DNA from: Blastococcus saxobsidens
Lineage (GTDB): Bacteria > Actinomycetota > Actinomycetes > Mycobacteriales > Geodermatophilaceae
Direction of reading: 5' to 3'
DNA: 64,000 nt
Assembly (NCBI RefSeq): GCF_002938435.1
Contig: NZ_POQT01000020.1
Coordinates: forward strand, 1-64,000
The notes below the pieces were generated by a model, which was not told the origin of the DNA, did no database searches, and saw nothing but the letters and a program-made list of their open reading frames with translations. Within the stretch, counting starts at the first letter, position 1; each line of letters starts with the position of its first letter. The position numbers were made by a program, and so were the translations under genes. This document shows, piece after piece, positions 1-64,000 of this stretch.

Positions 1-2
1 CC

Positions 3-491
3 CGGCCGGGCGCCGCCGGCGACCGCGCCCGCGCGCTGCGGGACGAGCTGGCCGACGCCGGCGCCGCTCCGGTGCTCGCCGCCCGGGTGGCAGTGCTGGC
101 TGCCCGCGCCGATCTCGTCGACCTGGCCGGGGTCGCTCGAGGTACGGGTGCGCCGATCGACCGGGTCGTGGCCGCCGACGCCGCCGTGGAGGAGCTGCTG
201 GCACTGCCGCGGGTGCACGCGTGGACCGCGGAGCAGGCCGGCATCTCGCACTGGGTGGTCGCCGCCCGCGCGGCGGTGCGCGACGAGGTGGACCGGTTGC
301 GCTGGGCCCTCGTGGCGGCGCTGCTGCGGGAGACCGACGGGGACGTCGGTGCCTTCACCGCCCGGCACGCGGCCGCGCTGGCGCGCTTCACCGCTGTCCG
401 CGAGCAGGCCGTGTCCGCCCGCGACGACGTGCTGGGCCGGGCCTGCGTGGTGGCCGCGGAGCTGCGCAGGCTGGTCGAGGGCCTCGGCTGA
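3..491 (+). CDS. NAD-specific glutamate dehydrogenase, C-terminal fragment (5' end outside window)
   Basis: An open frame runs in from the window edge and stops at 489-491, giving the last 162 residues of a longer protein. The sequence is helical and rich in Ala, Arg and Leu. Its pattern is that of the C-terminal segment of the large (about 180 kDa) bacterial NAD-glutamate dehydrogenases: a DLVDLAGVARGTGAPID stretch, a conserved W near SHWVVAARAAVRDEV, then a long amphipathic tail. That enzyme oxidatively deaminates glutamate to 2-oxoglutarate in the cytoplasm, which fits the amino-acid catabolic genes that follow. The catalytic domain is not in view, so the call rests on the tail alone and could be wrong. 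Confidence 0.55.
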   Translation, partial: RPGAAGDRARALRDELADAGAAPVLAARVAVLAARADLVDLAGVARGTGAPIDRVVAADAAVEELLALPRVHAWTAEQAGISHWVVAARAAVRDEVDRLRWALVAALLRETDGDVGAFTARHAAALARFTAVREQAVSARDDVLGRACVVAAELRRLVEGLG

Positions 492-588
492 GGCTCCCCC
501 GGAAGGAGGGCGCCGGGCCCGGCGGGTGATCGTTACGATGCCTGGGCCCGGAGCCGCCGGGTCCACGAGCACCAGGCGGGAGCGACGG

Positions 589-1086
589 GTGAGCATGCGC
601 CGGCAGTTCGTCCTGGACGACGTCTCCCGGGCGATCATCGAGCAGCTGCAGGAGGACGGTCGCCGCCCGTACGCCCGCATAGCGGCGGCCGTGGGGCTCT
701 CCGAGGCGGCGGTCCGCCAGCGGGTGCAGCGGCTGCTCGACTCCGGGGTCATGCAGATCGTGGCGGTGACCGATCCGATGCAGGTCGGCTTCTCGCGGCA
801 GGCGATGGTCGGCATCCGCACCAGCGGTGACGCCCGGGTCGTGGCCGAGCGGATCGCGGACTTCGGCGAGGTCGACTACGTCGTCATCACCGCCGGGTCG
901 TTCGACGTGCTGGCCGAGGTCGTCTGCGAGGACGACGACCAGCTGCTCGACGTCGTCGCCCGGATCCGCGGCGTCGACGGGGTGGAGACGACCGAGACCC
1001 ACCTCTACCTGGGGCTGGCCAAGCAGACCTACGCCTGGGGCACCCGGGGCCCGCAGAGCCCGACGTCGTCCGACGCCGGGCTCTGA
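589..1086 (+). CDS. Lrp/AsnC family transcriptional regulator
   Basis: A 165-residue protein of the usual Lrp/AsnC size. Residues about 10-58 form the winged helix-turn-helix (LDDVSRAIIEQLQEDGRRPYARIAAAVG, then SEAAVRQRVQRLLDSG), and residues about 70-145 form the RAM ligand-binding/oligomerisation domain ending in TETHLYLGLAK. The GTG at 589 has a GGGAG ribosome site six bases upstream; ATG 595 is an alternative. The gene converges on the ureohydrolase with only six bases between stop codons. Family members sense amino acids, so control of the neighbouring amino-acid genes is plausible but inferred. Confidence 0.9.
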   Translation: MSMRRQFVLDDVSRAIIEQLQEDGRRPYARIAAAVGLSEAAVRQRVQRLLDSGVMQIVAVTDPMQVGFSRQAMVGIRTSGDARVVAERIADFGEVDYVVITAGSFDVLAEVVCEDDDQLLDVVARIRGVDGVETTETHLYLGLAKQTYAWGTRGPQSPTSSDAGL

Positions 1087-1092
1087 CCCGGC

Positions 1093-2049
1093 TCAGCCCG
1101 CGGCGCGGTTGAGCGCCAGGACCGACAGCAGCTCGTAGCCGACGTGGGCCGCGGCGATGCCGGTGAGCTCGGCGTGGTCGTAGGGCGGGGAGACCTCGAC
1201 GATGTCGGCCCCGACGACGTCGAGCCCGACCAGCCCGCGCAGCGTGTTGAGCAGCTCGCGGCTGGTGAGCCCGCCGGCCTCGGGCGTGCCGGTGCCCGGC
1301 GCGTGCGCGGGGTCGAGGACGTCGATGTCGACCGACACGTAGACCGGTCCACCGGTGAGCCGGCGCCGCATCCGCTCCACGATGCTGCGCACGCCGTCGA
1401 CCTCGTAGTCGTCGGAGCGGATGACCTGGAAGCCGAGGACGGCGTCGTCCTCCAGGTCCTGCTTGCTGTAGAGCGGGCCGCGGATGCCCATGTGCAGCGA
1501 GCGCTCCATGTCGATGAGCCCCTCCTCGCTGGCCCGGCGGAACGGCGTGCCGTGCGTGTAGGGGGCGCCGAAGTAGGTGTCCCACGTGTCGAGGTGGGCG
1601 TCGAAGTGCAGCACGGCGACCGGGCCGTGGTCGCGGGCCAGCGAGCGCAGGATCGGCAGGGCGATCGTGTGGTCGCCGCCGATGGTGAGCAGCTGGGTCC
1701 CGTCCGAGCGCAGCGCGGTGACCTCGCGGTCGATGGTCTCGATCGCCTCACCGAGGTCGAAGGGGTTGACGCCGATGTCCCCGGCGTCGGCCACCTGCTG
1801 GGTCCCGAAGGGGGTGGCGTCCAGTGCCGGGTTGTACGGGCGCAGGAGCTTGGAGCCGGCGCGCACGTGGCCCGGGCCGAAGCGGGCGCCGGGCCGGTAG
1901 CTGACCCCGGTGTCGAAGGGCACCCCGACCACGGCGACGTCGGCACGCGAGACCTCGTCGATCCGCGGCAGCCGGGCGAAGGTCGCCGGGCCGGCATAGC
2001 GGGGGACCCGCGTGGCGTCGACGGGGCCGATCGGGCTCTGCTCCTGCAC
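1093..2049 (-). CDS. Ureohydrolase (agmatinase / guanidinobutyrase type)
   Basis: A 318-residue arginase-superfamily enzyme with all binuclear-manganese ligands visible: GGDH (His127), DAHLD (Asp150, His152, Asp154) and DID (Asp241, Asp243). It hydrolyses a guanidino group to urea plus an amine. The loop after the DAHLD motif ([13 protein letters not shown]) is of the agmatinase/guanidinobutyrase kind rather than arginase. The gene is divergent from the Xre-cupin regulator across 142 bases that carry candidate operators. The amino-acid 2-monooxygenase and amidase remnant nearby suggest 4-guanidinobutyrate as substrate, giving GABA and urea. Substrate choice is inference; the family call is firm. 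Confidence 0.9.
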
Positions 2050-2119
2050 GGGATCTCCTGTGTGCGCGAGGCCGGGTGGTGCGCGGGGGAGCGGATCCCC
2101 CGTCCGGGTCGGAGGCCAC

Positions 2120-2167
2120 TGTCAACTCGTGTTTCTTATTTGTCAACGCCGACGCGGGAACTACTGT
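2120..2167. promoter_or_regulatory. Divergent promoter/operator region of ureohydrolase and Xre-cupin regulator
   Basis: A motif TGTCAACTCGTGTTTC lies at 2120-2135 and TGTCAAC recurs at 2141-2147. For the regulator, TTGTCA (2140-2145) and TACTGT (2162-2167) with a 16-base spacer form a reasonable sigma-70 promoter. A near copy of the 16-base motif, in opposite orientation, lies just after the regulator gene at 2792-2807, so it is a candidate binding site of that regulator. Confidence 0.5.
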
Positions 2168-2191
2168 CCGCCAGGAGACCGGGAGGTGGCG

Positions 2192-2791
2192 ATGGAGGCG
2201 GTGTCCAGCGGTGGCGCGGTGTCCGAGGTGCCGCGCATCGGCGAGCGGCTCAAGGCCGTCCGGCAGGCGCGCCGGCTGACCCTCACCGACGTCGCCGGGG
2301 CGAGCGGGCTGACCAAGGGGTTCCTGAGCAAGCTCGAGCGCGACCAGGCCAGCGCCTCGGTGGCCGCCCTGGTGCGGGTGTGCGCCGTCCTCGGCATCTC
2401 TCCGGGCAGCCTGTTCGAGGCGCCGTCCGGTGGCGAGGCGGTCCGGGCCGGCAGCTACCCGCCCATCGCGTTCGGTGGGCAGGGTCTGACGGAGTACCTG
2501 CTCACGCCCTCCGGGGAGCGCCGGGTGCAGGCCATCCTCTCCGAGATCGCGCCGGGGGGCGGCAGTGGCGAGGAGACCTACGCCCTGCCCGCCGAGGTGG
2601 AGTTCGTGTTCGTGCTCGACGGCGACCTCGAGGTCACGGTCGGCGGGGATGTCACGGTCCTCGGGGCGGGGGACGCCTTCACGTTCTCGCCGGGCTCCCA
2701 GCACGGCTTCCGGTCCCTGCGTACCGACGGCGCGACGCGCGTGCTGTGGGTGTTCGCCCCGGCGCTCTCGGCGGGTCGGACCGCTCCGTAG
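2192..2791 (+). CDS. Xre-family regulator with C-terminal cupin (PuuR/SutR type)
   Basis: A 199-residue protein. Residues about 13-68 form an Xre helix-turn-helix (IGERLKAVRQARRLTLTDVAG, then FLSKLERDQASASVAALVRV). Residues about 120-190 form a small cupin with a PAEVEFVFVLDGDLEVTVGG turn and FTFSPGSQHGF. HTH-cupin regulators of this type control polyamine and amino-acid catabolic genes in other bacteria. ATG 2192 has GGGAGG five bases upstream; the in-frame GTG at 2186 (AGGAGA upstream) is also possible. The gene sits between the ureohydrolase and the monooxygenase operon, and both flanks carry the same candidate operator, so control of both sides and of itself is likely. Confidence 0.88.
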   Translation: MEAVSSGGAVSEVPRIGERLKAVRQARRLTLTDVAGASGLTKGFLSKLERDQASASVAALVRVCAVLGISPGSLFEAPSGGEAVRAGSYPPIAFGGQGLTEYLLTPSGERRVQAILSEIAPGGGSGEETYALPAEVEFVFVLDGDLEVTVGGDVTVLGAGDAFTFSPGSQHGFRSLRTDGATRVLWVFAPALSAGRTAP

Positions 2792-2830
2792 GAAACGTTC
2801 GTTGACACTCAGGCAACCGGTGGCGATGCT
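2792..2830 (+). promoter_or_regulatory. Candidate promoter and operator of the amidase-remnant/monooxygenase operon
   Basis: GAAACGTTCGTTGACA (2792-2807) is, on the other strand, TGTCAACGAACGTTTC. It matches 12 of 16 bases of the site at 2120-2135, with the same outer blocks. Its TTGACA (2802-2807) also serves as a -35 box, with GATGCT (2825-2830) as a poor -10 after 17 bases. An operator over a -35 box would suit a repressor. Confidence 0.45.
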
Positions 2831-2953
2831 CTCTGCGATGCGGACCACGCAGAGACCCGGGGGAGCACCTCCGGGGAGGCAGTGAGCGCCGCCTCCGGCC
2901 CGACACCGTCGCGGCGTCGGCCGGTGCACGAGCCCGGACCGGAGGGGAGAACC

Positions 2954-3250
2954 GTGCGCATCGCACTCTCGCAGGGACCGGCCGAGACGCCCGACCCCGA
3001 GGCCGGGCTGGCCGCGGTCGCGGTCGCTGCCCGGTCGGCCGCGGCGGCCGGCGCCCGGCTGCTGGTCACGCCGGAGATGTCGCTCACCGGTTACGCGATC
3101 GGAGCGGAACGGGTGGCCGAGCTCGCCGAGCCCCTGCCCGAGCTGCTCGTGGTCGACGTCGACCCCGCCGCCCGGACCGCCTGGCGCCGGGTGAACACCC
3201 ACCTGGCCGACCGGCGTCCCGAGCTCTACCTCCCGGAGCAGCCCGCATGA
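2954..3250 (+). pseudogene. Remnant of a DavA-type carbon-nitrogen hydrolase (aminovaleramidase/guanidinobutyramidase) with large in-frame internal deletion
   Basis: From GTG 2954 (GGAGGGGAGA at 2941-2950) the frame encodes 98 residues. Residues 1-60 (MRIALSQG, then LLVTPEMSLTGYAIG and LAEP) match the N-terminus of DavA-type nitrilase-superfamily amidases, including the catalytic Glu in PEM. Residues 61-98 (LLVVDVDPAARTAWRRVN, then HLADRRPELY) match the extreme C-terminus of the same proteins. About 165 central residues, which would hold the catalytic Lys and Cys, are missing without a frame change. Family members are about 265 residues long. The stop overlaps the monooxygenase start (ATGA), so operon structure and translational coupling survive. 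It cannot be an active amidase, but it may still be translated. Confidence 0.8.
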
Positions 3251-4947
3251 CCTCCGCCATCCCGGTCAACGCCCACGAGCCGGGTCAGCAGCGGCCGGCC
3301 CGCCCGCTGACCATGTTCGGCCCGGACTTCCCCTTCGCCTACGACGACTGGCTGGTGCACCCCGCCGGGCTCGGGCAGGTGCCGGTGGACCGGCACGGCA
3401 CCGAGGTCGCGGTCATCGGTGGCGGCCTGTCGGGCATCGTGACCGCGCACGAGCTCGTGAAGCTGGGGCTCAAGCCGGTCGTCTACGAGGCGCACGAGAT
3501 CGGCGGGCGGCTGCGCTCGGTCGGGTTCGAGGGGCACCCGGGCGTGGTGGCCGAGATGGGCGCGATGCGCTTCCCGCCGTCGTCGACCAGCTTCTTCCAC
3601 TACGTGGACGACCTGGGCCTGCCGACCACGCGGTTCCCCAACCCGCTGGACCTGGCGACCCCCAGCACGGTCGTGGACCTCAAGGGGGAGTCGCACTACG
3701 CCCGCACGCTCGACGACCTGCCACCGCTGTACCGGGCGGTCGCCGACGCCTGGCACGAGACCCTGGTCGAGCGTGCGCGCCTGGAGGAGATGCAGGCGGC
3801 GATCCGGAACCGCGACGTCAAGGCGATCAAGGCCGTCTGGGACGACCTGGTCGAGCGGCTCGACGACACCACGTTCTACGGGTTCCTCGCCGCCTCGCCG
3901 GCGTTCAGCTCCTTCCGGCACCGCGAGGTGTTCGGCCAGGTCGGGTTCGGCACCGGCGGCTGGGACACCGACTACCCGAACTCGATGCTGGAGATCCTGC
4001 GGGTCGTCTTCACCGCCGCCGATGACGACCACCTGTCGATCGTCGGAGGCTGCCAGCAGGTGCCGGTGCGGCTGTGGGAGAAGCGGGTCGCGGCGCCGGC
4101 GCACTGGCCGGCTGGCACCAGCCTGGCCGACCTGCACCCCGGCGGGCGACCGCTGCCCGCCGTCACCCGGCTGCACCGGACCGAGCCGGGCAACATCACC
4201 GTCACCGACGAGGCCGGCGGCATCCGCACGTACGCCGCCGCGGTCTTCACCGCGCAGAGCTGGAACCTGCTGTCGCGGATCGTGTGCGACGAGAGCCTGT
4301 TCCCGATCGACCACTGGACGGCGATCGAGCGGACCCACTACATGGGGTCGACGAAGCTGTTCTGCCTGGTCGACCGGCCGTTCTGGAAGGACGTCGACCC
4401 GCAGACCGGGCGGCACCGGATGAGCATGACCCTCACCGACCGGATGACCCGCGGCACCTACCTGCTCGACCAGGGGGAGGGGCGACCGGGGCTGATCTGC
4501 CTGAGCTACACCTGGGCCGACGACTCGCTGAAGTGGCTGCCGCTCTCGGCGACCGAGCGCATGGAGGTCATGCTCGAGTCGCTGCGCGGGATCTACCCGG
4601 ACGTGGACCTGCGCCGGCACATCATCGCCTCGCCGGTGACGGTGTCGTGGGAGTCCGAGCGCGACTACATGGGCGCGTTCAAGGCCAACCTGCCCGGCCA
4701 CTACCGGTACCAGCGGCGGCTGTTCACCCACTTCGTGCAGGACGAGCTGCCGGAGCAGTACCGCGGGCTGTTCCTCGCCGGGGACGACATCTCCTGGACC
4801 GCCGGCTGGGCCGAGGGCGCGGTGCAGACGGCGCTCAACGCCGTGTGGGGCGTGGTGCACCACCTCGGTGGGCGCACCCACCCGGAGAACCCCGGACCGG
4901 GTGACCTCTTCGACGAGCTCGCGCCGGTGCGGTTGCCCGAGGACTGA
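3247..4947 (+). CDS. Flavin-dependent L-amino acid 2-monooxygenase (lysine/arginine/tryptophan 2-monooxygenase family)
   Basis: A 566-residue flavoprotein. The FAD fold starts at about 54 (VAVIGGGLSG, dinucleotide glycines 58/60/63), followed by family signatures EMGAMRFPPSS (103-113), THYMGSTKLF, LSYTWADDSLKWLPL and the C-terminal FAD motif LFLAGDDISWTAGWAEGAVQ. These occur in IaaM tryptophan 2-monooxygenase and DavB lysine 2-monooxygenase, which decarboxylate and oxygenate an amino acid to the one-carbon-shorter amide. The start overlaps the stop of the DavA-like remnant. Two ureohydrolases nearby make arginine (product 4-guanidinobutyramide) an attractive substrate, but lysine or tryptophan cannot be excluded from sequence. 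Confidence 0.85.
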   Translation: MTSAIPVNAHEPGQQRPARPLTMFGPDFPFAYDDWLVHPAGLGQVPVDRHGTEVAVIGGGLSGIVTAHELVKLGLKPVVYEAHEIGGRLRSVGFEGHPGVVAEMGAMRFPPSSTSFFHYVDDLGLPTTRFPNPLDLATPSTVVDLKGESHYARTLDDLPPLYRAVADAWHETLVERARLEEMQAAIRNRDVKAIKAVWDDLVERLDDTTFYGFLAASPAFSSFRHREVFGQVGFGTGGWDTDYPNSMLEILRVVFTAADDDHLSIVGGCQQVPVRLWEKRVAAPAHWPAGTSLADLHPGGRPLPAVTRLHRTEPGNITVTDEAGGIRTYAAAVFTAQSWNLLSRIVCDESLFPIDHWTAIERTHYMGSTKLFCLVDRPFWKDVDPQTGRHRMSMTLTDRMTRGTYLLDQGEGRPGLICLSYTWADDSLKWLPLSATERMEVMLESLRGIYPDVDLRRHIIASPVTVSWESERDYMGAFKANLPGHYRYQRRLFTHFVQDELPEQYRGLFLAGDDISWTAGWAEGAVQTALNAVWGVVHHLGGRTHPENPGPGDLFDELAPVRLPED

Positions 4948-5102
4948 CCTCCGGCTGCGGAGTGCCGGTCGGCGAACGTCGCACGCAGCCTTACCAACCT
5001 GACACGCCGCCTCGCCGCCGAGCCGCCGCCCCTTCCGCTCGACACCTGTCAACCTTCGGCTGGGCGGCACGGGTCGCGCCCGGACCACCGCGGCACGGGT
5101 GG

Positions 5103-6620
5103 TCAGAACGGTGGCGGGTCGTCGTCCGAGGTGGAGCCGGCCGGTGTGCTCTCCGGCTGCGGTGGCTCGGCTGGTTCGGGTGGCTCCGGGGGCTCCGGTG
5201 GCCGTGCCCGCATGCCGGGTGGCCGGGTGGTGCGGGTGACCCCGGACGGCGTGGTCACGTGCAGCGTGCCGTCGTCCTCCATGACGAATCGCCAGCCGGG
5301 GGCGAGGGTCTTGAGCCGGTGGTGGCTCCGGCACAGGCAGCAGAGGTTGGCGCAGTCGGTGGCTCCGCCGGCGGCGTGCGGAACCACGTGGTCGCGGTCG
5401 GTCCACCCGACCCGCTGTCCGCAGTTGGGCATGCGACAGCCGCGGTCGCGGGTGGTGAGGAACAGATCCTGGGCGCCGGTGGGCGTGTAGGCATCCGTCG
5501 GCGCCGGCCGACCGAGCACCGTGCAGCCGCAGCCGTCCCCGTGGGCGGCGCATCCCCGCCGGGCGAGCCGCTGCAGCTGCTCCGGAGTGGCGGTTGCCAG
5601 CAGTCGCCCGTTGGCATCGGTGAGCGCGAGGGTGAGAGAACCGCCTTCGGGCGTCTGCAGACCCAGCGCGCCGATCCGTCGCAGCAGATCGCAGACGTGC
5701 GCTGCGGTGATGGGAAACCCGCCCACCGACCCCGCCGTCGCCGAGCCGCCTTCGAGGGCGTCGAGGGCGGCGGTGACGGTGACGTGCGCTTGGACGGCGG
5801 GCAGGCCGTGCCCAGCCGGGCGGCGCAGCAGCAGGGAGAACACTTCTGCGCGGATCTGCCCGATCGGCCGCGGGTCGCCGTCGGCTTTCGCCATGCGCGC
5901 CAGCCGGTCGATCAGGTCGTAGCTCTCGGCGGCCTCGTCGGCGGGCAGCTCGGCGGCGAGGGTGGCCATGCCCTCCAGGTGCGAGGGGTGGCTGCGCACG
6001 TCGGCGTGCCGGCGGGCGTCCTTCCGACGGGCATCTATGGCCTCCGCGTCGAGCGCCAGGAGCAGCTCGAGTGCCCGGGCGTGCAGCCGGGCCCTGGACA
6101 TCTCGGTCGCGTCCGGCAGCAGGCGCGACTCGATCTGCCGGGCGATGTCCGGCGAGGTGTGCTGCAGGACGTCGGCGAGCACCTTCGCTCGCCCTTCGTC
6201 CAGGGTGCCGTCGGCCATGGCCGCCCACGTGGCCGGGAGGCTCTCCCGGTAGATCCACGCCCGGTGCGCCAGGTGGGAGGCCGCACCGCGGCCGATGTTG
6301 AGCACGACGGCCAGTTCGGCTGGGAAGAACTGCGACACCCCGGGCGGCTGGGTGTCCGGCGCCCACGAACCCTTCCGCGCTCCCGGGTGGTCCGGCGACG
6401 GGTCGAGGGTGTCGGGGGTGTCCTCGGCCAGGCCGAGGATCAGCTCCGTCTCGTACGCGGCGTCCATGGCCTTGCGGGCCTGCAGCCGCTGCAGCTCGGC
6501 AGCCTTCTCCTGCTTCGTCAGCACGCCGACCGGAAGTCGCGCGCTCGTCGGCGGCCGGCCGAGGAACCACCCCACCAGGCCGGCCTCCAGCGGCGAGCGC
6601 ACGGTGCCGGCTGCTGTCAT
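5103..6620 (-). CDS. DUF222 / HNH endonuclease domain protein (13E12-repeat family)
   Basis: A 505-residue protein. The N-terminal three-quarters is a DUF222 region. Residues 395-437 form an HNH/zinc module (CRMPNC, DHVVPHAAGGATDCANLCC, SHHRLK; His411, His433-434), followed by a proline-rich tail with PPEP repeats. Such genes are multicopy in actinobacteria, and some mycobacterial members are SOS-induced. Their role is unsettled; the HNH motif implies nicking or cleaving DNA. The ATG at 6620 lies inside the palindrome holding the SOS box with no separate ribosome site, so the mRNA may be leaderless. It is transcribed alone and convergent to the monooxygenase. Confidence 0.85.
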   Translation of the reverse strand: MTAAGTVRSPLEAGLVGWFLGRPPTSARLPVGVLTKQEKAAELQRLQARKAMDAAYETELILGLAEDTPDTLDPSPDHPGARKGSWAPDTQPPGVSQFFPAELAVVLNIGRGAASHLAHRAWIYRESLPATWAAMADGTLDEGRAKVLADVLQHTSPDIARQIESRLLPDATEMSRARLHARALELLLALDAEAIDARRKDARRHADVRSHPSHLEGMATLAAELPADEAAESYDLIDRLARMAKADGDPRPIGQIRAEVFSLLLRRPAGHGLPAVQAHVTVTAALDALEGGSATAGSVGGFPITAAHVCDLLRRIGALGLQTPEGGSLTLALTDANGRLLATATPEQLQRLARRGCAAHGDGCGCTVLGRPAPTDAYTPTGAQDLFLTTRDRGCRMPNCGQRVGWTDRDHVVPHAAGGATDCANLCCLCRSHHRLKTLAPGWRFVMEDDGTLHVTTPSGVTRTTRPPGMRARPPEPPEPPEPAEPPQPESTPAGSTSDDDPPPF

Positions 6621-6648
6621 ACCTCGAACATACGTTCGAGGTATGACA
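6615..6648. promoter_or_regulatory. SOS box (LexA site) within a 34-bp perfect inverted repeat
   Basis: TCGAACATACGTTCGA (6624-6639) matches the mycobacterial/actinobacterial LexA consensus TCGAAC-N4-GTTCGA exactly. The symmetry continues outward: TGTCATACCTCGAAC and its exact complement flank a 4-base centre. The leftward start codon of the DUF222/HNH gene lies in the outer arm, so LexA binding would block its promoter or transcription start. Confidence 0.82.
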
Positions 6649-6800
6649 GTTCCGGGCGCGCTGTGGGATCGGATCCGATTCTGCTCGGTTCGGGGGTCGA
6701 TGCACCCGACGGGGGCCGGGGCCCTGGTGGAGGCGGAATCCGGTCCCGGGGATCCCGTCCGTGGCACGCAGCCGCCGGCCTGGCGAGCCGGGAGGTACGA

Positions 6801-7217
6801 CTACGCGGTTCGGCGGACCGCCGAGCCCGTCCGCGCGGAGGCGAGGGTGAGCACCGCCGAGCCTGCGCGCACGGCGGCCAGGACCAAGGCCGCCACTGCC
6901 AGTCCGCCGGCGACCGGGCCGGCCCAGGCGGCGAGCTCGGGGGCCGCATGCGCCGCGTGGCCGGTGAGCACGGGCGGGTGGGCGACGAGCATCGCCGTCG
7001 TCAGCACGACGTGCGCCGCCCACGCCACCGGCCCCGGCCGTCGGAACAGGTGCACCGCGCACAACAGGCACGCCAGGACCAGGGCGGCGGTCGCCGTCGT
7101 GCCGGGGTGCGGCGCCGCGGCCAGCGCCAGGCCGTGCACGGCGGCGCAGCCCGCGGCGGCCCCCGCCGCACTCCGGGCGAGGAACCGCGGCAGCGCGGCG
7201 GGGCCGAGCGGCTCCAT
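6801..7217 (-). CDS. Small integral membrane protein of the amine oxidase operon
   Basis: A 138-residue, Ala/Leu/Val-rich protein with about four hydrophobic segments (near residues 12-34, 40-60, 66-87 and 96-125). No recognised domain. Its ATG shares a base with the stop of the amine oxidase gene (TGATG), so the two are translationally coupled and it is the last gene of the operon. It could be a membrane partner or anchor for the oxidase or a transport helper; nothing in the sequence decides. Reality of the gene is supported by coupling and by the coherent membrane pattern. Confidence 0.6.
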   Translation of the reverse strand: MEPLGPAALPRFLARSAAGAAAGCAAVHGLALAAAPHPGTTATAALVLACLLCAVHLFRRPGPVAWAAHVVLTTAMLVAHPPVLTGHAAHAAPELAAWAGPVAGGLAVAALVLAAVRAGSAVLTLASARTGSAVRRTA

Positions 7218-9157
7218 CAGTGGCAGCGACCCGGGGCCGGCGGCACGTCGAGCGCGGGGTTGCGGTCGAAGAACCCGACCGGCTTGAGCTCGAACGAGAC
7301 GACGTCCACCGGCATGACCGGCCAGTCCTCGGGGCGCGGCACGTGGTGGATGCCGAACACGTGCCACAGGACGACGTCGGTGTCGGTCAGCGGCCGGTCG
7401 GCCTTCTGCCACTCCGGCAGGCCCTCGTCCCGGCGGCTCTGGTTGCAGAACTCGCCGGACGGCCAGCGCTCCTCCTCGTCGAAGCGGCTGACCCACACCG
7501 GGTGGTCGATGACCTGCGCCCGCTGCCGGAACGGCGCATCCGGGTGCGCCATGGAGGGCAGCGCCGAGGTCGGGTAGAGCTTGTAGCCGGGCGCCGTCCC
7601 GAGGCGGTTGGGCTTGGTCCGGTTGACCACCTTGAACGACCGCTGGGTGGCGAAGTCGAGGTCCAGGCGGCCCTCGGCCTCGGTCTCCACCGGCCGGCTG
7701 CGGGTGACCACGGCCAGCCCGTGCGGGTTGTCCTCCGACATCGGCAGCGCTTCGCTCTCGGTGACGACGACGGTGTTCTCCGGCCCGTCCACCTCCATGT
7801 CCAGCCGCGCGACGATGAAGTGCTGGTGGATCGGCGCGTAGGTGCGCTCGTCGACGACGGTGCCGTACGGCGGCGCGTCCCCCTCGAAGGCGCTGGTCAC
7901 CATGATCCCGGTGGCGCGGACCTCGCACTGGATCGTGCCGTCCTGGTAGAAGCGCCAGTAGGTGAGGTACTCGTAGTTCGCCACCGTGGCGTGGAAGGAC
8001 ACCACCATCCGCCGCGACCGGCGCACCTCGGACCCCGCCTGCTCGTCGACGTGCTTCCACAGCACGCCGTCGTCCTCCTCGTGGAGGCAGATGGCGTTCT
8101 CGATCGTGTAGGGCTCGCCGCGGGTGTCGTGCAGCACGGCGTCGACGTAGGTGATGTCGCCCAGGCAGTCGCAGCCGAGCTTGAGCGACGTCGTCATGTT
8201 GCCCAGGCCCCACTCGCCGGCGTCGAACGCGGTGCGCCGGTGGTGGTCGGGGCTGGGGTCTCGGTAGGGCACGACCATCTCGGCGAAGGACATCCGGTGG
8301 GCGACCGGCCGGCCGTCGTACTCCAGCCGGTGGATGACCAGGCCCTCGCGGTAGTTGAAGCCCAGCCGCATCGTCCACTTCTGCCAGCGCAGCTCGTGGC
8401 CGTCCAGGGCGAAGGAGACGCCCTCGGGCTGGATGATCTCCAGCGCCTTGACGTCGGTGCGCTGCTGCAGGCCCGGGACCAGTGACGGCACGTACTCACC
8501 CATCACCGCCGGTTCGGCCGGCGGCGCGGTGTCCTCGATCTGCAGCAGCTCCATCGTGTTGAGGTCGACGACGAAGTGCAGGCCCATGACCGGGTTGGCG
8601 TAGGGGTTGGCGTTCGGTGCGGAGCGGCGCCACACGTCGGTCCAGCCGACCCGGCGGTCCTGGAACCCCTGCGGGATGAGCGAGTGGCCGTAGGCCCAGG
8701 TGTCGATGAGCACCAGGTCCAGGTCGGTGATGCCGCGCTTCGCGAGGGCGGCGACCACGTCGGGGTGCCGGATCAGCACCTCGTGCGCCTCGTGCCACTC
8801 GTCGACGGTCATGTTGGCCTGCTGGCCGGGCACGGCCTCCCACGAGACGACGGCGTCGTCGGTGAGCGACACGACCGCCTTGTAAGGGACGCCCTCGTCG
8901 CGGCTCCAGGCGGTGACCCGGGCCTCGCGGCGGACGGGGTCACCGGCACGGAAGGCGCGGACGACGTCCTTGGCCGGCTCGCGCAGCTCGATGGCGGCGA
9001 ACCGCCAGCGCTCGTCGACGCCCTTGTCGCGGCGCAGGACCGCCGCGGCGGCGCGGAACTCGTCGGCGGTCAGCGGGTCCAGCGGGTGCGGGGTGCCGGG
9101 AGCCGCCGGGGCACTGGCGGTGCCGGAGCCGTGGCACGACGGCGCGGACTCGGTCAT
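7217..9157 (-). CDS. Copper-containing primary amine oxidase
   Basis: A 646-residue protein of typical bacterial copper amine oxidase length. The tyrosine that becomes the topaquinone cofactor is Tyr395 in TVANYEY. The catalytic base is Asp312 in AFDAGEWGLG. Copper ligands are His444 and His446 (HQHF) plus the histidine of the C-terminal GIHHVPRPEDWPVMP block. It oxidises primary amines to aldehydes with release of ammonia and hydrogen peroxide. No export signal is seen. It overlaps the upstream ureohydrolase (ATGA) and the downstream membrane gene. With a ureohydrolase partner, agmatine or putrescine is a sensible substrate, giving 4-guanidinobutanal or 4-aminobutanal; tyramine or phenethylamine are alternatives. 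Confidence 0.93.
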   Translation of the reverse strand: MTESAPSCHGSGTASAPAAPGTPHPLDPLTADEFRAAAAVLRRDKGVDERWRFAAIELREPAKDVVRAFRAGDPVRREARVTAWSRDEGVPYKAVVSLTDDAVVSWEAVPGQQANMTVDEWHEAHEVLIRHPDVVAALAKRGITDLDLVLIDTWAYGHSLIPQGFQDRRVGWTDVWRRSAPNANPYANPVMGLHFVVDLNTMELLQIEDTAPPAEPAVMGEYVPSLVPGLQQRTDVKALEIIQPEGVSFALDGHELRWQKWTMRLGFNYREGLVIHRLEYDGRPVAHRMSFAEMVVPYRDPSPDHHRRTAFDAGEWGLGNMTTSLKLGCDCLGDITYVDAVLHDTRGEPYTIENAICLHEEDDGVLWKHVDEQAGSEVRRSRRMVVSFHATVANYEYLTYWRFYQDGTIQCEVRATGIMVTSAFEGDAPPYGTVVDERTYAPIHQHFIVARLDMEVDGPENTVVVTESEALPMSEDNPHGLAVVTRSRPVETEAEGRLDLDFATQRSFKVVNRTKPNRLGTAPGYKLYPTSALPSMAHPDAPFRQRAQVIDHPVWVSRFDEEERWPSGEFCNQSRRDEGLPEWQKADRPLTDTDVVLWHVFGIHHVPRPEDWPVMPVDVVSFELKPVGFFDRNPALDVPPAPGRCH

Positions 9158-10194
9158 GACGGGTTCTCCTGGGTGGTGTCGGGGCGGTCCGCGAGCAGGG
9201 GGAGGGACGGGTCCCAGCGGGTGCCGTCGCGGGCGTCGCGGCGGCGCCGGGCGATCGCCGACAGCGCCTCGAGGACGACCCGGTTGGCCAGTGCTGCGGT
9301 GATGTCGGCGTGGTCGTAGGGCGGGCTGACCTCGACGACGTCGACGCCGACGACCGGCAGCTCCAGGCAGATGCGGCGCACGGAGTCCAGCAGCTGGCGC
9401 GCCGAGAGCCCGCCCGGCTCGGGGGTGCCGGTCCCGGGCGCGTGGCCGGGGTCGCAGACGTCGATGTCGACGGAGAGGAAGACGCCCTCGCACTCGTCGG
9501 TGGCGATGCCGAACGCCTCGGTCAGGCAGTCGGTGAGCCCGCGGTGGACGATCTCGGTCATCTCGTAGCTGCGCATGCGCTGCCCGGCCATCCAGTCCAG
9601 CGTCTCCGGCGGCGGCCAGTAGCCGCGCAGGCCGATCTGCAGGAACCGGTCGCCGCGCAGCGCGCCGGACTCGATGAGCCGGCGCATCGGCTGGCCGTGG
9701 CCCCACAGCGAGCCGAACTCGATGTCGCCGGTGTCGGCGTGGGCGTCGAAGTGCAGCATCGACACGCGGCCGTGCCCGAGCACGTTGGCCACGCCCTTGG
9801 CGTCGGCGAAGGCGATCGAGTGGTCACCGCCGAGCACGACGGGGATCGCCCCGGAGCGGGCCACCTTCTCCACGGCCCGCTCCAGCGCGGGCAGCGCCGT
9901 CTCGATGTCGCCGGAGTACATCTCGACGTCCCCGGCGTCGAGCACCCGCAGGTCGCGCAGCCCGTCGGTGCGCAGCGCCAGGCTGGGCCGGGACCCGTCG
10001 TGCGGCAGGTAGTCGGTCATCCGGATCGCCTGCGGGCCGAAGCGGGTACCGGGACGGTGTGACGTGCCGCCGTCGAACGGCGCCCCGAGGACGACGACGT
10101 CGGCGTCGGCGTAGGACGCCGGGTCGTCGAGGTCGCAGCGGTCGACGCCGAGGAAGGTGATGTCGGGGCCGAACTGGGGGCCGTAGCGGGTCAT
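9154..10194 (-). CDS. Ureohydrolase (agmatinase / guanidinobutyrase / guanidinopropionase type), second copy
   Basis: From ATG 10194 the protein has 346 residues. Metal ligands are His125 (LGGDH), Asp150, His152 and Asp154 (FDAHAD), and Asp243 and Asp245 (VDID). The family signature [19 protein letters not shown] is intact. It is only moderately similar to the ureohydrolase at 1093-2049, and the specificity loop differs (HADTGDIEFGSLWGHGQP), so the two probably act on different guanidino compounds. It is the first gene of the operon with the copper amine oxidase. An in-frame start at 10254 would add 20 residues; neither has a strong ribosome site. Divergent from the APC permease. Confidence 0.88.
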   Translation of the reverse strand: MTRYGPQFGPDITFLGVDRCDLDDPASYADADVVVLGAPFDGGTSHRPGTRFGPQAIRMTDYLPHDGSRPSLALRTDGLRDLRVLDAGDVEMYSGDIETALPALERAVEKVARSGAIPVVLGGDHSIAFADAKGVANVLGHGRVSMLHFDAHADTGDIEFGSLWGHGQPMRRLIESGALRGDRFLQIGLRGYWPPPETLDWMAGQRMRSYEMTEIVHRGLTDCLTEAFGIATDECEGVFLSVDIDVCDPGHAPGTGTPEPGGLSARQLLDSVRRICLELPVVGVDVVEVSPPYDHADITAALANRVVLEALSAIARRRRDARDGTRWDPSLPLLADRPDTTQENPS

Positions 10195-10666
10195 CGCTCG
10201 AAGTCCGATCGGTCGTGCGGTGGGGGGATCCGTCGTGCGGGTGAAGCTTCGCACGGTGCCTGCGCCACGGGTGGCGGCTCACACGCCACGTTCGACGGAA
10301 TCAGTTGCGTCAGCGAGGGTAAGCCACGGATCGCGTCGGCACCACGGTCGTCCACTGCGGTTCCGAGGATCGGGTGACGTCGAGCGGTCCGCCGCCCCCG
10401 GCTCCCGGGCGTGCGCCGGCGAATCTGCCGGATCTCCAACGGATAACGATTGTCCGACGGCGATACGCCGACGAAACAGTCGTCGGGCATCCTCTCGGCG
10501 CCGGGATCCGTGATCCACCTCTCGTGCCGGACCGTCGATGCCGTCGGCGGTCGGTGTACGAGGCGGAGTCTTCCCCCAGGGGGCGGGTGGCTGGCTGGCT
10601 TCACTGTGATCCGGCGCACAGGCCGGCACCGGACGCGCGCCACGCCGGCGCGACGAGGAGGACCGC
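10195..10666. promoter_or_regulatory. Divergent intergenic region between ureohydrolase-amine oxidase operon and APC permease
   Basis: No gene is supported in these 472 bases. The strongest structure is CCGACGA-AACAG-TCGTCGG (10468-10486), a perfect 7-bp inverted repeat. An imperfect palindrome centred on CGGCGATACGCCG (10458-10470) directly abuts and overlaps it. These are candidate operators for a regulator controlling both divergent units. The 16-base motif next to the Xre-cupin gene was not found here. A strong ribosome site (GAGGAGGA) precedes the permease ATG. Confidence 0.4.
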
Positions 10667-12193
10667 ATGACCCTGAACCAGGGCGCCACCACGGGTGGCA
10701 CCGACCTGCGGGCCAAGGGCCTGTCCAAGAACTCCGTGGGCCTGCTCGCCAGCGTCGTCCTCGGCGTCTCGAGCATCGCGCCGGTCTACGCGCTGACCGC
10801 GACGCTCGGCCCGACGGTGACCGAGGTGGGGTTGCAGATGCCGGCGATCTTCCTCGCCGGCTTCCTGCCGATGCTCCTCGTCGCCTACGCGTACCGGGAG
10901 CTCAACCGGGTCGCCCCGGACTGCGGGACCTCGTTCACCTGGACCACCAAGGCGTTCAACCCCTACGTGGGCTGGCTGGCCGGCTGGGGCGCCCTGCTGG
11001 CGACGATCATCGTGCTGTCCAACCTGGCCGGCGTCGCCGTCTCCTTCTTCTACCTGCTGCTCGGCGAGATCACCGGCTCGGCGACGATCGGCGACCTGGG
11101 CAGCAACACCCTGGTCAACGTGGTCACCTGCGTCGCCTTCGTGGCCCTGGCCACCTGGGTCACCTACCGCGGCGTCGAGGCCACCAAGCGCGTCCAGTAC
11201 GTGCTGGTCGGCTTCCAGATGGTGGTGCTGGCGGTGTTCGCCGTCCTCGCGCTGTCCGAGGCCGGCTCGGCCCCGGGCGGCATCCCCTTCGAGCTGTCCT
11301 GGCTCGACCCCACGGCGATCACCTCCTTCAGCGCCTTCACCGCCGGACTGTCGCTGTCCCTCTTCATCTACTGGGGCTGGGACACCTGCCTGACGGTCAA
11401 CGAGGAGACCTCGGGCAGCAGCCGCACCCCGGGCCGGGCGGCGCTGGTGACCATGCTGGTCATCATCGTCACCTACGTCGGTGTGGCGATCGCCGTGCAG
11501 ATGTACGCCGGCATCGGCACCGAGGGCACCGGGCTGGGCAACCCCGACACCGGTGACAACGTCTTCGCCGCGCTCGCCGGGCCGGTGCTCGGCCCGGGTC
11601 TGGCGTTCATGCTCTTCCTCGCCGTCGTGGCCAGCTCCGCGTCCTCCCTGCAGACGACGTTCCTGCCGACCACCCGGACCATGCTGGCGATGGGCGCCTA
11701 CGGCGCGCTGCCCAAGCGGCTGGCCGAGGTGCACCCGCGCTTCCTGGTGCCCTCCACGGCCACCTTCGTCGCCGGCGCCGCCACCGCGGTCTTCTACGTC
11801 GCGATGACGCTGATCAGCGAGAACGTCCTGCTCGACACAATCTACGCGCTCGGGCTGATGATCTGCTTCTACTACGGCCTCACCGCCTACGCCTGCGTCT
11901 GGTACTTCCGGCACGAGCTCCGGCGCAGCGCGCGCGACCTGGTCTTCAAGGGCGTCCTGCCGCTGCTGGGCGCGCTGATGCTCACGGCGGTGTTCCTGCA
12001 GACGGCGGTCGACACCCTCGACCCCGCCTACGGCAGCGGCTCGTCGGTGTTCGGCCTGGGCAGCGTCTTCGTCATCGGCATCGGCCTGCTGGCCGCCGGC
12101 GTGGTCTTCATGTTCGTGTGGCGGGCCCGGCACCCGGAGTTCTTCCGCGGCGAGACGCTCAAGACCGACACCCCGGCGCTGGTCTTCGACTGA
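10667..12193 (+). CDS. APC-superfamily amino acid/polyamine permease
   Basis: A 508-residue protein with about 12 to 13 hydrophobic segments and the APC N-terminal signature (LSKNSVGLLASVVLGVSSIAP, then YRELNRVAPDCGTSFTW). Internal motifs such as YWGWDTCLTVNEETS and LPTTRTMLAMGAYGALP are typical of the amino acid/polyamine-organocation family. It should import an amino acid or amine across the cytoplasmic membrane by cation symport. It is divergent from the ureohydrolase-amine oxidase operon, so its substrate is likely the amine or guanidino compound degraded by those enzymes. A strong hairpin terminator follows. Confidence 0.92.
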   Translation: MTLNQGATTGGTDLRAKGLSKNSVGLLASVVLGVSSIAPVYALTATLGPTVTEVGLQMPAIFLAGFLPMLLVAYAYRELNRVAPDCGTSFTWTTKAFNPYVGWLAGWGALLATIIVLSNLAGVAVSFFYLLLGEITGSATIGDLGSNTLVNVVTCVAFVALATWVTYRGVEATKRVQYVLVGFQMVVLAVFAVLALSEAGSAPGGIPFELSWLDPTAITSFSAFTAGLSLSLFIYWGWDTCLTVNEETSGSSRTPGRAALVTMLVIIVTYVGVAIAVQMYAGIGTEGTGLGNPDTGDNVFAALAGPVLGPGLAFMLFLAVVASSASSLQTTFLPTTRTMLAMGAYGALPKRLAEVHPRFLVPSTATFVAGAATAVFYVAMTLISENVLLDTIYALGLMICFYYGLTAYACVWYFRHELRRSARDLVFKGVLPLLGALMLTAVFLQTAVDTLDPAYGSGSSVFGLGSVFVIGIGLLAAGVVFMFVWRARHPEFFRGETLKTDTPALVFD

Positions 12194-12235
12194 TCCGCCG
12201 GACCCCGTCACCCGGGCGGACGACCGGGTGGGTGC

Positions 12236-12276
12236 ACGGCGGGCCACGACCTCCCTCCGGGAGCGTGGCCCGCCGT
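12236..12276 (+). terminator. Strong hairpin terminator after the APC permease
   Basis: ACGGCGGGCCACG (12236-12248) and CGTGGCCCGCCGT (12264-12276) pair perfectly over 13 bp. The intervening bases contain a second inner stem, CTCCC-TCC-GGGAG (12251-12263), separated by a two-base bulge. There is no T-run, as usual in such GC-rich genomes. Confidence 0.75.
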
Positions 12277-12338
12277 GGGCCGCCGCGGCAGGTGCGCGGC
12301 GTACGGCGGATTTGGGGTCGCCGCTAGCGTGTCTGTCG

Positions 12339-12433
12339 TCCGATGCGCACCCCGTCCGGTGCGCAGCCCGTCCGGTGCGCAGCCCGTCCGATGCGCAACC
12401 CGCCCGATGCCCAGCCCGCCCGGTGCCACGACG
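12339..12433 (+). repeat. Tandem repeat, six 16-bp units, in the leader of the SerA-type gene
   Basis: Six head-to-tail units with consensus TCCGRTGCGCARCCCG start at 12339, 12355, 12371, 12387, 12403 and 12419. Units 2 and 3 are identical, units 1 and 4 differ by one or two bases, unit 5 is more diverged and unit 6 is decayed. Sixteen is not a multiple of three, so the array is not coding. A -10-like TAGCGT (12325-12330) sits directly in front, so the array may begin close to the transcription start. Confidence 0.8.
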
Positions 12434-12477
12434 TCGGGCGGCGGCCGCCCCGTGCCTCCCGAGGAGACCAGCCCGAC

Positions 12478-13683
12478 ATGCCCAGAGCCCTGCTGCTCGA
12501 GAACATCGACCCGGTGGCGGTCGAGCTGCTGTCCTCGGCGGGCTTCGAGGTCGAGTCCCTGCGCGGGGCGCTGGACGAGGCCGACCTCATCGCCGCGCTC
12601 GACGGCGTCGACGTGCTGGGCATCCGGTCCAAGACCCAGGTGACCGCGGAGGTCCTGGCCCGCCGCCCGCAGCTGGCCGCCGTGGGCGCGTTCTGCATCG
12701 GCACCAACCAGATCGACCTGACCGCGGCGGCGGAGGCGGGAGTGGCGGTGTTCAACGCGCCGTACTCCAACACCCGCAGCGTGGTGGAGCTGGCCATCGC
12801 CGAGATCATCAGCCTGGCCCGGCGGCTGACCGACCGGGACCGCGCGCTGCACGCGGGCATCTGGGACAAGTCGGCGACCGGCAGCCACGAGATCCGCGGG
12901 CGGACCCTCGGCATCGTCGGCTACGGCAACATCGGCAGCCAGCTGTCGGTCCTGGCCGAGGCCCTGGGCATGCGGGTGCTGTTCTACGACCTGGAGGACA
13001 AGCTCGCGCTGGGCAACGCCGAGTCCTGCGGCAGCCTCGAGGAGCTGCTCGAGCGCTCGGAGACCGTGTCGCTGCACGTCGACGGCCGGGGCGGCAACGC
13101 GGGGCTGTTCGGTGCCGAGCAGTTCGCCCGGATGCGCCCCCGCAGCCTGTTCCTCAACCTCTCCCGCGGGTTCGTCGTCGACCACGAGGCCCTGCGCGAC
13201 CACATCCTCAGCGGGCACATCGCCGGCGCCGCGGTGGACGTGTTCCCCGAGGAGCCGAAGAAGCAGGGCGACGAGTTCAGCTCCGTGCTGCGCGGCCTGC
13301 CCAACGTCATCCTGACCCCGCACGTCGGCGGGTCGACCCAGGAGGCGCAGTACGACATCGGCCGGTTCGTCGCCGGCAAACTGGTGGACTACTCCCGCAC
13401 CGGGACGACGACGCTGAGCGTGAACCTGCCCGCGGTGGCGCTGCACGGCTCCTCGGTCTCCCGGTTCGCGCTGCTGCACCGCAACGTGCCCGGCGTCCTG
13501 GCCCGCGTGGACGCCCTGGTCGGGGAGCACGGGCTCAACGTGGACGGTCAGATGCTGTCCACGCGCGGCCCGTTCGGCTACGTGGTGACCGACGTCAACG
13601 GCGCGCTGCCCGCGGACCTGCTCGACCAGCTGCGGGCGCTGCCGGAGACCGTCCGCCTGGTGACGTCGCACCGCCGCGCCTGA
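12478..13683 (+). CDS. serA: D-3-phosphoglycerate dehydrogenase-type 2-hydroxyacid dehydrogenase with ACT domain
   Basis: A 401-residue protein, close to the 410-residue E. coli SerA class. Residues about 1-100 and 290-315 form the substrate-binding domain. The NAD domain starts near 139 with TLGIVGYGNIGSQ, followed by PRSLFLNLSRG and the catalytic-His region LTPHVGGSTQEAQ. Residues about 330-401 form an ACT regulatory domain (NVPGVLARVDALVGEHGLNV). It oxidises 3-phosphoglycerate to 3-phosphohydroxypyruvate, the first step of serine synthesis. ATG 12478 has GAGGAGA ten bases upstream; longer in-frame starts would run through the tandem repeat and are rejected. A second general SerA may exist elsewhere. 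Confidence 0.88.
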   Translation: MPRALLLENIDPVAVELLSSAGFEVESLRGALDEADLIAALDGVDVLGIRSKTQVTAEVLARRPQLAAVGAFCIGTNQIDLTAAAEAGVAVFNAPYSNTRSVVELAIAEIISLARRLTDRDRALHAGIWDKSATGSHEIRGRTLGIVGYGNIGSQLSVLAEALGMRVLFYDLEDKLALGNAESCGSLEELLERSETVSLHVDGRGGNAGLFGAEQFARMRPRSLFLNLSRGFVVDHEALRDHILSGHIAGAAVDVFPEEPKKQGDEFSSVLRGLPNVILTPHVGGSTQEAQYDIGRFVAGKLVDYSRTGTTTLSVNLPAVALHGSSVSRFALLHRNVPGVLARVDALVGEHGLNVDGQMLSTRGPFGYVVTDVNGALPADLLDQLRALPETVRLVTSHRRA

Positions 13684-13728
13684 CCTCGAGGCCACCCCGG
13701 GACGAACTGGAAGGTCCGGACGACGAAC

Positions 13729-15006
13729 GTGACGACAGGCCCCGACCGCGTCCCGTCCCCGCTCGACGTGCAGGACGGGCGGCGGGCGTGGTCGGTCCTG
13801 GCGGCCGCCTTCGTCGCGATGTTCGTCAGCTTCGGGGTGGCCTACAGCTTCGGGGCGTTCCTCGTCCCGGTGAGCGACGCGCTCGGCTCCGGGCCGGGAG
13901 CGACCGCCGGCGTCTTCTCCCTCACCCTGATCGCCCTGTTCGGCCTCGGCGCGCTCTCCGGGCCGGCGGTCGACCGGTTCGGGCCCCGGCGGGTGGTGCT
14001 CGTCGGGGCCCTCGCGATGGGCCTCGGACTGCTGCTGACCTCCCGCGCCACGGCGCTGTGGCAGGCCTACGTGGGCCACGGTCTCGGCGTGGGGCTCGCG
14101 GTGGCCTGCAGCTACGTGCCCCTGGTCGCGGTGGTGGGCGGGTGGTTCACCCGGCGGCGCACCCTCGCCGTCGGCATCGCGGTGTCCGGGATCGGGCTCG
14201 GCACGCTGCTGGTCGCCCCGCTGGCCGCCGACCTCATCGCCCGCCTCGGGTGGCGGGAGGCGTACCTCGTCCTCGCCGGCGTCGGCACGCTCGCGCTCGG
14301 CGGGTGCGCCTTCCTCGTCCGCGCGGCCCCCGGGGTCGTCTCCGCCGAGCCGGCGCCGCTGCGCCCCCGGCTGCGCACCCCGACGTACCGGCGGCTCTAC
14401 GCCAGCGGCCTGCTGCTCTCGATCGTGCTCTTCGTCCCCTTCGTGCACCTGCCGGCCTACGCCGTGAGCCGGGGGACGGGGCAGGTGGCCGCGGCGACCC
14501 TGGTCGGGGTCATCGGGGCGGCCAGCATCCTCGGGCGCCTGGCCCTCGGCGCCGCCGCCACCCGCACCGGGGTGCTGCGCACCTACCAGGGCTGCTTCGC
14601 CCTGATGGCCGGGAGCTTCCTGCTGTGGCTCGGGGAGCCCGGCTACCCCCGGCTGGTCGTCTTCGCCGCGCTGCTCGGGATCGGGTACGGAGGCTTCGTC
14701 GCCCTCGGCCCGACCCTGGTGGCCGAGCTGTTCGGGCTGCACGGGCTGGGGGGTCTGCTCGGGATCCTCTACACGTCGGCGGCCGTCGGGTCCGCGATCG
14801 GTCCCCCCGCCGCGGGCGCGGTGATCGGCGCGACGGGGGAGTACCTGGCGGTGATCGTGGCGGCCCTGGTGCTCGGGGCGGCGGCCACCGCGATGGTGCT
14901 CACCGTCCGGCCGGCCACCCCGGCGGACCCGCACCCGTGGTCGATGCCCGCCCCGGCGTCGAGACGTGGCCGGCGGCGAAGGGTCCTGGATGGCCGGAGC
15001 GGGTGA
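13729..15006 (+). CDS. MFS transporter (monocarboxylate/oxalate-formate antiporter-like)
   Basis: A 425-residue protein with 12 predicted membrane segments and the MFS cytoplasmic loop motif between helices 2 and 3 (GPAVDRFGPRRVVLVGALAMG). The N-terminal segment (WSVLAAAFVAMFVSFGVAYSFGAFL) resembles the OFA/monocarboxylate-porter branch. It starts with GTG 13729 preceded by GGAAGG, 45 bases after serA, so the two may share a transcript. The substrate, probably an organic acid, is unknown. The Arg-rich C-terminal tail (SRRGRRRRVLDG) is cytoplasmic. Confidence 0.85.
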   Translation: MTTGPDRVPSPLDVQDGRRAWSVLAAAFVAMFVSFGVAYSFGAFLVPVSDALGSGPGATAGVFSLTLIALFGLGALSGPAVDRFGPRRVVLVGALAMGLGLLLTSRATALWQAYVGHGLGVGLAVACSYVPLVAVVGGWFTRRRTLAVGIAVSGIGLGTLLVAPLAADLIARLGWREAYLVLAGVGTLALGGCAFLVRAAPGVVSAEPAPLRPRLRTPTYRRLYASGLLLSIVLFVPFVHLPAYAVSRGTGQVAAATLVGVIGAASILGRLALGAAATRTGVLRTYQGCFALMAGSFLLWLGEPGYPRLVVFAALLGIGYGGFVALGPTLVAELFGLHGLGGLLGILYTSAAVGSAIGPPAAGAVIGATGEYLAVIVAALVLGAAATAMVLTVRPATPADPHPWSMPAPASRRGRRRRVLDGRSG

Positions 15007-15164
15007 TCGGCCAGCCGGCGCAGGGCCAGACCACCACCTCGCGCGGTGACCACAGGTCCTCGATCAGGTCCCGAACGCCGGCACGGGTCCCGCTGGCGCG
15101 GTGAGCGACTGGTTAGCGGCCGCCTCCTCACCCCGGTCGCGCCGGCGGGGGCGACGAGCGGTGC

Positions 15165-15656
15165 TCAGCCGGCCAGGAACGCGCGCAGCTGCTCGACCAC
15201 GAAGGCGTGGTCCTCCACCTGCGGCAGCCCGGAGATGCCCACCGTGCCGACCACGCCGACCCCGGCGACCGTGATCGGGAAGACCCCGCCGTTGGCGGCG
15301 ACGCGCGTGTGGTCCAACCGGGAGTCGGCGGCGTAGTCCCGGCCGGCAGCACGGAATTGCTCCCGCACGCCCAGCGAGGAGCGCTGGAAGTGCACGACGG
15401 CGGCGACCTTGCGGTCCAACCAGGCGTCGTTGTCCGGGGAGGCGCCGGGCAGGGCGGCGTGGAAGAGCCGCTGCCCGGCGAGCGTCACCCCCACGACGAC
15501 CGGGAGGGCGCGCCCGAGCGCGGCGTCGCGCAGGAAGGCGCCGAGCGTCCAACCGGTCTGCCGGTCGAAGCGCGGGAACACCAGTTCCCGCTCCTCGGCG
15601 GTGATCCGGGCGAGCGCGGCGGCGGCCTCCTCCCGCTCGTCCATCGTGGCGCTCAC
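15165..15656 (-). CDS. DUF336/UPF0303 heme-degrading-domain protein (GlcG/HbpS-like fold)
   Basis: A 163-residue protein with the GlcG/HbpS-like pattern: a W-containing middle (DNDAWLDRKVAAVVHFQRSS), then RVAANGGVFPITVAGVGVVGTVGISGLPQVEDH at the C-terminus. Members accompany catabolic operons or bind haem and short metabolites; the molecular role is uncertain. Its GTG start overlaps the stop of the aldo/keto reductase (GTGA at 15653-15656); ATG 15644 is an alternative. It is the last gene of the sugar-acid operon. Confidence 0.8.
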   Translation of the reverse strand: MSATMDEREEAAAALARITAEERELVFPRFDRQTGWTLGAFLRDAALGRALPVVVGVTLAGQRLFHAALPGASPDNDAWLDRKVAAVVHFQRSSLGVREQFRAAGRDYAADSRLDHTRVAANGGVFPITVAGVGVVGTVGISGLPQVEDHAFVVEQLRAFLAG

Positions 15657-16687
15657 GCCTGCGACGAGGCGGCCCACATGTTGAGGCCCCCGTCCTGGGC
15701 GTGCTCGTCGATCCGGGCCAGCTCCTCCGCGGTGAAGCCGGAGGCCTGGACGCAGCGGACGGTGTCGTCGAGCTGCTCGGGGCGGCTGGCGCCGATCAGC
15801 ACCGAGGTGACCCGCGGGTCGCGCAGCGCCCAGGACAGGGCCATCTGCGGCAGGGTCTGCCCGCGCTGCTCGGCGATGGCGTTGAGCGCTCGGACGCGCT
15901 CGATGTTGGCCTCGCTCAGCATGCCCTCGCGCAACGTCTTGCCCTGCGTGGCTCGCGACCCCTCGGGCACCCCGTCCAGGTACTTGGTGGTGAGCAGGCC
16001 CTGGGCGAGGGCGGAGAAGGCGATGACGCCGAAGCCCTGCTGCTCGGCGACGTCCAGGAGGCTGGGCTCACCCTCCTCGATCCAGCGGTTGAGCATCGAG
16101 TACGAGGGTTGGTGGATCAGCAGCGGCGTCCCCAGCTCGTGCAGCAGCTCGCTGATCTCGGCGCTGCGGGCAGGGGAGAAGCTGGAGATGCCCACGTAGC
16201 GGGTCTTGCCCGCCCGGACGGCGGCGTCCAGGGCCGAGGCGGTCTCCTCCAGCGGCGTCTCGGGGTCGAAACGGTGCATGTAGAAGATGTCCACGTGGTC
16301 CAGCCGCAGGCTGCGCAGCGAGTGCTCCAGGCTGCCGAGCAGGTGCTTGCGCCCTCCGCCGGTGCCGTGCGGGCCGGGGAAGAACGGGTAGCCGGCCTTG
16401 GTGGCGACGACCAGCTCGTCGCGCAGCCCGGCGAAGTCCTCGGCCAGGAGGCGGCCGACGTTGCGTTCGGTCGAACCGGGCGGCGGGCCGTACCCGTTGG
16501 CGATGTCGATGTGGGTGATGCCCAGGTCGAAGGCGTGCTGCAGCAGGGCCCGCTGGCGCGCCAAGGGGGTGTCGTCGCCGAAGTTGTGCCAGGTACCCAG
16601 GGACACGGCCGGCAACTGCAGGCCGCTGCGGCCCACCCGGCGGTGCGGCATGCGGTCGTAGCGGTCGGGGGCCGGGATGTAGCTCAT
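15653..16687 (-). CDS. Aldo/keto reductase (YghZ/L-glyceraldehyde 3-phosphate reductase-like)
   Basis: A 344-residue (beta/alpha)8 aldo/keto reductase of the AKR14-like type. The catalytic tetrad is visible as Asp61 and Tyr66 (DIANGYG), Lys97 (TKAGYP) and His138 (YMHRFD). The insertion FFPGPHGTGGGRKHLLGSLEHSL is characteristic of the YghZ group. It reduces small aldehydes such as glyceraldehyde derivatives with NADPH. It lies 26 bases after the 2-keto-3-deoxy aldolase gene, so it may handle an aldehyde released by that aldolase; this is inference. Confidence 0.9.
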   Translation of the reverse strand: MSYIPAPDRYDRMPHRRVGRSGLQLPAVSLGTWHNFGDDTPLARQRALLQHAFDLGITHIDIANGYGPPPGSTERNVGRLLAEDFAGLRDELVVATKAGYPFFPGPHGTGGGRKHLLGSLEHSLRSLRLDHVDIFYMHRFDPETPLEETASALDAAVRAGKTRYVGISSFSPARSAEISELLHELGTPLLIHQPSYSMLNRWIEEGEPSLLDVAEQQGFGVIAFSALAQGLLTTKYLDGVPEGSRATQGKTLREGMLSEANIERVRALNAIAEQRGQTLPQMALSWALRDPRVTSVLIGASRPEQLDDTVRCVQASGFTAEELARIDEHAQDGGLNMWAASSQA

Positions 16688-16713
16688 CAGGACTCTCTCT
16701 TCCGTGGTGGAGC

Positions 16714-17331
16714 TCAGCCGGCGGTGAGCTCAGCGAGCAGGTCGAGCTGGCGGGGATCGTCGAGGGCCGATCCGACGGCCACCACGCGGGCGCCGGCGGC
16801 GAGGTAGTCCCGGGCGTTGTACGCGTCCATGCCACCGGTGGCCACCAGCGGCAGCCCGGGGAACGGCCCGCGCATCGCGGCGAACCACCCCGTGCCCAGC
16901 ACCGAGGCCGGGAACGCCTTCACCCAGGTCTGGCCGTCGGCCAGTGCGGCCTGCACGTCCGAGGGAGTGGCGACGCCGGCCAGGTGCGGCAGCCCGGCGG
17001 CCCGGCTTGCCGCGGTGACGGCCGGGTCGAAACCGGGGGCCACGGTGAACACGGCACCGGCATCGGCGGCTCGGCGGACCCGCTCGGCCGAGGTCACCGT
17101 CCCGGCGCCGACCACCCGGCCGGCGCCCGCGGCGGCCGCCACTGCAGCCCGCAGCGAGGCGACGGCGTCGGGGGACTGGATGGGCACCTCGACGACGTCG
17201 ATGCCGACCGACCAGGCGCGCTCGCACAGCGCGACCGTCCGGGCCGGGTCGTAGCCGCGCAGGATCGCCATCACCGGGGTGCGGGCGAACCACGCGTCGA
17301 AGGCCGGCGGGCTGCCGCCTGCCGCGGTCAC
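16714..17331 (-). CDS. eda: 2-dehydro-3-deoxy-phosphogluconate (or -galactonate) aldolase
   Basis: A 205-residue class I aldolase. Schiff-base Lys138 is in TWVKAFPAS and the acid/base Glu48 is in VVEVPIQSPD; VGAGTVTSAERV is also conserved. It cleaves 2-keto-3-deoxy-6-phospho-sugar acid to pyruvate and glyceraldehyde 3-phosphate. The MAILRG and EVPIQSP motifs resemble the galactonate-pathway enzyme DgoA as much as Eda, so the gluconate/galactonate epimer is undecided. The GTG start overlaps the stop of the IclR gene (GTGA). Position after kdgK completes the lower Entner-Doudoroff branch. Confidence 0.88.
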   Translation of the reverse strand: MTAAGGSPPAFDAWFARTPVMAILRGYDPARTVALCERAWSVGIDVVEVPIQSPDAVASLRAAVAAAAGAGRVVGAGTVTSAERVRRAADAGAVFTVAPGFDPAVTAASRAAGLPHLAGVATPSDVQAALADGQTWVKAFPASVLGTGWFAAMRGPFPGLPLVATGGMDAYNARDYLAAGARVVAVGSALDDPRQLDLLAELTAG

Positions 17332-18071
17332 GGTCGCCACCCGATGGCGCGCGACACGTCGCTCACGACCTCGTCGAGCCGCGGCAGCAGTTGCTCCAGG
17401 GCGGCCAGGTCGGCGCGCGCCTTGAGCGCGGTCACGGACACGGCGGCCAGCACGTTGCCGCGGGCGTCGCGGATCGGCATGGCCACGCAGTTGACGTAGT
17501 CCTCGTACTCGGCGTCGTCCACCGACCAGCCGCGGCTGCGGACCCGGTCGAGTTCGGCGTCGTAGGCGGCGCGGGAGGTCAGGGTGGTCTCCGTGTATCG
17601 GGTGAAGGCGTGGGTGGCCAGCATGCGGTCGACCACGGCGGCGGGTTGGAACGCGAGGATGGCTTTGGCCACCCCGGCGGTGTGCAGCACGACCGGCTGC
17701 CCGACCTGCGAGTAGAGCCGCACCATGCCCGGCTGCTCGATCTTGTCGGCGTAGACGATCGCGCTGCCGTCGAGCACGGCCAGGTGCACGGTGTGCAGGC
17801 ACTCCCGGCCCAGCGACGCGAGGTGCGGACGGCTGATGTTGCGCAGGTCGAACTGCTCGGCGGCGACCGAGGCCAGGCCGGCCAGCCGGTAGCCGACGCC
17901 GTAGTGGCCGTCGGCGTGCCGACGGGTCAACCCGGCCTCGGTCAGGGTCTGCAGCATGCGCAGCGCCGTGGAGCGGTGCACCCCCAGGTGCTCGGCGACC
18001 TCGCTCTGGGTGCGGGGGCGCAGGCTGACCAGTTCGAGGATCTCGGCCGCGCGCTGGATGCTCTGGGACAT
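17328..18071 (-). CDS. IclR-family regulator of the sugar-acid operon
   Basis: A 247-residue regulator. Residues about 4-65 form the winged helix (QRAAEILELVSLRPRTQSEVAEHLGVHRS in part), and the remainder is the IclR effector domain ending in the DEYEDYVNCVAMPIRDARGN and AAVSVTALKA motifs. Gene order (TTT importer, KDG kinase, this gene, aldolase) and homology class (KdgR-like) suggest that it senses 2-keto-3-deoxygluconate or a related acid and represses the operon. A perfect hexamer palindrome upstream of tctC is its candidate operator. It is 19 bases from kdgK and overlaps the aldolase. Confidence 0.9.
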   Translation of the reverse strand: MSQSIQRAAEILELVSLRPRTQSEVAEHLGVHRSTALRMLQTLTEAGLTRRHADGHYGVGYRLAGLASVAAEQFDLRNISRPHLASLGRECLHTVHLAVLDGSAIVYADKIEQPGMVRLYSQVGQPVVLHTAGVAKAILAFQPAAVVDRMLATHAFTRYTETTLTSRAAYDAELDRVRSRGWSVDDAEYEDYVNCVAMPIRDARGNVLAAVSVTALKARADLAALEQLLPRLDEVVSDVSRAIGWRP

Positions 18072-18090
18072 CGTCGTCTCCTTCTGTCGC

Positions 18091-18975
18091 TCAGGCAGGC
18101 ACGAAGTCGTGGGTGCTGCCCAACGCGCGGGCGGCGGTCCGGTGCCCGCAGCTCAGCCGCCCGCCGACGTCCTGCCCGCCGAGCATCGCGGACAGGTAAC
18201 CCGCGGCAAAGGCGTCCCCCGCACCGACGGGCTCCACCACCTGCACCGGGATCGCCGGCTCGAAGGTGGCAGTGGTCCCGTCGAACTCGGTGGCGCCGAC
18301 AGCGCCGTCCTTGACCACGACGGTGCCGCCCAGCCCCAGCCGGCCGTGCAGCCGGACGGCGTCGCCCTCGCCCCACAGGCCCTCGGCCTCGTCGCGACCG
18401 ACGAAGACCAGGTCGGCCGCGGCGGACAGCCGCGCGAGCTCCGGCGCCGCCTCGGCATGGGACCACAGCCCCGCACGGTGGTTCACGTCGAAGGAGACGA
18501 GGGCTCCGGCGTCCCGGGCGGCCGCGATCGCGGCGTCGGTCAGCCGGGCGCAGCCCTCTGACAACGCCGTGGTGATGCCGGTCAGGTGCAGGATGCGCAC
18601 CCCCCGCAGGTCCACCCGGTCCAGCACCGCCGGGTCCATCCGGGACGCCGCGGAGCCGGCTCGGTAGTAATGCACCGTGGTCGCCTCCGTGCCGGGGTCC
18701 TTGAAGTAGACGCCGGTGGGCGCAGCGGGATCCACGTCCACCCACCGGACGTCGACGCCGTGCCGGCTGACCTCGTCCAGCAGCCGGGACCCCAGCGGGT
18801 CGGAACCGACGGCGCTGACCCAGGCGGTCCGGTGGCCGAGCCCGGTCAGGTAGAGCGCCACGGTCGACTCGGCGCCACCGGTACGGACGGAGAAGTTCTC
18901 CGCTGTGCGCAGCGGCTGACGGAGCGTGGGGGTGACCATGGCCATGCTCTCGCCCAGGGTCACGACCGCGGGCAC
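18091..18975 (-). CDS. kdgK: PfkB-family 2-keto-3-deoxygluconate kinase
   Basis: From GTG 18975 (GAGG six bases upstream) the protein has 294 residues. An in-frame GTG at 19011 would add 12 residues and overlap tctA by 29 bases without a ribosome site. The N-terminal TLGESMAMVTP and FSVRTGGAE..VALYLTGLG regions and the C-terminal PVGAGDAFAAGYLSAML anion-hole/base motif (catalytic Asp in GAGD) define the PfkB family. The operon partner aldolase makes 2-keto-3-deoxygluconate (or galactonate) the expected substrate, phosphorylated at C6. Confidence 0.85.
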   Translation of the reverse strand: MPAVVTLGESMAMVTPTLRQPLRTAENFSVRTGGAESTVALYLTGLGHRTAWVSAVGSDPLGSRLLDEVSRHGVDVRWVDVDPAAPTGVYFKDPGTEATTVHYYRAGSAASRMDPAVLDRVDLRGVRILHLTGITTALSEGCARLTDAAIAAARDAGALVSFDVNHRAGLWSHAEAAPELARLSAAADLVFVGRDEAEGLWGEGDAVRLHGRLGLGGTVVVKDGAVGATEFDGTTATFEPAIPVQVVEPVGAGDAFAAGYLSAMLGGQDVGGRLSCGHRTAARALGSTHDFVPA

Positions 18976-18982
18976 GTCGGCC

Positions 18983-20488
18983 TCAAACGACCGGGGTGGG
19001 AGTGCGCTCACGGGAGCGTCGTCCTTTCATGGAGCTGCGCAGGGGCTGGACGGTGACCGCGAGCAGGCTCAGCGCGATCAGCGTCATCCCGATGGGGCTG
19101 GAGAACAACGCGTCGCCGCCGTCGATGAGCAACGCGCGCCGCAGGTTGCTCTCCGCGAGCGGGCCCAGGATCAGCCCGAGAACCAGCGGGCCGGGTGGGA
19201 ACCCGAACCGACGCATCAGCAGGCCGAGCAGACCGAACACCCACATGAGGGCGACGTCGAAGACGCTGTTCTGCACCGCGAACGTCCCCACCATGCAGAA
19301 GGTCACGACGACGACCGCCAGGTAGCGCGGGGGCAGGGCGAGCAGCTTGATCACCCCGCGCATGCGCATCAGGGCCAGAGCCAGGGCCAGGAGGGTGGCC
19401 AGCGTCATGAGGCCGGCCAGGCTGTAGACCAGGTCGGGGTTGGTGACGAACAGCGCCGGGCCGGGCTGCAGACCCCACACGACCATCGAGCCGAGCATCA
19501 CGGCCATCACCGAGTCGCCGGGCACCCCGACGGCCAAGGTCGTGGTCAGCGAGCCGCCCATGGTGGCGCAGCTGGCACTGTCCGGCGCTGCGACGCCCTC
19601 CAGCGCTCCCTTGCCGAAGCGTTCGGGGGTCTGGGAGGTGCGACGCGCCTGATCCCAGGCGACGACCCCGGCGATGTCCCCGCCGGCGGCCGGCACGACA
19701 CCGACGACCGACCCGACCGCGCAGCCGATCATGGTGGGCTTGACCAGCGAGCGGGTCTCTGCCCGGTTCGGCCACCAGCGGCCGAGCTGGGAGATCGGCT
19801 GCGGGACCCTGCCGGGGCGGGCGGAGACGAGCTGGTTGGTCACCTCGGCGATGCCGAAGAGCCCGATGATGGCGGCGATGAAGGGCACCCCGCTGGCGAG
19901 CTCGTCGAAGCCGAGGGTGAACCGCTGGTCACCGGTGATCGGATCGCGGCCCACGACGCCCAGCAGGAGTCCGAAGAGCCCGGCGCCCAGGCCCTTGACG
20001 ATCCGGCCGCCGGAGACGCCGACCATCATGGTCAACCCGAACACGACCAGGCAGAACAGCTCGATCGGCCCGAACTGCAGGGCGAACCCGGCCAACGGCT
20101 GGGCCAGGAAGACCAGGATCAGGATCCCGGTCAGCGACCCGATCGCGGACACCAGGGCGGAACTGGTGAGCGCGATGCCGGCCTTGCCCTGCTTGGCCAT
20201 GGGGTAGCCGTCGAAGGTGGTGGCGATCGAGGCGGGGGTCCCCGGGGTGTTGATCAGGATCGAGGGGACCCGGTCGCCGAACTGGGCGGCGACGTAGATC
20301 GACAGGAGCACGGCCAGGCCCGGCAACGGGTCCAGGGTGAGGGTGAACCCGGCAGCCAACGCCACCGCCATGGTCGCGGTGACGCCCGGGACGGCGCCGA
20401 CCAGCGAGCCGAGCAGTACCCCGATGACCAGGCAGACCCCGATGTAGGGATCGGCGAGGGCGCCGAGCCCCTCGGCGAGTGCGTTCAC
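18983..20488 (-). CDS. tctA: Tripartite tricarboxylate transporter, large membrane subunit TctA
   Basis: A 501-residue protein with about 12 membrane segments and the family signature region NTPGTPASIATTFDGYPMAKQGKAG, followed by GVVPAAGGDIAGVVAWDQARR. It forms the channel of a TTT importer. The GTG start overlaps the TctB stop (GTGA). Encoded between tctB and kdgK, it probably imports a sugar acid rather than a tricarboxylate. Confidence 0.94.
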   Translation of the reverse strand: MNALAEGLGALADPYIGVCLVIGVLLGSLVGAVPGVTATMAVALAAGFTLTLDPLPGLAVLLSIYVAAQFGDRVPSILINTPGTPASIATTFDGYPMAKQGKAGIALTSSALVSAIGSLTGILILVFLAQPLAGFALQFGPIELFCLVVFGLTMMVGVSGGRIVKGLGAGLFGLLLGVVGRDPITGDQRFTLGFDELASGVPFIAAIIGLFGIAEVTNQLVSARPGRVPQPISQLGRWWPNRAETRSLVKPTMIGCAVGSVVGVVPAAGGDIAGVVAWDQARRTSQTPERFGKGALEGVAAPDSASCATMGGSLTTTLAVGVPGDSVMAVMLGSMVVWGLQPGPALFVTNPDLVYSLAGLMTLATLLALALALMRMRGVIKLLALPPRYLAVVVVTFCMVGTFAVQNSVFDVALMWVFGLLGLLMRRFGFPPGPLVLGLILGPLAESNLRRALLIDGGDALFSSPIGMTLIALSLLAVTVQPLRSSMKGRRSRERTPTPVV

Positions 20489-21057
20489 AGCGGCACCCGC
20501 AGCAGCAGGCCGAAGATCCCGTACGTCAACCCCACGATGACCGCCGGGAAGACCACCAGAGCGTGGACACCCCGGCTGCCCAGCACCGCGGTCAACGCCG
20601 CGACGAACACGAAGGTCACGGGCACGAAGTGGAAGTACTGCCAGGCGCTGCCGTAGCAGATGACCAGGGCAGCGAGGCCACCGAGCTGCAGCAGCCCGTG
20701 CCGGGTGACCGACTCGTCGTCGGGCACCGCACGGTGCAGCAGCCCGGCGGCGGCGATGCCCCCGGCCGCCAGCAGCAGGCCGAGGCCCAGCACGGTCGGC
20801 CACCAGTCCGGGCCGAGGCTCCCGTCGTCGCCTCCTGTCGGCAGGCCGCGGCTGCCGGCCAGGGTAAGCACCCCGCAGCCGGCGACGACGGCGGCGACCA
20901 GCAGGTCACGGGCCCGGCCGTAGGGGACCCTCGCCTCGGCGTCGAGGTGTCCGTCCACCGCGTTGCCGGGCACGGCCGCGTCTGGGCCGGTGGGCTCGAC
21001 GGGCGGGCCGCCGGTGCCCCCCGCCCCCGCCGGGCGCACGGAGATCCGGGGGCTCAT
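20485..21057 (-). CDS. tctB: Tripartite tricarboxylate transporter, small membrane subunit TctB
   Basis: A 190-residue protein: an unusually long hydrophilic N-terminus (about 50 residues, Gly/Pro/Ala rich) followed by four hydrophobic segments, as in TctB. The motif LGPDWWPTVLGLGLLLAA after the first segment is typical of the family. The start overlaps the TctC stop (ATGA) and its own stop overlaps tctA. It is the poorly conserved partner of TctA in the membrane complex. Confidence 0.88.
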   Translation of the reverse strand: MSPRISVRPAGAGGTGGPPVEPTGPDAAVPGNAVDGHLDAEARVPYGRARDLLVAAVVAGCGVLTLAGSRGLPTGGDDGSLGPDWWPTVLGLGLLLAAGGIAAAGLLHRAVPDDESVTRHGLLQLGGLAALVICYGSAWQYFHFVPVTFVFVAALTAVLGSRGVHALVVFPAVIVGLTYGIFGLLLRVPL

Positions 21058-22037
21058 GACGCCAGCAGTTCGGCGAACCGAGCGCTCTCCTCGGTGACGA
21101 ACTCGCTTGCCTCGTCGGCGTCCCGGTAGGTGACGATGTTGCCGCCGCTCTCGATCAGCTCGATGTAGCTCGGGGCCTCCACGGCAGTGCCGATGGCGGA
21201 CTCCAGGGTGTCGCGGACCTCGTCGGGCAGGCCGGCCGGTGCGGCGATGACCGCCCAGCTGCCGATCTCGACGTCGTAGCCCTGCTCGATCGCGGTCGGG
21301 ACGCCCTCCAGGGCCGGAGCCGGTTCCTCGGTGAACACCGCCAGCACTCGCAGTCGCCCGTCGGCGTGGGCCGGGGCGGTCTCGCCGATCCCGGCGACCA
21401 CCGCGTCGACCTGGCCGCCGATGGCCGCGGTGACCGCGGGGGCGCCGCCGTCGAAGGGCACGGCCTGCAACTCGATGTCGGCGGCCTGGGACAGCGCAGT
21501 CACGCCGGCGTCCCAGATCGAACCGGCACCGGCGGTGGAGACCGACACCGTGCCAGGCGCCTCCTTCGCCGCCGTGATCAGGTCCTCGAGGGTCTGGTAG
21601 GGGCTGTCGGCGGGGACGGCGATGGTGCCCGGCTGGGCGTTGACCTGCCCCAGGAAGTCGTAGTCCGCCGGGTCGACGTCGAAGTCCTGATACTGCAGCA
21701 TGCTCACCTCGACCGGCAGGACGGCGATCGAGTAGCCGTCGGGGTTCTGGTCGGCGAGGAACTGCATGCCGACCGAGCCGGAGGCGCCCGGCCGGTTCTC
21801 CACGACCACCGAGACGCCGAGGTCGTCCTCGAGCTCCGTGCCCAGGGTGCGGGCGGTCAGGTCGGTGGCCCCACCGGCCGCCGTGGGCGTGTAGAGCGTG
21901 ATCGTGTCGTTCGGGAAGTCGTTGCCCGGGGGGGTCTCGCCGGCGCCTCCGCGGGAGGCGCACCCGTTCAGGGCGACGGCGACGGAGGCGACCGCGACGG
22001 CAGCGGCGGTGCGACGGGCGGTGACGGATGGGGACAT
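21054..22037 (-). CDS. tctC: Tripartite tricarboxylate transporter substrate-binding lipoprotein TctC (Bug family)
   Basis: A 327-residue protein with a lipoprotein signal (lipobox ALNGC, Cys26). The Bug-family pattern follows: ITLYTPTAAGGATDLTART, then VVVENRPGASGSVG and VDAVVAGIGE. It captures the ligand outside the membrane and delivers it to TctAB. First gene of the operon, ATG 22037 with AAAGGA upstream. A promoter region with a hexamer palindrome lies 17-33 bases before the start. Confidence 0.93.
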   Translation of the reverse strand: MSPSVTARRTAAAVAVASVAVALNGCASRGGAGETPPGNDFPNDTITLYTPTAAGGATDLTARTLGTELEDDLGVSVVVENRPGASGSVGMQFLADQNPDGYSIAVLPVEVSMLQYQDFDVDPADYDFLGQVNAQPGTIAVPADSPYQTLEDLITAAKEAPGTVSVSTAGAGSIWDAGVTALSQAADIELQAVPFDGGAPAVTAAIGGQVDAVVAGIGETAPAHADGRLRVLAVFTEEPAPALEGVPTAIEQGYDVEIGSWAVIAAPAGLPDEVRDTLESAIGTAVEAPSYIELIESGGNIVTYRDADEASEFVTEESARFAELLAS

Positions 22038-22053
22038 CGTCGTCCTTTCGTTT

Positions 22054-22070
22054 GTTGCATAGGCTGCAAC
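22054..22070. promoter_or_regulatory. Candidate IclR operator upstream of tctC
   Basis: GTTGCA-TAGGC-TGCAAC is a perfect 6-bp inverted repeat with a 5-base spacer, starting 17 bases before the tctC ATG. A second loose palindrome, GTGTGC-N7-GCACAC (22073-22091), lies just beyond. The position fits repression of the tctCBA-kdgK-iclR-eda operon by its own IclR protein. Confidence 0.5.
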
Positions 22071-22091
22071 AGGTGTGCTCAATGCGCACAC

Positions 22092-22407
22092 GCTATGCCA
22101 TGTGCATCACACCGACAAGGGGATGAGCGGGCCAGTTCGCGGTCGTGTGCGGTGGAGCGCCACCTCTGCGCCCTCGAGGAGCCGGGCACGCGCTCCGGCC
22201 ACTCGCCAGACGGCATGCTGAGTACCGCGTGCCGCGGCCTGGGCTCGCTACCCCGTTCGGCGATGTCCGGGGGCTGCACCTGCGGGGTGTGCGACAGCAC
22301 GCGGGCCGGTGATCCGACGGCCCGACACGTGCCCAACAAGCCGTGCGCGGGGCAGACTCGGCCCTCGAGCTGTTTCCTGCGACGACGCGGAAGGCCAGAG
22401 GTGCGAC
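22092..22407. other. Intergenic region between tctC and the ppsR leader
   Basis: These 316 bases hold no supported gene. Open frames on both strands here are short or lack ribosome sites and family features. The region must contain the rightward promoter of ppsR-ppsA, but no clear -35/-10 pair was found. Confidence 0.5.
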
Positions 22408-22464
22408 ATGACGCCCGATCCCTCGGGTGACCGTTCCGGCGACGTCCGCCGGGGTGCCCGGTGA
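22408..22464 (+). CDS. Possible 18-residue leader peptide coupled to ppsR
   Basis: ATG 22408 has AGAGG six bases upstream and opens a frame of 18 codons ([18 protein letters not shown]). It stops at a TGA overlapping the GTG start of ppsR (GTGA at 22461-22464). The ppsR GTG lacks a good ribosome site of its own, so translational coupling through this small frame is plausible. No function is implied by the peptide sequence. Confidence 0.35.
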   Translation: MTPDPSGDRSGDVRRGAR

Positions 22465-23369
22465 CCCATCGCCTCCCGGCCCTGCCCGACGACGGCGACG
22501 ACGAGACCGTCGTCCCGGTGTTCTTCCTGTCCGACAGCACCGGCATCAGCGCGGAGACGATGGGCAACGCGCTGCTCATCCAGTTCCCGGACGTGCGCTT
22601 CGAGCGCACCGTGATCCCGTTCATCTCCTCGGTCGAGGAGGCCCGCGAGGTGGTGGCCCAGCTCGACGAGGTGATGGCGGGACCGGTCGCCCCGCTGGTC
22701 TTCACCACCGCGGCGGTCGACGAGGTGCGCGCGGAGCTGATGCGGACGAAGGCCCCGATCATCGACTTCTTCGGGCTGCACATGGACCGCGTGGAGGCGC
22801 AGCTCGGCGCCCGCGGGCTGCGCGAGGCCCGGCGGCTGCACGGCCTCGGCGACGTCCGCCGCTACAACGACCGGATGGCGGCGATCGAGTTCGCCATCGA
22901 GCACGACGACGGCCTGAGCCCCCGGGGGCTGGACCGGGCCGACGTCGTCCTGCTCGCGCCGTCGCGCTGCGGCAAGACCCCGACGGCCATGTACCTGGCC
23001 CTGCAGCACGGCCTGTTCGTCGCCAACTACCCGCTCGTCGACGAGGACCTGGAGACCACCGACCTGCCGCGGCCGGTCCGGGGTCTGGCCGACCGCTGCT
23101 TCGGGCTGACCACCACCGTCGCCCGGCTCAGCCGGGTGCGCCAGGAGCGCCGCCCGGACTCCCGGTATGCCTCGGAAGAGCAGTGCCGGTTCGAGCTGCG
23201 CCGGGCGACGGCGATGTACGACAGGCATGATCTGCCCACCGTGGACACCTCGGCGGCCTCCGTCGAGGAGATCGCCGCCGTGGTGATCCAGACCCTGGCC
23301 CGGCAACGGCGCAGCCTCGCGCGCCGGCAGGCCGGCCACGACCTCCGCCGAGGAAGGATGGACCGCTGA
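22461..23369 (+). CDS. ppsR: PEP synthase regulatory protein (DUF299 kinase/pyrophosphorylase)
   Basis: A 302-residue member of the DUF299/PSRP family, with the N-terminal [19 protein letters not shown] signature and the P-loop-like segment [18 protein letters not shown] (166-180). The protein phosphorylates and dephosphorylates a threonine next to the catalytic histidine of PEP synthase or PPDK, turning the enzyme off or on. The next gene, overlapping by one base (TGATG), is ppsA, its expected target. The loop is SRCGK rather than the commoner SRTSK. Confidence 0.92.
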
Positions 23370-25789
23370 TGAGCACCGACACCACCTCCGACGTACCGAC
23401 CGGGGGCACGCCGGACGACGGCGACAACGTCCGCTGGTTCGCCGAGCTCGGGCTGGCCGACCTGGAGGTGGTGGGCGGCAAGAACTCCTCGCTGGGCGAG
23501 ATGATCTCCCAGCTCGCCGACGCCGGGGTCAGCGTGCCCGACGGCTTCGCCACCACGGCGGCGGCCTACCAGCGCTTCCTCGGTGACACCGGGCTCGCGG
23601 ACCGGATCGCCGAACGGCTGCGCGGCCTGGACACCGACGACGTCCGGGCCCTGTCGGCCGCCGGCCAGGAGATCCGCCGGGCCGTGGTCGAGCAGCCGTT
23701 CCCGCCGGCCCTGGAGGGCGACATCCGCAAGGCCTACGAGCAGCTGGCCGGCGACGACGCCGAGGCCTCCTTCGCGGTCCGCTCCAGCGCCACCGCCGAG
23801 GACCTCCCGGACGCCTCCTTCGCCGGGCAGCAGGAGACGTTCCTCAACGTGCGCGGCATCGACGCGGTGCTGCAGGCCGTTCGCGAGGTCTACGCCTCGC
23901 TCTACAACGACCGGGCGATCGCCTACCGGGTGCACCACGGCTTCGACCACGAGGCGGTCTCGCTGTCGGCGGGCGTGCAGCGGATGGTGCGCTCCGACAT
24001 CGGCGCCTCGGGCGTCATGTTCACCATGGACACCGAGTCCGGGTTCCGCGACGCCGTCTTCATCACCTCGGCCTACGGCCTCGGCGAGGGGGTCGTGCAG
24101 GGCGCGGTCAACCCCGACGAGTTCTACGTCTACAAGCCCGCGCTGGCCGCCGGGCGCCCGGCGATCCTCAAGCGGGGCGTGGGGGAGAAGGCCACCAAGA
24201 TGGTCTACACCGAGCACGCGGAGGTGGGCCGGACGACGGCGTTCGTCGACGTCGACCCCGCCGAGCGCCGGCTGCTGTCCCTCACCGACGACGAGGTCCT
24301 CGAGCTGGCCCGCCAGGCCGTCCGGATCGAGGAGCACTACGGCCGGCCGATGGACATCGAGTGGGGCAGGGACGGGCTGACCGGGAAGCTGTTCATCCTG
24401 CAGGCGCGCCCGGAGACCGTGCAGTCCCGGTCGGGCAACACCTCCGAGCGGTACCGGCTCACCGGCACCGGGGAGGTCATCGCCGAGGGGCGGGCGATCG
24501 GCCAGAAGATCGGGGCCGGTGCCGTCCGGGTGCTCGACGACATCGACCAGATGGACTCCTTCGTCGCCGGGGACGTGCTCGTCGCGGACATGACCGACCC
24601 GGACTGGGAACCGATCATGAAGCGGGCCTCGGCGATCGTCACCAACCGCGGGGGGCGCACCTGCCACGCGGCGATCATCGCCCGCGAGCTGGGCATCCCC
24701 GCCGTCGTCGGCACCGGCACGGCCACCCGTACGCTGTCCGACGGCGACACCGTGACCGTCTCCTGCGCCGAGGGCGACACCGGCTTCATCTACGCCGGTG
24801 AGGTCGGCTTCGAGGTGGCCGAGACCGAGCTCGACGCCATGCCGGAGATCCCGACCAAGATCATGATGAACGTCGGGACGCCGGAGCAGGCCTTCGCGTT
24901 CTCCCGGCTGCCGCACTCCGGCGTGGGGCTGGCCCGGCTGGAATTCATCATCAACCGGCAGATCGGCATCCACCCGCGGGCGCTGCTGGAGCTCGACCGG
25001 CTCGAGGGGAAGCTCAAGGCGCAGATCGAGGAGCGGATCGTCGCCTACCCCTCGCCGCGGGACTTCTTCGTGCAGCGGGTCGCCGAGGGCGTCTCGATGA
25101 TCGCCGCGGCGTTCGCGCCCGAGCCGGTGATCGTGCGGATGAGCGACTTCAAGTCCAACGAGTACGCCAATCTCCTCGGCGGCGAGCAGTACGAGCCGCA
25201 CGAGGAGAACCCGATGATCGGCTACCGCGGGGCCTCGCGGTACCTGTCGGACGACTTCACCGAGTGCTTCGCCATGGAGTGCGAGGCGCTGCGGTACGTC
25301 CGCGACGAGATGGGCCTGACGAACGTCAAGATCATGATCCCGTTCGTCCGGACGGTGGCCGAGATCGAGGGCGTCGTCCGGCTGCTGGGCGAGCACGGGC
25401 TGCGCCGCGGGGAGAACGACCTGTCCGTGGTGATGATGTGCGAGCTGCCGTCCAACGCGCTGCTGGCCGGCGACTTCCTCGAGCACGTCGACGGCTTCTC
25501 CATCGGCTCCAACGACATGACGCAGCTGACGCTGGGGCTCGACCGCGACTCCGCACTGGTGGCCGGGGGCTTCGACGAGCGCGACCCCGCGGTGCTCGCG
25601 CTGCTGGAGATGGCGATCCGGGCCTGCCTGGAGCGGGGCAAGTACGTCGGCATCTGCGGCCAGGGCCCCAGCGACCACCCCGACCTCGCGCAGTGGCTCG
25701 TGGAGCAGGGCATCGAGAGCATGTCGCTCAACCCGGACACCGTCGTCGACACCTGGCTGCACCTGGCGAAGCTCGCTCGCGCGTCCTGA
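23369..25789 (+). CDS. ppsA: Phosphoenolpyruvate synthase
   Basis: An 806-residue protein of normal PpsA length. The N-terminal ATP/pyruvate-binding domain spans about 20-350 ([36 protein letters not shown]). The swivelling phosphohistidine domain has [15 protein letters not shown] with catalytic His433; the preceding Thr is the regulatory site for PpsR. The C-terminal PEP-binding barrel runs to about 800 ([33 protein letters not shown]). It makes PEP from pyruvate and ATP for gluconeogenesis, which suits growth on pyruvate-yielding substrates such as the sugar acids and lactate handled by neighbouring genes. Confidence 0.96.
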
Positions 25790-25798
25790 CCGACCGCG

Positions 25799-25838
25799 GC
25801 CGCACCGGCACCGCTCCCGGGAGCGGTGCCGGTGCGGC
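25799..25838. terminator. Perfect 40-bp palindrome, bidirectional terminator
   Basis: From 25799 to 25838 each base pairs with its mirror, with centre CTCCC/GGGAG, giving a 20-bp arm and no unpaired spacer on paper. It lies ten bases after the ppsA stop and eight before the stop of the convergent TetR gene. It should terminate both transcripts. Confidence 0.8.
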
Positions 25839-25845
25839 GCGGGGC

Positions 25846-26454
25846 TCAGCCCGCCCGGGGGTCGCTCAGCTGGGTCCCGATCCACGCCGCGGCGAGCCGG
25901 CGGGCCCGGGCGAGCGGGTCGTCGCCGGGCAGCCCGGGGGTCGTGGCCGCGCGCGCGAAGCGGTTCAGGGCGCCGTCGTAGAGCAGCAGCAGGGTGGCCG
26001 CGGCCTCCTCCGGGTCGAGGAGGCCGGCGGCGGAGGCGAGCTCCCGGAGGCGCTCGCCGAGCAGCCGGGTGTCGGCCTCCAGCCACGGGTGCCCCGGGTG
26101 GTCGGCGGGCAGCTCGGTGGCGGCCGCGAGGAAGGCGCAGCCGCGGCCGTTGCCCTCCCGGGACCGGTACCGCGCGACCGCGTCGAACAGCGACAGCAGC
26201 CGGTCGACCGGGTCGTCCCGCTCGGCCAGCACCTCGTCCCAGGTCAGCCGCCACCTCTCGTGCCGGCGGCCCAGGTACGCGGCCACGAGGGCGTCCTTGC
26301 CCGCGAAGTGGGCGTACATCGTGGCCGGGGAGACCCCGGCGCGGGTCAGCACCGCGTCCACCCCGGTCGCGGCGATGCCGGAGGCGTAGAACAGCTCGCC
26401 GGCCGCGGTCAGCAGCCGCTCGCGTGCCGGTGGGGTGGCGGGAGCCCTCGTCAT
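25846..26454 (-). CDS. TetR-family repressor
   Basis: A 202-residue regulator. Residues about 10-57 form the TetR helix-turn-helix (RERLLTAAGELFYASG, VDAVLTRAGVSPATMYAHFAGKDAL), followed by a helical ligand-binding domain containing NGRGCAFLAAATELP. It is divergent from the MFS-DAHP synthase pair. Two related short palindromes between the genes are candidate operators, so it most likely represses the exporter and itself. Confidence 0.9.
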   Translation of the reverse strand: MTRAPATPPARERLLTAAGELFYASGIAATGVDAVLTRAGVSPATMYAHFAGKDALVAAYLGRRHERWRLTWDEVLAERDDPVDRLLSLFDAVARYRSREGNGRGCAFLAAATELPADHPGHPWLEADTRLLGERLRELASAAGLLDPEEAAATLLLLYDGALNRFARAATTPGLPGDDPLARARRLAAAWIGTQLSDPRAG

Positions 26455-26464
26455 GCCCCTACTG

Positions 26465-26492
26465 TAACGAGCGTTATGCCGAAACGATCGTT
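26465..26492. promoter_or_regulatory. Paired TetR operator candidates between tetR and the MFS gene
   Basis: TAACGAGCGTTA (26465-26476) and AACGATCGTT (26483-26492) are palindromes with the common core AACGANCGTT, 18 bases centre to centre. The first touches and the second covers the beginning of the longest MFS reading frame. Binding here would block both divergent promoters. Confidence 0.55.
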
Positions 26493-27738
26493 ACGTCGCC
26501 CGCCGGAGCCGCACGGCGGTTCGGGGATGGTCGTGGCCGGCCTGGCTGTCATCGCCGTCACCTACGGCCTGGCCCGCTACGGCTACGGCCTCTACCTGCC
26601 CCAGTTCCGCGCGGCGTTCGACCTGTCGGCCGGTACCGCCGGCGCCATCGCGGCCGGCGGGTACGTCGGCTACTGCGCTGCCGCCGTCGTGGCCGGCGGC
26701 CTGACCGGCGGGGGCCGGGCCCGCCTGGCGCTGTGGGCGGCCGGCGGGAGCGCCGCTGCCGGTTCGCTGCTCGTGGCTGCCGCCTGGGACGGCGCCTCCC
26801 TGGCGGTCGGTGCGCTGATCGCCGGCAGCGGTGCCGGTGCCGCCACCCCGGCCCTGGTGGCGGCCGTCGCCGGCACGGTCGCGCTCCGCGAGCAGCCACG
26901 CGCCCAGGGCGTGGTCAACAGCGGGACCGGCGCCGGCGTGGTCGTCGGCGGAATGCTGGTGCTGGCGCTCCCTGCGGCCTGGCGCTGGTCGTGGGCCGGC
27001 TTCGCCGTCGCGGCACTGCTGGTCACCGGCTGGGCGGACCGCCGCAGCCGCTGGCCCGCGGCCCCGGGCGGTCCGTCCGGGGGCTCGGCGGCTGCCGGCC
27101 GGGTGCCGGTCCGGCAGCTCCGCCGGCCGCTGGCCGCCGCGCTGCTCGCCGGTGCCGGCTGCGCGGGCGTGTGGACCTTCGCCCGCGATCTCCTGACCAC
27201 CGACGGCGGGCTGTCCTCGGCGGTCACCGGGCTGCTGTGGTGCCTGCTGGGTGCGGCGGGCCTGCTGGGCGGGCTCAGCGGGGTGCTCGTCGGACGGGTC
27301 GGCCTGCGCGCCGCCTGGATCGGCACCGTGCTGGCCGCCGCCGCGGGCACGGCCGCGCTCGGCGTGCTCCCGGGGGCCGTGCTCCCGGCGGCGCTGGCGC
27401 TGGCGTGCTTCGGCAGCGCCTTCGTCACGCTCAGCGGCGTCCTGCTCGCCTGGGGCGCGGAACGGGCTCCCGCGGCCGCGGCCGCGGCGGCCGCCGTGCT
27501 CTTCATCGGGCTGACCGTCGGGCAGGCGCTCGGCGCGGTCGGGCTCGGCCTGGTCGCGGGGGCGGCCGGTGCGCCGGTCGCCTTCCTCGCCGCGGGCGCG
27601 CTGCTGGTCCTCGCCGCGGCCGGGGCCGAGCGGCCGCCGCGGGGGTCCGGTGACGGTGCGGGGAACAGGTCCGGCCATGCTGTGCGGGCGGCGATCCCGT
27701 CCGGGGCGCCGGCCCGCCGAGCCGCTGGAGAACCGTGA
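26476..27738 (+). CDS. MFS transporter (YbfB/YjiJ-like)
   Basis: A protein of up to 420 residues with 12 hydrophobic segments. The opening segment (VAGLAVIAVTYGLARYGYGLYLPQFR) is typical of the YbfB/YjiJ-type MFS carriers. ATG 26476 lies within the operator region, so the message would be leaderless. ATG 26527, just before the first membrane segment, is an alternative giving 403 residues. The stop overlaps the start of the DAHP synthase gene (GTGA), so the two are coupled. TetR control suggests an inducible exporter; the substrate is unknown. Confidence 0.82.
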   Translation: MPKRSLRRPPEPHGGSGMVVAGLAVIAVTYGLARYGYGLYLPQFRAAFDLSAGTAGAIAAGGYVGYCAAAVVAGGLTGGGRARLALWAAGGSAAAGSLLVAAAWDGASLAVGALIAGSGAGAATPALVAAVAGTVALREQPRAQGVVNSGTGAGVVVGGMLVLALPAAWRWSWAGFAVAALLVTGWADRRSRWPAAPGGPSGGSAAAGRVPVRQLRRPLAAALLAGAGCAGVWTFARDLLTTDGGLSSAVTGLLWCLLGAAGLLGGLSGVLVGRVGLRAAWIGTVLAAAAGTAALGVLPGAVLPAALALACFGSAFVTLSGVLLAWGAERAPAAAAAAAAVLFIGLTVGQALGAVGLGLVAGAAGAPVAFLAAGALLVLAAAGAERPPRGSGDGAGNRSGHAVRAAIPSGAPARRAAGEP

Positions 27739-28988
27739 CGATGCACGAGCCGACCGTTCCCGCGGACGACATCCTCGGTGCGGCGACGCGGGTCGCCGAC
27801 CTGCTCGTGGACGTCCAGACACGGGTGAACGCGCAGATCGACGCCGCGCACGCCGAGCTCCTGCCGGCGGTCCGGCGACAGCTCGGCGCCGCGGAGCCGG
27901 AGCCGCTGGACGACGCCGGTCTGGTGAACGCCCGGATCACCGGCCTGAGCGTCGTCGTCACGCCGGCCGCCGTCGCGACCGTCGTGCCGCTGTCACCGGC
28001 GTCCCTGGCCACGACGCGGGCCGGCCGGGCGGCCATGACCGGCATCGTGACCGGAGCCGACGACCGACTGGCCGTCATCGCCGGGCCCTGCTCCATCCAC
28101 GACGCGGCCGCCGCGCTCGAGTACGCCGCCTTCCTGGCGCGCATGCGCGAGCGGCACGGCGCGGACCTGGAGATCCTCATGCGGACCTACACCGAGAAGC
28201 CGCGCACCGAGGTCGACTGGAAGGGCTTCGCCTACGACCCGTTCCTCGACGGTTCCAGCCGGATCAGCGTCGGCCTGGTCGCCACCCGGATGCTCATGCG
28301 CCGCATCACCGAGCTGGGCGTCCCGGTGGCCGCCGAACCGCTCAACGCGCTCACCCCGCAGTACGTCGACGGGCTGATCACCTACAACGGCGTCGGTGCC
28401 CGCAACGTGACCGACCAGACGGCGCGCGAGCGCGTATCCGGCTTCTCGTCGGTGGTGGGCTTCAAGAACTCGCCGGAGGGCAGCATCGACTCCGCGATCC
28501 AGGCGGTCGTGGCCGCGCGGGCGCCGCACCAGTTCCTGGGCGTGGACCACCACGGGGTCAGTGCCCAGCTGTCGACGACGGGCAACGACACCGGCCACGT
28601 GATCCTGCGCGGCGCCAAGGACGGTCCCAACTACTCCGCCGCCCACATCGCCGGGACCCGGGCGAAGCTCGCGGCGCGCGGGCTGCCCGAGGTGATCGTG
28701 GTCGACGCCTCCCACGGCAACAGCCAGAAGGACCACCTGCGCCAGATCGAGGTGGTGCGCGACCTCGCGGGGCAGATCGCCGGCGGTGAGCGGGCGATCC
28801 GCGGGGTGATGGTCGAGAGCAACCTGGTGGCCGGGCGGCAGGACCTCGACCAGCAGCGCCCGGCGGACCTGGAGTACGGCAAGAGCGTCACCGACGCCTG
28901 CGTGGACCTGCCGACCACCGAGGCCATGCTCGCCGAGCTCGCCGGGGCGGCCCGGGCCCGGCGGGAGGTCGCCGGTCGGCACGGCTGA
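27735..28988 (+). CDS. Class I DAHP synthase, divergent paralogue
   Basis: A 417-residue enzyme with the class I core: GPCSIHD (117-123), KPRTEVDWKG, GFKNSPEGSIDSAIQA, STTGNDTGHVILRG, GPNYS and VDASHGNSQKDH. It condenses PEP and erythrose 4-phosphate to 3-deoxy-D-arabino-heptulosonate 7-phosphate, the entry to aromatic biosynthesis. Usual members have about 350 residues; here about 60 extra residues precede the barrel. The segment normally reading ARTTESQ with HRELASGLS is replaced by ARNVTDQTARERVSGFS. Together with coupling to a TetR-controlled exporter, this suggests a specialised rather than housekeeping enzyme. GTG 27735 overlaps the upstream stop; ATG 27741 is an alternative. Confidence 0.88.
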   Translation: MTMHEPTVPADDILGAATRVADLLVDVQTRVNAQIDAAHAELLPAVRRQLGAAEPEPLDDAGLVNARITGLSVVVTPAAVATVVPLSPASLATTRAGRAAMTGIVTGADDRLAVIAGPCSIHDAAAALEYAAFLARMRERHGADLEILMRTYTEKPRTEVDWKGFAYDPFLDGSSRISVGLVATRMLMRRITELGVPVAAEPLNALTPQYVDGLITYNGVGARNVTDQTARERVSGFSSVVGFKNSPEGSIDSAIQAVVAARAPHQFLGVDHHGVSAQLSTTGNDTGHVILRGAKDGPNYSAAHIAGTRAKLAARGLPEVIVVDASHGNSQKDHLRQIEVVRDLAGQIAGGERAIRGVMVESNLVAGRQDLDQQRPADLEYGKSVTDACVDLPTTEAMLAELAGAARARREVAGRHG

Positions 28989-29017
28989 CCGCGCGGAAAC
29001 GGGTGAAGGTGCCCGGT

Positions 29018-29037
29018 CGGTGCCGGGGTCGGCACCG
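29018..29037 (+). terminator. Possible hairpin terminator after the DAHP synthase gene
   Basis: CGGTGCC-GGGGTC-GGCACCG forms a 7-bp stem with a 6-base loop 29 bases after the stop. No T-run follows. Confidence 0.4.
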
Positions 29038-29155
29038 GATCGGGAGAAGATGACCACCGAGCCGCCGACTTACCCGTCCGGCGGCTGCCGCGACCGGCGT
29101 CCGGCGAACAGGTCCTCGAGCCGGGGCGCACGCCCCGACCGTCCCAGGGGGGGCT

Positions 29156-29986
29156 ATGGAGAACACTGCCGCCGAGGTGCGCGCCAGGCCGCAGGACCTG
29201 CTGCTCGCGCTGGGAGGCGCGCTGGTCCTGGACAGGTACGAGCAACCGCTCCCGACCCGGGTCTTCCTGGATGCGCTGAGACCCCTGGGCGTCAGCGACG
29301 ACGCGGTCCGGTCGACACTGACCCGGCTGACCGAGCGCAACCTCCTGACCCGCCACCAGGACGGCCGGGTGGCCAGCTACGGCCTGACCGACCGGTCGCA
29401 CCGGCTGCTGCGGGAGGGGCGGGAGCGGGTCGAGGCCACCGAGCCCTTCCACCAGCCGAGCAGCGACTGGACGCTGCTGAGCTTCTCGCTGCCCGAGACG
29501 CACCGGGACGTCCGCAACCGGCTGCGGTCCCGCCTGGCCTGGGCTGGCTTCGGCTGCCTGCGGGACGGGCTGTGGATCGCGCCGGGGCGCGTCGACGTCG
29601 ACCGGATCGTCGACGTCCGCGCCGAGGTCGAGGGCACCCTGCAGATCGACGGGTTCGTCGCCACCCCGACCGCCGACACCGACGTCGCGAGGTTCGTCCG
29701 GCGGGCATGGGACCTCGACGCGCTCCGCCGCGAGCACGAGGAGTTCATCCGTCGCTGGAGCGGTCCGGCTCCGCAGGGCCTGGACCCGGTCGCGCTGTTC
29801 ACCCTGCACGGCGCCGACTGGATCCGGCTGCTCCGGCAGGACCCGGTGCTGCCCGGGCAGCACCTCGGCGAGGACTGGCCTGCCCCCCGATCGGCCGACG
29901 TGCACCGCGCCGTCGTGGCTGGGATCGAGGCCTCCGCGCACGCCGCCTTCGCCGATCTCGTGGCAGACGCCCGGGCCCGTCGCTGA
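29156..29986 (+). CDS. PaaX-family transcriptional regulator
   Basis: A 276-residue protein. The N-terminal winged helix runs over about residues 12-75 (RVFLDALRPLGVSDDAVRS, TLTRLTERNLL). The central PaaX domain is WTLLSFSLPETHRDVRNRLRSRLAWAGFGCLRDGLWIAP in part, and the C-terminal domain follows. PaaX proteins repress phenylacetate or other aromatic catabolic genes in response to a CoA thioester, but no such genes lie next to it here. It is monocistronic, and the next gene is a secreted hydrolase with a palindrome in its promoter. Confidence 0.85.
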   Translation: MENTAAEVRARPQDLLLALGGALVLDRYEQPLPTRVFLDALRPLGVSDDAVRSTLTRLTERNLLTRHQDGRVASYGLTDRSHRLLREGRERVEATEPFHQPSSDWTLLSFSLPETHRDVRNRLRSRLAWAGFGCLRDGLWIAPGRVDVDRIVDVRAEVEGTLQIDGFVATPTADTDVARFVRRAWDLDALRREHEEFIRRWSGPAPQGLDPVALFTLHGADWIRLLRQDPVLPGQHLGEDWPAPRSADVHRAVVAGIEASAHAAFADLVADARARR

Positions 29987-29993
29987 GCACGAC

Positions 29994-30055
29994 GTGAACC
30001 AGTTCACAGAAACATTCGGCAGATCATTGACGGTCGTCGCTCAACTTCCTAGCGT
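29994..30055 (+). promoter_or_regulatory. Promoter and palindromic operator upstream of the secreted hydrolase
   Basis: TTGACG (30027-30032) and TAGCGT (30050-30055) are spaced by 17 bases and form a plausible promoter. GTGAAC-CA-GTTCAC (29994-30007), a perfect 6-bp inverted repeat, lies about 20 bases before the -35 box and is a candidate regulator site. Confidence 0.5.
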
Positions 30056-30092
30056 CTGGAGCTGTTCCCAGCCCCTCCCGTGAGGATGTCGA

Positions 30093-31493
30093 ATGTCCCC
30101 CAGATCCCGTGCCACCGGCCTCGGCTGCGCTCTCGCCGTCTCCCTCTCTCTCGTCACCGCTTCACCTGCCATGGCCGAGGAGTCCTCGGGTCCCCAGCAC
30201 TACGAGGGGCAGCTGGCGAACGAAGACACCACCTGGGTAGCGGACGTCCCCGCCGACTGGACCGGCACCGTGATCCTGTACAGCCACGGTTACCGGCCAA
30301 GCTTCGTCCCGAACGACGCCGCGAACGCTCCGGACGACAAGACCCGGCAAGCACTCCTGGACCGGGGGTACGCGCTGGTCGGCTCCTCCTACGAGCGCAG
30401 CGGCTGGACCTTGGACACCGCGGCCGAGGACCAGCTGCAGACCCTGGCGGCGTTCGGTGCGACGGTCGGTGAGCAGCCGTCGAGGGTCCTCGCGATGGGC
30501 ACGTCCATGGGCGGCCTGGTCACCGGACAGCTCGCCGAGTTGCCGGGCGCGCCCATCGACGGGGCGCTGTCCACCTGCGGGCTCATGCACGGTGGTGTCG
30601 ACCTGCTCAACTACCAGCTCGACGGTGCCCACTCGATCGCCGAGCTTCTCCTGCCGGAGGGCGCCGACGTGCAGCAGGTCGGCTTCGGTGGCAACCTCGG
30701 CGCAGCCCTCGGGACGGCGGGCACCCTCAGCGTGGCCGTCCAGAACGCGAAGAACAGCCCCGAGGGGCGGGCGCGGATCGCGCTGGCCGCCGCGCTCTTC
30801 CATCTGCCCCGCTGGGCGCCGAACCAGGCGGAGCCGGGCCCGCGGGACTACGAGGCGCAGGTCGACGCGCAGGTCGCGCAGCTGACCGGCGCCCTGTCCT
30901 TCTACTACATCGGCCGCGTCGACATCGAGAACACGGTCGGCGGCAACCCGTCGTGGAACGCCGGAGTGGACTACGGGGCGCTGCTGCAGCACGCCGACGA
31001 GCGGGAGCAGGTCGAGGCGCTGTACCGCGCCGCCGGCCTCGATCTCCGTGCAGACCTCGACCTCCTCACGGACACGGCATCGATCACGCCCGACGAGGGC
31101 GCGCTCCAGGAGAACTACGCCATCTCGGAGCTCACCGGCGACCTGCAGGTCCCGACCCTGAGCCTGCACACCACGCACGACGTGCTCGCACCGGTGCAGG
31201 TCCAGGAGGAGTACGCGGAGACCGTGCGCCAGGCCGGCGCGAACGGCCTGCTGCGCCAGGCCGTCACCCACCGGCTCGGCCACTGCGCCTTCACCCCCGC
31301 AGAGCTGGTCGCCTCGGTCGAGGCACTCGACCAGCGGGTCGACACCGGCCACTGGGGATCGGTGGCGAACCCGCGTCAGCTGGACGCGGCCGCCGAGCGG
31401 CTCGACCTCGGCGGCTCGGAGATCCTGCCGAACTACCGGCCGGCGGAGTGGCTCGGCGACCGCGGTGGCGTGTTCGGCGGACCGCGCTTCTGA
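30093..31493 (+). CDS. Secreted alpha/beta hydrolase
   Basis: A 466-residue exported protein. Residues 1-28 form a Sec signal peptide ending TASPAMA before EESS. The alpha/beta-hydrolase core shows an oxyanion region (ILYSHGY), nucleophile Ser138 in GTSMGG, an Asp candidate in TTHDVLAPVQ and the catalytic His candidate in HRLGHCAF. It probably hydrolyses an ester or amide outside the cell; the specific substrate is not evident. It stands alone with its own promoter and converges on lutC across a hairpin terminator. Confidence 0.8.
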   Translation: MSPRSRATGLGCALAVSLSLVTASPAMAEESSGPQHYEGQLANEDTTWVADVPADWTGTVILYSHGYRPSFVPNDAANAPDDKTRQALLDRGYALVGSSYERSGWTLDTAAEDQLQTLAAFGATVGEQPSRVLAMGTSMGGLVTGQLAELPGAPIDGALSTCGLMHGGVDLLNYQLDGAHSIAELLLPEGADVQQVGFGGNLGAALGTAGTLSVAVQNAKNSPEGRARIALAAALFHLPRWAPNQAEPGPRDYEAQVDAQVAQLTGALSFYYIGRVDIENTVGGNPSWNAGVDYGALLQHADEREQVEALYRAAGLDLRADLDLLTDTASITPDEGALQENYAISELTGDLQVPTLSLHTTHDVLAPVQVQEEYAETVRQAGANGLLRQAVTHRLGHCAFTPAELVASVEALDQRVDTGHWGSVANPRQLDAAAERLDLGGSEILPNYRPAEWLGDRGGVFGGPRF

Positions 31494-31512
31494 TCGCGAC
31501 CTCGATCGGCAC

Positions 31513-31541
31513 CGGGCCGGGCACCAGGCGTGCCCGGCCCG
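31513..31541. terminator. Bidirectional terminator between the secreted hydrolase and lutC
   Basis: CGGGCCGGGCAC-CAGGC-GTGCCCGGCCCG is a perfect 12-bp stem with a 5-base loop, lying 19 bases after the hydrolase stop and 30 bases beyond the lutC stop. It serves convergent transcripts. Confidence 0.75.
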
Positions 31542-31571
31542 ATGCCGGCCCGGCCGTCCCGCTGTTCGGGG

Positions 31572-32195
31572 TCAGGCCACCAGGACGACGACCAGCGTCC
31601 GGGGACCGTGCACGCCCTCGACGCGCTGCAGCTCGATGTCGCTGGTCGCCGACGGCCCGCTGATCATCGTGAGCGGCGCCAGCGGGTCCAGCCGGGCCAG
31701 GCCCTCCGGCACGCTGCCGACGACCTGGGCCGCCTCCACGACGCACACCAGGCAGTCCGGCAGCAGGGAGAGGGCCCGCCGGCCCGACAGCGGGCTGCCG
31801 TCGAGCACCAGGGTCCCGGTCTCGGCGATCGCGACGGCGACCCCGGTGACGGTCGCGGCGTAGCCGGCCAGCGCCACCGCGGGGCGGCCGTCGTCCTCGA
31901 CCGCGCCGTCGGGCCGCCGGTCCGCGGGCACTCCCGGGGCGACGACGACGTCGGCGGGGGAGTGCTCGCCGAGCGCCGTCCGCAGGGCGCTGCCGACGGT
32001 GGCCGCGACCTCGGAGGGCGCGCAGCGCACGACCGTCGCCCTGTAGTCCTCGAGCCGGTCGGTCAGTACGTCGAGCAGCTCGTCGGGGGAGCGGTCGTCG
32101 GTGAGCCGGTAGTCGCGCCGGACCTCCGCCGGGGCGGCGCGGTCCGGACCGAGCGCCGTCCGGATGCGGCCCAGGATCTCGTCGCGGGCGCTCAT
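31572..32195 (-). CDS. lutC: Lactate utilization protein LutC (LUD domain)
   Basis: A 207-residue LUD-domain protein (ARDEILGRIRTALG at the N-terminus; VAIAETGTLVLDGSPLSGRRALSLLPD in the core). LutABC together oxidise L-lactate to pyruvate in the cytoplasm. The start overlaps the lutB stop (ATGA). It is the last gene of the lacI-lutABC operon. Confidence 0.92.
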   Translation of the reverse strand: MSARDEILGRIRTALGPDRAAPAEVRRDYRLTDDRSPDELLDVLTDRLEDYRATVVRCAPSEVAATVGSALRTALGEHSPADVVVAPGVPADRRPDGAVEDDGRPAVALAGYAATVTGVAVAIAETGTLVLDGSPLSGRRALSLLPDCLVCVVEAAQVVGSVPEGLARLDPLAPLTMISGPSATSDIELQRVEGVHGPRTLVVVLVA

Positions 32196-33652
32196 CCGCC
32201 GTGCTCCCGGGCCCAGGCCTGCGTGAACGTCTCCTTCGGAGGCGTCGGCAGGTCGCGGGTGCGGGTCCACCTCGACGCCGGCGGCGGCAGCGCGGCGGGC
32301 AGGGTCGGCCTGCCCCATGCGAGGAACCGGCCGAGCCCCGCGGCCTTCTGGGCCAGCCGCCACAGGCGGGGGTTCGACATGGCCTTCGACAGCGCCCGGA
32401 ACGCCAGCGCCTCCGGGCCGGCGTGCTGCTGGGCCTCGACGTGCTCCGCGCGCAGGTGGACCAGGATCGAGGGGATGTCGATCGCGACCGGGCAGACGTC
32501 GTAGCAGGCTCCGCAGAGCGAGGAGGCGTACGGCAGCGAGGCGTTGTCCTCGATCCCGGTCAGCTGCGGGGACAGCACCGCGCCGATGGGGCCCGGGTAC
32601 ACGGAGCCGTAGGCATGCCCGCCCGCGCGCTCGTACACCGGGCAGACGTTCAGGCAGGCCGAGCAGCGGATGCAGTGCAGCGCCTCGCGGCCCACCTCGT
32701 CGGCGAGCACCGCCGTCCGGCCGTTGTCCACCAGGACCAGGTGGAACTCCTGCGGGCCGTCGCCGGGGGTGACCCCGGCCCACAGGGAGGTGTAGGGGTT
32801 CATCCGCTCGCCGGTGGAGCTGCGGGGGAGGAGCTGGAGGAAGACCTCGAGGTCGCGCCAGGTGGGCACGACCTTCTCGATGCCCATCACGGTGATCAGG
32901 GTCTGCGGCAGGGTCAGGCACATCCGGCCGTTGCCCTCGGACTCGACGACGGCGAGCGTGCCGGTCTCGGCGACGGCGAAGTTCGCGCCGCTGATGGCCA
33001 CCCGGGCCCGGAGGAACCGCTCGCGCAGGTGCGCGCGGGCGGCCATGGCGAGCTTGCGCGGGTCGTCGGTCAGCCCGGGGTCGACGCCGGGCATGGTGCG
33101 CAGGAAGATCTCGCGGATCTCGGCCCGGTTCTTGTGGATCGCCGGCACCAGGATGTGCGAGGGCGTGTCCTCGCCGAGCTGGACGATGAGCTCGGCCAGG
33201 TCGGTCTCGTGCGCGGCGATGCCCGCGGCCTCCAGGGCCTCGTTGAGCCCGATCTCCTGGGTGGCCATCGACTTGACCTTGACGACCTCGTCGGTGCCGG
33301 TCGCCTGGACCAGTCGGGTGACGATCTCGTTGGCCTCGGTGGCGTCGCTCGCCCAGTGCACCGTCCCGCCGCGTGCGGTCACCTGCTCCTCCAGGGCGAT
33401 GAGGTGCTCGTCGAGCCGGGCCATCGTCGCGGCCTTGATCGCCCGCCCGGCCTCGCGCAGCTCCGCCCAGTCGGGCACCTCGCCGACGACGGCGGCCCGC
33501 TTGCCCCGGATGGTCGCCGTCGCGTGCCCGAGGTTGGCCCGCAGCTGCCCGTCGCGCAGCGAGTCGCGGGCGGCGTCGGGGAAGGACAGGTCGCCGCGCA
33601 GGTGCCCGACGCCGCGGGGAGCGGTCGGGATGCCGAGGAACACCGCGGTCAT
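32192..33652 (-). CDS. lutB: Lactate utilization iron-sulfur protein LutB
   Basis: A 486-residue protein. An N-terminal LUD domain (about 70-310; SGANFAVAETGTLAVVESEGNGR) is followed by two cysteine clusters, CIRCSACLNVCPVY (Cys327, 330, 333, 337) and CGACYDVCPVAIDIP (Cys380, 383, 387), for [4Fe-4S] centres. It is the electron-transfer subunit of L-lactate oxidation. ATG 33652 has AGGAGAGG upstream. A 67-base gap to lutA carries a motif shared with the rhaI-rhaEW gap. Confidence 0.95.
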   Translation of the reverse strand: MTAVFLGIPTAPRGVGHLRGDLSFPDAARDSLRDGQLRANLGHATATIRGKRAAVVGEVPDWAELREAGRAIKAATMARLDEHLIALEEQVTARGGTVHWASDATEANEIVTRLVQATGTDEVVKVKSMATQEIGLNEALEAAGIAAHETDLAELIVQLGEDTPSHILVPAIHKNRAEIREIFLRTMPGVDPGLTDDPRKLAMAARAHLRERFLRARVAISGANFAVAETGTLAVVESEGNGRMCLTLPQTLITVMGIEKVVPTWRDLEVFLQLLPRSSTGERMNPYTSLWAGVTPGDGPQEFHLVLVDNGRTAVLADEVGREALHCIRCSACLNVCPVYERAGGHAYGSVYPGPIGAVLSPQLTGIEDNASLPYASSLCGACYDVCPVAIDIPSILVHLRAEHVEAQQHAGPEALAFRALSKAMSNPRLWRLAQKAAGLGRFLAWGRPTLPAALPPPASRWTRTRDLPTPPKETFTQAWAREHGG

Positions 33653-33700
33653 CGGAGCCACCTCTCCTGGTCGGCGGTTCGTGCGCGAGAGCGCCGGCAC

Positions 33701-33716
33701 TTCGTGCACTTTCCGC
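33701..33716. promoter_or_regulatory. TTCGTGCACT motif between lutA and lutB
   Basis: TTCGTGCACTTTCCGC in the intercistronic gap matches 14 of 16 bases of TTCGTGCACTAACCGC at 42153-42168 in the rhaI-rhaEW gap. Both genes belong to the presumed rhamnose regulon, so the element may be a shared regulator or RNA-processing site. Its function is unknown. Confidence 0.35.
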
Positions 33717-33719
33717 CCG

Positions 33720-34493
33720 TCATGCCGGCACCGCGGGCGTCGTGGACTGGTGCGGGGTCACGGCTTCCTCCGTCGAGGCGAGGATCTCGGCGAGGTGCAC
33801 CGTGCGGGTGCCCGAGCGCAGCCGCGACAGCCCGCCGCCGATGTGCATCAGGCAGGACGCGTCGCCCGCGGTGCACACCTCGGCGTGCGTCGAGAGCACG
33901 TTGGCCATCTTGTCGGTGAGCATCGCCGTCGACGTCTCGGCGTTCTTGACCGCGAACGTCCCGCCGAAGCCGCAGCACTGGTCGGCCGCGGGCAGCTCGA
34001 CGAGGTCCAGCCCCCGGACGGCGCGCAGCAGCTGCAGCGGGCGGTCGGCGACCTTCAGCATGCGCAGCGAGTGGCACGTCGGGTGGTAGGTGACGCGGTG
34101 CGGGTAGTAGGCGCCGACGTCGGTGACGCCGAGGACGTCGACCAGGAACTGCGAGAGCTCCCAGGTCCGGTCCGCCAGCGCCGCGGCCTCCTCGGCCAGC
34201 GCGTGCTCGCCGGCCCGCCGGGCGACCGCGGCCTGCTGGTGGTGGATCGAGGCCACGCAGGAGCCGGACGGCGCCACGACCGCCTCCGCCCCGGCGAAGG
34301 CCCGCACGTGGTTGGCCACGATCGGCACGGCCTCGCGCCGGTAGCCGGTGTTGACGTGCATCTGCCCGCAGCAGCTCTGGCCCGGCGGCACGACGACCTC
34401 GTGGCCCAGCCGCTCGAGCAGCCGCGCCGTGGCCATGGCGACCTGCGGGACCATCGTGTCGACCAGGCAGGTGGCGAACAGCGCGACCTTCAT
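33720..34493 (-). CDS. lutA: Lactate utilization protein LutA (CCG-domain Fe-S oxidoreductase)
   Basis: A 257-residue protein with the two cysteine-rich CCG motifs of the family, SCCGQMHVNTGY near residue 40 and QCCGFGGTFAVKN near 175. These bind the heterodisulfide-reductase-type iron-sulfur cluster. It is the proposed catalytic subunit of LutABC. Its start overlaps the stop of the LacI regulator (ATGA), placing lactate oxidation in the rhamnose regulator's own operon. Confidence 0.94.
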   Translation of the reverse strand: MKVALFATCLVDTMVPQVAMATARLLERLGHEVVVPPGQSCCGQMHVNTGYRREAVPIVANHVRAFAGAEAVVAPSGSCVASIHHQQAAVARRAGEHALAEEAAALADRTWELSQFLVDVLGVTDVGAYYPHRVTYHPTCHSLRMLKVADRPLQLLRAVRGLDLVELPAADQCCGFGGTFAVKNAETSTAMLTDKMANVLSTHAEVCTAGDASCLMHIGGGLSRLRSGTRTVHLAEILASTEEAVTPHQSTTPAVPA

Positions 34494-35506
34494 CGGGACT
34501 CCTCACGGCGGACCATGCTGGACTCGCGGACCACGAGCACCGGCTCGAAGACCGGCTGCTCGTGGCGGTGGCCGTCGCGCGCCTCGTCGAGCAGCAGCTG
34601 AGCGGCGCGACGGCCGAGCTCGTGCCGTGGCTTGCGGACCGAGGAGAGCGGGACGGCGGCCGCGGCGGCGAACTCGATGTCGTCGTAGCCGACGATCGCG
34701 AAGTCGTCGGGCACCGAGACGCCGTGCCGCACCATCTCCTGCAGCATCCCGAGGGCGATCAGGTCGTTGGCGCAGACCGCGGCGGTGGGTCGCCGCGCCG
34801 CAGGGATCCCGATGATCCGGGACGCCGCCTCCCGACCACCGGCGACGGTGAGCTCGTCGGGGGACAGGACGGTCAGCTCCGAGCCGGGGGCCTCGTCCAC
34901 GGCGGCGGCGACCCCGGCGTGCCTCTCCCGCACCTGGGGCAGCTCGGCGTGCCCGCCGACGAACGCGATCCGCCGGTGGCCGCGCTCCACGAGGTGCTCG
35001 GCGGCCAGCCGTCCGCCGAGGACGTCGTCGGTCGCGACCGCGCACTGGTGGGTGTCCGCTGCGCGACGGTCGAGCAGCACCACGGGCACGCCGCGGGCGC
35101 GCAGGGCGGCGATGTCGTCGTTCAGCTCGGCGGTGGGGGTGATCAGCACACCGTGCACCCGCTGCTCGGCGAGCACGGCGAGGTGGGCGCTCTCCCGCTC
35201 CCGGCGGTCGTCGGTGTTGCACAGGATCAGGGACAAGCCGGCCGCCTCGACCACTTCTTCCACGCCGCGCGCGACGTCGGTGAAGAACGGGTTGGCGATG
35301 TCGAGGACCACCAGACCGACCGTGCGGCTCGAGCCGGCCCGGAGCTGCCGGGCCGACTCGTTGCGGACGAAGCCCAGGTCGGCGATCGCGTCCAGGACCC
35401 GCTGACGGGTGCCCTCGCTGACCGTCTCCGGGCGGTTGAGGACGTTGCTGACGGTGCCGACCGAGACGCCGGCGCGTCCGGCGACGTCCCGGATGCTGGT
35501 GGTCAG
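34490..35506 (-). CDS. LacI-family regulator of rhamnose/lactate genes, probable CTG start
   Basis: A 338-residue LacI protein if it starts at CTG 35506. Residues 2-48 form an intact LacI DNA-binding domain (TTSIRDVAGRAGVSVGTVSN, then VLNRPETVSEGTRQRVLDAI), and the rest is the periplasmic-binding-type sensor domain from VGLVVLDIANPFF. No ATG, GTG or TTG occurs in frame upstream of the DNA-binding domain. The first conventional start (GTG 35311) would delete it. GGGAGGA ends four or five bases before the CTG, where relatives start MTTS or VTTS. Palindromes TGAAACGTTTCA and TGAAACGTGTCA in the divergent promoter region are its likely operators. Confidence 0.85.
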   Translation of the reverse strand: MTTSIRDVAGRAGVSVGTVSNVLNRPETVSEGTRQRVLDAIADLGFVRNESARQLRAGSSRTVGLVVLDIANPFFTDVARGVEEVVEAAGLSLILCNTDDRRERESAHLAVLAEQRVHGVLITPTAELNDDIAALRARGVPVVLLDRRAADTHQCAVATDDVLGGRLAAEHLVERGHRRIAFVGGHAELPQVRERHAGVAAAVDEAPGSELTVLSPDELTVAGGREAASRIIGIPAARRPTAAVCANDLIALGMLQEMVRHGVSVPDDFAIVGYDDIEFAAAAAVPLSSVRKPRHELGRRAAQLLLDEARDGHRHEQPVFEPVLVVRESSMVRREESR

Positions 35507-35552
35507 CGGTCCTCCCGATGTGGTGGTCGAGGCTGAATCGTGACGTCGCCAC

Positions 35553-35564
35553 TGAAACGTGTCA
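35553..35564. promoter_or_regulatory. LacI-type operator (lacI-lutABC side)
   Basis: TGAAACGTGTCA is a near-perfect LacI-family palindrome (one mismatch to TGAAACGTTTCA). It overlaps a leftward TTGACA -35 candidate (35565-35560 on the minus strand), so the regulator probably represses its own operon. Confidence 0.65.
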
Positions 35565-35615
35565 ACGCCGCCTCGAGGCGTCGGTTGCGGTTCAGCTACG
35601 GCGCGAGGGTGGCGG

Positions 35616-35674
35616 TTGACACATTCCTAGCAGACTCCCTATGGTCTGCGCCACAACGCCTGTGAAACGTTTCA
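35616..35674 (+). promoter_or_regulatory. Promoter and LacI operator of the rhamnose operon
   Basis: TTGACA (35616-35621) and TATGGT (35640-35645) are separated by 18 bases. The perfect palindrome TGAAACGTTTCA (35663-35674) sits about where transcription should have just begun, an ideal place for repression. The ribosome site GGAGGCGG and GTG 35693 follow. Confidence 0.75.
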
Positions 35675-35692
35675 TCCCTGGAGGCGGTCACC

Positions 35693-37246
35693 GTGGACCA
35701 CGCCCCGGCGCCACCCGCGCCCGGCCGGCCGACGACCGGATCGGTCGTCCTGGCACTGGACGACGTGAGCAAGAACTTCGGAGCGGTCGCCGCCCTCCGG
35801 GGGGCCCGGCTGGAGCTGCGAACCGGTGAGGCGCACGCACTGGTGGGGGAGAACGGCGCCGGCAAGTCGACGCTGGTCAAGATCCTCGCCGGCGTGCACG
35901 GGCCCGACAGCGGTCGTCTGCTCCTCGATGGCCGCGAGGTGACGCTCGACAACCCGGCGGCCGCGCGGGCCGCGGGCATCGCCGTCATCTACCAGGAGCC
36001 GACGCTGTTCCCGGACCTCTCGGTGGCGGAGAACATCTTCATGGGCCGGCAGCCCCTCACCGGCGGTCGGCGGATCGACCGCAAGGAGCTCGCCTCTCGC
36101 TGCCGGGCGCTGTTCGACCGGCTCGGCGTACGCCTGGACCCCGACCGGCCCGCGCGCGGGCTCTCCATCGCCGACCAGCAGATGGTGGAGATCGCCAAGG
36201 CGCTGTCGTTCGACGCCCGCGTGCTCGTCATGGACGAGCCCACCGCCGCCCTCTCCGGCGTCGAGGTGGAGCGGTTGTTCACGGTCGCCCGGTCGCTGCG
36301 CGCCGGCGGCGCCGCAGTCCTGTTCATCTCCCACCGGTTCGACGAGGTCTTCGCACTGTGCGACCGCATCACCGTCATGCGCGACGGCCAGTGGGTGTCC
36401 ACGGACCCGACGGCCGACCTCACCGTGGACCAGGTCGTGCGCCGGATGGTCGGCCGTGAGGTGGCCTCGCTGTTCCCCAAGATCGACGTCGAGCCGGGCG
36501 AGGTCGTCCTCGAGGTCCGCGGGCTGACCCGGCTCGGGGTGTTCGCCGACGTCTCCTTCGACGTCCGCGCCGGTGAGATCGTCGCCCTGGCCGGCCTCGT
36601 CGGCGCGGGTCGCAGCGAGGTGGTCCGCGCCGTGTTCGGCGTGGACGCCTACGACTCCGGCTCGGTGCGCGTCTCCGGTGCGGACCTGCGCAAGGGCAGT
36701 CCGGCCGCGGCGATGGCCGCCGGCATCGCGCTGGTCCCGGAGGACCGCCGCCAGCAGGGGTTGGTGATGGAGCTGTCCGTGGAGCGCAACGCCACGCTGA
36801 CGCGGCGCTGGAAGCTCGCCCGGTTCGGTCTGCTGTCCGCCCGCGGCGAGCGGGCCACGGCGGAGGAGTGGGCAGCCCGCATGCACGTCAAGGCGGGCAA
36901 GCTCTCCGACCCGGTGTCCACGCTGTCCGGCGGCAACCAGCAGAAGGTCGTGCTGGCCAAGTGGCTCTCCACCGACCCGCGCGTCCTGATCGTCGACGAG
37001 CCCACCCGGGGCATCGACGTCGGCACCAAGGCCGAGGTGCACCGCCTGCTGTCCCAGCTGGCGTCCGACGGGATGGCCGTCGTGATGGTCTCCAGCGAAC
37101 TCCCGGAGGTGCTCGGCATGGCCGACCGTGTCCTGGTCATGCACGAGGGCCGGCTCGTCGACGACATCCCGCGCTCCCGCGCCGACGAGAGCGCCGTGAT
37201 GCTGGCGGCCACCGGCCAGGGCGGGACGACGGCGGTGGCCTCATGA
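35693..37246 (+). CDS. rhaT: Rhamnose ABC importer ATPase (two ABC domains)
   Basis: A 517-residue RbsA-type double ATPase. The first domain has Walker [10 protein letters not shown] (52-60), signature region [15 protein letters not shown] and Walker [12 protein letters not shown]. The second has the degenerate loop GLVGAGRSE typical of this class, then [15 protein letters not shown] and [11 protein letters not shown]. It powers sugar import with the two permeases and binding protein that follow. The symbol follows the rhizobial RhaSTPQ naming, not the E. coli RhaT symporter. The stop overlaps the first permease (ATGA). Confidence 0.92.
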
Positions 37247-38316
37247 GCGCCGCCGGGACGAAGGCGCCCTCGCCGGCGCCGGTCGACCAGGCCCCCGAGC
37301 ACACCGGGAGCCGTGGCGCCACGCTCGTGCAGCGGCTCGTCGTCGTCCGGGAGCTGGGCATCTTCGCCGCGCTGCTCCTGCTGGTCCTCGTGACGGTGAT
37401 CGCCAATCCGCGGTTCCTCTCCGGCCAGAACATGCGGGACCTGCTGCTCTCGGCGTCGATCCTCACCGTCCTGGCGGCCGGGCAGACCATCGTGATCGTC
37501 ACGCGCAACGTCGACCTGTCGGTCGGCTCGGTGCTCGGCCTCTCCGCGTACGCGTCGGGCACGCTGCTGGCGAACGCGCCGGGCACCCCGGTGATCGTCG
37601 TGATCCTGGCCGGGATGGTCGTCGGCGCCCTCTGCGGCGTGCTGAACGGCGCGATCGTGGCGATCGCCAAGGTGCCGTCGCTGGTGGTCACGCTCGGCAC
37701 GCTGTACGCCTTCCGCGGCCTGGACTCGCTGTGGGCGAGCAGCAGCGACCGGCTGCAGATCAACGCCGCCGACCTGCCCGCGAGCTTCAAGTCCCTCGGC
37801 GGGGCCCGGCTGCTGGGCATCCCGGTGCTCTTCCTCATCGCGGCCGCGGTCGTCCTGCTGGTCGGCTTCTACCTGCGCAACTACCGCAGCGGCCGCGAGC
37901 TGTACGGCATCGGCTCCGACCCCGCGGCCGCCCGGCTGTCCGGCATCCCGGTCGGCCGGCGGGTGCTCGTCGCGTTCGCCGTGAACGGGGCCCTCGCGGG
38001 TCTGGCCGGGGTCCTCTACGCCGCCCGGTTCCAGACGCTCGACGCCACGGCCGGCACCGGCCTGGAGCTGAACGTCGTGGCGGCGGCCGTGGTCGGCGGT
38101 GTGGCCATCTTCGGTGGCAGCGGCTCGGTCTACGGAGCCGCGCTGGGTGCGCTCCTGCTCACCACCATCGGCACCTCGCTGCCGCAGCTGGGGCTCAACC
38201 CGTTCTGGCGGGACGCCGCCGTGGGCGCGCTGATCCTGGCGGCCATCGTCCTGGACCGGACGCTCTCGCTGCGCCTGGCCCGTCGCCTCCGAGGGAGGAA
38301 CCTCCGTGGCAGTTGA
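37243..38316 (+). CDS. rhaP: Rhamnose ABC importer permease 1
   Basis: A 357-residue RbsC/BPD_transp_2 family permease with about nine to ten hydrophobic segments and motifs [36 protein letters not shown] and [24 protein letters not shown]. It forms a heterodimeric channel with the next gene product. Its 3' end overlaps the second permease start by 11 bases. Confidence 0.92.
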
Positions 38317-39349
38317 CACCGCTCCCGCGACCCCGGCCGGTCAGGCCCCGGCCCAGCGCCCCCAGGGGCCCTCGCGGCTGCGTCTGCTGGGCACCGGTGA
38401 CGGCGTCATCACGTTCGTCCTCGTCGCGTTCCTGCTGGTCGCCGGCTTCACCGTCGAGGGCTTCGCCTCGTCCCGGAACACCGGCTTCCTGCTGCTCGAC
38501 GTCGTCGTGATCATGCTGATCGCGCTGCCGCTCACCCTGGTCATCGTCACCGGCGAGATCGACCTGTCGGTGGCCAGCACGGTCGGGCTGACCAGCGCGG
38601 TCATGGGCCAGCTCTGGTTCTCCGGCCTGCCGCTGGAGCTGATCATCCCGATCTGCCTGCTGCTCGGCGCGTTCCTCGGCGCCGTCAACGGCTTCCTCGT
38701 CACCCGGCTGGGGCTGCCGTCGCTCGCGGTGACCATCGGCACGCTGGCGCTCTACCGCGGGCTGGCCTTCGTGGTCCTGGGTGACCGGGCGGTGGCCGAC
38801 TTCCCGCGCTCCTGGACCGGCTGGGCGCTCAGCAGCATCGGCACGACCGGCATCCCGGTCGTCGTCGTCCCGTTGCTCGTGCTGGTCGTGCTCACCGGGG
38901 TCGTCCTGCACGCGACGCCGATCGGCCGCTCGCTCTACGCCATGGGCAACAGCGAGGACGCCGCCCGGTTCAGCGGGATCGGTGTCGAGCGCACGAAGTT
39001 CTGGCTGTTCGTCGTCACCGGTGCTGTCGCCGCACTGGGCGGCATCTACTGGACGCTGCGCTACGGCAGTGCCCGGGCCGACAACGCCCAGGGCCTGGAG
39101 TTGCAGGTGATCGCGGCGATCCTGCTGGGCGGGGTCTCGATCTTCGGCGGCAGCGGCGGCCTCGTCGGCGTCATCGCCGGGGCGCTGCTGCTCGGCTCCC
39201 TGCGCAACGCCCTGCAGCTGGTCAACGTGCCCTCCGACGTCCTCAACATCGTGACCGGCGTCCTGCTCATCATCGCCGTCGTCACGCCGCAGGTCGCCGC
39301 CGCGGTCCGCGGCCGCCGGCGACCCCGTGGCCGACCGGCCGCCCCGTGA
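38306..39349 (+). CDS. rhaQ: Rhamnose ABC importer permease 2
   Basis: A 347-residue RbsC-like permease (LVIVTGEIDLSVASTVGLTSAV, GLPSLAVTIGTLALYRG, LLGGVSIFGGSGGLVGVIAGALLL). GTG 38306 is preceded by GAGGGAGGAA inside the end of the previous gene. Paired sister permeases are typical of rhamnose and autoinducer-2 class importers. Confidence 0.92.
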   Translation: MAVDTAPATPAGQAPAQRPQGPSRLRLLGTGDGVITFVLVAFLLVAGFTVEGFASSRNTGFLLLDVVVIMLIALPLTLVIVTGEIDLSVASTVGLTSAVMGQLWFSGLPLELIIPICLLLGAFLGAVNGFLVTRLGLPSLAVTIGTLALYRGLAFVVLGDRAVADFPRSWTGWALSSIGTTGIPVVVVPLLVLVVLTGVVLHATPIGRSLYAMGNSEDAARFSGIGVERTKFWLFVVTGAVAALGGIYWTLRYGSARADNAQGLELQVIAAILLGGVSIFGGSGGLVGVIAGALLLGSLRNALQLVNVPSDVLNIVTGVLLIIAVVTPQVAAAVRGRRRPRGRPAAP

Positions 39350-39437
39350 ACGCACCACCCGCGCCCCAGGGACGGGGCGCACGACCGTCCACCGACTCCG
39401 GCCGACCTGACGCCGGCGCACCTCAGAGAGGGAACCA

Positions 39438-40523
39438 ATGACCAGCTTCCTGACCAGCCGCCGCATGCGCGGAGGCCTGACCGGCGTCGCCGTCGCGGCC
39501 ATGGTGCTGACCACCGCCGCCTGCGGCGGTACGACCCGTGGCGAGGACGAGGGCAGCGACGCCGGCGCCGAGGCGACCGCGTCGGCCGACCCGGACGCCG
39601 AGATCCCTGCCGATCTGGCCTTCGCCTTCCTGCCCAAGCAGCTCAACAACCCCTACTTCGACATCGCCGCCGAGGGCGCCGAGAGCGCCGTCGCCGAGGT
39701 CGAGGGCGAGCTCAACGTGACGGGCCCCTCCGAGGCCAGCGCCTCCTCGCAGGTCAGCTACATCAACACGCTGACGCAGCAGGGCGCCGAGGTCATCCTG
39801 ACGTCGGCCAACGACCCGAACGCGATCTGCAGCGCGCTCGACCAGGCGCGTTCGGGCGGCGCCAAGGTCGTCACCTTCGACTCGGACACCGACCCCGAGT
39901 GCCGTGACCTCTTCATCAGCCAGGCCACGTCCGAGGGCATCGCCCAGGCCCAGATCGACATCATGGCCGAGCAGATCGGCGGGTCCGGCCAGGTCGCCAT
40001 CCTGTCGGCCACGGCCAACGCCACGAACCAGAACGCCTGGATCGCGCTGATGGAGGAGTACGCCGCCGAGGAGTACCCCGACATGGAGATCGTGGCCACC
40101 GTCTACGGCGACGACGAGGACGAGAAGTCCTTCCAGGAGACCCAGGGTCTGCTGCAGACCTACCCGGACCTCAAGGGCATCATCTCGCCGACCACCGTCG
40201 GCATCGCCGCGGCCGCCCGCTACCTGTCCGGCTCGGAGTACAAGGGCCAGGTCGCGCTGACCGGTCTGGGTACCCCGAACCAGATGCGTGAGTTCGTCAA
40301 GGACGGCACCGTCACCGCGTTCGCGCTGTGGAACCCGGAGGAGCTCGGCTACCTGGCCGCCTACGCGGGTGCCGCACTGGCCGCCGGGCAGATCACCGGC
40401 GAGGAGGGGGAGACCTTCGAGGCCGGTGAGCTGGGCGAGTACACGATCGAGGCCGACGGCACCGTCGTCCTCGGGGAGCCCACCACGTTCGACGCCGACA
40501 ACATCGACGACTTCGACTTCTGA
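39438..40523 (+). CDS. rhaS: Rhamnose ABC importer substrate-binding lipoprotein
   Basis: A 361-residue protein with a lipoprotein signal peptide (lipobox TTAAC, Cys29) and a Glu/Asp/Ala-rich linker. The type I periplasmic-binding domain follows (FAFLPKQLNNPYFDIAAEGAE, VILTSANDPNAICSALDQA, KVVTFDSDTDPECRDLFIS, ISPTTVGIAAAARYL). This is the RhaS subfamily pattern. It captures L-rhamnose outside the membrane. The 88-base gap before it shows no clear signal other than GAGAGGGAA. Confidence 0.9.
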   Translation: MTSFLTSRRMRGGLTGVAVAAMVLTTAACGGTTRGEDEGSDAGAEATASADPDAEIPADLAFAFLPKQLNNPYFDIAAEGAESAVAEVEGELNVTGPSEASASSQVSYINTLTQQGAEVILTSANDPNAICSALDQARSGGAKVVTFDSDTDPECRDLFISQATSEGIAQAQIDIMAEQIGGSGQVAILSATANATNQNAWIALMEEYAAEEYPDMEIVATVYGDDEDEKSFQETQGLLQTYPDLKGIISPTTVGIAAAARYLSGSEYKGQVALTGLGTPNQMREFVKDGTVTAFALWNPEELGYLAAYAGAALAAGQITGEEGETFEAGELGEYTIEADGTVVLGEPTTFDADNIDDFDF

Positions 40524-40592
40524 GTCGTCCGCTCCTGCCGTCGCCGGCCTCCCCGGCCGGCGACGGCAGGACACCCTGAGAGGAACTCCCGC

Positions 40593-40964
40593 GTGCCCCG
40601 CGTCTGCTTCACCCTGCAGGTCCGGCCCGACCGGCTGGACGAGTACCGCCGTCGGCACGCCACCGTCTGGCCGGAGATGCTCCGGGCGCTGCGCGACGCC
40701 GGCTGGCGGGACTACCAGCTCTTCCTGCGCGAGGACGGGCTCCTCGTGGGTCTCGTCGAGACCGACGACCTCGCCGCCGCGCAGGCCGCGATGGACGCCA
40801 CCGAGGTGAGCGCCCGCTGGGAGAGCGAGATGGCTCCCTTCTTCGACCTCCCGGGCGGCCGTGACGGCCGCTCGAAGCACGAGTTCGACCCCGTCTTCGA
40901 CCTGGCCGCCCAGCTGAGGGCGGCCGGCGAGAGCACCACCGCGACCACCGGAGAGACACCGTGA
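40593..40964 (+). CDS. rhaM: L-rhamnose mutarotase
   Basis: A 123-residue ferredoxin-like dimeric enzyme with the family opening VCFTLQVRPDRLDEYRRRHATVWPEML and DAGWRDYQLFLRE. It interconverts alpha and beta L-rhamnopyranose, supplying the anomer used by the isomerase (His near HATVW and Tyr in DYQLF are the expected active-site residues). Its stop overlaps the isomerase start (GTGA). Confidence 0.94.
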   Translation: MPRVCFTLQVRPDRLDEYRRRHATVWPEMLRALRDAGWRDYQLFLREDGLLVGLVETDDLAAAQAAMDATEVSARWESEMAPFFDLPGGRDGRSKHEFDPVFDLAAQLRAAGESTTATTGETP

Positions 40965-42133
40965 CCACCGACCTCCGCACACCAGCGCTGTCCGCCCTGG
41001 CCGGGCAGACCATCGAACTGCCCTCCTGGGCGTTCGGGAACTCCGGCACCCGGTTCAAGGTCTTCGGCCAGGCCGGTGTCGCCCGCGACCCGTACGAGAA
41101 GCTGGAGGACGCCGCCCAGGTGCACAAGCACACCGGTGCGGCCCCTCGCGTCTCGCTGCACATCCCGTGGGACCTCGTCGACGACTACGCCAAGCTCGCC
41201 GCCCACGCCCGCGACCTCGGCGTGCAGATCGGCGCGATCAACTCCAACCTCTTCCAGGACGACGAGTACAAGCTCGGGTCGCTCACGCACGCCGACGCCG
41301 CCGTCCGCCGGCGGGCCGTGGAGCACCACGCGCAGTGCATCGAGGTGATGCGGGCGACCGGCTCCACCGACCTGAAGATCTGGCTGCCCGACGGCACCAA
41401 CTACCCGGGCCAGGACGACCTGCGCGAGCGCCAGGACCGGCTCGCCGACTCGCTGCGGCAGATCTACGCGATGCTGGATGCGGACATGCGGATCCTGCTC
41501 GAGTACAAGTTCTTCGAGCCGTACTTCTACGCGATGGACATCCCGGACTGGGGCACCTCGCTGGTGCACTGCCTGGAGCTGGGGGAGCAGGCGACCGTCG
41601 TGCTCGACACCGGCCACCACGCGCCGGGCACCAACATCGAGTTCATCGTCATGCAGCTGCTGCGGCTCGGGCGGCTGGGGGCCTTCGACTTCAACTCGCG
41701 CAACTACGCCGACGACGACCTGATCGTCGGCTCGGCCGACCCGTTCCAGCTGTTCCGGATCATGAACGAGATCGTGGCCCAGGGCGCCCACCGCCCGGAG
41801 TCGGGCGTCAACTTCATGCTCGACCAGTGCCACAACCTGGAGAAGAAGATCCCCGGGCAGATCCGCTCGGTCATGAACGTCCAGGAGGCGACGGCGAAGG
41901 CGCTCCTGGTCGACCGCGAGGCGCTGGCGGCCGCGCAGCGCAGCGGTGAGGTCCTCGACGCGCACTCGGTCCTGATGGACGCGTTCAGCACCGACGTCCG
42001 GCCGCTGCTGGGCGAGCTGCGCGAGTCCCAGGGCCTGGACGCCGACCCCTACGCCGCGTTCGCCCGCAGCGGCTACCAGCAGCGCATCGAGCGCGAGCGG
42101 GTCGGCGGCCAGCAGGCCGGCTGGGGCGCCTGA
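40961..42133 (+). CDS. rhaI: L-rhamnose isomerase
   Basis: A 390-residue xylose-isomerase-like barrel of the RhaI class (TRFKVFGQAGVARDPYEKLEDAAQVH; GAINSNLFQDDEYKLGS). Metal-site candidates are the Glu of LLEYKFFEPYFY, Asp and His of LDTGHHAPGTN, and Asp of GAFDFNSRNYADDDLIVG. It converts L-rhamnose to L-rhamnulose. Overlaps the mutarotase gene. Confidence 0.94.
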   Translation: MTTDLRTPALSALAGQTIELPSWAFGNSGTRFKVFGQAGVARDPYEKLEDAAQVHKHTGAAPRVSLHIPWDLVDDYAKLAAHARDLGVQIGAINSNLFQDDEYKLGSLTHADAAVRRRAVEHHAQCIEVMRATGSTDLKIWLPDGTNYPGQDDLRERQDRLADSLRQIYAMLDADMRILLEYKFFEPYFYAMDIPDWGTSLVHCLELGEQATVVLDTGHHAPGTNIEFIVMQLLRLGRLGAFDFNSRNYADDDLIVGSADPFQLFRIMNEIVAQGAHRPESGVNFMLDQCHNLEKKIPGQIRSVMNVQEATAKALLVDREALAAAQRSGEVLDAHSVLMDAFSTDVRPLLGELRESQGLDADPYAAFARSGYQQRIERERVGGQQAGWGA

Positions 42134-42147
42134 ACCAGTCATCTTTC

Positions 42148-42192
42148 GGCGTTTCGTGCACTAACCGCGCGGCGCTTAGTGCACAAAACGCC
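42148..42192. promoter_or_regulatory. 17-bp inverted repeat between rhaI and the aldolase/dehydrogenase gene
   Basis: GGCGTTTCGTGCACTAA (42148-42164) and TTAGTGCACAAAACGCC (42176-42192) pair at 16 of 17 positions around the spacer CCGCGCGGCGC. It begins 15 bases after the rhaI stop and ends 30 bases before the next start. It could be a terminator or attenuator, an mRNA-processing hairpin or a regulator site; the TTCGTGCACT core recurs between lutA and lutB. Confidence 0.65.
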
Positions 42193-42222
42193 CTCATGAT
42201 CACTCCCGGAAGGAACCACCCC

Positions 42223-44259
42223 GTGACGAATCCTGTCGTCAGTGACCTCATCGCGCGCAGCAACCGGCTCGGCGCCGACCCGCGCAACACCAACTACGCC
42301 GGCGGCAACACCTCCGCCAAGGGCACCGGAACCGACCCGGTCACCGGTCAGCCGGTCGAGCTGCTCTGGGTGAAGGGTTCCGGCGGCGACCTCGGCACGC
42401 TGAAGGAGGCCGGTCTGGCCGTCCTGCGCCTGGACCGGCTGCGCTCGCTCGTCGACGTCTACCCGGGCGTGGAGCGGGAGGACGAGATGGTCGCCGCCTT
42501 CGACTTCTGCCTGCACGGCCGGGGCGGCGCCGCACCGTCGATCGACACCGCCATGCACGGCCTGGTCGACGCCGCGCACGTCGACCACCTGCACCCCGAC
42601 TCCGGCATCGCGCTGGCGACGGCGGCCGACGGCGAGGCGCTCACCCGCGAGTGCTTCGGCGACCGCGTCGTCTGGGTGCCGTGGCGCCGGCCGGGCTTCC
42701 AGCTGGGCCTGGACATCGCCGCGATCAAGGAGAAGAACCCGCAGGCGATCGGCTGCATCCTCGGCGGTCACGGCGTCACCGCGTGGGGCGCGACGAGCGA
42801 GGAGGCCGAGGCCAACTCCCTCGACATCATCCGCACCGCCGAGCGATTCCTCGCCGAGAAGGGTGCCGCGGAGCCGTTCGGCGCCGTCGTCCCCGGCTTC
42901 GAGGCCCTGCCCGAGGCGGAGCGTCGCGCCAAGGCCGCGGCGCTGGCACCGGTGATCCGCGGGCTGGCCTCGACCGACAAGCCGCAGGTCGGCCACTTCA
43001 CCGACTCCGACGTCGTCCTGGAGTTCCTGTCCCGGGAGAAGCTGGCCCCCCTCGCGTCGCTGGGCACGTCCTGCCCGGACCACTTCCTGCGCACCAAGGT
43101 GCGGCCGATGGTCGTCGACCTGCCCGCATCCGCCCCGGTCGAGGACGTCGTCGCCCGGCTGAAGGAGGTCCACGAGGAGTACCGCGCCGAGTACGCCGCC
43201 TACTACTCCCGGCACGCAACCGCCGACAGCCCGGCGATGCGCGGCGCCGACCCGGCGATCGTGCTGGTGCCCGGCGTGGGCATGTTCAGCTTCGGGGCCA
43301 ACAAGCAGACCGCGCGGGTGGCCGGTGAGTTCTACGTCAACGCCATCAACGTCATGCGCGGCGCCGAGGCCGTGAGCACCTACGCGCCGATCGACGAGAG
43401 CGAGAAGTTCCGCATCGAGTACTGGGCGCTGGAGGAGGCGAAGCTCCAGCGCATGCCGAAGCCCAAGCCGCTGGCCTCCCGGGTCGCGCTGGTCACCGGC
43501 GCCGCGAGCGGCATCGGCAAGGCCATCGCCGAGCGGCTGGCCGCGGAGGGCGCCTGCGTCGTCGTCGCCGACCTGGACCTGCAGAAGGCGACCGACGCCG
43601 CCGCCGGGATCGGGAACGCCGACGTCGCGATCGGCGTGGCCGCCGACGTCAGCGACGCCGAGGCGGTGGCCGCCGCGTTCCGGGAGGCGTGCCTGGCCTT
43701 CGGCGGCGTGGACCTGGTGGTCAACAACGCCGGCCTGTCGATCTCCAAGCCGCTGCTGGAGACCACCGAGGCCGACTGGGACCTGCAGCACGACGTGATG
43801 GCCAAGGGCAGCTTCCTCGTGTCCCGCGAGGCGGCCCGCATCATGATCGAGCAGGGGATGGGTGGCGACGTCGTCTACATCTCCAGCAAGAACGCGGTCT
43901 TCGCCGGCCCCAGCAACATCGCCTACTCCTCGACCAAGGCCGACCAGGCCCACCAGGTCCGGCTGCTGGCGGCCGAGCTCGGCGAGCACCAGATCCGGGT
44001 CAACGGCATCAACCCCGACGGCGTGGTCCGCGGGTCGGGCATCTTCGCCGGCGGCTGGGGCGCCAAGCGCGCCGCCGTCTACGGGGTGCCGGAGGAGGAG
44101 CTGGGCCAGTTCTACGCGCAGCGCACCCTGCTCAAGCGCGAGGTGCTGCCCGAGCACGTCGCCGACGCCGTCTTCGCCCTGACCGGCGGCGAGCTCAGCC
44201 GGACCACCGGCCTGCACGTCCCGGTCGACTCGGGCGTCGCCGCCGCGTTCCTGCGATGA
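42223..44259 (+). CDS. rhaEW: Bifunctional L-rhamnulose-1-phosphate aldolase / lactaldehyde (short-chain) dehydrogenase
   Basis: A 678-residue fusion. Residues about 1-400 form a class II aldolase/adducin-type domain (NTNYAGGNTSAKG; AAHVDHLHPDSGIAL; GGHGVTAWG). Residues about 415-678 form a short-chain dehydrogenase with TGAASGIG near 424-431, NNAG, and the catalytic Tyr568-X3-Lys572 (YSSTK). The first half cleaves rhamnulose 1-phosphate to DHAP and L-lactaldehyde, and the second oxidises lactaldehyde to L-lactate. GTG 42223 has GGAAGGA eight bases upstream, better than ATG 42196. Its lactate product feeds LutABC, encoded in the divergent operon. Confidence 0.94.
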   Translation: MTNPVVSDLIARSNRLGADPRNTNYAGGNTSAKGTGTDPVTGQPVELLWVKGSGGDLGTLKEAGLAVLRLDRLRSLVDVYPGVEREDEMVAAFDFCLHGRGGAAPSIDTAMHGLVDAAHVDHLHPDSGIALATAADGEALTRECFGDRVVWVPWRRPGFQLGLDIAAIKEKNPQAIGCILGGHGVTAWGATSEEAEANSLDIIRTAERFLAEKGAAEPFGAVVPGFEALPEAERRAKAAALAPVIRGLASTDKPQVGHFTDSDVVLEFLSREKLAPLASLGTSCPDHFLRTKVRPMVVDLPASAPVEDVVARLKEVHEEYRAEYAAYYSRHATADSPAMRGADPAIVLVPGVGMFSFGANKQTARVAGEFYVNAINVMRGAEAVSTYAPIDESEKFRIEYWALEEAKLQRMPKPKPLASRVALVTGAASGIGKAIAERLAAEGACVVVADLDLQKATDAAAGIGNADVAIGVAADVSDAEAVAAAFREACLAFGGVDLVVNNAGLSISKPLLETTEADWDLQHDVMAKGSFLVSREAARIMIEQGMGGDVVYISSKNAVFAGPSNIAYSSTKADQAHQVRLLAAELGEHQIRVNGINPDGVVRGSGIFAGGWGAKRAAVYGVPEEELGQFYAQRTLLKREVLPEHVADAVFALTGGELSRTTGLHVPVDSGVAAAFLR

Positions 44260-44261
44260 GC

Positions 44262-44330
44262 GCGAGAACGACGCCCGAGCGAGCATCGCAGCGAGGAACG
44301 AGCGAGGAGCGGAACGAGGGCGGAGTCGAG
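44262..44330 (+). repeat. GAGCGAG-rich simple sequence before rhaB
   Basis: The 73-base gap is almost pure A/G/C with repeated GCGAG units. CGAGCGAG occurs at 44276-44283 and 44299-44306, and GCGAGGA twice. It may be a dispersed repeat family or just purine-rich leader sequence; the rhaB ribosome site (GGCGGAG) is at its end. Confidence 0.4.
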
Positions 44331-44332
44331 CC

Positions 44333-45802
44333 ATGACCGATCGGGAGCTGACCCTCGCGGCCGTCGACCTGGGTGCCTCCAGCGGCCGGGTGATGACCGC
44401 GCGGGTCGGCCCCGGCCGGCTGGACCTGGCCGAGGTGCACCGCTTCCCCAACCGGCCGGTCCGGACGGGGGGGACGCTGTCCTGGGACGTGCTTGCGCTC
44501 TACGCCGGTGTGCTTGACGGGCTGCGTGCCGCGGGACGGGAGGCCGGGAGCATCGACGGGATCGGCATCGACAGCTGGGCGGTCGACGTCGGCCTGCTCG
44601 ACGCCGACGGCGCGCTGCTGGGCAACCCGGTGCACTACCGCGACGCCCGGCACGCGACGGCGGTCCCGGCCGTGCACGCCGTCGTCCCGCCCGGCGAGCT
44701 GTACCGCGTCAACGGGCTGCAGCACCTGCCGTTCAACACGGTGTTCCAGTTCGCTGCGATGCGGGGCACCGCGCGGTTCGCCGCCGCCCGGCAGGCGCTG
44801 CTCGTGCCGGACCTGCTCGCGTACTGGCTGACCGGCGCCCGCGTCGCGGAGGTCACCAACGCCTCCACCACCGGGCTGCTGGACGCGACGACGCGGCAGT
44901 GGGCCGGCGGTCTCCTGGACCGGCTGGACCTGCCGCGCGACCTGTTCCCGGCGCTCGTGCAGCCCGGCGAGGAGATCGGCCGGCTCACCGCCGAGGCGCG
45001 CGCGGAGACCGGGCTGGCCGACGTCCCGGTGATCGCGGTGGGCTCGCACGACACGGCGTCGGCGGTGGTGGGCGTGCCGGCCGCGTCGGAGCAGTTCGCG
45101 TACGTCTCCTGCGGTACCTGGTCGCTGGTGGGTGTCGAGCTGGCGGAGCCGGTGCTCACCGAGGCCGGCCGGCAGGCGGGCTTCACCAACGAGCTGGGCG
45201 TCGACGGCACGGTGCGCTGCCTGCGCAACGTCATGGGCCTGTGGCTGCTGCAGGAGTCGCTGCGCACGTGGTCGGCCGCCGGGCTTCCCGCCGACCTCGC
45301 CGAGCTGCTGGCCGCGGCCGCCCGGGTGTCGGCGTTCACCGCCGTCGTCGACCCCGACGACGCCCGGTTCCTGCCGCCGGGGGACATGCCGGCCCGCATC
45401 GCCGCGCTCTGCACCGAGACCGGGCAGACGCCGCCGCAGAGCCAGGCGGAGACGGTGCGCTGCATCCTCGACAGCCTCGCGCTGGCCTACCGGCGGAGCA
45501 TCCGGCGCGCGGCCGAACTGTCCGGCCGCGAGGTCGAGGTGGTGCACCTGGTCGGCGGCGGCGCCCGCAACGAGCTGCTCTGCCAGCTCACCGCGGACGC
45601 CTGCGGGCTGCCGGTCATCGCCGGGCCGGTCGAGGCGGCGGCGCTGGGGAACGCGCTGGTGCAGGCGCGGGCGCTCGGCGCGGTCGACGGGGGACTGGCC
45701 GAGCTGCGTGCACTGCTGCGGGCCACGCAGCAGACGCGGACCTACCTGCCTTCCGGCTCCGCGCAGGCCTGGGCCACGGCGGACGCGCGGGTCTTCGGCT
45801 GA
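44333..45802 (+). CDS. rhaB: Rhamnulokinase
   Basis: A 489-residue FGGY kinase. It opens with LAAVDLGASSGRVM (ATP phosphate-1 loop), continues with the rhamnulokinase signature IGIDSWAVDVGLLD and EVTNASTTGLLD, then SHDTASAVVGVP, SCGTWSLVGVEL and the adenosine motif VVHLVGGGARNELLCQ. It phosphorylates L-rhamnulose at C1. Last gene of the rhamnose operon, converging on galK with only seven bases between stop codons. Confidence 0.95.
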   Translation: MTDRELTLAAVDLGASSGRVMTARVGPGRLDLAEVHRFPNRPVRTGGTLSWDVLALYAGVLDGLRAAGREAGSIDGIGIDSWAVDVGLLDADGALLGNPVHYRDARHATAVPAVHAVVPPGELYRVNGLQHLPFNTVFQFAAMRGTARFAAARQALLVPDLLAYWLTGARVAEVTNASTTGLLDATTRQWAGGLLDRLDLPRDLFPALVQPGEEIGRLTAEARAETGLADVPVIAVGSHDTASAVVGVPAASEQFAYVSCGTWSLVGVELAEPVLTEAGRQAGFTNELGVDGTVRCLRNVMGLWLLQESLRTWSAAGLPADLAELLAAAARVSAFTAVVDPDDARFLPPGDMPARIAALCTETGQTPPQSQAETVRCILDSLALAYRRSIRRAAELSGREVEVVHLVGGGARNELLCQLTADACGLPVIAGPVEAAALGNALVQARALGAVDGGLAELRALLRATQQTRTYLPSGSAQAWATADARVFG

Positions 45803-45816
45803 CGAGTGCTCAGCCG
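45796..45816. terminator. Short hairpin made of the rhaB and galK stop regions
   Basis: CGGCTGA-CGAGTGC-TCAGCCG is a perfect 7-bp stem whose arms contain the two convergent TGA stop codons. It is the only candidate terminator in the seven-base gap. Confidence 0.35.
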
Positions 45817-46970
45817 GCCCACACCGCACGCGTGCCGTCCGACGGCGTGCAGATCGTCGCCTCCCCGGGGCGGCCGGTGGCCGACCGGTACCGGGCGGTG
45901 ATGCTCGCGGCGGCGGCTGCCGCGTCGTCAGCCCGCACCAGGGCCACCGCGCAGCCGCCGAACCCGGCCCCGGTGAGGCGCGCGCCGAGGATCCCCGGCG
46001 TGGCGACGGCGAGGTCGACCAGCGTGTCGAGCTCCGCGACGCTCACCTCGTAGTCGTCCCGCAGCGACGCGTGCGAGCGGTTCATCAGCTCGCCGAACTC
46101 CGCGACGTCGCAGCGGGCGAGGGCGGAGACGCTCCGCAGCACCCGCTCGTTCTCCTCGACGACGTGCCGGGCCCGCCGCAGCGGCACCTCGCCCAGCAGG
46201 TGGGCGTGCTCGGCCAGCAAGTCCGGTGTCACGTCCCGCAGGGCAGCCAGACCGGGCCGCACCGGACGCAGCCGGGTCAGGGCCTCCTCGCACTCGGCCC
46301 GCCGCCGGTTGTAGGCCGACCCGGCCAGGGTGCGCGGAACGGCGCTGTCGAGCACGAGGATGCGGACGCCGTCCGGCACGGGGACCCGCTCGGTGCGCAG
46401 GCTCCGGCAGTCGACCAGCACCGCGTGCCCCGCCGCCCCGCAGGCGACCGCCAGCTGGTCCATGACCCCGCTGCGGACCCCGACGACGTCGTTCTCCACC
46501 CGCTGCCCGAGGCGGGCCAGCTGCTCGGGCGGCAGCACCTCCCCGGCGAGCGCCAGCAGCGCGACCAGCACCCCGAGCTCCAGGGACGCCGAGGAGGAGA
46601 GCCCTGCCCCGATCGGCAGATCGCTGTCCACCAGCAGGTCCGCACCGGGGACGTCGTGCCCGTCGGCGAGCAGCACGGCCGCGGTTCCGGCCACGTAGCG
46701 CGACCACTCCGGTCCCTCGTGCGGCCGCAGGTCGGCCAGCGGGCGCTCGTCGGTGGCGTCCATGCGCAGCGCGGTGGTCCGCAGCCGCCGGTCCGGCCGT
46801 CGGCGGGCCAGGACGACGGTGCCCCGGTCCAGCGCGGCGGGGAGGACGAAGCCGTCGTTGTAGTCGGTGTGCTCGCCGATCAGGTTGACCCTGCCCGGCG
46901 ACCGGACGACGACCTCGGCGGGTGCGCCGGTCGAGCGGGCGAAGGTCTCCCGCAGGGCGACGTCGTTCAC
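45810..46970 (-). CDS. galK: Galactokinase
   Basis: A 386-residue GHMP kinase with the galactokinase signature [19 protein letters not shown], the ATP motif [14 protein letters not shown], catalytic-base region [15 protein letters not shown] and the C-terminal [16 protein letters not shown]. It phosphorylates galactose at C1. The GTG start overlaps the galT stop (GTGA). Co-transcription with a GH1 glycosidase and an aromatic hydroxylase suggests that galactose is released from an aromatic glycoside. No galE is seen in the window. Confidence 0.95.
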
Positions 46971-47983
46971 GCCCGCCCCACCGTCCCGCGCAGGCGGGCG
47001 GCCGCGGACTCCGGGGTGATGTCCCGCTGCGGCTGGGCCAGCAGCTCGTAGCCGACCATGAACTTCCGGACGGTGGCCGAGCGCAGCAGCGGTGGGTAGA
47101 AGTGCCCGTGCAGGTGCCACTCGGGGTGCGCGTCCCCATCGGTCGGCCGCTGGTGCAGCCCCATCGTGTACGGGAAGGGCACGCCGAAGAGGGCGTCGTA
47201 GCGGCGGGCGAGCTCGGCCAGCGCGGTGGCCAGGGCGTCCCGGCCGGTCCCGTCGAGGTCGGGCACCGCGCCGCAGTGCCTACGGGGCAGCACGAGGGTC
47301 TCGAACGGCCAGACCGCCCAGAACGGGACCAGGACGGTGACGTGCTCGTCCCGGAAGACGATCCGTGCGCCGTCGGCCTCCTCGACCGCCAGGTAGTCGC
47401 AGAGCAGGCAGCCGCCCGCTGCTGCGGCGGCCCGCTGGGAGGCGAGCTCGCGGACCGCCTCGGTGGGCAGCCGCTCCTCGGCCCAGATCTGGCCGTGCGG
47501 GTGCGGGTTGCTGGCGCCCATCGCCGCGCCCCGGTTCTCGAACACCTGCACCCAGTCGACCCAGTCGAGGCCGCCCAGCTCGGTGTACTGGTCGGCCCAC
47601 GTGTCGATGACCGCGCGGATGCGGTCGGCGGGCAGCCGGCCGAGCGCGAGGTCGTGCCGCGGTGAGTAGCAGATCACCCGGCAGACGCCCCGCTGGCTCT
47701 CGGCGACCAGCAGGCCGTCGGGGTCGGAGGTCGCCGGTGCCACGTCCGGGGTCAGGGCGGCGAAGTCGTTGTCGAAGACGAAGGTCCCGTCGTAGGCGGG
47801 GGTGCGCCGCCCGCCCGCCCGCTCGTTGCCCGGGCACAGGTAGCACTCCGGGTCGTAGTCGGGCAGCCGGGGTGCCGCCGTGTCCTCGACCTGGCCCTGC
47901 CAGGGGCGGGCCGTGCGGTGCGGGGAGACGAGGACCCATGCACCGGTCAGCCGGTTGAGGCGCCGGTGCGTCGCATCGAGCAC
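46967..47983 (-). CDS. galT: Galactose-1-phosphate uridylyltransferase
   Basis: A 338-residue HIT-superfamily protein. [12 protein letters not shown] near residue 48 and the active-site [15 protein letters not shown] (nucleophile in HPHGQ) are intact; the C-terminal [13 protein letters not shown] is also conserved. It exchanges UMP between UDP-glucose and galactose 1-phosphate. The start is GTG 47983, two bases after the glycosidase stop. Confidence 0.94.
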
Positions 47984-47985
47984 CG

Positions 47986-49166
<1,181 letters not shown>

Positions 49167-49170
<4 letters not shown>

Positions 49171-50819
49171 CGGCTGATCTCCTCGAGGGGGTGGGGAAGG
49201 GCGGCGACGACGTTCGCGCCGCCGACGACGGTGCGCAGCAGGTGGTGCGGCCGGTCCACGGCGGCTCCGCGCCAGGCCACGTGCTGGTCGGGCCGGACCA
49301 GCACCAGGTCGGCCTCGTAGCGGGAGCGGAGCCCGGGCACGTCGGCGAGGTCGACCACCGTGAGCGGGATCCCGAGCTCGTCGGCGGCCGCGGGAAGCGC
49401 CCCGGTGTCGGAGCCGGAGCCCAGGCGCAGCAGGGAGAAGCCGTCGCCCAGCCGGTCGTAGACCGAGCTGCCGTCCGGCAGCCAGGCGTGCGGGAGCCGG
49501 GCACCCGGATGTGCCGACGGGGTGAAGGTGGCCAGCGTCGGCTCGGGCACCGTGCGCCCGTCGGGGACGACGACGGGGGAGTGGGGGTAGTCGTAGCCGA
49601 GCACCAGCCCCAGGCTGTGGAACTCGGCGTCCTTGACGTGGAGCCGCTGGGCCAGGTCGGCGCGCAGCAGGCGCCCGGCCGTCCCCTCGTCGTCGAGGTC
49701 GGTGTCGGCGAACGACGGGGCGAGGAACGCCTCCTGGGCGCCGGCCGCACCGATGGTCCGGTGGGCAACGGGACGGCGCTCGGCCTCGTAGCTGGCGAGC
49801 AGGGACGGCGGTGCCCAGCCCTGCAGCACCGCGGCCAGCTTCCAGCCGAGGTTGACCGCGTCGCCGACGCAGGTGTTGAAGCCGTGCCCGCCCCACGGGG
49901 GGTTGAGGTGCGCGGCATCGCCGACCAGGAGTACCCGCTCCCCGCGGTAGCGGTCCACCAGCAGCATCCGGGCCGACCACGGGTCGGTGGCCAGGACGTC
50001 GACGTCGATCTCCGCGCCCACGAGCGACCGGACGAGCGCCACCGGATCGACGTCCTCGGTGCGCACGTCGACGCCCTGGACGATGGCCCACCAGGTGCCC
50101 TCGAGGTCCAGGCGCCCCATCAGGCCGCCGCGCTCGGCGCCGATGACCCAGTAGTGCACGCCCACGGCGCACAGCTCGCGCTCCTCGAGCGCGCGGCTGC
50201 GGAAGGTGATGCTCAGGTTCGGCAGGGTGCCCGAGGAGCCCTCGTAGCGGGCGCCGATCGCCGTGCGCGAGAGGCCGCTGCTGCCGTCGCAGCCGAGCAG
50301 GTAGTCGGCGCTCACCCGGTGCGGCGCGCCGGCCTGGTCCTCGACCACCGCGCGAACCTCCCCGGGGCCGTCCAGGACGGACGCGACCCGCCAGCCGGTC
50401 AGCAGGGTCACGGCCGGCAGGGCGGCGGCGGCCTCGCGCAGGACCTCCTCCACCAGCGGCTGGGGAGCCTGCTGCCCGGCCTCGGCGGCGATGTCCTGAC
50501 GAGCCGTCCAGAGCCCGAACGCGTTCTCGAAGCGGGTGATCTCGTGCCCGAACAGGCCGGTCACGAAGACGACGTCCTGGGCGTGGTCCACGGCCAGCGG
50601 CGCCGCGGCCCGGAGCCGGTCGGCGAGGCCCCACCGGCGCAGGTGCTCCATGGTGCGGACGCTGGTGGTCTTCGCCCGGGGTCGCAGCGGGTCGAGCTGG
50701 GTGCGCGGCTCCACGACGAGCACCTCGACGCCGCGGCGGCCGAGCTCGATCGCGGCGGCGAGCCCGCTGGGCCCACCGCCGGCGATGAGCACCGGGACGC
50801 GTTCGGGCACGGTGGTCAT
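49167..50819 (-). CDS. FAD-dependent aromatic monooxygenase (PheA/TfdB/FdeE-like)
   Basis: A 550-residue class A flavoprotein hydroxylase. FAD motif PVLIAGGGPSGLAAAIELGRR lies near residues 9-28 in part, a DG-type motif YLLGCDGSSGLSRTAIG in the middle, and the second FAD motif VLLVGDAAHLNPPWGGHGFNT near 330. A C-terminal thioredoxin-like domain carries VVDLADVPGLRSRYEADLVLVRPDQHVAWR. Such enzymes hydroxylate phenolic rings with NAD(P)H and oxygen. It is first in the operon with GH1-galT-galK, with the regulon palindrome 138 bases upstream. A phenolic or flavonoid aglycone is the likely substrate. Confidence 0.9.
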
Positions 50820-50956
50820 GAGGTCTCCTGTCAGGGGCGCCGCTCGCCGGGCGAGCGGAGGTGCGAAGGCATGCGCGGTCGGCCGTCCGGGGAGCTCCCG
50901 GGGCTCCGTGCCGCCCGTCCAGCATCGGTGGCGGGGGTCACGTCGCCGTAGCCCGT

Positions 50957-50971
50957 TGCCATTGGGTGGCA
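50957..50971. promoter_or_regulatory. Site A of the TGCCA-N5-CGGNA palindrome (upstream of the aromatic hydroxylase operon)
   Basis: TGCCATTGGGTGGCA is a perfect 5-bp inverted repeat with a 5-base spacer, 138 bases before the hydroxylase start. Three relatives lie at 54723, 57262 and 58143. The 15-bp size and spacing fit IclR-family operators. Confidence 0.6.
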
Positions 50972-50994
50972 GTGCGGAACGGGAGCGTCCGCCA

Positions 50995-52248
50995 TCACCG
51001 GGCCGCGTGCCGCTCCTGCCACTGCCGCACCCAGGCGCGGCCGTAGTCGTTGCCGTGCGGGGTCCGCAGCACCGTGTGGATGTGGAAGGGCTGCGGGGTG
51101 TCGTAGTCGAGGAAGACCCCGCAGTGGTGGTCGAGCTCGGCGATCAGCACCGGCGACTGCAACCGGTAGTAGAAGACATCGCCGGGAGCCGATCCGCCGA
51201 TCCAGCAGAACCACGTCTCGTCCAGGTGCTGCTCGACCTCCCGCATGCGGGCCCGGCGCGGCCCCTCGGGCAGCAGCCGGACGAACGCCTCGGCGATCCC
51301 GAGCGCCGCCGTGCGGGCCTCGGCCGGCATGTCGGCGACCCGGACGCCCTCGAACGGGATGACCCGGTTGTCCTGGAACGCCCCGGCGAGGTGTCGCTCG
51401 TCGCCGGGGTGCACCCGGCCCGGCGGCATGGCCGGGTCGACCATGTGCTGGTAGACCGTCGCCGCCCGTCGCTGGTCGTCGGGGAGGGCGGCCATGAGGG
51501 CGGTGCCGAGGGAGATCCGGTCGGCGAACACACCGGCCAGACCGGCGTGCGGGCCGGCGTCGATCTCGTCGGGCTCGGCGCCCAGGAAGACGGGGGAGAC
51601 CACCATCCGGCCCTCGACCACCAGGCAGTTGACCGCGCAGTGGTGGCCGTACAGCTGCCAGCCCCACGGCGCGCGCAGGTCCGGCTGGCCGTAGAGCGCG
51701 ATGTTGTAGCTGAACTCGTTGAGCACCGTCGTCAGGTCGACGAGTTCGCCGAGGAAGCCGTTGATCAGCATCATCGCGTGGGCCAGCTCGTAGCCCTCCG
51801 GGCTCAGCGAGGCCGCCATCAGCGCCAGCGCCTTCTCGCGGACGACCTCGGGCTGCAGGTCCAGCCGCAGCCCGGTGTCGAACTGCATGAACTCCGGATT
51901 GGCCCACGTCTGCCACTCGACGGCGTCGACGGCGAAGCAGATCCGCTTCCGCCCGTCGTCGTCCAGGACGGCGAGCAGGTCGTGGGCGGCGGCGACCATG
52001 GCCTCGACGGGCGCCTCCTCACCGGGCCGGGCCGGCTCGAAGGGGTGCAGCCCCTCCCGCAGCGTCCCGTCCTCGGTGACGCCGCGGAACTCGTTCCGGT
52101 AGAGGGGCGTCCAGCCCTCCACCAGGCCACCGGTGAAGGTGCCCGGGGTGCGGGCGTGATCCCGGTAGGCGTAGGGGTCCATGCCGCGCACCTCGGCGAC
52201 GCGCGGGTGGTCGTGCGGGAACAGGTACTGGCGGTACTCGCCGGACAT
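50995..52248 (-). CDS. DUF3500 family protein
   Basis: A 417-residue protein with the DUF3500 pattern: GYELAHAMMLINGFLGELV, then GWQLYGHHCAVNCLVVEGRMVVSPVFLGAEP in part, and the C-terminal PFHIHTVLRTPHGNDYGRAWVRQW. Conserved His residues (GHH, HIH) suggest a metal or catalytic site, but no activity is established for the family. No signal peptide is seen here. It follows the FAH-type hydrolase by four bases and ends the quercetinase-like operon, so a step in ring-fission product metabolism is a reasonable guess. Confidence 0.85.
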   Translation of the reverse strand: MSGEYRQYLFPHDHPRVAEVRGMDPYAYRDHARTPGTFTGGLVEGWTPLYRNEFRGVTEDGTLREGLHPFEPARPGEEAPVEAMVAAAHDLLAVLDDDGRKRICFAVDAVEWQTWANPEFMQFDTGLRLDLQPEVVREKALALMAASLSPEGYELAHAMMLINGFLGELVDLTTVLNEFSYNIALYGQPDLRAPWGWQLYGHHCAVNCLVVEGRMVVSPVFLGAEPDEIDAGPHAGLAGVFADRISLGTALMAALPDDQRRAATVYQHMVDPAMPPGRVHPGDERHLAGAFQDNRVIPFEGVRVADMPAEARTAALGIAEAFVRLLPEGPRRARMREVEQHLDETWFCWIGGSAPGDVFYYRLQSPVLIAELDHHCGVFLDYDTPQPFHIHTVLRTPHGNDYGRAWVRQWQERHAAR

Positions 52249-52252
52249 CGCC

Positions 52253-53098
52253 TCAGGCCGTCCGGGCGTCGTTGCCGACGACGGTGTTGGTGAGGAGGCC
52301 GAGCCGCTCGACCTCCACCTCGACGACGTCGCCGGGCTGCAGCAACCACGGGGGCGTCCGGCCGTAGCCGACGCCGGACGGCGTGCCGGTCGCGAGCAGG
52401 TCACCCGGCCGCAGCGTGAAGGTGCGGGAGATCAGCGCGAGGGTGTCCCCGACGGTGTAGACCATCTCGTCGGTGCTGCCGTCCTGCACGGTCTCCCCGT
52501 TGACCCGGGTCTGCACCCGGAGCCCGTCGCGGAGGTCCCCGACCTCGGCCGCCGGGACGATCGGCCCCAGCGGGCCGGAGCGGTCGCCGTTCTTGCCCAG
52601 GATCCACTGGCTGGTGAGCTTCTGCGCCCGCCGGGAGGTGAGGTCGTTGAAGGTGGAGTAGCCGACGACGGCGGCCAGCGCCTCGTCCGGGGTGGCGTCG
52701 ACGAGCGTGGAGCCGACGTAGGCCATCACCTCGCCCTCCCAGTCGAGACCGTCCTCGTCCGAGGGGACCGGGACCTCCGCGCCGCCGACGGTCAGCGACT
52801 GGGTCCACCGGGCGAACAGGGTCGGGTACGGCGGCACGCCCTCGCCGGCGTAGGACCCCTCGGCGACGTGCTTGAGGTAGTTCAGCCCGATGCAGACCAC
52901 CCGGGCGCCGGGCAGCACCGGCGGCACGAACTCGACGTCCGCGGCCGGCAGCGTCTCCCCACCCGGCTCGCGCGACAGGTGCCCCGCCGCGTCGGCCCAG
53001 AAGTCCTCCAGCGCCGCGACGACGGTGACCTGCGCGCCGTCCTCGGACAGCGCCGCCACCTGTGCGCCGCCGTCCCGGCGGATGCCCACGATCCTCAT
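52253..53098 (-). CDS. Fumarylacetoacetate hydrolase family protein
   Basis: A 281-residue FAH-fold enzyme. The metal triad Glu-Glu-Asp lies in DWEGEVMAYVG, and downstream motifs are GYSTFNDLTSRRAQ, GKNGDRSGPLGPIVP and LATGTPSGVGYG. Members hydrolyse, hydrate or decarboxylate beta-diketone or 2-oxo acid ring-cleavage products. The start overlaps the esterase stop (ATGA). It should act on an aromatic ring-fission product made by partner genes. Confidence 0.92.
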   Translation of the reverse strand: MRIVGIRRDGGAQVAALSEDGAQVTVVAALEDFWADAAGHLSREPGGETLPAADVEFVPPVLPGARVVCIGLNYLKHVAEGSYAGEGVPPYPTLFARWTQSLTVGGAEVPVPSDEDGLDWEGEVMAYVGSTLVDATPDEALAAVVGYSTFNDLTSRRAQKLTSQWILGKNGDRSGPLGPIVPAAEVGDLRDGLRVQTRVNGETVQDGSTDEMVYTVGDTLALISRTFTLRPGDLLATGTPSGVGYGRTPPWLLQPGDVVEVEVERLGLLTNTVVGNDARTA

Positions 53099-54030
53099 CG
53101 GTCCTCTTCCTCGGTCGTGCCGGCCAGCTGCTCCAGCAGCCAGCCGGTGGTCAGGTCCAGCGCCAGATCGGCGGCGTCGGGTGCGCCCAGCCACATGTGG
53201 TCGGCGCCGTCGAGCAGGTGGAGCTCCACGTCGGCTCCGGCGGCCTCGAGCGCGGCGGCGAGCCGCTCGCTCTGCGCGCAGGGGATGAACCGGTCGTCCC
53301 GCCCGTGCAGCAGCAGGAACGGCGGGGCGCCGGGGGACACGTGCGCGATCGGGCTGGCCTGGGCGGCGAGCTCCGGCACGGCGACCGCCGAGGCGCCGAG
53401 CAGCTGGGCCTCGCGGGTGGTCGGGTCAGCCGGGTCCGCGCCGGTGTCGGTCGCCACCGCGGCGACGTCGCTCGGGGCGTACCAGGCGACGACCGCGCGG
53501 ACGCCGCTCGTCGGACCGGCGGGACCGACGTCCCCCTCGAGGGCGGCGTCGTCCGCGGTCAGGCCGAGGAGCTCGGCGACGTGGCCGCCGGCCGACTCAC
53601 CCCACGCGGCGATCCGGTCGGGGTCGATGCCGAGCTCGGCCGACCGGGCGCGCAGCCAGCGGACCGCGGCCTTGGCGTCGTGCAGCTGCGCGGGGAAGGT
53701 CGCCTCCGCCGAGAGCCGGTAGTCGACGCTGGCCACGGCGATGCCGGCCTGCGCGATCCGCGCGAACGGCGGGGGCGAGGCGTCGCGGTACATCGGACCG
53801 GCCCCGTGCCGGCTGCCCAGGCGCCAGCCGCCCCCGTGCAGGAAGACGACGGCCGGCAGCGGCTCGCCGGTCGGCGGCGGCAGGTGGAGGTCGAGCTCCA
53901 GCGGACGGACGCCGGGGATCGCCGCATAGGGCACACCGAGCAGGAGCCGGGTGCCGCCGCGACCGGGCAGGGCCGGGGGCAGCGGGAGCTCGTGGGCCGG
54001 CGGGGGCAGTGGCAGAGCAGGTGTGGGCAC
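53095..54030 (-). CDS. Alpha/beta hydrolase (BD-FAE/esterase-lipase type)
   Basis: A 311-residue cytoplasmic alpha/beta hydrolase with oxyanion motif FLHGGGW (64-70), nucleophile Ser146 in WGESAGGH, a probable acid in LLHGRDDRFIP and His in LDGADHMW. In an operon with a quercetinase-like cupin, it is a candidate for hydrolysing the depside ester formed by flavonol ring opening; this is inference. It is separated from the cupin gene by a 67-base gap containing a 12-bp stem. Confidence 0.88.
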   Translation of the reverse strand: MPTPALPLPPPAHELPLPPALPGRGGTRLLLGVPYAAIPGVRPLELDLHLPPPTGEPLPAVVFLHGGGWRLGSRHGAGPMYRDASPPPFARIAQAGIAVASVDYRLSAEATFPAQLHDAKAAVRWLRARSAELGIDPDRIAAWGESAGGHVAELLGLTADDAALEGDVGPAGPTSGVRAVVAWYAPSDVAAVATDTGADPADPTTREAQLLGASAVAVPELAAQASPIAHVSPGAPPFLLLHGRDDRFIPCAQSERLAAALEAAGADVELHLLDGADHMWLGAPDAADLALDLTTGWLLEQLAGTTEEEDR

Positions 54031-54044
54031 AGTTCTCCTGACGG

Positions 54045-54079
54045 GACCAGGCGCGGTCCGCGGTGACCCGCGCCTGGTC
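54045..54079. terminator. Intercistronic hairpin between cupin and esterase genes
   Basis: GACCAGGCGCGG (54045-54056) and CCGCGCCTGGTC (54068-54079) form a perfect 12-bp stem with an 11-base loop. Located after the cupin stop, it may act as a partial terminator or protect the cupin message so that it is made in excess. Confidence 0.5.
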
Positions 54080-54097
54080 GGTGCGACGGCTACCGGA

Positions 54098-54652
54098 TCA
54101 GGCGTCGGGCCACTCGAAGCCCTGCATGAACTGCATGTTGTGCTGCTGCGCCGCGGCCTGCATGCGCGGGAAGTCCGGGATGAAGGGCGGCTGGTCCTTC
54201 GTCGCGTGGTCGGTCGCCGTGCCCATGTGCTGGAAGAACCGCTCGAAGCCGCCCGAGAGCGTGCCCATCATCCGGGCGTCCTCGACGATCTGGTAGGCGT
54301 GCGCGAAACCGGCCGGCACGTAGCCGAAGTCCCCAGGGGTGAGCAGCGAGGACTGCTTCTGGCCCTCGGCGTCCTCGTAGAAGAGCTTCACCTTGCCCTC
54401 GATGACGTAGAACGTCTCGTGGGTCTCGTTGTGCGAGTGCGTCGGGATGACGTCGCCGGCGGGGGAGTCGGCGGTGACGATCCCGAACTGGTTCTCGGTC
54501 TCGTCGCCGGACAGCAGCACGGTGAACAGGTCACGGAAGAGCATGGAGGTCTCGCCCTCGCCCTTGCGGAGGACGTAGGGGACCGGCTTGCCGGGCAGCT
54601 GGCCCTTCCACTGCGGGCCCTTGGACGGGTCGATCAGGTACTCGAAACTCAT
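54098..54652 (-). CDS. Quercetin 2,3-dioxygenase-like cupin (QueD type)
   Basis: A 184-residue single-cupin protein, the size of streptomycete QueD. Cupin motif 1 gives metal ligands His72, His74 and Glu79 (PTHSHNETHETFYV); motif 2 gives His118 (PGDFGYVPAGFAHAYQ). The C-terminal GGFERFFQHMGT and PFIPDFP segments match quercetinases rather than generic cupins. Quercetinase opens the flavonol C-ring with oxygen, releasing CO and a depside. ATG 54652 has GGGAG upstream, and a regulon palindrome lies 71 bases before it. First gene of cupin-esterase-FAH-DUF3500. Activity on another enol substrate is possible. Confidence 0.78.
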   Translation of the reverse strand: MSFEYLIDPSKGPQWKGQLPGKPVPYVLRKGEGETSMLFRDLFTVLLSGDETENQFGIVTADSPAGDVIPTHSHNETHETFYVIEGKVKLFYEDAEGQKQSSLLTPGDFGYVPAGFAHAYQIVEDARMMGTLSGGFERFFQHMGTATDHATKDQPPFIPDFPRMQAAAQQHNMQFMQGFEWPDA

Positions 54653-54722
54653 GGGTACTCCCGGCTCGGTCGGCGATGACGGGTCGAGCATGGGTGACCG
54701 GCGTCACCCACCCCTAGACCTC

Positions 54723-54737
54723 TGCCATTGGTCGGAA
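54723..54737. promoter_or_regulatory. Site B of the TGCCA-N5-CGGNA palindrome (upstream of the cupin operon)
   Basis: TGCCATTGGTCGGAA lies 71 bases before the cupin start. It shares TGCCATTGG with site A and CGG with sites C and D. Confidence 0.55.
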
Positions 54738-54758
54738 CACCTGTGCGTCGGCACATCG

Positions 54759-55556
54759 CTACAGGGACGTCATGCCGCCGTCGACGGCGAACGCGCCACC
54801 GGTGGCGAAGGCGGACTCCTCTCCGGCGAGGAACACGTACACGCCTTCGAGGTCGGCCGTCGTCCCGGCGCGGCGCATGGGGATCCGGCCGACGATGACG
54901 GCGCGGGCGGCCGGGTCCCCGGTGATGGCCGACACGAGCCCGGTCTCGGTGTACGGCGGGATCACCGTGTTCACCCGGATCCCCCTGTCCGCGTAGGCGG
55001 CGGCGACCGTCCGCCCCAGGCCGTGCATGCCGGCCTTGGACGAGGCGTACGCGGTGAACTCCGCTCCCTCGCCCCGGACCCCGGTGGGGCTGCCGCTGAG
55101 GATGATCGAGCCGCCGCCGATCCGCAGCATGCCCCGCACCGCGTGCTTGACCGTCAGGAAGGCCCCGGTCAGGTTCACGTCGTGGGTCCTCCGCCAGACG
55201 TCGAGGTCGAGCTCGGCGACCTCGGCGTCGTGGCCGAACAACTGGACCCCCGCGTTGACCACGACCACGTCAGGGATCCACCCGTCCGCGGCCAGGCCCG
55301 CGTAGCCGGCCACGACGCTCGCCTCGTCGGACACGTCCATGTGCACCGGGCGACCACCCGTCGCTGCGGCTGCCGTCTCGGCCCCGGCGGCGTCGCGGTC
55401 GGCGTACGCGACGCGGGCGCCCTCGGCGCGGAAGCGGTCGGCGACGGCGAGCCCGATGCCCGCCGCTGCGCCGGTCACCAGCGCCGTCCGCCGATGGAGT
55501 CGCGCGGTGCGCGGGTTCCGCCGTGCCTGGTGGTGGTCGGCGGGGCTGTCGGGCAC
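54759..55556 (-). CDS. Short-chain dehydrogenase/reductase
   Basis: A 265-residue classical SDR. The NAD(P) loop TGAAAGIG is at about 28-35, VVNAG in the middle, catalytic Ser in SIILSGSPTG, and YASSK for Tyr/Lys. GTG 55556 has GGGAGA six bases upstream. It is 53 bases after the ABM gene and closes the esterase-ABM-SDR operon. It likely interconverts an alcohol and ketone of the aromatic or glycoside pathway; the substrate is not evident. Confidence 0.9.
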   Translation of the reverse strand: MPDSPADHHQARRNPRTARLHRRTALVTGAAAGIGLAVADRFRAEGARVAYADRDAAGAETAAAATGGRPVHMDVSDEASVVAGYAGLAADGWIPDVVVVNAGVQLFGHDAEVAELDLDVWRRTHDVNLTGAFLTVKHAVRGMLRIGGGSIILSGSPTGVRGEGAEFTAYASSKAGMHGLGRTVAAAYADRGIRVNTVIPPYTETGLVSAITGDPAARAVIVGRIPMRRAGTTADLEGVYVFLAGEESAFATGGAFAVDGGMTSL

Positions 55557-55609
55557 GTGTTCTCCCAGGATCGGAGGAGTCGGTGGACCGGGCCGCGGCA
55601 CGCCGGCGG

Positions 55610-56170
55610 TCACGGGTTCCCGGGACCGGAGCGGTAGAGCCAGGAGGCGAGCGAGCGGGAGAGCAGGGGCATGACCACCCACGTCATGAGGGCGACGAGC
55701 GGGACGATGACGGCGGCGGTGCGCGCGACCTGCGGCCAGTCGCCGACGAGCGGACGCAGGGCGGCGGACAGCAGCACCTGGAGGACCAGGATGACGGTCG
55801 CCGTCATCACGAAGGTCTTCCACCGCGGTGGCCGCGCCGGCGGACCGCCGGGTGCGGCGAACCACGCGTCCATCCCGTCCAGCCGCCGGACGGCGACCGT
55901 CCGGACGAACTCGCTGCCGTGCTGGAGCAGCTCCTCCCGCTGAGCCGAGCCCTCCCACGCCGCCAGCCGCTCGGGGGAGTCGAACCGGTAGACCACGTGC
56001 CACACGGATCCCTCGGGTGCGGGCTCGCGCAGGCCGGAGCCCAGGTGGCCGGGGAACCGCTGCGCCGCTGTGGGCAGTTCCTCGACCCACGCGTGGAACT
56101 CGGCCTCCCGACCTGTTGCCACCTCCCGCGCCACGACCACGGTGATGCCGTCGGCGCCGGTCGCGGACAC
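55610..56170 (-). CDS. Antibiotic-biosynthesis-monooxygenase (ABM) domain protein with C-terminal membrane segments
   Basis: A 186-residue protein. Residues about 8-100 form an ABM/ferredoxin-like domain (ITVVVAREVATGREAEFHAWV; GSVWHVVYRFDSPERLAAW). Residues about 118-175 carry two hydrophobic helices (FVMTATVILVLQVLLSAAL and VIVPLVALMTWVVMPLL). Membrane-attached ABM proteins are known, but their activity is not assigned; cofactor-free quinone-forming oxygenation is one ABM role. GTG 56170 begins one base after the esterase stop, so the genes are coupled. Confidence 0.78.
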   Translation of the reverse strand: MSATGADGITVVVAREVATGREAEFHAWVEELPTAAQRFPGHLGSGLREPAPEGSVWHVVYRFDSPERLAAWEGSAQREELLQHGSEFVRTVAVRRLDGMDAWFAAPGGPPARPPRWKTFVMTATVILVLQVLLSAALRPLVGDWPQVARTAAVIVPLVALMTWVVMPLLSRSLASWLYRSGPGNP

Positions 56171-56171
56171 G

Positions 56172-57152
56172 TCAGGCCGGGATCGACGTCGGTGCGGTCC
56201 TGCGGGCACCGGCGACGGTCTCGCTCATCAGGACCAGGGCCCGGTCGACCGGCTCGACGCCGGGGTGCAGGTTGAGGAAGCCGTGCAGCATGCCGGGCAG
56301 CAGCACCTGCCGGACGTCGACGCCGGCCACCGCGAGCTGACCTGCGAACACCTCCGCGGACGCGCGCAGGTCGTCGTACTCGGAGTTGAGCAGCAGCACG
56401 GGGCACAACCCCTCGAGCACGGCGCCGCCCGGCATCGCGTAGCCGTCGGCGCTGCTCGCCGGGCCGCCGAGGTAGTTCTCGGTGATGCCCCGGCGGGTGT
56501 GGGGCAGGAAGCGCAGCAGCCGTGGGATCTCGTCGAGCAGGGGGGCGAGGGACGGCGACGCCGGCGGGACCACGGCGTGCAGGGTCGTGTACGCGAGCAC
56601 CAGGGCAGCCGGCACCCAGCCGTCCTCGTCCCGGAGTTTCAGCGCAGCGCCGGCGGCGAGGTTGCCACCGGCGCTCGCTCCACCGAGCGAGATGCGGCCG
56701 GGATCGACGCCGAGGTCCGCCGCGCTGTCCCGGACCCACCGGAGGGCAGCCACGACGTCGTCGTGCGGGACCGGGTAGGTGACGCCGCCGACGCACAGCC
56801 GGTAGTCGACGCTGACCACGACCGCGCCGGCGCGGTCGCAGACCTGCCGCGCGGTCCAGTCGGCCTCGGGCATGTCGAGGTCCCCCATGCGGAACGCGCC
56901 CCCGTGCAGCCAGACGAGGCACGGCAGGTCCGGGCCGCCGCCGGGCGGCGTGTGGACGCGGACGGGGACGGGGCCGTGCGGGCCAGGAGCACTGTCGCCG
57001 CGCACGTCGACCTGCGGGGGTGCCGGCGCATCCGCGGCCGACATGAACTCGTCGAGCCGGGCGCGGGTCGCCGGGTCGGCCAGGCCGGCCTCGAAGGACT
57101 CGATGCCCTCCAGCAGGTGGAACTTCGACGCGACGACGGGGTGGACGGGCAC
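56172..57152 (-). CDS. Alpha/beta hydrolase, hormone-sensitive-lipase (GDXG) family
   Basis: A 326-residue esterase with oxyanion motif LHGGAF (82-87), nucleophile Ser160 in GGASAGGN, and acid/His candidates in LLNSEYDDLR and PGMLHGFLN. GTG 57152 has GAGGAGC upstream and is preferred over longer starts. First gene of the esterase-ABM-SDR operon, with palindrome site C 110 bases upstream. It probably removes an acyl group or opens a lactone; the substrate is unknown. Confidence 0.9.
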   Translation of the reverse strand: MPVHPVVASKFHLLEGIESFEAGLADPATRARLDEFMSAADAPAPPQVDVRGDSAPGPHGPVPVRVHTPPGGGPDLPCLVWLHGGAFRMGDLDMPEADWTARQVCDRAGAVVVSVDYRLCVGGVTYPVPHDDVVAALRWVRDSAADLGVDPGRISLGGASAGGNLAAGAALKLRDEDGWVPAALVLAYTTLHAVVPPASPSLAPLLDEIPRLLRFLPHTRRGITENYLGGPASSADGYAMPGGAVLEGLCPVLLLNSEYDDLRASAEVFAGQLAVAGVDVRQVLLPGMLHGFLNLHPGVEPVDRALVLMSETVAGARRTAPTSIPA

Positions 57153-57261
57153 GCGCGCTCCTCGGTGCGGACGACGGGGGCGGCACGCGGCGGGGCCGAT
57201 GGCGCCCGCCACGGGCCGCTCCGGCAAGCCTGCGCATCCCCTGCCGCCGGTCCCAGAGGGC

Positions 57262-57276
57262 TGCCAATGAACGGGA
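57262..57276. promoter_or_regulatory. Site C of the TGCCA-N5-CGGNA palindrome (upstream of the esterase-ABM-SDR operon)
   Basis: TGCCAATGAACGGGA sits between the iclR stop and the esterase start, 110 bases from the latter. Confidence 0.5.
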
Positions 57277-57282
57277 CGCGGG

Positions 57283-58095
57283 TCAGGTGAGCGGAGCCCC
57301 GATCGACCGGCGGGCGCCCAGTCCCCGGCTGATCGACCGGGCCGCCGTCCGCACGGCAGGCCCCAGCAGCCGTGGTTCGGCGTTCTCCTGCGGCACCACG
57401 ACCGACAGTGCCGCGGTGATGCGGTCCTCGGCGTCGAAAATCGGGGCGGCGACGCTGACCAGCGGATGGGGCGCCCGCCGGCGCAGCGTGGCGGTCCCGT
57501 CCCGGCGGATCTCCGCGAGCGTCCGGCGCAGCGCCGCCGGCGAGACGGCGACGTTCTCCGGCTGGTGCATCAGCGGCTGCGCGAGCATGGACTCCTGGAA
57601 GGCCGACTCCGCGAAGGCGAGCAGCACCAGGCCCACCCCGGTGGAGTGCAGCGGCAGCCGGCCGCCGACCCGGTAGAGCACGGGCATCGCCTGGTGCGCG
57701 GACAGCCGCTCCACGAGCAGGGCGTCACCCCCCTCGCGCACGGCGAGCAGCACGTGCTGGCGGGTGACTTCCTCGAGGTCGCCCATGAAGGGCAGTGCCA
57801 CCTGCTTGAGGCCCTGCCCCCGGGGGGCGAGCGAGGCCACCTCCCACAGCCGGAGGCCGATGGTGAAGCGGCCGTCCGACCCGCGCTCGAGCGCCCCCCA
57901 GGCCTGCAGCCGGGTCGCCAGCCGTAGCGTCGAGCTCGTCGGGATGCCGCTGCGCCGGCTCAGCTCCCCCAGCGTCAGGGAGCGGTGGCCGGCGTCGAAG
58001 GCGGCCAGCAGTGACAGGGCGCGGTCGACGACGGGATCGCCCTGCGGGGGGCGCCGGCCCCGCACGCGGGCGGCCTGGTGGAGCTCGTCGGTCAC
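57283..58095 (-). CDS. IclR-family regulator of the presumed aromatic-glycoside regulon
   Basis: A 270-residue IclR protein. Residues about 20-80 form the winged helix (VVDRALSLLAAFDAGHRSLTLGELS, RRSGIPTSSTLRLATRLQ), and the effector domain follows (YRVGGRLPLHSTGVGLVLLAF; SVAAPIFDAEDRITAALSVVVP). It is divergent from the Dpp-type importer and adjacent to the esterase operon. It is the only regulator in this 18-kb block, so it is the natural candidate to bind the four palindromes. Confidence 0.9.
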   Translation of the reverse strand: MTDELHQAARVRGRRPPQGDPVVDRALSLLAAFDAGHRSLTLGELSRRSGIPTSSTLRLATRLQAWGALERGSDGRFTIGLRLWEVASLAPRGQGLKQVALPFMGDLEEVTRQHVLLAVREGGDALLVERLSAHQAMPVLYRVGGRLPLHSTGVGLVLLAFAESAFQESMLAQPLMHQPENVAVSPAALRRTLAEIRRDGTATLRRRAPHPLVSVAAPIFDAEDRITAALSVVVPQENAEPRLLGPAVRTAARSISRGLGARRSIGAPLT

Positions 58096-58142
58096 AGGAT
58101 GGTCACCTCCTGTTCACGGATGAGGTACGGACCACAGTTGTG

Positions 58143-58157
58143 TTTCATTGAGCGGCA
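58143..58157. promoter_or_regulatory. Site D of the TGCCA-N5-CGGNA palindrome (between iclR and the ABC importer)
   Basis: TTTCATTGAGCGGCA is the most diverged copy, keeping CATTG and CGGCA. It lies 47 bases beyond the iclR start and 120 bases before the importer start, well placed to control both. Confidence 0.45.
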
Positions 58158-58277
58158 TTGTGCCTGACGTCTCACCGCGGTCCCCCGCATCGTTGCCGCC
58201 AAGCCGGGCGTCTGCCGGCCTGGCCGCCTCCGGCCCCACTCGTCCCGCTCGCCGTCCGGCAGAGGAGCCAACCCACC

Positions 58278-59834
58278 ATGAATCGATTCACCCGGCGTAG
58301 CCGCACCGCGGCGATCGCTGCCGCGGCCGTCGTGTCGCTCGCCGCCTGCGGTGGCGGGGGGAGCAGCGCCGGCGCGAGCAGTCAGAGCGCCAGCGACACC
58401 CTGACCTTCGCCTACGACGCCGACGCGGCGCCCACCGGCTACGACCCGCTGCTGTACTCGCAGGGCCAGTTCACGTTCTTCAGCGCCCTCTACGACTCGC
58501 TGTTCGTGACCACGGCCGACGGCACGGTCGAGCCCAGCCTCGTCACCGAGTTCGAGAACAACGCCGACAACACGCAGACCACGCTGACGCTGCGCGACGA
58601 CGTCACGTTCGCCGACGGCTCGACGCTGGACGCCGAGCTGGTCAAGGCCAACCTCGACCGCCGCAGCGAGGAGAAGCTCGAGGCGTACGGGGCGCTCGCC
58701 CCCGGCGGCGCAAGCGAGATCGCCGACGTCCAGGCCCCGGACCCGCGGACGGTCGTCATCACCTGGGCCAAGCCGCAGGCCACCCCGGAGAACAACCTGA
58801 CCGACACCGCCGGCATCATCGTCGGTCCCGAGGGGATCGCCGACCCCTCGTCCCTCGAGACGACGCCCGACGGTTCCGGTGCCTACACGCTGAACACCGG
58901 CGAGACCACCCGGGCCAGCAGCTACACGCTGGAGAAGAACGACGAGGCGTGGAACGCCGACGAGTGGGCGTACGACACCATCGTCTTCAACGTCATCACC
59001 GACCGGCAGGCCCTGGCCAACGCCGTCGTCTCCGGCCAGGCGGACGTGGCGACGATGCTGGACGGCCAGCACGTGGACATGGTCGAGCAGCGGCAGAGTG
59101 TGGTGAGCGTGGGCGGCACGATCGTCGGCTTCCCGGTCATCGACAAGACGGGCGCGACCAACCCGGCCTTCACCGACGAGCAGGCCCGGCTGGCGATCAG
59201 CTACGCCATCGACCGGCAGGCGATCGTGGACGAGCTGCACCCGGGCGCGATCCCCACGGCCCAGCTCTTCCCCGAGGGCACGACCGGCTACGACGAGTCG
59301 CTGAACGAGGAGTTCGGCTACGACCCCGAGAAGGCCAAGGAGGCCCTCGCGGCCGCCGGCGTTCCCGAGGGCTTCGAGTTCAACGTCACGGTCCTGGGCC
59401 AGCCCAAGGAGGACCAGGTCGTCATCCAGAGCCAGCTGGCCGAGGTCGGCATCACGATGAACTTCGTGACGGCGACGTCGACCGACCAGGTGTTCGCCTC
59501 GGTGCGCACCGACCCGGTCATCTTCGGTCCGTTCGGCATCGGCGCCAACCCGGCCGGCTTCGTCGCCGGCGTGGTCTACGGCGGCTTCATGAACATGCAG
59601 GGGGCCAAGGAGCCGGAGATCGAGTCGTCGCTGGGCGCCGCCCTCGGTGCCAAGGGCGAGGCGCAGGAGCAGGCGCTGACCGACCTCAACCGCGCGCTCA
59701 CCGCCAACGGCTGGTACATCCCCGTCTACGAGGACTTCACCCACACCGGCTACAACGCCGACAAGGTGGCGGAGCCCGCCTACGCCGGGACGAACAGCTA
59801 CCTGGTCCTCTCGGACATCGAGCCCGCCAGCTGA
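58278..59834 (+). CDS. ABC importer substrate-binding lipoprotein (peptide/nickel/opine type, SBP family 5)
   Basis: A 518-residue family 5 binding protein with a lipoprotein signal (lipobox SLAAC, Cys24). Domain motifs are TLRDDVTFADGSTLDAELVKANLDRR in part, GSGAYTL, FNVITDRQALANAVVSGQADVA and ARLAISYAIDRQAIVD. ATG 58278 has AGAGGAGCC upstream. Family 5 proteins bind peptides, opines, nickel or oligosaccharides and glycosides. The regulon context favours an aromatic glycoside or its sugar here. First gene of the importer operon. Confidence 0.92.
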   Translation: MNRFTRRSRTAAIAAAAVVSLAACGGGGSSAGASSQSASDTLTFAYDADAAPTGYDPLLYSQGQFTFFSALYDSLFVTTADGTVEPSLVTEFENNADNTQTTLTLRDDVTFADGSTLDAELVKANLDRRSEEKLEAYGALAPGGASEIADVQAPDPRTVVITWAKPQATPENNLTDTAGIIVGPEGIADPSSLETTPDGSGAYTLNTGETTRASSYTLEKNDEAWNADEWAYDTIVFNVITDRQALANAVVSGQADVATMLDGQHVDMVEQRQSVVSVGGTIVGFPVIDKTGATNPAFTDEQARLAISYAIDRQAIVDELHPGAIPTAQLFPEGTTGYDESLNEEFGYDPEKAKEALAAAGVPEGFEFNVTVLGQPKEDQVVIQSQLAEVGITMNFVTATSTDQVFASVRTDPVIFGPFGIGANPAGFVAGVVYGGFMNMQGAKEPEIESSLGAALGAKGEAQEQALTDLNRALTANGWYIPVYEDFTHTGYNADKVAEPAYAGTNSYLVLSDIEPAS

Positions 59835-59923
59835 TCTACGGCCGGTGGCCGCGGAGCCTTCCGCGGCCACCGGCCACCGCTCCACCCGCCCGGTCGAGAA
59901 CCCCGCACGACAAGGACAACGAG

Positions 59924-60865
59924 ATGCTCGCCTACGTCGCACGGCGGCTGGCCATGGCAGTCGGCACGATAGTGGCCGCGGTGGTCATCAGCTTCCTGCT
60001 GGTGCACGTCAGCGACTCCACCCCCGGGGCGGTCCGCCTCGGGCCGGGAGCCACCGAGGCGCAGATCGCCGCGGAGAACGAGGCGCTGGGCTGGAACCGC
60101 CCGCTCGTCGTCCAGTTCGTCGACTACCTCGGCAACCTGGTCCAGGGAGACCTGGGGACGTCGCTCATCGACGGTCGCTCCATCGGGGCCGACCTGATCG
60201 ACCGGGTGCCGGTGACCGCCTCCATCGCGTTCTTCGCCACGGTCCTCTCCGGCGTCCTCGGCGTCCTGCTCGGCGTGACCGCGGCCGTCCGCGGTGGCCG
60301 GCTGGCCCGGCTCATCACCACGGGCAGTGGGGTGGCGCTCTCCCTGCCGGCCTTCTGGGTCGGCATCCTGCTCGTCTACGTCCTCGCGATCCAGACCGGC
60401 CTGCTGCCCGCCACCGGCTACGTCCCCTTCGCCAGCGACCCGGTCGGCTGGTTCACCAGCCTGACCATCCCGGTGCTCACCCTGACCGTCGGCGGCGCGG
60501 CGATCATCGCCCGCACCGCGAACGCGGGCATGCGGGAGGCCCTGGCCCAGGAGCACATCCGGACGCTGCGGGCGATGGGGACGCCCGAGTGGCGGATCCG
60601 CTACGTGCACGCCCTCCGCTTCGCCAGCCTGCCGGTCGTCTCCGTGCTGGGCATCCAGTTCATCGCCCTGTTCGGCGGCTCGGTGATCATCGAGAACCTC
60701 TTCGCGCTGCCCGGGCTGGGCCAGGCCGGCCAGTTCGCCGCGGCCTCCAGCGACATCCCGGCCCTGATCGGCGTCGTGGTCGTCGCCACCGTCGTCGTCG
60801 TCCTCACCAACCTGCTGCTCGACCTGCTGGTCGCGGCCCTGGACCCGAAGGTACGGACAGCATGA
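59924..60865 (+). CDS. ABC importer permease (DppB-like)
   Basis: A 313-residue inner-membrane protein with six hydrophobic segments and the DppB signature: LGWNRPLVVQFVDYLGNLVQGDLGTSL, then the EAA-loop region IRTLRAMGTPEWRIRYVHALR in part, and GGSVIIENLFALPGLGQ. It pairs with the DppC-like domain of the next gene; the stop overlaps that start (ATGA). Confidence 0.93.
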   Translation: MLAYVARRLAMAVGTIVAAVVISFLLVHVSDSTPGAVRLGPGATEAQIAAENEALGWNRPLVVQFVDYLGNLVQGDLGTSLIDGRSIGADLIDRVPVTASIAFFATVLSGVLGVLLGVTAAVRGGRLARLITTGSGVALSLPAFWVGILLVYVLAIQTGLLPATGYVPFASDPVGWFTSLTIPVLTLTVGGAAIIARTANAGMREALAQEHIRTLRAMGTPEWRIRYVHALRFASLPVVSVLGIQFIALFGGSVIIENLFALPGLGQAGQFAAASSDIPALIGVVVVATVVVVLTNLLLDLLVAALDPKVRTA

Positions 60866-62877
60866 GCGTGCTCCCTCTGGACGCGGCCGACGACGTCGCG
60901 ACCGCCCCGGTGGCGCCGGGCCGGCGACGCCGCGGGCTGCCGTACTTCCTGCGCCGACCGGGCGGCATCTTCGGAGCCGCGTGGCTCGTCTTCATGCTCG
61001 TCGCGTCCCTGACCGCCCCCCTCTGGCGGCCCTACGGCGTGGCCGAGCAGGACCTCGGCGACCGGCTGTCCCTGCCGTCGGGTGAGCACTGGCTGGGCAC
61101 CGACCCGCTCGGGCGGGACCTGCTGAGCCGGATCTTCTCCGCGGGGACCGAGCCGTTGCTGGCCGCCGCGGTGACCGTCCTGGTGGCCTTCGGGATCGGC
61201 CTGCCGCTCGCCCTGATCGCCGCCGAGCGCGGGCGCCGGGTCGAGCGGGTCATCAGCCGGGTGACCGAGGTCTTCCTGGCCCTGCCGGCCACGATCCTCC
61301 TGCTCGCGGTGATCGGCGTCATCGGCGTCCGCACCTACATCATCATGGCGATCCTGGGCGTGATGATCTCCGCGGCCGTGTACCGGGTGATGCTCGGTGT
61401 CGCCCAGTCGGTGCGGCAGCGCCTCTACATCGACGCGGCGCGGGTGAACGGCCTGGGCTCGCTGCGGGTCAACGCGGTGCACGTCCTGCCGTCCATGGCG
61501 ACCGTCGTCGCGGTGCAGGCGGCCCAGCTCTACGGCATCGGGCTGCTGATCGTCGCCGGGCTCGCCTTCCTCGGTTTCGGCCCGGCGGAGCCGGAGCCGA
61601 GCTGGGGCTTCATGATCCAGGACGCGTCGTCGTACGTCTTCAACGCGCCGTGGCTCATGGTCCCGACCGGTCTCGTCCTCGCGCTGACCGTCGTCGCGGC
61701 GAACGAGCTCGCCGACGCCATCGCCGGCAAGGCCTCGATCGCGCGGACGCGGGGACGGCGCAACCGCCCCCTGGCGCGCGCGGTCGCCGCGGCGGGGTCG
61801 CCCGCCCCGCCGGATCCGGGCGCGATCCTCGAGGTCCGTGACCTCGACGTCTCCGTCGACGACGGGCCGGCCCTCGTCACCGGCGTCTCCTTCGCGCTGG
61901 CGCCCGGGCGAGTCCTCGGCCTCGTCGGCGAGTCGGGCTGCGGCAAGACGATGACCGCGCGGTCGCTCATGGGCCTGCTGCCCGACGGCGTCTCGGTGAC
62001 CGGCGGCTCGATCCTGTGGCGGGGGCGGGAACTGGTCGGTCTGCCCGAGAAGGAGCTGAGCGCCATCCGCGGCCGGGAGATCGCGATGATCTCCCAGGAA
62101 CCGATGGTCGCCCTGGACCCGATGTTCTCCGTCAGCTACCAGCTGACCCAGCCGCTGCGGCGCATCCGTGGCGTGGGCCGGGCCGAGGCCCGGGCGATCG
62201 CCGCCCAGTTGCTGCAGCAGGTCGGCATCGTCGACCCCGACCGGGTGCTGAGGTCCTACCCGCACCAGCTGTCGGGCGGTATGGCGCAGCGGGTGGCCAT
62301 CGCGCTGGCCCTCACGGGGCAGCCCGAGCTGCTGATCGCCGACGAACCCACGACAGCGCTCGACGTCACCGTGCAGGCGGAGATCCTCACCCTGCTGCGC
62401 TCGCTGGTGCGTGACACCGGGCTCTCCGTCGTCATCGTCAGCCACGACCTGGGCGTGGTCGCGGACATCTGCGACGACGTCGCGGTGATGTACGCCGGCC
62501 AGGTGGTGGAGTCCGGCACGGCCGCCCGGGTCCTCGAGGACCCGACGCACCCGTACACGATGGCGCTCCTCGGGGCCAACCCGCACGTGGCCGACGGCGA
62601 CCCCGTGCCCTCGCGCCTGGCGTCGATCCCCGGCACCGTGCCCGCGCCCGGCGACTGGCCGACCGGTTGCCGCTTCGCGACCCGCTGCCAGTTCGTGCGG
62701 GACGAGTGCACGACGCCGTTCCCCGCTCTCCCCGCCCACGGCGGCGGCTCGGTGCTGTGCATCCGCGTCCACGAGGTCCACGACGCGGGCATCCGCTGGA
62801 GCGCCGAACCCGTCGGCGCCGAGCTCGCCCCCGAGGCCGCGATCGAGCCCGTCCCCACCGCTGGAGTGCCCCGATGA
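60862..62877 (+). CDS. Fused ABC importer permease-ATPase (DppC-DppD)
   Basis: A 671-residue fusion. Residues 1 to about 300 form a DppC-like permease ([51 protein letters not shown] in part; [18 protein letters not shown]). After a basic linker, residues about 325-671 form a DppD ATPase: Walker A GESGCGKT (356-363), Q-loop [11 protein letters not shown], signature [12 protein letters not shown], Walker [13 protein letters not shown] and the C-terminal oligopeptide/dipeptide cap with [15 protein letters not shown]. Such fusions are known in actinobacteria. The reading frame is continuous through the junction. Confidence 0.93.
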
Positions 62878-63896
62878 CCGCCCCTGCCGACACCACCTCC
62901 GCCGCGCGGGGCACCGCTGCCACGCCGGCCCTGGAGATCCGCGACCTCGTCGTCCGCTACGGGTCGGGCCGCAAGGCCAAGCGGTTGCCCCCCGCGATCG
63001 ACGGCGTGGGCTTCGACATCGCGCCGGGGGAGACCGTCGGCCTGGTCGGGGAGTCCGGCTCGGGCAAGTCGACGATCGGCAAGGCGGTCCTGGGTCTGCA
63101 CCCACCGGCGTCGGGCGCCGTGCGCCTGCACGGCCAGGACGTCACCAGGCTGTCGTTGAAGCAGCGCACGTCGCTGGCGGCGGACCTGCGGGTGGTCTTC
63201 CAGGACCCGTACTCCTCGCTCAACCCGGCCCGCACGATCGGGCAGACCTTGGTGGAACCGCTGCGGCTGATGGGCGTCGGCGCTGCCGAGGCACTGGTCA
63301 GGGCGAGGAAGGGTCTGGAGTCCGTGGGCCTGCCGGCCGATGCGGTGGATCGTTTCCCGTCGCAGTTCTCGGGCGGTCAGCGGCAGCGCATCGCCATCGC
63401 GCGCGCCCTGGTCTGCGACCCGAAGGTCGTGGTGCTCGACGAGCCGGTGTCCGCGCTCGACCTGTCCACGCAGGCGCAGGTGCTGAACCTGCTCGCCGAC
63501 CTGCGGGACGAGCACGGCCTGGCCTTCCTGTTCATCGCCCACGACCTGGGCGTGGTGCGGTTCCTCGCGCAGCGCGTCGTCGTCCTCTACCGCGGGCAGA
63601 TCATGGAGACCGGGCCGGTGGAGTCCGTGACCCAGCGCCCCCGGCACCCCTACACGGTGGCCCTCACCGCCGCGGCCCCGGTACCGCGGCCGGCCGAGCA
63701 GGCCGCGCGCCGAGCCGCCCGCGAGGCGCTGGGGGTCGGCTCCGCCGGATCCGCTCAGCCCGCTGCGGCGGGATGCCCCTTCGCGCCCCGCTGCCCGCTG
63801 GCGACCGGGATCTGCGTGGAGCAGCGGCCGCCGCTGCGGCTGGTCGACGACAGCCTGACCGCCTGCCACCACGCCGAGCGGGTCCCGGCCCTCTGA
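62874..63896 (+). CDS. ABC importer ATPase (DppF-like)
   Basis: A 340-residue ATPase with Walker A GESGSGKS (59-66), [19 protein letters not shown], signature [15 protein letters not shown], Walker [13 protein letters not shown] and the C-terminal cysteine motif [20 protein letters not shown]. It is the second nucleotide-binding half, pairing with the DppD domain of the previous gene. The start overlaps that gene (ATGA). Confidence 0.93.
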
Positions 63897-63970
63897 CGCC
63901 CCGGTGCAGGAACCCGCGGGAACCCCGCGAGTCGTGGCCGGGCACCGGGATCCTTCCTGACAGGAGACGC

Positions 63971-64000
63971 ATGTCCCCGACCTCCGGGCCTCCGCACCGC
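63971..64000 (+). CDS. Start of a further gene (3' end outside window)
   Basis: ATG 63971 is preceded by AGGAGA with ideal spacing and opens a frame ([10 protein letters not shown]) running off the window end, 74 bases after the importer ATPase. Probably the next gene of the same operon; product cannot be inferred. Confidence 0.45.

Follow-up and report, generated by a model that had tools for sequence, protein, structure and literature searches.

In Streptomyces, an arginine monooxygenase yields 4-guanidinobutyramide, which a hydrolase converts into 4-guanidinobutyrate (PMC5082578). In the DavB-DavA lysine route, the DavA amidase (5-aminovaleramidase), which belongs to the nitrilase superfamily, performs the same type of reaction on the amide produced by a related monooxygenase. 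Amide hydrolysis in this superfamily needs a cysteine nucleophile and a lysine. The window analysed here, a stretch of 64,000 nucleotides of DNA from the soil bacterium Blastococcus saxobsidens (contig NZ_POQT01000020.1), harbors an amidase gene of the same superfamily, which resembles the Streptomyces 4-guanidinobutyramide hydrolase gene by its position beside the genes of a basic-amino-acid monooxygenase and, in this family, a guanidinobutyrase-like ureohydrolase, but from which the central 501 bp are missing, together with the codons of the catalytic Lys and Cys. We propose, with a probability of about 85%, that this gene results from a single spontaneous 501-bp in-frame deletion, i.e., from an ordinary gene loss in one Blastococcus lineage that spared the next gene. 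The features of the locus are listed in the table.

Features of the amidase remnant and its neighbors (positions in the window)
Feature	Positions	Strand	Basis
Lrp/AsnC-family regulator	595..1086	+	Pfam
Ureohydrolase nearest guanidinobutyrase	1093..2049	-	PDB 3nio best match, E 7e-86; agmatinase 1.5e-60; synteny
XRE-cupin (PuuR-like) regulator	2192..2791	+	Pfam HTH_31/HTH_3 + Cupin_2; conserved neighbor
Ribosome-binding-like GGAGGGGAG 5' of the remnant's GTG	2941..2949	+	Read from sequence
98-codon in-frame amidase remnant, probable 4-guanidinobutyramide hydrolase	2954..3250	+	CN_hydrolase match; two-piece match to 265-aa orthologue
N-terminal 60 codons kept, including catalytic Glu41 (PEMSLTG)	2954..3133	+	tblastn with full-length orthologue, residues 1-60, 88% identity; Glu in 80/80
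Deletion junction; the relatives' 501 bp absent	3134..3142 (about)	+	DNA alignment with L043-L046; microhomology of a few bases at most
C-terminal 36 codons kept	3140..3247	+	tblastn with full-length orthologue, residues 230-265, 81% identity
GGAG 8 nt 5' of the monooxygenase ATG + ATGA stop/start overlap	3235..3250	+	Alignment; both kept in four close relatives
FAD amino-acid 2-monooxygenase/oxidase of the basic amino-acid type, intact; probably an arginine monooxygenase	3247..4947	+	PDB 3we0, E 2.4e-226

An earlier sequence-only reading of this DNA had described a DavA-type amidase shortened in frame, with its first 60 and last 38 residues directly joined. The in-frame deletion was confirmed by the match to the Pfam CN_hydrolase profile (PF00795; 30.8 bits for a cut-off of 23.2; E 2.3e-7), which establishes homology to the family, by the two-piece tblastn match and by the DNA alignment with the relatives. 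The open reading frame, which starts with GTG, consists of approximately the first 60-61 codons of a nitrilase-superfamily amidase fused in frame to about its last 36, so that the N-terminal count stood while the C-terminal one had to be lowered from 38 to about 36. As had also been noticed, the segments bearing the catalytic Lys and Cys (K111 and C145 in the orthologue) are gone; the catalytic Glu (E41) is kept. With the Glu-Lys-Cys triad thus incomplete and the nucleophile lost, the remnant cannot hydrolyse amides, and its 98 residues do not make up the complete alpha-beta-beta-alpha fold of about 260 residues. A structure model that took intact homologues as alignment predicted three strands and a few helices (pLDDT 80; pTM 0.62), so that the product might conceivably fold as a stub. 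For the full-length orthologue, a model computed from its sequence alone was of poor quality (pLDDT 44) and was set aside. We consider it highly improbable that the remnant is translated into a 98-residue protein that adopts a small two-piece nitrilase-like domain and is retained as a leader peptide or a non-catalytic partner setting the translation or the activity of the monooxygenase.

The following lines of evidence show that the short form is derived and specific to this lineage. First, relatives keep a full-length amidase with its catalytic triad. The closest orthologous locus, that of Blastococcus sp. TBT05-19 (L012/L043), has the same neighbors in the same order and a monooxygenase 92% identical to that of the window; its amidase shares the start and the ATGA overlap of the remnant but is 265 residues long with a complete triad. 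Exactly 501 bp (167 codons) are therefore missing from the window gene, and the alignment with three Geodermatophilus loci revealed the same deletion. Among the best 80 monooxygenase orthologues in our one-genome-per-species data, which are dominated by Streptomyces and also cover Geodermatophilus, Amycolatopsis, Rhodococcus and others, an amidase gene lies just upstream of the monooxygenase gene in every case, and Glu, Lys and Cys are all present in each of these 80 amidases, the window gene being the only one devoid of Lys and Cys. No ancestral short amidase family was found among these 80 loci or in the genus, which removes the possibility that the short form is an old family of its own. 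Second, no direct repeat of at least 14 nt spans the deletion ends. Third, the missing 501 bp were not found elsewhere in the genome's own assembly, where the sole real match was a paralogue on contig C8 (70% DNA identity). Since relatives carry the undamaged orthologue at this locus and the loss in the window is derived, the gene is a remnant formed by deletion.

Two of the relatives' loci differ from this pattern in other respects. In Streptomyces sp. GKU 895 (L078), the reading frame of the amidase gene is interrupted toward the 3' end (5849-5855 of that locus), possibly through a sequencing error, but the triad is kept. In another Blastococcus genome (G005), whose monooxygenase is 86% identical to that of the window, the pathway genes are reordered (G005:C10:81520-87231; L123) as transporter, luciferase-like oxidoreductase, monooxygenase and, about 3.2 kb downstream and hence not adjacent, a full amidase (73% identical).

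The same observations bear on the idea that the junction is an assembly artefact and that the true gene is full length. This idea draws on the occurrence of the full-length gene in all 80 relatives and on the nature of the assembly, a draft in 86 contigs in which the window begins at the first base of an 81.5-kb contig, which leaves about 3 kb between the remnant locus and that end of the contig. However, a collapse requires a repeat, and none of at least 14 nt spans the break points; the missing 501 bp occur in no other contig; an error would have been exactly in frame with a chance of only 1 in 3; and the completeness of the genome is listed as 100%. As far as can be judged from the assembled sequence, a collapse is contradicted. 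An assembly error at 2954-3250 is thus unlikely, and we give very little credence to a full-length gene hidden behind it.

We propose that one spontaneous event deleted amidase codons 62-228 or so after the split from the TBT05-19 lineage. The ancestral amidase would probably have been a 4-guanidinobutyramide hydrolase operating in an arginine monooxygenase-amidase-guanidinobutyrase cluster, and the remnant product, devoid of Lys and Cys, can have no amidase activity. As the deletion preserves the frame and the Shine-Dalgarno-like GGAG and the ATGA overlap lie in the kept 3' end, the monooxygenase should still be translatable and the lesion non-polar. Amide hydrolysis, if still needed, would come from another amidase, most plausibly from the 51%-identical copy on C8. 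The locus would thus represent a clean natural case of an apparently non-polar in-frame deletion, in which one pathway enzyme was lost and the overlapping next gene was kept; it is an ordinary recent gene remnant and not a new kind of system.

The neighborhood also led us to revise the likely pathway of the cluster from lysine to arginine. The presence next door of a ureohydrolase nearest to guanidinobutyrase points to the arginine route, and both this gene and the XRE-cupin regulator gene are found alongside the amidase and monooxygenase genes in Geodermatophilus and Rhodococcus. The best NCBIfam match of this regulator is PuuR, under its cut-off, and no sigma-70-type promoter was found within 2050-5110. 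A search of the same genome for another amidase, as had been suggested, identified a second pair on C8 (G000:C8:60070-62510; L124: 8065-10541), which comprises an intact lysine-type monooxygenase gene and, directly downstream, an intact DavA-like amidase gene (G000:C8:61734-62510) whose product is 51% identical to the lost amidase. The two monooxygenases are 59% identical. That of C8 is far closer to the lysine enzyme 3we0 (1019 bits, against 756 for that of the window, which is the more distant of the two paralogues) and shares its substrate-site stretch, so that C8 most likely encodes the true Dav-type pair of this genome. The window pair, a separate paralogue located next to a guanidinobutyrase-like gene, is therefore distinct from the pair of the DavB-DavA lysine route; it is most likely of the arginine type, the name DavA-type is probably wrong for it, and the remnant is probably a former 4-guanidinobutyramide hydrolase gene.

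The monooxygenase of the window is intact and, judging from its dN/dS of about 0.19 relative to its orthologue, under purifying selection. Comparison of the sequences showed that the equivalent of Asp238, the residue for basic side chains, is conserved. The equivalent of Cys254, the residue controlling the balance between oxidase and monooxygenase activities in the Pseudomonas enzyme, is an Ala in the window and in four close relatives. If the monooxygenase now operated mainly as an oxidase, or if the amide were routed elsewhere, the amidase would have become dispensable; this is compatible with the deletion, for which it would provide the reason, and we regard it as rather unlikely. It is in line with the finding that a related monooxygenase has both oxidase and monooxygenase activities (PMC5832979), and with five other Blastococcus genomes (G007, G014, G015, G016 and G021; L020, L015, L017, L016 and L021, respectively) that possess the paralogous lysine-type monooxygenase and in which no amidase of more than 45% identity was found genome-wide; a monooxygenase with no close amidase thus seems tolerated in the genus. 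The Ala at the Cys254 site is not specific to the lineage, however, since the four relatives that share it keep their amidase.

The claim that the ribosome-binding site and the ATGA overlap with the monooxygenase gene remain was borne out (GGAGGGGAG at 2941-2949; ATGA at 3247-3250), and it raises the question of whether selection keeps the remnant as a translated leader, ribosomes re-initiating at the ATGA and thereby setting the level of the monooxygenase. We view this as improbable. In its favor, the deletion is in frame (a chance of 1 in 3), the gene still has its ribosome site, its 3' end and the stop/start overlap, the dN/dS of the kept parts is still about 0.24, and ATGA overlaps are reported to couple translation in bacteria (PMC6728339). 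However, these coupling features were inherited unchanged from the intact gene and thus say nothing about a new selection; the monooxygenase gene has its own GGAG; and most of the orthologous amidase-monooxygenase pairs do not overlap (a spacing of -4 occurs in 12 of the 80). Moreover, substitutions such as L74R and S77W affect near-invariant positions of the remnant, and the dip of synonymous variation at the amidase end is not unusual for the operon, as it was reached by a fraction of 0.96 of the permutations. The idea of a mini-gene retained for coupling therefore received no positive support.

Two candidate signals were rejected in this region. Low synonymous variation at the amidase end of the four intact relatives had pointed to a conserved nucleotide signal, but permutations expect such dips, and an RNA structure at the junction was unconvincing (z = -1.9).

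Regarding the fate of the remnant after the deletion, five changes (L6S, R28S, A67V, L74R and S77W) fall at otherwise conserved positions, whereas the corresponding counts for the four most closely related intact genes are 0, 0, 0 and 1; this hints at relaxed constraint. The rate of amino-acid change on the window branch is higher in the remnant (7/94) than in the monooxygenase (14/566; P = 0.02). The ratios of nonsynonymous to synonymous changes did not bear out relaxed selection, as those of the kept parts do not differ between the window (7:7) and the intact relatives (9:12), and the difference between the remnant (7:7) and its own monooxygenase (14:33) is not significant (P = 0.21). Decay is thus not demonstrated. 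The deletion may be fairly young, the sequence data neither proving decay nor supporting retention as a leader.

Near the arginine cluster, the gene of a primary-amine (copper) oxidase (7217-9157, minus strand) adjoins a second arginase-family gene (9256-10212, minus strand), the product of which is 39% identical to that of the gene at 1093-2049. A copper amine oxidase gene also occurs near the cluster in TBT05-19 and in two Geodermatophilus.
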